A DNA stretch of 13,120 nucleotides from an uncultured Prevotella sp. (lineage in GTDB: Bacteria; Bacteroidota; Bacteroidia; Bacteroidales; Bacteroidaceae): NCBI GenBank assembly GCA_934196725.1, contig CAKPWR010000068.1, forward strand, positions 1 through 13,120, given 5' to 3'. Made by a program: the position numbers and the translations under genes. Below are positions 1-13,120 of this stretch, piece after piece; position 1 is the stretch's first letter; every line of letters begins with the position of its first letter. The notes under the pieces are model-generated. The model saw only the letters and a list, made by a program, of their open reading frames with translations, was not told where the DNA came from and searched no databases.

Positions 1-52
1 CTGGGCTAGGGGCTTCTGCCCTTGCAGGGCGTGTGGGGTAAAACTTGAGGAA
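1..52 (+). repeat. Right-end fragment of the 251-bp palindromic repeat element (copy 0, cut by window edge)
   Basis: The window opens inside the same module that ends the complete copies further right: a CTGGGCTAGG stretch, a short hairpin made of CTGCCCT and AGGGCG, then a GTGTGGGG and AACTTGAG end. Only the last fifth is visible. It stops about 40 bases before the umuC start, so this copy sits directly upstream of umuC and may carry or block its promoter. It differs slightly from the other copies (TTGCAGGGC instead of TTTCAGGGC). Confidence 0.8.
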
Positions 53-90
53 GTTCAGTTATACAAGAATTAGTGGATTATATTGAAAAA

Positions 91-1479
91 ATGATAGGAC
101 TGGCAGATTGCAACAACTTCTACTGTTCGTGCGAACGAGTGTTTCGCCCCGACCTGATAGGGAAGCCCGTGGTTGTCTTGAGTAACAACGACGGGTGCAT
201 TATCGCACGCTCTGAAGAAGCCAAGGCGCTGGGCTATAAGATGGGCGACCCGTTCTATCAGGTAAAGGAAAAACTGGAGGCAGAAGGCGTAGCTATCTTC
301 TCCAGCAACTACACACTTTATGGCTCGCTCTCCAATAGGGTGATGTCGATGCTGTCGCACTACTCGCCCCTCATCGACCAATACTCCATCGACGAGAGTT
401 TCTTCGAAGTGGATCATTCCATGGCAAAGAGCTTTTTTGAAACAGATCATTCCATGGCAGAACGTTTCTTCAAGGAATATCCGAAGGAAAACGTTACTTC
501 TGCTACAGCAGATTCTCTCCTCCACCAATATGGCGCCAGAATTTCGGCTGATGTGCTCCGAGCCGTAGGCATCCCTATCTCCATCGGAATCGCAGAGACG
601 AAGACTCTGGCAAAAATCGGTTCTAAATTCGCCAAGAAATACAAGGGATATCAGGGCTGCTGTCTCATCGATACAGATGAACGGAGACACAAGGCTCTGA
701 CTCTGTTCCCGATAGAAGATGTATGGGGAATAGGCAGGCAGATAGCCCGGAAACTCGACTATATGGGAATCAGAACTGCCGCCCAGTTTGCGGATAAGAA
801 AGAGAGTTGGGTGCGCAGCCATTTCAACATCACCACCGTCAGGACCTGGAAGGAACTGAACGGAGAGAGTTGCATCAGCATCGAGGAATTGCCCCAGAAG
901 AAGAGCATCTGCACCAGCAGGAGTTTTGCCGACGAGGGCATTACAGACAAGAACGTGATAGAAGAAGCCGTGGCTAATTTCGCAGTACGCTGTACTGAAA
1001 AATTAAGAAGACAAGGTAGCGTATGCCAGGGCATTACGGTATTTGCATGGACCTCAAGATTCAATGAGAACGTGCCCGAATATACCATTCACGACTCCCT
1101 CACCCTACCCATCGCCACCAATGCGCAGGACGAGATTGTGGGCGCCGCTCTCAGTATTCTCCGCGCCAAATATCCGAAACCGATGACAGACAGCAGAGCT
1201 GACCGCCCCGACATGTCGTTTCACTTCAAGAAGGCAGGTGTCATCCTGTGGCAAATCTCCCCCGACAATCCTCGCCAGCAGGACCTCTTCGACCCTATCG
1301 ACCGAAGCAAGCAAAAAGCGCTGATGGAAGCCATCGATGCCATTAACCGCAAGAACGGCTATAGCACGATAAGGCAAGCCATACAAGGCACCGATTGCCA
1401 ATTCGATTTGAAACGGGAATACATGTCAAAACGTTTCACAACGAACATCAACGAAATACTGAAGGTAAAAACCCAATGA
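91..1479 (+). CDS. umuC: DNA polymerase V catalytic subunit UmuC (Y-family translesion polymerase)
   Basis: Y-family DNA polymerase that, with processed UmuD', copies past DNA lesions in the SOS response at the cost of mutations. From the ATG at 91 the protein is 462 aa and begins MIGLADCNNFYCSCERVF, matching the family N-terminus; a GTG at 73 would add six residues and is less likely. Catalytic acidic residues are visible at D6 and in SIDES (D101, E102), the same numbers as in E. coli UmuC. NNDGCIIAR (residues 32-40) is the dNTP-binding finger motif, IPISIGIAETKTLAK (161-175) and VWGIGRQ (211-217) follow, and QQDLF (396-400) is a good beta-clamp-binding motif. It is about 40 aa longer than E. 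coli UmuC. Part of the excess is an insertion after SIDESFFEV that includes a duplicated 11-residue DHSMA..FF unit. It lies 48 bases before umuD. Confidence 0.95.
   Translation: MIGLADCNNFYCSCERVFRPDLIGKPVVVLSNNDGCIIARSEEAKALGYKMGDPFYQVKEKLEAEGVAIFSSNYTLYGSLSNRVMSMLSHYSPLIDQYSIDESFFEVDHSMAKSFFETDHSMAERFFKEYPKENVTSATADSLLHQYGARISADVLRAVGIPISIGIAETKTLAKIGSKFAKKYKGYQGCCLIDTDERRHKALTLFPIEDVWGIGRQIARKLDYMGIRTAAQFADKKESWVRSHFNITTVRTWKELNGESCISIEELPQKKSICTSRSFADEGITDKNVIEEAVANFAVRCTEKLRRQGSVCQGITVFAWTSRFNENVPEYTIHDSLTLPIATNAQDEIVGAALSILRAKYPKPMTDSRADRPDMSFHFKKAGVILWQISPDNPRQQDLFDPIDRSKQKALMEAIDAINRKNGYSTIRQAIQGTDCQFDLKREYMSKRFTTNINEILKVKTQ
412..477 (+). repeat. 33-bp in-frame tandem duplication inside umuC
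   Basis: GATCATTCCATGGCA occurs at 412 and again at 445, so the unit is 33 bp (11 codons), two copies. It encodes DHSMAKSFFET followed by DHSMAERFFKE. The duplication falls just after the catalytic SIDE motif, in a stretch that is short in classical UmuC. Confidence 0.85.
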
Positions 1480-1527
1480 GATGCAAAATTAGCCCCCTTC
1501 AAAAAATGGGCTCCATAAACTAAGAAA

Positions 1528-1986
1528 ATGAATAAGAATAACGAAAATAATATAAAGCTGACATTTCACCCTGCGGAATTCGGAGAAAAGATGCCGATTC
1601 CGCTGGCTGAACAAAGCGTAAAAGCCGGCTTCCCTTCGCCGGCACAAGACTATATGGAGGGAGAAATAGACCTCAACGATATTCTGGTTCGCCATCGTGA
1701 GGCAACTTTCTACGTGCGTGTTTCGGGCGACAGCATGAAGGATGCAGGCATTTTTGACGGTGACCTCGCTGTGGTTGACCGGCAGATAGAACCCTCTAAC
1801 GGCAACTTTGTGATAGCTTTCGTAGATGGCGAATTCACCATTAAACAGTTCAAGATGGACGAAAGCGGAACCTTTGGCTGGCTCATCCCATGGAACAGTG
1901 ATTTCTCTCCTATCCGGGTAGATGAAACCAACCGATTCATGGTTTGGGGCGTGGTGACCTATGTGATTCATCAGATTGCTGAATAG
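1528..1986 (+). CDS. umuD: DNA polymerase V autoproteolytic subunit UmuD (S24/LexA-type peptidase)
   Basis: SOS mutagenesis subunit that cuts itself with help from RecA filaments to give UmuD', the partner of UmuC. The protein is 152 aa, slightly longer than E. coli UmuD. The self-cleavage region is KAGFPSPAQDY, with the predicted cut between A33 and G34 (Cys-Gly in E. coli). The catalytic dyad is visible: Ser69 in VSGDSMKDAG and Lys106 in VDGEFTIKQFK. IDLNDILV (47-54) and GVVTYVIH at the C-terminus also match the family. There is no N-terminal helix-turn-helix, so it is not LexA itself. It follows umuC by 48 bases and is probably co-transcribed. The order umuC-umuD is reversed relative to the common umuDC operon. 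I saw no LexA box because the region upstream of umuC is mostly outside the window or repeat. Confidence 0.95.
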   Translation: MNKNNENNIKLTFHPAEFGEKMPIPLAEQSVKAGFPSPAQDYMEGEIDLNDILVRHREATFYVRVSGDSMKDAGIFDGDLAVVDRQIEPSNGNFVIAFVDGEFTIKQFKMDESGTFGWLIPWNSDFSPIRVDETNRFMVWGVVTYVIHQIAE

Positions 1987-2035
1987 TTTTAAGTTAAAGA
2001 ACGTAAAATAATTAACCATTTTCGGTATTTTTTAT

Positions 2036-2043
2036 TACTTTTG
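2036..2043 (+). promoter_or_regulatory. Candidate Bacteroidetes -7 promoter element (TACTTTTG)
   Basis: TACTTTTG fits the Bacteroidetes -7 consensus TAnnTTTG and lies in AT-rich DNA after umuD. No clear TTTG -33 box is present at the expected spacing, so support is partial. If used, transcription would run through the whole 251-bp repeat copy before reaching the gene at 2382, giving it a highly structured leader. Confidence 0.4.
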
Positions 2044-2094
2044 TTGGCTAAAATGTGGCATTTCAATACTGCATTAAACACAAATTAATAAAAA

Positions 2095-2345
2095 ACTGAA
2101 CTTTCGCATGTGGTTCAAGAACGGGCTGAAGGCCCAAAAGCTCTTAGCCCAGGGCATCGCCCTGGGTATAATGGCAATCAGCAAGGCGCCCTGTAAGGGC
2201 AAAAGCCTTATGTTTTTGCCTGGAGTTTTAAAGCTTTTGCCCTTACAGGGCGACAAGTTTGTGTCCGTAATTACCCAGGGCGATGCCCTGGGCTAGGAGT
2301 TTCTGCCCTTTCAGGGCGCATGGGGCTTACATGCGAAACTTAAGT
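2095..2345. repeat. 251-bp palindromic repeat element, complete copy 1
   Basis: The element starts ACTGAACTTTCGCATGTGG and ends with TTACATGCGAAACTTAAGT; the two ends are imperfect inverted repeats of about 20 bp. Inside are nested palindromes: GGGCTGAAGGCCC, CCCAGGGCATCGCCCTGGG, GCCCTGTAAGGGC, its complement GCCCTTACAGGGC, CCCAGGGCGATGCCCTGGG, and a CTGCCCTTTCAGGGCG hairpin. The left and right halves are rough reverse complements, so the whole can fold into one long hairpin or several small ones. Copy 2 has the same length. It encodes no convincing protein. It resembles intergenic dispersed palindromic repeats (REP/BIME- or MITE-like) of Prevotella and relatives. How it moves is not visible here. 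Confidence 0.9.
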
Positions 2346-2381
2346 AAAAAATTAACAAAATAAACTACAAAAAACAAAGCC

Positions 2382-3482
2382 ATGGAATACGCTTTATATA
2401 GATACGAGTTTGAGGTCATAGAGAAGAAAGACTCCTCCATAAACCTATTCCCCGAGCTATCGGAGAGTTTTAACCCAAGACAGGCGTTCGAGAAAAAGAG
2501 CGAACTGCTCAACTATCTGCTAGAAAATGACTATCAGATGCTCCTTGCCGAACAAAATCAGCAGGCCGCCGAACCAAATCAGCAGGTTGCAGAGCCAAAT
2601 CAGCAGGTTGCCGAACCAAATCAGCAGGTTGCTGAACGTAGCCTCTTTCCTGTTGCTCCGGCTAGCGCAAAAACTGAGCAAGCCTTTACCTTTGATTGGG
2701 CTAGCTTAAAACCAACGCTAACCTTTACCAGCAGCAGAAAGAAAAAGCTCTACCACAAATACACTTCTGCACCGAAGGATGGATTTGCCATCCTGGAACT
2801 AGCCCGCTGTAGAAGCATAAGCCATCGGCCGAAACCCTTTTTGGATAAAGCCGTGATAGAAGACGACTACGAGTCACTTCACATCATCATAGACAACCGC
2901 GGCACCTATCAGCGTGTAGCCATCGAAGTGAAATCTTCCGTTTTCAAAAAGACCGATACCGTGGCCGATTCACTTGCCCGTGCCCTGAGCGAGGCATTTG
3001 CCCGCTATGGACTCGTGGTGAAAGTGGTGCCCATCCGCGATGACAAGCACTTCTGGAGTTTAGTGAGCGACAGAAAGCAGTTTCCACGTGGCTTCAATAA
3101 ACTGTGTGTAAAGTTCCCACAAATCAACGACCCAAAAGTAACCGAAGCTATGAGACGTGCCAATATCATCTATCGTGAAATGTTTCATTCCAATCTCGTT
3201 ATCATACAAGAATCGTCTGAGGGAGAAAAACTCAGTTTCAACGAAGAAGACGAGAAACAGAGAGAATACATGAAACTTTGCGCAGAAAATGCCGACAGCA
3301 TCCAGGTATCGCCAATAGGTGCCCGCCCTATCACGCTTGGAGGAAAAACTGCCAAGACGCAACAGATGACTGATGCGGAACGTAAAAACATCGAGGATGT
3401 GAACCACGAGATAGGGCTCTTCGATGGCGACCCAATTCAATCCACCCAATCATTCATGGACAAAGCATACGGTAAAGCATGA
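2382..3482 (+). CDS. Protein of unknown function (366 aa), first gene of an overlapping two-gene unit
   Basis: I do not recognise this protein. It begins MEYALYRYEFEVIEKK at an ATG 36 bases after repeat copy 1. Residues 1-55 look like a small folded domain; residues 56-84 are four copies of a Q/N-rich heptapeptide (AEPNQQV) forming a hydrophilic linker; residues 120-310 are a mixed alpha/beta domain (HIIIDNRGTYQRVAIEVKSS, then a helix, then YGLVVKVVPI), and residues 321-366 are charged and probably flexible. The layout (a strand pair with IEV, a long helix, VVPI, a later Asn/Gln-rich strand) faintly recalls DUF4747-type proteins linked to defence loci, but that is a weak impression from memory. 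There is no signal peptide or membrane segment, so it is probably cytoplasmic. The stop overlaps the next start (ATGA), indicating translational coupling with the 308-aa gene. Confidence 0.85.
   Translation: MEYALYRYEFEVIEKKDSSINLFPELSESFNPRQAFEKKSELLNYLLENDYQMLLAEQNQQAAEPNQQVAEPNQQVAEPNQQVAERSLFPVAPASAKTEQAFTFDWASLKPTLTFTSSRKKKLYHKYTSAPKDGFAILELARCRSISHRPKPFLDKAVIEDDYESLHIIIDNRGTYQRVAIEVKSSVFKKTDTVADSLARALSEAFARYGLVVKVVPIRDDKHFWSLVSDRKQFPRGFNKLCVKFPQINDPKVTEAMRRANIIYREMFHSNLVIIQESSEGEKLSFNEEDEKQREYMKLCAENADSIQVSPIGARPITLGGKTAKTQQMTDAERKNIEDVNHEIGLFDGDPIQSTQSFMDKAYGKA
2547..2630 (+). repeat. Four 21-bp tandem repeats encoding a Q/N-rich linker
   Basis: Four in-frame copies of a 21-bp unit containing CCAAATCAGCAGGTT run without interruption and encode AEQNQQA, AEPNQQV, AEPNQQV, AEPNQQV. 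Copies 2 to 4 are nearly identical, which suggests recent expansion. The repeat lengthens the linker without shifting the frame. Confidence 0.95.
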
Positions 3483-4405
3483 CACAAAACGACAGAAGGC
3501 GCAAGAACCTCAGAAAAGAAGAACCGATTTATAGACAGCAGGCTCAATACCTACGAATAATGGGAGAAAAAAAAGCCTCTGACACAACAAATGACGATGT
3601 GGCAGATAAACTCCGCAACCTAGACCTCCTGACTTGGGATGAAACCGAACGATACTTCGCCCGATTCGCCGAAGACCTGGATGATGCGAGCTATGCGGTG
3701 ACCGACTTGCTTATAGAAACAGCCTGCCTAGGCAGAACTATAGGAATGGAAAGGGAATTGCCTCCCCTGATAGCTGCCCTGACTTTCGCAAGATTGATGG
3801 CAGCCGGCGACGAGGTGTTTGAGAAATATCAGGACATCTGGATAGCCATCATGAGCTCACAAGACCGCAACCCAGAAGCCAAGCCCCTCTTCGAGAAATT
3901 CTGTCAAGAGATAGAGGCCAACAAGTTAGACCCATCCACCGGCAAGGAGACCATCTACCGCCGTGGCGACCCGATAGAGCGATTCAGAAGCACTGGGGTG
4001 GCTAAGACGGAGGCTCGGCAAGAGGCGCTGCTCTACGGGATACTGGAAGCCACCAAGGGCTGGAACAGAAAGGAGGCTTTCAAGGCTTGCTGGCCCCTAT
4101 GGGAGGAGCTGTGGAAGTACTTGCTGGAGAAGGATGAGCTGGTAGAGGAAATCTCCCGAAAGCATCCCAAAAGCAGCTCAAACAACACTTCTATCAACAT
4201 CACGCTGGTGTGCAATGTGGCTGGACTTCTGAACTGTCATTTAAAAACCCAGGGCCACGATGTAGCTTCCTGCTCAAGACTTGCAGACTTGATCAAGGAA
4301 AATTGGAACTCCTCGCAGAGCCACAAGGAATTGAGCAAAATCACCAAACTCTCAGATGAGCAAGCAAAGCTGATAAAAGCCTGGCTCACCATGAACATTA
4401 AATAA
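3479..4405 (+). CDS. Protein of unknown function (308 aa), second gene of the two-gene unit
   Basis: I do not recognise this protein. The ATG overlaps the TGA of the 366-aa gene by 4 bases, so the pair is almost surely co-translated. It starts with a strongly basic stretch (DRRRKNLRKEE) and is otherwise rich in charged, amphipathic helices: residues 40-125 (DLLTWDETERYFARFAEDL; LLIETACLG; AALTFARLMAAGDEVFEKY), 176-228 (EARQEALLYGILEATKGWNRKEAF, then several Trp) and 262-305. A Ser/Asn-rich SSSNNTSIN stretch at 232-240 breaks the helices. I see no nuclease, ATPase or membrane motif. It may be an adaptor or structural partner of the 366-aa protein (inference). It ends just before the hexamer array that precedes the next promoter. 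Confidence 0.85.
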   Translation: MTQNDRRRKNLRKEEPIYRQQAQYLRIMGEKKASDTTNDDVADKLRNLDLLTWDETERYFARFAEDLDDASYAVTDLLIETACLGRTIGMERELPPLIAALTFARLMAAGDEVFEKYQDIWIAIMSSQDRNPEAKPLFEKFCQEIEANKLDPSTGKETIYRRGDPIERFRSTGVAKTEARQEALLYGILEATKGWNRKEAFKACWPLWEELWKYLLEKDELVEEISRKHPKSSSNNTSINITLVCNVAGLLNCHLKTQGHDVASCSRLADLIKENWNSSQSHKELSKITKLSDEQAKLIKAWLTMNIK

Positions 4406-4407
4406 AG

Positions 4408-4509
4408 ATTACCCCAGAAAATTACCAACAAATTACCATTTTTTCGCTAACTATCTGAAAGTGAGCGGGTAATTTGGTGGTAATTATTTTTTTGAAAGTA
4501 CCTATTACC
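4408..4509. promoter_or_regulatory. Array of six ATTACC hexamers with a 17-bp inverted repeat; candidate operator
   Basis: ATTACC occurs on the + strand at 4408, 4421, 4432 and 4504, and as GGTAAT at 4468 and 4479. The pairs 4421/4432 and 4468/4479 each have an 11-bp step, about one helical turn. Together they form an inverted repeat: ATTACCAACAAATTACC (4421-4437) against GGTAATTTGGTGGTAAT (4468-4484), one mismatch in 17, with a 30-base loop whose ends (CGCTAAC / GTGAGCG) also pair. It lies directly upstream of the promoter at 4514-4544. No T-run follows at terminator spacing close to the stem, apart from ATTTTTTTG at 4486, so a terminator role for the 308-aa gene is possible but less likely than a protein-binding site. 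Confidence 0.6.
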
Positions 4510-4513
4510 ACCT

Positions 4514-4544
4514 TTTGACCATCCACCATCTATTACTACCTTTG
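4514..4544 (+). promoter_or_regulatory. Strong Bacteroidetes-type promoter (TTTG -33, TACCTTTG -7)
   Basis: TTTG at 4514-4517 and TACCTTTG at 4537-4544 are separated by 19 bases, matching the Bacteroidetes primary-sigma consensus (TTTG, 19-21 bases, TAnnTTTG). The transcript would begin near 4551 and have an untranslated leader of about 130 bases before the ATG at 4682. This is the best promoter in the window and probably drives the gene at 4682, perhaps the whole following module. Confidence 0.8.
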
Positions 4545-4608
4545 CACCCGTCGAAAGGACAAAACAAATTGTTGAATCTGAGTTGATACGAGTCTATCAG
4601 AGGGAGAG

Positions 4609-4632
4609 TTCCCGGGAAATAAGTGTCGACAC
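4609..4632. promoter_or_regulatory. Twin 10-bp palindromes in the mRNA leader
   Basis: TTCCCGGGAA (4609-4618) and GTGTCGACAC (4623-4632) are perfect palindromes only 4 bases apart, about 60 bases downstream of the predicted transcription start. GAGAG just before and CTCTC at about 4652 could pair around them. They may be operator sites or part of a folded leader RNA. The region from 4406 to 4681 otherwise holds no gene. Confidence 0.5.
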
Positions 4633-4681
4633 CTTTCTTTTCTTGAAAAGGCTCTCTTCTACTCGCAAAAATTTTCAGATT

Positions 4682-5113
4682 ATGAACAATCAGAATTTTC
4701 AGATGGATGGTGTAAAGCACACCCAGTTCTTAACCGCTGCCCAGCAGCACTCCGAGTTCCTAACCGCCCAGCAGCACTCACTGCTCTCTGGCATGGCTTC
4801 TTACGACGGTGGCAGAAACTTCCTCTTCTCGCCCGATGAGCCTGTGGCAGGTCTGTTGCCACGATTCCGATGCCATGGCATCGCTCAGCAGATGACCGAC
4901 GGCACCTTCGACTTCGTGGCCAAGCCCAAGGTTAAGCCGCAGTCGCAGCTCATCAAGAAGCTGGCGCACGGCAGAGTGAGCAAGACCAAAGATGGCGCCA
5001 TACAGCTCACACTCAAAGTGTATAGCGACGAGGGCGAAAACATCGCCGAGGCTATCTACAAGGAAGCTGGTATCGCCAAGGACGCCATCGTGGACTATCA
5101 GATGAAGAGATGA
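4682..5113 (+). CDS. Hypothetical protein (143 aa), first gene after the strong promoter
   Basis: I do not recognise the family. The ATG at 4682 (MNNQNFQMDGVKHTQFLTA) fits the predicted transcript; an upstream in-frame start at 4583 would add 33 residues of leader translation and cross the palindromes, so it was rejected. Residues 15-33 contain an imperfect duplication (QFLTAAQQHSEFLTAQQHS). Residues 37-75 include GGRNFLFSPDEPVAGLLPRF, and the C-terminal half (100-143) has alternating strand and helix: GRVSKTKDGAIQLTLKVYS, then ENIAEAIYKEAGI. It is soluble, with no signal peptide. Its place at the head of the DUF3987/primase module suggests a small accessory or regulatory protein of that module (inference). 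Confidence 0.75.
   Translation: MNNQNFQMDGVKHTQFLTAAQQHSEFLTAQQHSLLSGMASYDGGRNFLFSPDEPVAGLLPRFRCHGIAQQMTDGTFDFVAKPKVKPQSQLIKKLAHGRVSKTKDGAIQLTLKVYSDEGENIAEAIYKEAGIAKDAIVDYQMKR
4724..4780 (+). repeat. Imperfect in-frame duplication (30 + 27 bp) in the 143-aa gene
   Basis: CAGTTCTTAACCGCTGCCC is followed 30 bases later by GAGTTCCTAACCGCCC, and both are followed by AGCAGCACTC. The copies encode QFLTAAQQHS and EFLTAQQHS, so the second has lost one codon. Confidence 0.8.
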
Positions 5114-5128
5114 TTTTCGGGGGCCAAA

Positions 5129-5158
5129 GCTGCTTGACAAGCTCAGCTTGCAGGCAGC
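5129..5158. other. Hairpin after the 143-aa gene
   Basis: GCTGC TTGA CAAGC TCA GCTTG CAG GCAGC folds into a two-part stem 16 bases after the stop codon. There is no T-run after it, so it is not a standard intrinsic terminator. It may protect the upstream mRNA end or attenuate transcription into the ATPase gene. Confidence 0.4.
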
Positions 5159-5169
5159 AAAACCGTCTC

Positions 5170-5323
5170 AGCGTCTCAGTCTCAGTTAGGAAAAAAGTCA
5201 CAATTCCACTCCATACCCTCTTTCTTATGCCTTATAACTTATTGATAATTAATTAGTTATATAATATATAGATAGAAGTGGATACCCCTTTTAAAACAAC
5301 TGAGACACTGAGACTGAGACGCT
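5170..5323. repeat. 17-bp perfect inverted repeat flanking an AT-rich core, upstream of the ATPase gene
   Basis: AGCGTCTCAGTCTCAGT (5170-5186) is exactly the reverse complement of ACTGAGACTGAGACGCT (5307-5323), 120 bases apart. Each arm is itself built from repeated GTCTCA/TGAGAC units, and extra partial units lie beside both (CCGTCTCA at 5163; CTGAGACA at 5300). The core from about 5221 to 5275 is nearly all A and T. The design (iterated short sites around an AT-rich stretch, next to a helicase/primase-type gene) resembles a replication origin or an operator for a self-regulating protein. Which one cannot be told from sequence. No gene fits in 5114-5372. Confidence 0.7.
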
Positions 5324-5372
5324 AAGCCCCCCAAGTAACAAACCAAAAATTGATTTAATTCTCTAGAAAGCA

Positions 5373-6674
5373 ATGAATTACAACATTTTTAGCAGTACCG
5401 CTCCAGCGATGCCAAAACCGGGCAAAGGCACAGAATTTGTGAAACTTGCCCTCTCACAAGCCTCAAAAGACATGCGAGAAGTGCTCATTCCGATGGCAAT
5501 TCCTGCCTTGGCAGCCCATCTCACGGACGTAAGATTCATGTATTGCGACAACAAATTTTATGAAATGTGCGGCCAAATGGGGCATTTGATAGGTCCTTCG
5601 GGCATAGGAAAGGCGCAATTGAGCCATCTTGTAGAGGCTATCATGCGACCTTTTCGCAAACACGATGAGATAGAGTATAAGAAACTCGTAGACTGGCAGC
5701 GACAGATGAAGACCAAGGGTGCCAACAAGGAAAAACCCGAGCGTCCAGACGTGAGCTTCTGGTTTCCACCTGCCGATATCACCAACCCAGCCTTCATCCA
5801 GAACGCCATGGCTCTGGAGAAGCTGGGCGAGCGAACCCAATACCTCAACCTGCCCGAGGTGGAGATGGCAGACAAGATGTGCGGCGGACACAGACAGGTG
5901 AGCCAGATGGTGAGAAACATCTACGACTGTCAGCGAGCTGGTGCCCTGCGTGCCACGGCTGATGGCGTGACGGGTAACCCTACGCTCAGAGTGAACATCA
6001 CCTTTACCTCTACCCCCGATGCCGCCCGACTTTTTTATAAGAAAGACCTCACCAATGGTTTCTTCGGGCGCATCCCATTTGCCTACAAGGCTCGTGGCGA
6101 GCGCTGCGGCAGGATTCCACGCCAAGGCACCTATGGGCAGGACTTCATGGAGCAGCTGGACAGCTATCTGCTCAGGTTGGACAACTGCAAGGGCGCATTC
6201 ACCGTGAAGCCGCTCAACAAGATAGCCGACCAGCTGGCAGAGGAGATGGCGAAGCTAGCCGACCTAGCCGACGACGACATGCTCTGGGAGCTCTCCCACC
6301 GCAGCATCTTCTCAGCATGGAAGAAGGGAGCAGTGCTGTGGATTCTGAACGATCAGCAGTGGGCTCGAAGCATCGGTGACTTCGTGGTGTGGTTTTGCTA
6401 CTATGATTTGTGGTCGAAGGTAAAGGTATTCGGCGACATGTTTAAGGGCGCAGATGCCAACGAGGAGGAGACTCAGAAGAGCGGACCGAAGAATATGCTC
6501 GACAGTCTGGATAATTCCTTCAACGAGCAGCAGCTGGAGGCATTGCGCCTGAGCCTTGGCAAGAGCAAGGAGGGCACCAAGCATCAGCTCAGAGTTTGGA
6601 AGAACCGTGAGTTTATCACCTACTGCGCCCAGACAGGACTTTACACCAAGACGCAGGAGTATCTGAAAAAGTAA
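5373..6674 (+). CDS. DUF3987-like P-loop ATPase (helicase-like, VirE/primase-associated family)
   Basis: The 433-aa protein has a Walker A-like loop GPSGIGKAQ (residues 74-82), with Ala where Ser/Thr is usual; DUF3987 relatives also often lack that residue. A charged helical arm follows (94-122), then FPPADITNPAFIQNAM (131-146), a Walker B-like strand YLNLPEVEM (157-165) ending in acidic residues, NITFTSTPDAA (208-218) as a sensor-type strand, and LTNGFFGRIPFAYK (226-239), an arrangement typical of DUF3987. A C-terminal helical segment with a winged-helix look covers 383-432. Such ATPases are found with primases in Bacteroidales mobile and phage-like elements and are thought to act in DNA replication. 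Here the primase is the next gene, and a repeat copy separates the two. Family assignment is from remembered motif order, not a search. Confidence 0.75.
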   Translation: MNYNIFSSTAPAMPKPGKGTEFVKLALSQASKDMREVLIPMAIPALAAHLTDVRFMYCDNKFYEMCGQMGHLIGPSGIGKAQLSHLVEAIMRPFRKHDEIEYKKLVDWQRQMKTKGANKEKPERPDVSFWFPPADITNPAFIQNAMALEKLGERTQYLNLPEVEMADKMCGGHRQVSQMVRNIYDCQRAGALRATADGVTGNPTLRVNITFTSTPDAARLFYKKDLTNGFFGRIPFAYKARGERCGRIPRQGTYGQDFMEQLDSYLLRLDNCKGAFTVKPLNKIADQLAEEMAKLADLADDDMLWELSHRSIFSAWKKGAVLWILNDQQWARSIGDFVVWFCYYDLWSKVKVFGDMFKGADANEEETQKSGPKNMLDSLDNSFNEQQLEALRLSLGKSKEGTKHQLRVWKNREFITYCAQTGLYTKTQEYLKK

Positions 6675-6677
6675 AAA

Positions 6678-6980
6678 TGACTTTTGTTTGAAAAAAGTAA
6701 AAAACTGAAGTTTCGCATGTGGTTCAATTACGGGTTGAAGGCCCATAAGCTCCTAGCCCAGGGCATCGCCCTGGGTATGATGGCAATCAGCAAGGCGCCC
6801 TGTAAGGGCAAAAGCCTTATGTTTTGCCTGGAGTTTTAAAGCTTTTGCCCTTACAGGGCGACAGGTTTGCGTCCGTAATAACCCAGGGCGATGCCCTGGG
6901 CTAGGAGCTTCTGCCCTTTCAGGGCGTGTGGGGGCTTACTTGCGAAACTTGAGTAAAAAAAAAGACTTTTGTATGGAAAA
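6678..6980. repeat. Direct repeat flanking repeat copy 2 (possible duplicated target)
   Basis: GACTTTTGTTTGAAAAA (6679-6695) before copy 2 and GACTTTTGTATGGAAAA (6964-6980) after it match at 15 of 17 positions. The right copy overlaps the primase start codon. This fits a duplication of the original intergenic sequence when the 251-bp element arrived, or a remnant of a duplicated junction. The outer bases lie a short way from the element ends, so it is not a textbook flush target-site duplication. Confidence 0.45.
6704..6954. repeat. 251-bp palindromic repeat element, complete copy 2
   Basis: Same length, orientation and internal palindromes as copy 1, with scattered substitutions (for example ATTACGGGTTGAAGG where copy 1 has GAACGGGCTGAAGG, breaking that hairpin). 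Ends are ACTGAAGTTTCGCATGTGG and TTACTTGCGAAACTTGAGT. It lies between the ATPase and primase genes, which would otherwise be nearly adjacent. Confidence 0.9.
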
Positions 6981-7974
6981 ATATGAAATTCAAAAGCTCC
7001 GCGACCTTCCAATAGAGGAGGTCGCAGAGCGACTGGGAATGCAGGTGTCGAAGCACAAGTGCCTCTGCCCTTTCCACGACGATCATCATGCCAGTTTCTC
7101 GTTCAACACGAGGAAGAACTATTGCCGCTGCTACGTATGTATGGACCACAGCATCGGCACCATCGACCTCGTGATGAAATATACAGGCAAGGATTTTCTC
7201 TCGGCTTGCCGTTGGCTGGCAGATGCGCATCAAGTTTATATAGCAGATGGAAAGGAGAAATATTCTCCGGAGAAAGCACCCTCCTCGAAAGCACCCTCCT
7301 TTGATGCCAGCAAGTACGCCCGATTCTTCGAGCATCCTTGGCTCAACGAGGCGGCACGTAGATTCCTCTTCGAGGAGAGACGGATTGATGCGAGAGTGGT
7401 AAACTGGTGCCGACTGACATCATGGACGGATAAGGAGGGCATCAGTTGGCTACAGACTCCTTACTATGACGTGGACGGAAAACTCATCGGCATCCAAAAC
7501 AGAAATCTCGGCAAGGCGAATCTTAACAAAGAAGCTTCGGGAAAGAGCGATTTAGGCAAGGCGAATCCAGATAAAGAAGCTTCGGGAAAGAGCATTCCCC
7601 GCTTCCGATTCCCCTACGGTTCGCAATGCGGCATCTATAATCTGCCCGTCACAAGACAGCTTTCGCCCGGTGAACCTCTTTACATCACCGAGGGGTGCAG
7701 CGACTGCTGGGCGATGCTCTCTGCCGGACACAAGGCGATAGCCATTCCGTCTGCCACGCTCTTGAAACCAGCCGACAAGCAATGGTTGGCAGAAATGGGA
7801 GAAAAGCTCAAGATAGAATGGCACATGTATCCCGACAAGGATGCGCCGGGCGAACATCTCTACATGCAGTTGAAGGAGATTCTGCCCTCGCTAGTGCATC
7901 ACCAGTTGCCCCCTGGATGCAAGGATTTCAGCGACTATTATCTGAAAAGCTTTGTATATTGCCCAGTATTTTGA
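6973..7974 (+). CDS. CHC2 zinc-finger / TOPRIM DNA primase (DnaG-like), C-terminus possibly altered by a repeat
   Basis: Primase that would make RNA primers for element replication. Start chosen at 6973 (MEKYEIQKLRDLPIEEVAERLG); the open frame upstream is only repeat sequence. The zinc finger is CPFH...CYVC (C32, H35, C53, C56), followed by GTIDLVMKYTGKDFLSACRWLA, as in DnaG N-termini. The TOPRIM part has LYITEGCSDCWAMLSAGHKAIAIPSATLL (E240) and HMYPDKDAPG (D288, D290), the metal-binding acidic residues. At 333 aa it is shorter than chromosomal DnaG and lacks the helicase-binding C-terminal domain, as is usual for element-borne primases. Two insertions are repetitive: APSSKAPSF (102-110) and a doubled 15-residue GKAN...KEASGKS unit (about 180-206). 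The stop codon lies at the edge of repeat copy 3, so the last residues (FVYCPVF) may not be original. Confidence 0.88.
   Translation: MEKYEIQKLRDLPIEEVAERLGMQVSKHKCLCPFHDDHHASFSFNTRKNYCRCYVCMDHSIGTIDLVMKYTGKDFLSACRWLADAHQVYIADGKEKYSPEKAPSSKAPSFDASKYARFFEHPWLNEAARRFLFEERRIDARVVNWCRLTSWTDKEGISWLQTPYYDVDGKLIGIQNRNLGKANLNKEASGKSDLGKANPDKEASGKSIPRFRFPYGSQCGIYNLPVTRQLSPGEPLYITEGCSDCWAMLSAGHKAIAIPSATLLKPADKQWLAEMGEKLKIEWHMYPDKDAPGEHLYMQLKEILPSLVHHQLPPGCKDFSDYYLKSFVYCPVF
7274..7303 (+). repeat. 15-bp in-frame duplication in the primase linker
   Basis: AAAGCACCCTCCTCG is followed directly by AAAGCACCCTCCTTT, encoding KAPSS KAPSF, in the linker between the zinc-finger and TOPRIM parts. Confidence 0.7.
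7510..7594 (+). repeat. 45-bp in-frame tandem duplication in the primase gene
   Basis: GGCAAGGCGAAT occurs at 7510 and 7555, and AAAGAAGCTTCGGGAAAGAGC follows in each; the unit is 45 bp (15 codons), about two copies. It sits between the strand with LIGIQNRNLG and the RFRFPYGSQCGIYN strand, and adds a basic, flexible loop. Confidence 0.85.
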
Positions 7975-8174
7975 AGCTTTTGCCTGGAGTTTTAAAGCTT
8001 TTGCCCTTACAGGGCGACAGGTTTGCGTCCGTAATTACCCAGGGCGATGCCCTGGGCTAAGAGCTGCTGCCCTTTCAGGGCGCCTTGCTGATTGTCATTA
8101 TACCCAGGACGATGCCCTGGGCTAGGAGCTTTTGGGCCTTCAGCCCGTTCTTGAACCACATAAGAAACTTGAGT
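7974..8174. repeat. Rearranged palindromic repeat element, copy 3
   Basis: It begins in the middle of the element (TTTTGCCTGGAGTTTTAAAG), continues as the right half of copies 1 and 2 to CTGCCCTTTCAGGGCG, and then switches to the reverse complement of the left half (CCTTGCTGATTGTCATTATA ... GGGCCTTCAGCCCGTTCTTG) and ends with the outer end AGAAACTTGAGT. AAGCTTTTGCC is also duplicated at its left edge (7974 and 7996). The copy is thus a mosaic built by exchange between inverted arms. It lies between the primase stop and the DUF4248 gene. Confidence 0.9.
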
Positions 8175-8203
8175 CAGTTATTAATTTTTAAAGCAAAATA
8201 AAT

Positions 8204-8425
8204 ATGGAAGAATTTATCATTCACACGTACACCAAGAAGGAACTTGCCCTGATGTACTTTCCCGAGAGCATGCCACGCACTGCCGTCAACCATCTGATGG
8301 CTTGGATTCGACTTTGTACCCCTCTGTGGGATGAACTCCTGAAGATGGGCTACAAGAAGACCAGCAAGGCTTTCTCGCCTAAACAGGTGAAGGCCATCGT
8401 GGAGTATCTGGGCGAACCGGGATAA
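8204..8425 (+). CDS. DUF4248 family small protein (73 aa)
   Basis: Small soluble protein, MEEFIIHTYTKKELALMYFPE, with two helical parts: TKKELALMYFPESMPRTAVNHLMAWI (10-35) and KAFSPKQVKAIVEYLG (55-70). This resembles DUF4248 proteins, which in Bacteroidales sit between a primase/ATPase gene and HU-like DNA-binding and smalltalk genes, exactly as here. The pattern of a YTKKELA start and a final SPKQVKAIVEYLG helix suggests a helix-turn-helix-like fold. The exact role is unknown. The leader is AT-rich (AAAGCAAAATAAAT) with no Shine-Dalgarno sequence. An intrinsic terminator follows 60 bases after the stop. Confidence 0.8.
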   Translation: MEEFIIHTYTKKELALMYFPESMPRTAVNHLMAWIRLCTPLWDELLKMGYKKTSKAFSPKQVKAIVEYLGEPG

Positions 8426-8484
8426 TACCGTTTCAGAAATTTACGAAAAAATATTCTGAAAAATGTGCCGCCATCTCACGGCAT

Positions 8485-8519
8485 CAGCCGCCAACGCATA
8501 ACCGCTGGCGGCTGTTTTT
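8485..8519 (+). terminator. Intrinsic terminator after the DUF4248 gene
   Basis: CAGCCGCCA (8485-8493) pairs perfectly with TGGCGGCTG (8506-8514) around a 12-base loop and is followed by TTTTT. It ends transcription of the primase/DUF4248 part. Confidence 0.85.
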
Positions 8520-8520
8520 G

Positions 8521-8528
8521 TATCTTTG
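8521..8528 (+). promoter_or_regulatory. Candidate -7 promoter element (TATCTTTG)
   Basis: TATCTTTG fits TAnnTTTG and comes directly after the terminator T-run, a compact terminator-promoter junction. The -33 region falls inside the terminator stem and has no clear TTTG, so this is a partial match. It would give the repeat region and the smalltalk gene a separate transcript starting near 8535. Confidence 0.5.
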
Positions 8529-8568
8529 CATCGTGATTCAGAAAGCGCTGGAAAATCACTTTCCTAGT

Positions 8569-8588
8569 TGGAGAAAAATATTTCTCCA
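8569..8588. other. Perfect hairpin at the start of the 8.5-kb transcript
   Basis: TGGAGAAA AATA TTTCTCCA is an 8-bp perfect stem with a 4-base loop, about 35 bases after the predicted transcription start. No T-run follows. It may stabilise the 5' end of the RNA. Confidence 0.5.
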
Positions 8589-8620
8589 GTTGGGAAAATG
8601 AAAAAGAGCATCTGGAGTAA

Positions 8621-8734
8621 GTCTCTGAAAAGAAAGAGAAGGACTCGGATAAGAAAGAGAATGTCTCAGACAAGAAAGAGAAAATCTCGGATAAGAAAGA
8701 GAATGTCTCAGACAAGAAAGAGAAAGTCTCAGAT
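8621..8734. repeat. Five 21-bp tandem repeats in an intergenic region, coding status unclear
   Basis: Units of 21 bp with core AAGAAAGAGAA run from 8621 to 8725, plus part of a sixth. Units alternate between two types (CAGACAAGAAAGAGAAA and CGGATAAGAAAGAGAAT), so the higher-order period is 42 bp. One frame gives SDKKENVSDKKEKISDKKE, a natural-looking charged heptad that continues to DSMSRYESFFSFFIYKRTGS, but it has no start codon and a TAA just upstream (8618). Another frame has an ATG at 8598 and reads a very basic 51-aa peptide (MKKSIWSKSLKRKRR). Possibly a decayed gene or a repetitive RNA. The stretch 8426-8834 holds no confident gene. Confidence 0.85.
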
Positions 8735-8834
8735 GCATCAAGTTATAACCTAGACTCCATGTCCCGATACGAGTCCTTCTTTTCCTTTTTTATTTATAAG
8801 AGGACGGGAAGTTAAAAGGGGGCAAGAGAAACGT

Positions 8835-9023
8835 ATGAACCCAAACATGAAAGCATTCATCAAGTATCTCATCGTGGCCGTGTGCTCTGCCATCGTCACC
8901 TACCTCACCAGCTCATGCACCGCAGGACTGGTAATAGGAAAGAACCAACGACAGCAACAAGAGAACAATATCTCCACCCGAGCTGATTCCACTCACTTCG
9001 TGCCTACCATCACCATTAGATAA
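8835..9023 (+). CDS. Smalltalk-like small membrane protein (62 aa)
   Basis: MNPNMKAFIKYLIVAVCSAIVTYLTSSC has a short basic start, one hydrophobic segment (about residues 8-24) and a Ser-Ser-Cys, which could be a lipobox-like end (Cys28). This matches the 'smalltalk' proteins found next to HU-like DNA-binding and DUF4248 genes in Bacteroidales. It is longer than most members, with a polar tail (RQQQENNISTRADSTHFVPTITIR). Starts at 8835 and 8847 (MKAFIK) are both possible; GGGGGC upstream at 8818-8823 does not decide. Function is unknown; it is probably anchored in the inner membrane or lipidated. Confidence 0.75.
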   Translation: MNPNMKAFIKYLIVAVCSAIVTYLTSSCTAGLVIGKNQRQQQENNISTRADSTHFVPTITIR

Positions 9024-9136
9024 ATGGTAAAAAGAATTTTTTAAAGGTAAAAAAGTAAAAAGGTAAAATTACGAAGGGAAAGATATTGACAACCAAGTCT
9101 CTATTTAACTTGGAAATTACGATTATCAATTCTCTA

Positions 9137-9192
9137 AATTATAAATTATTAATTATAAATTATTAATTATAAATTATTAATTATAAATTATT
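9137..9192. repeat. Four perfect 14-bp AT-only tandem repeats before the HU-like gene
   Basis: AATTATAAATTATT is repeated four times without mismatch, ending 9 bases before the ATG at 9202. It contains no G or C. It may act as an upstream A/T promoter element, a curved-DNA binding site for the HU-like protein itself, or an unstructured translation-initiation region; copy number may vary by slippage. Confidence 0.9.
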
Positions 9193-9201
9193 TAAAGTAT
9201 T

Positions 9202-9780
9202 ATGGCAATTAATCTGAAAGCAAAGGAAACCCTCATCCAGGTGGGTGAGTTGAAAGGTAAGTATCGTTACGTGCTCGGCACCGAGCTTTACAACAAGCTC
9301 TCTGAGAGCAAGGTTATCAAAGAGGCTGCTCTGCGCAGCGGAGTGAGCCGAGGCGTGATGCAGGCATGTTGGGATGCCGCAGGCGAGGTAATCAAGGCTT
9401 GGACCACCGAAGGTCACTCCGTGGCTATTCCAGGACTGGGCACCATGAGATTTGGCGTAAGAGCCAAAAGCGTGGAAACCGTGAACGAGGTGGCAAGCGG
9501 ACTCATCACTGCCAGACGTGTCATCTTCACGCCTAACGTGGAAATCAAACAGGAACTGATGGACACTGCCATCCAGATAACCTGCTACGACCGCAACGGC
9601 AAGGTTATCAAGAACGTTACCTCTGGCGATAAAGGCAATGTGGAAGACCCAGACAACAACCCAGGCGGAGGCGAAGACAACAACCCAGGCGGAGGCGAAG
9701 ACAACAACCCAGGCGGAGGCGAAGACAACAACCCTGGCGGAGGTGAAGACAACAACCCTGGCGGCGAAATGGGTTTGTAA
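9202..9780 (+). CDS. HU/IHF-like DNA-binding protein (HU-HIG type) with acidic repetitive tail
   Basis: The 192-aa protein has an HU-like fold in residues about 25-120: helices around SESKVIKEAALRSGVSRGVMQACWDAAGEVIKAWTTEGHSVAIPGLGTMRFGVRAKS, then the strand ARRVIFTPNVEIKQEL. This fits the Bacteroidales HU-HIG DNA-binding family rather than housekeeping HU (about 90 aa). Residues 125-145 (IQITCYDRNGKVIKNV) may be the short Ig-like strand region. The tail (about 147-190) consists of five NNPGGGED units. HU-like proteins bend or coat DNA. In this module it may bind the element or regulate it (inference). It is preceded by an AT-only tandem repeat and followed by a strong terminator. No amidase gene follows, although one often does in related Bacteroides loci. 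Confidence 0.85.
   Translation: MAINLKAKETLIQVGELKGKYRYVLGTELYNKLSESKVIKEAALRSGVSRGVMQACWDAAGEVIKAWTTEGHSVAIPGLGTMRFGVRAKSVETVNEVASGLITARRVIFTPNVEIKQELMDTAIQITCYDRNGKVIKNVTSGDKGNVEDPDNNPGGGEDNNPGGGEDNNPGGGEDNNPGGGEDNNPGGEMGL
9652..9771 (+). repeat. Five 24-bp tandem repeats encoding the NNPGGGED tail
   Basis: GACAACAACCCAGGCGGAGG (followed by CGAA) repeats every 24 bp, five copies, the last shortened by one glycine codon. Copies 1-3 are identical and copies 4-5 share CCT for CCA, so the array has probably grown by stepwise duplication. Confidence 0.95.
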
Positions 9781-9809
9781 TAGCCCTATAATCATACGAT
9801 ACAGACTGG

Positions 9810-9848
9810 CGGCTGTGCTCAAGCAATTGGGTACAGCCGTTTTTTTTT
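9810..9848 (+). terminator. Intrinsic terminator closing the HU-like module
   Basis: CGGCTGT (9810-9816) pairs with ACAGCCG (9833-9839), followed by nine T residues. It lies 30 bases after the HU-like stop. The stem sequence resembles that of the terminator at 8485-8519 (GGCGGCTG). Confidence 0.9.
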
Positions 9849-10098
9849 GTAAATACACGCTAAAATCTGCCGAATAGCTTAGAATGAGCGATTTATGAGT
9901 TTTTCACCTCAATGGAGGTAATGATTTAGCAACGGTTCTAATTTCTACAATTTGCATACGTTTGATTGTCAAACAACTCTTTGTCATCTTGGTGGCAAAA
10001 ATACAATTTTAAATTTAGAATACTGCATTGTTGCATGTTTTTTAGAGTTTATTATCATCTCAAATATAATTAGGACTCTGAAAATATGCAAAAATGTG

Positions 10099-10150
10099 CG
10101 GTATTTTATGAAATTATCCGTAGAATCTTACCGTATTCTCGAAATTTATT
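10099..10150. promoter_or_regulatory. Candidate AbiEi operator: imperfect direct repeat upstream of the abiE promoter
   Basis: CGGTATTTTATGAAATTAT (10099-10117) and CCGTATTCTCGAAATTTATT (10131-10150) are similar over about 19 bases and 32 bp apart, close to three helical turns. AGAAT (10122-10126) and ATTCT (10135-10139) also form a small inverted repeat. AbiEi antitoxins are known to repress their own promoter, and these sites sit immediately before the -7 box. The stretch 9849-10098 is AT-rich and shows only a lone TACGTTTG at 9957. Confidence 0.4.
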
Positions 10151-10151
10151 G

Positions 10152-10159
10152 TATTTTTG
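10152..10159 (+). promoter_or_regulatory. -7 promoter element for abiEi-abiEii (TATTTTTG)
   Basis: TATTTTTG matches TAnnTTTG, 30 bases before the ATG at 10190. No TTTG at -33 is seen, which is common for promoters controlled by regulators. The start codon is also preceded by AGAGGTG, one of the few Shine-Dalgarno-like sequences in the window. Confidence 0.55.
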
Positions 10160-10189
10160 CAGCTGTAATGACATTTAATAAGAGGTGAA

Positions 10190-10771
10190 ATGAACAATAT
10201 AGTTTGCAAAGTAGCAGCACTTGGTGGCACTATCTCCACTACTGATATATCTCATCTGTCAGAGTATAAACGACTGTTGAGAGCTAAGGAGCGTGGCGAC
10301 TTGATAAAGTTGCGTCATGGCATATATGCCGTTCCCGATGCTTTGCTTAATACAATGATTGATGTGGAACGGATTGTACCTAATGGTATTGTATGCCTGT
10401 ACAATGCGTGGGCTTACCATCAGCTTTCGACAACTGTTCCACCTGCTTTTTGTATAGCCATCGCCAACAAGAGGAAGGTGGTGATACCAGATACGCTTCC
10501 GATAGAGCTGTATTATTGGAAGAAGGAGAACTTGGAGTTCGGCATTATGGATGCAGAAATTTCAGGGTATCATGTTCGTATTACCGATATGGAGCGAAGT
10601 GTTTGCGATGCTGTAAAATACAGGAATAAATTGGGGTTAGATATTTGTGCTGAAGTGATACGCTCCTATCTGAAAAAGCCAAACCGCAATCTCACTCGTT
10701 TGCAAGATTATGCCAAACGCCTCAGAGTATTCAACACATTAAAAAATTATCTTGAAATAGCAATAGAATAA
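10190..10771 (+). CDS. abiEi: AbiEi-type antitoxin / transcriptional regulator (type IV toxin-antitoxin)
   Basis: The 193-aa protein has the AbiEi pattern: an N-terminal winged helix (GGTISTTDISHLSEYKRLLRAKERGDLIKLRHGIYAVPD, about residues 13-51), followed by a domain with CLYNAWAYHQLSTTVPPAFCIAIANKRKV and YHVRITDMERSVCDAVKYRNKLGLDICAEVIRSYLK. AbiEi counteracts the toxin and represses the operon, usually through repeats upstream. Only one base separates its stop from the abiEii start, so the pair is translationally linked. AGAGGTG provides a ribosome-binding site before the ATG. Confidence 0.85.
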   Translation: MNNIVCKVAALGGTISTTDISHLSEYKRLLRAKERGDLIKLRHGIYAVPDALLNTMIDVERIVPNGIVCLYNAWAYHQLSTTVPPAFCIAIANKRKVVIPDTLPIELYYWKKENLEFGIMDAEISGYHVRITDMERSVCDAVKYRNKLGLDICAEVIRSYLKKPNRNLTRLQDYAKRLRVFNTLKNYLEIAIE

Positions 10772-10772
10772 A

Positions 10773-11642
10773 ATGGGAAAGAAAAACTACGGCAAGTCTG
10801 TAAAGACACGTTTGCTCAATCTAATGAATGAAACAGGTTATAAATATATGTATCTCTTGGCAAGATACTTTAACGAAAGGTTGCTTTACAGAGTATCTGT
10901 TAGTCAATACAAGGACAACTTCTTGTTGAAGGGAGGCTCTTTGCTTTATGCCATGAATGGACTTGAAGCACGTCCAACGGTAGATGTTGACTTTATGGCA
11001 GACAGAATCAGCCGTGACAGGGATTTTCTTGCGCATGTGTTCCAAGAAATCTTGTGCATTGTATGCGATGAAGATGGTGTATCGTTTGACATTGACAGCA
11101 TCAAGGTAGAACCTATCACCGTCGAAAAGAAATATCCCGGCACCCGATTCTACTTTACTGCCCACATGGATACCATTGCTTACAATATGTCTGTTGACAT
11201 TGGTTTTGGTGATGTTGTTACTCCATATCCCACAACCATTGATTTTCCATTGCTTTTGCCAGACATTCCATCTGTAAACATACAGGCTTATTCCTTGGAG
11301 ACTGTTGTCGCCGAGAAATTCCATACGATGATAGACCGTGATGTGCTCAATAGTCGCATGAAAGATTTCTTTGACTGTTATCAACTCTTGACAAAGAGAG
11401 ATTTGAATGATGATACTTTATATGATGCCATCAAGGCGACTTTTGACAATAGAGGTATTACGTACAATCCCGAATTGCAGTTGTTCACAAAAGGTTTTGC
11501 GACAGACGCAGCACGTATCACTCGTTGGAAAGCATTCTTGAAAAAGATTCAATGGAAAGAGACTCTTGATTTCGAGACCGTAATGGAGGTTATACGAGAA
11601 AGGTTGCAGCCTATGGCTGAAAAATACTGGAAAAAATATTAA
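10773..11642 (+). CDS. abiEii: AbiEii/AbiGii-family nucleotidyltransferase toxin
   Basis: The 289-aa protein has the DUF1814/AbiEii nucleotidyltransferase motifs: KGGSLLYAM (53-61, the GS motif), RPTVDVDFM (67-75, catalytic D71 and D73), VDIGFGD (141-147) as a further acidic strand, AEKFHTM (180-186, conserved EK) and NSRMKDFFDCYQL (193-205, Asp198). No key residue is missing, so the toxin looks intact. In characterised systems the toxin stops growth, in phage-infected cells giving abortive infection, by transferring nucleotides to tRNA or other targets. It is paired with abiEi upstream. A lipoprotein esterase starts only 17 bases after its stop and may be read from the same transcript. Confidence 0.9.
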   Translation: MGKKNYGKSVKTRLLNLMNETGYKYMYLLARYFNERLLYRVSVSQYKDNFLLKGGSLLYAMNGLEARPTVDVDFMADRISRDRDFLAHVFQEILCIVCDEDGVSFDIDSIKVEPITVEKKYPGTRFYFTAHMDTIAYNMSVDIGFGDVVTPYPTTIDFPLLLPDIPSVNIQAYSLETVVAEKFHTMIDRDVLNSRMKDFFDCYQLLTKRDLNDDTLYDAIKATFDNRGITYNPELQLFTKGFATDAARITRWKAFLKKIQWKETLDFETVMEVIRERLQPMAEKYWKKY

Positions 11643-11659
11643 TATTAAAACAGATAGTT

Positions 11660-12883
11660 ATGAAACAAATTGCATTTATATTCTCCATCATCCTACTATT
11701 GTGCTCTTGCAAATCATCTGAGAGCACAAATAGCAACATTACTCTTTTCCAAGAGAAAGACATTTATACTACAGGAAGAATAGACACCCTTATGATAAAA
11801 TCGAAGTATTTTAACTTCAAGCGAAAAGTGTTTGTACGTTTACCGCCTTCATACCCATATTACGATGCACAAGACTTTGATGTTATCTATACAACAGATG
11901 CACAAACCATGGAAGAGTTTTTCATGGCATGCGCTTGGCCTTTGTTTCAAAAAGAGCCCAAATGGTACATTGTCGTTGGTATCTGTAGCCCACAAACAGA
12001 AGCCTATAGCCGACAAGATGATTTCTTACCAAACGATAGCGCCACAATAAAAAGTTATCAGGGACATGGAGGCCAGGCTGAGAATCTGATGAAATTCGTA
12101 AAGGAAGAGTTAATGCCTTATATCCGCAATCATTATCGGGTAACGGAGAGGAGCTTAGGTATTGGTCACTCTTTGGGAGCATCGTTTATGATGCAAAGTC
12201 TCATCAATTGCGCCCCATTCACAGATTACTTCTTCCTCTCTCCCAACATGACTTTCGACAAGGACAGAAAGTTGCTTGCTGCACAATTCTGCAATTATAA
12301 GTTCGATACAAACAAAAATCGCTATCTCTTCTTTAGCGATGCTGGTGAGGAAAGGATTGGTGGAAATTGGAAATATTGGAAACCAGCAAGAGATATAGTC
12401 TACCAGTATCTTGATGCCAAACAGTTGCCAAGCAATATCACATGGAAGCGAAAATCTTATATGGATTGGAGTCATCTCTCATCGTTGCCTTTTGCTCTTC
12501 ATGATGCCTATCAAGGCTATTTTGAGTATTTGGACTCCATCAACTCCTTAGCTGACAAAGATTCGACGATACTTTCTAAGGAAGTATACCGCAAGCATAT
12601 AGAGATTGTCGTAAAAGATGCGAAACAAGAGGTTTACATCGCTGGAAATCAGAAAGCATTGGGTATGTGGAACCCTGGCTCAATCAAGTTGAAACATGTC
12701 AATGATTCTGTTCGTGCCATAGACATCGACTTACATCTGCCCGCATTGTTTAAATTTACCCTTGGCGACTGGAACTATGATGCAAGTTTTGACAATTCCT
12801 ATTTCGGTGCTAATCTTGAGATAAACAATACAGAGCGAAAGAAATACCGCTATATATTGGATGAATGGAACAAAAATGAGTAG
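11660..12883 (+). CDS. Predicted lipoprotein esterase (alpha/beta hydrolase, PF00756-type) with C-terminal starch-binding-like domain
   Basis: The N-terminus MKQIAFIFSIILLLCSC is a lipoprotein signal with the lipidated residue at Cys17. The hydrolase domain (about 40-295) has a start like esterase-D proteins (KRKVFVRLPPSYPYYDAQDFDVIYTTD), LMPYIRNHYRV and the nucleophile elbow GHSLGAS (Ser171). Likely partners are an acidic residue in FFSDAGEE (227-231) and His272 in DWSHLSSLP. The C-terminal part (311-400) contains VYIAGNQKALGMWNP and FKFTLGDWNYDA, which match CBM20/CBM48-like starch-binding modules. It probably acts at the outer membrane or cell surface on an esterified carbohydrate or related compound; the substrate is unknown. 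It directly follows abiEii but has no evident functional link, so it may be cargo. The AT-rich codon use resembles abiE. Confidence 0.85.
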   Translation: MKQIAFIFSIILLLCSCKSSESTNSNITLFQEKDIYTTGRIDTLMIKSKYFNFKRKVFVRLPPSYPYYDAQDFDVIYTTDAQTMEEFFMACAWPLFQKEPKWYIVVGICSPQTEAYSRQDDFLPNDSATIKSYQGHGGQAENLMKFVKEELMPYIRNHYRVTERSLGIGHSLGASFMMQSLINCAPFTDYFFLSPNMTFDKDRKLLAAQFCNYKFDTNKNRYLFFSDAGEERIGGNWKYWKPARDIVYQYLDAKQLPSNITWKRKSYMDWSHLSSLPFALHDAYQGYFEYLDSINSLADKDSTILSKEVYRKHIEIVVKDAKQEVYIAGNQKALGMWNPGSIKLKHVNDSVRAIDIDLHLPALFKFTLGDWNYDASFDNSYFGANLEINNTERKKYRYILDEWNKNE

Positions 12884-13002
12884 GTGCTAAAGTATATTTA
12901 CCATGAAAGGAATTGCTATCAATGACAGAAAGCAGAAAAAGTAGTTTACCCTTTTATCATTCTTTCGTCTTTGGTTATAAAGGACGCTAAAAATTGAAGA
13001 TT

Positions 13003-13068
13003 ATGATAAGAAGTAAGATTATTATTACGGTGTTGTTTCTACTCAATAGTTCGTTAATAATTCAATAA
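13003..13068 (+). other. Short signal-peptide-like ORF, possibly the stub of a broken gene
   Basis: MIRSKIIITVLFLLNSSLIIQ is followed by a stop after 21 residues. It has the basic start and hydrophobic core of a signal peptide but no mature protein. A hairpin and the window end follow directly. It may be a gene remnant or a chance ORF. No other gene is seen in 12884-13120. Confidence 0.3.
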
Positions 13069-13069
13069 T

Positions 13070-13097
13070 GTGCTAAGCAGCTATACGCTGTAAGCAC
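13070..13097. other. Hairpin GTGCT(AA)GCAGC / GCTGTAAGCAC near the right edge
   Basis: GTGCTAAGCAGC (13070-13081) and GCTGTAAGCAC (13087-13097) pair over most of their length around a 5-base loop. No T-run follows. It could be an inverted end of a mobile element or an RNA hairpin; the window ends 23 bases later, so its context cannot be judged. Confidence 0.4.
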
Positions 13098-13120
13098 GAG
13101 AGATCTTTGAAAATCTTGCT

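Follow-up and report, generated by a model that had tools for sequence, protein, structure and literature searches.

A conserved, overlapping gene pair in Prevotella with a first protein of predicted RexA/RdgC-like fold as a candidate anti-phage system

Genes A and B of the window (the whole stretch of 13,120 nucleotides analysed, from an uncultured Prevotella sp.) form an overlapping pair, met again beside restriction genes in many Prevotella genomes, that we regard as a good candidate for a system of phage defence not yet described. A preliminary description made from the letters of this DNA had proposed an undescribed, possibly anti-phage unit at this place; what stands of that proposal is a conserved, coupled pair in varied, defence-rich neighbourhoods and a first protein with a RexA-like predicted fold, from which we infer the antiviral function. 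The reading that we prefer, and to which we give about an even chance, is that A and B constitute a sensor-plus-partner module of the Rex kind, which Prevotella relatives carry as optional defence cargo at a chromosomal site that recurs among them.

The two reading frames share the four bases ATGA at positions 3479–3482 (Table 1), and the two genes of 366 and 308 codons reported earlier are confirmed by the same overlapping pair in G001, the nearest genome of the comparison set, where A is 97% and B 98% identical; 57% of sampled 31-letter words are common to the window and that genome. The few differences between the two copies favour silent changes in A (dN 0.012, dS 0.060) and in B (dN 0.010, dS 0.028), and because just 21 codons of A and 12 of B are changed, this evidence is supportive only. 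At E 1e-3 we find 37 relatives of A and 182 of B, and both look like real genes. Neither protein matches anything above chance in Pfam, NCBIfam, PADLOC or PHROGs (best Pfam E 0.029; best PHROG E 0.19); the PADLOC 2023 models likewise match neither A nor B of the window and of L002–L004, and among PDB sequences A has no match and B a single chance-level match (E 2.4). The earlier view that the pair fits no nameable family holds for these collections of families but not for the predicted fold of A.

Table 1. Features of the window (positions count from its first letter)
Feature	Positions	Strand	Basis and remarks
Intergenic repeat, fragment	1–66		
UmuC-like Y-family polymerase	73–1479	+	Pfam IMS 1.2e-34
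UmuD-like S24 peptidase	1528–1986	+	Pfam Peptidase_S24 5.8e-29
Intergenic repeat copy upstream of A	2082–2325	no strand	Repeat search
Gene A, protein with predicted RexA/RdgC-like fold	2382–3482	+	366 aa, ATG start; ORF, AlphaFold model, Foldseek
21-base tandem repeat (unit about AEPNQQV) coding part of the predicted disordered linker of A	2545–2637	+	Tandem Repeats Finder, 4.4 copies
Gene B, predicted helical partner, single-polypeptide form without end motif	3479–4405	+	308 aa, ATG start
Small gene of the downstream module	4682–5113	+	ORF open from 4583, gene start inferred; longer ORF without Pfam match
Module gene, presumably VirE/DUF3987-type	5373–6674	+	ORF; no Pfam match in the window
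Intergenic repeat, further copy	6691–6933		
CHC2 zinc-finger primase-like module gene	6928–7974	+	Pfam Zn_ribbon_DnaG 6.3e-11
Intergenic repeat, composite copy	7978–8187 (direct 7978–8089, inverted 8063–8187)		
AbiEi/AbiEii type IV toxin-antitoxin pair	10190–11642 (10190–10771, 10773–11642)	+	PADLOC AbiEi 3.3e-50, AbiEii 2.3e-93

Predicted fold and distribution of A

Structure prediction and structure search, the route suggested in the preliminary description, provide a concrete basis for the anti-phage idea. The AlphaFold model of A (pLDDT 79.5, pTM 0.78) has a two-domain fold that resembles, and is placed by the search within, the RexA/RdgC/Iml3/CENP-N fold group. With this model as query, Foldseek ranks RdgC at the top of 350,542 PDB chains (E 2.6e-4) and places lambda RexA next (E 5.9e-3). 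Two uncharacterised phage proteins of BFVD resemble it as well (A0A8S5PCY0, E 7.4e-14; A0A8S5QGP5, E 5.5e-5). Residues 70–109 form a low-confidence linker (pLDDT <50) that overlaps the product of the 21-base tandem repeat and is followed by a confident alpha/beta part, in agreement with the alpha/beta domain behind a repeat-built linker that had been read from the sequence. The nearest relatives of A are 352, 359 and 366 aa long.

The likeness to RexA and RdgC is one of predicted structure. The RexA family model of Pfam (PF15969), which recognises lambda RexA at 1e-97, matches none of window A, 16 A4 members and five further A proteins, and the Pfam scan of these same proteins returns no RdgC family. 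With the A5 profile, a search of PDB sequences yields five chance-level matches (best E 0.037), none of them RexA or RdgC. Comparison of A profiles by hhalign with lambda RexA, four lambda-type and three actinophage RexAs gave nothing above decoys, a result that says little, since the method also misses proven RexA homologues: actinophage RexA, compared with lambda RexA as the positive control, goes undetected as well. The domain DUF4747 is reported for Sbash gp30 and RexA in the available part of a published account (PMC6426596). A resemblance of A to DUF4747 gained no support: the scanned A proteins have no Pfam match to it, and none of 149 genomes of the order contains a PF15931 match above the cut-off, a test that says little because PF15931 also did not list lambda RexA.

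A is sparsely distributed. A single-sequence search of 60 relatives matches four, G001 and three distant A genes of 22–26% identity (alignment A2), each directly followed by an ORF of 277–285 aa. By profile search A occurs in 3 of 395 genomes of the phylum and in 8 of 393 of the order, a tally that still includes a locus (L031) later judged a false match; a broader profile detects it in 59 of 398 genomes of the genus, and 33 of the 176 genus genomes with a completeness of 90% or more and a contamination of 5% or less carry it. The neighbourhoods of most of these places, with duplicates dropped (L064–L067, L021 and L014 duplicate other loci), give the set of 73 loci, in 66 clusters at 90% identity, on which the comparisons below are based; where a gene is interrupted, as A is in L030 (broken) and L070 (two pieces) and B in L087 (two pieces), its pieces were treated individually. 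A phage or plasmid origin of A was considered and rejected, since tblastn against phage and plasmid collections gives no match for window A (E limit 0.01) or for the A of L024 (E limit 1), and IMG/VR scans with the same two queries return no relative.

Pairing of A with B, and a split form of B in relatives

In 63 of the 73 loci the next gene on the same strand begins no more than 60 bp from the A stop, and in 51 it overlaps A; it lies farther off in eight and was not found in two (start codons in this count were chosen by script). Single-linkage pairwise search sorts these partners into two groups, of 34 and 29. Comparison of the groups by hhalign over whole proteins (95.5%, E 1.5e-8; 89.5%, E 2e-6; 82.6%, E 1e-5) suggests that they are linked, while their N-terminal parts alone give 93%, 73% and 16%, the last a weak value for window-type B against the second group. 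Iterated profiles and hhalign link window B to the other partners.

A B-type gene follows A in 56 of the 66 clusters, or in 52 if four doubtful ones are omitted. The ten exceptions include L024 and L032, where the partner is a membrane protein, L110, where gene order appears reversed, and L026, where A directly precedes what we take to be an HsdR-like gene and B is missing. A profile built from one of the two partner groups identifies 34 strong places for B in the 398 genomes, 28 beside A and six with no detectable A (L146–L151); eight weak matches (E 1e-9 to 6e-4), one of which adjoins an A locus, lie outside this count. Whether the two genes always travel together had been posed as a check on the pair, and the answer is that it is conserved but not obligate, because a B-type partner is present in most clusters and absent from ten.

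Window B is modelled as helical throughout at low confidence (mean pLDDT 52.5), and its first 40 residues contain 10 K/R and 7 D/E. Of the earlier picture of a protein basic at its start and otherwise helical, the helical part is supported by this model, whereas the N-terminus is only mildly basic. No hydropathy segment of window B exceeds the threshold. The partners of L024 (genome G249, same order) and L032 (G708, same phylum), both outside the genus, start at −4 bp from A and are 153 and 143 aa long with three and four hydropathy segments, respectively, and lambda RexB under the same script has 144 aa and four segments. In 19 further loci the partner has a single hydropathy segment, mostly near residues 79–119; window B is not among them.

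Many loci carry a third gene, C, after B, and there the C-terminus of B and the N-terminus of C contain a similar stretch of about 20 residues that differs from locus to locus (e.g. L028, L086, L100 and L106). Candidate B/C pairs (n = 25) were defined by a next gene within 60 bp and a B shorter than 330 aa, together with the hand-chosen L018 and L087, both selected after the motif had been seen: in L018 a RhuM-like gene was skipped to reach the partner two genes further on, and in L087 B is represented by its second piece. The own partner ranks first (12) or second (7) among the 25 candidates in 19 of the 25 pairs. The six misses are L016, L019, L030, L069, L073 and L117, and by eye the next gene is not C-like in L016, L019 and L073. 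Over 23 pairs (L030 and L117 left out) the summed score of own pairs is 1174 against a permutation maximum of 854, and 0 of 20,000 permutations reach it, in a set with some dependence among its members, since L023/L068 and L084/L086 are close relatives and a motif class can be common to several pairs. Against 500 shuffles of the own C, the score is never reached in 15 of the 23 pairs; the weaker cases among the 19 are L082, L029, L017 and L088, with 10, 17, 19 and 30 of 500 shuffles reaching the score, respectively.

Comparison of split with fused proteins helps to place this motif. Residues 1–159 of the split B of L100 correspond to residues 1–158 of the fused B of L096 (72%, E 9e-81), and residues 45–231 of the L100 C to residues 160–345 of the same fused protein (53%, E 1e-58). 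Of 20 C proteins and 20 split B proteins, seven each match one of 36 one-piece B proteins at E 1e-3, and a profile of a C subset agrees with the C-terminal parts of the second partner group (98.5%, E 4e-15). By these alignments B and C are the halves of what is one protein in other loci. Split and fused forms of one protein imply that, where it is cut, both new ends carry the motif, and the simplest reading is that the motif most likely rejoins the B and C halves. In the window, the end of B scores 20 against the next ORF, a value reached by 195–305 of 500 shuffles, and no matching motif is present; window B is the one-piece form. The fusion argument holds for relatives (L096, L100, L105 and others) and not for the window, because the C-terminal part of window-type B has no match to the C proteins (hhalign prob 0.1–0.2).

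Genomic setting and competing explanations

The pair lies in the window between UmuC/UmuD genes upstream and module-like genes with AbiEi/AbiEii downstream, which bears out the polymerase V pair, mobile-element module and AbiE that had been named from the sequence. In addition to the genes in Table 1, the downstream module has DUF4248 and HU-HIG genes, and an esterase-like gene also lies beyond it. Genes similar to the small module gene occur near A–B in L023 and L029, and blastn finds more copies of the intergenic repeat in L020 (the matching Segatella copri locus), L114 and L117.

Enrichment of defence genes nearby, which the preliminary description had singled out as a check, is observed upstream of A. 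From 65 representative loci, up to two nearest upstream genes of 150–1200 aa were taken, yielding 111 proteins from 57 loci (one neighbour was exchanged by hand, UmuD for an antisense ORF), and 111 random genes of the same size range served as the control, drawn from 20 regions of the same contigs that lay 28 kb or more away. Methyltransferase catalytic motifs are present in 17 of the 111 upstream neighbours and 0 of the 111 controls (Fisher 7.9e-6), and merging of proteins that are 60% or more alike leaves them in 15 of 106 neighbours and 0 of 106 controls (3.6e-5). PADLOC at E 1e-15, counted per family rather than per protein, gives 295 families upstream against 67 in the control. Among the families listed, type II methyltransferases lead upstream, with up to 8 proteins, and mad3-, DpdF- and PsyrT-type families lead in the control, which also has one AbiEi and one AbiEii match. 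A–B is thus one optional passenger at a chromosomal site that recurs among these genomes and also collects restriction genes and, in the window, AbiE genes; the restriction-modification enrichment may in part be a property of the site and not a sign of a direct link.

This setting bears on what else the pair could be. A–B sits directly upstream of the module in the window, and the best PDB match of A is RdgC, a recombination-associated DNA clamp and recombination modulator, as would be expected if A were an RdgC-like recombination or replication factor that, with B as its partner, served the HU/VirE-DUF3987/primase module and had no anti-phage role. Consistent with such housekeeping, at least one HU/VirE-type module profile matches 57 of the 65 A loci and one of the 20 control windows, although the proteins behind the profiles carry putative names, seven of the 65 loci contributed sequences to them and match by construction, and the stretches searched were 3 to 20 kb for A loci and 18 kb for controls. 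We nevertheless consider this explanation unlikely. RdgC is a single-gene housekeeping factor, whereas A is variable, paired, found in defence-rich neighbourhoods and present in just 59 of the 398 genus genomes, and it has no Pfam match to RdgC. The module turned up in one of the 20 random windows of 18 kb and A in none, and this small control sample suggests several modules per genome, most of them without A; no module gene was detected in the 20 kb around each of L024, L026 and L032, and the membrane-protein partner in two loci fits a replication factor poorly.

The restriction genes raise a different possibility, that B, with or without A, acts in restriction-modification systems as a regulator, a specificity aid or a protector of the host during restriction. 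A methyltransferase gene stands beside A–B in L023 (the same gene in L004 matches Pfam N6_N4_Mtase at 3.4e-20), neighbours that by eye we take to be restriction or methyltransferase genes adjoin the pair in L026, L029, L070, L085, L095, L105 and others, and five of the six solitary B genes adjoin what are presumably type I restriction genes (HsdR/HsdS-like), the sixth presumably an Abi_2-like gene. Such an accessory role is decidedly improbable in our view, because the type of the neighbouring system appears to vary from locus to locus, none of the 10 main window ORFs scanned is a restriction-modification gene, and 94 of the 111 upstream neighbours are without a methyltransferase motif. Two overlapping genes, one possibly DNA-binding by its fold, beside UmuDC in the window and in G001 might also act autonomously, as a toxin-antitoxin-like or regulatory pair with no relation to phages that controls, for instance, the upstream SOS-type UmuDC. 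Against this, UmuDC was recognised by eye solely in the window's locus among the 57 with listed upstream genes, and neither A nor B matches a toxin or antitoxin family; we give it little credence.

Relation to known systems and a proposed mode of action

The Rex-like sensor-plus-partner reading is best judged against the systems that it invokes. Five Rex-like systems are described, all phage or prophage encoded, in the available part of a recent account (PMC12894663), and the corresponding part of the RexA structure paper adds further phage homologues and orphan chromosomal RexA homologues in Shewanella and Salinisphaera (PMC11077077). Like RexAB and the Rex-like pairs (lambda; Sbash gp30/31, CarolAnn gp44/43, Butters gp30/31 and P. 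putida RexABpp), A–B has a RexA-type fold predicted for its first protein and consists of two adjacent, co-directed genes, which overlap in Sbash (gp30/gp31, 41 bp) and in the window. The order RexA to RexB is constant in the annotated lambda-type records compared (in the lambda record both share one label). RexB is a four-pass membrane partner, and the multi-pass partners of RexB length in L024 (three segments called) and L032 (four) come close to it, whereas most A genes, the window's included, are followed by a helical B that does not have the four membrane segments of RexB. In further contrast to the phage- or prophage-borne Rex-like systems, A is chromosomal in Bacteroidota and has no sequence match to RexA.

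The split partner of the relatives calls for a second comparison. Bell/NLR pairs (BASS) have similar amyloid-like motifs at the facing C- and N-termini of neighbouring proteins, according to the available part of their description (PMC8086366). Similarly, B and C in relatives carry short similar motifs at their facing ends, of which the amyloid nature is putative, but the Pfam-scanned B and C proteins have no NLR or Bell match, and B and C are halves of a single protein elsewhere. The pair of the window shows no such matching of neighbouring ends. In the open-licence literature, as far as its text was available, no description of this A–B pair was recognised.

As a Rex-like module, the pair could work as follows. 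A, to judge from its predicted fold, would dimerise and clamp or survey DNA, and a replication or recombination intermediate, or a protein bound there, would change A, by analogy with the model for RexA, so that A would sense an infection-linked state of DNA or of DNA and protein. It would then engage or trigger B, for which coupling and conservation of the overlapping genes argue. B, helical, with no predicted membrane segment and in the position of RexB, might execute or relay an action that stops growth or replication. Where B is cut into B and C, as in many relatives, the matching motifs and the fused forms point to a rejoining of the two, most likely through the motifs, and a membrane protein would take the place of B in two relatives.

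A broader and more doubtful reading, which we put forward tentatively, is that of a widespread Bacteroidota immune module in which a chromosomal DNA sensor of RexA/RdgC fold would work with interchangeable partners, which could be a membrane protein resembling RexB, a soluble effector in one piece, or a two-gene effector rejoined by private, locus-specific motifs that would keep the halves of different copies apart and leave the C half swappable. Were this broader reading true, the Rex sensor would be a general immune part and not a curiosity of lambda, and the matched motifs would represent a natural matched-tag method for building split immune proteins. If the Rex-like reading of A–B holds, it would extend the Rex kind by a new type of partner and, among relatives, by a novel mode of assembling it. 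A chromosomal family of predicted RexA fold, carried by 59 of the 398 genomes from a major gut genus, with dozens of variants and three types of partner, would make the sensing and triggering of a RexA-type clamp testable by comparison, and the split of B and C with its matching motifs offers a clear and cheap biochemical test of motif-driven assembly.

Repeats within and between genes

The segments of the window that hold the UmuC/UmuD-like genes, the A–B gene pair and the primase gene are set apart by large intergenic repeats, whose copies share 92–95% identity over their direct parts and contain inverted parts too. Repeats of this family are also present in Segatella copri (locus L020) and in the related loci L114 and L117. 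Conceivably, they could be used in cassette recombination. Because the A proteins of the nearest relatives differ by 7-aa steps (352, 359 and 366 aa), the length of the A linker is probably polymorphic.

Repeats and primase-like gene of the window
Feature	Unit or size	Coordinates	Remark
Large intergenic repeat	~240 bp	2082–2325, 6691–6933, 7978–8187, 1–66	Repeat search
Tandem repeat	21 bases	2545–2637	In-frame within A
Short tandem repeat	21/42 bases	8615–8740	
Short tandem repeat	24 bases (~DNNPGGGE)	9651–9764	Close to HU-HIG protein end
CHC2 primase-like gene		6928–7974	

Relatives, solitary copies and broken copies

Two uncharacterised phage proteins in BFVD, A0A8S5PCY0 (E 7.4e-14) and A0A8S5QGP5 (E 5.5e-5), are similar to the structural model of A, and are possible phage-borne relatives of it. 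The predicted helical partner, B, is present without detectable A in L146, L148, L149 and L151, adjoining genes that we take to be HsdR/HsdS-like; B may be independent of A, as a type I restriction neighbour. A is in two pieces in L030 and L070, as is B in L087, and these apparently broken copies suggest that the module is subject to loss as well.

The primase-like protein and the module site

As judged by its PADLOC matches to 'RTasDnaG-like' (3.1e-52) and RT_UG29 (6.7e-18), the CHC2 primase-like protein resembles a DnaG-like protein that accompanies defence reverse transcriptases, although we recognised none of these enzymes in the window itself. The HU/VirE-type module, matched by at least one of its profiles at 57 of 65 representative A loci, seems to be a place in Bacteroidales chromosomes where genes for restriction and abortive infection repeatedly settle. 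Our search of open-licence literature listed nothing on this, and the module may merit a separate survey as a defence hotspot.
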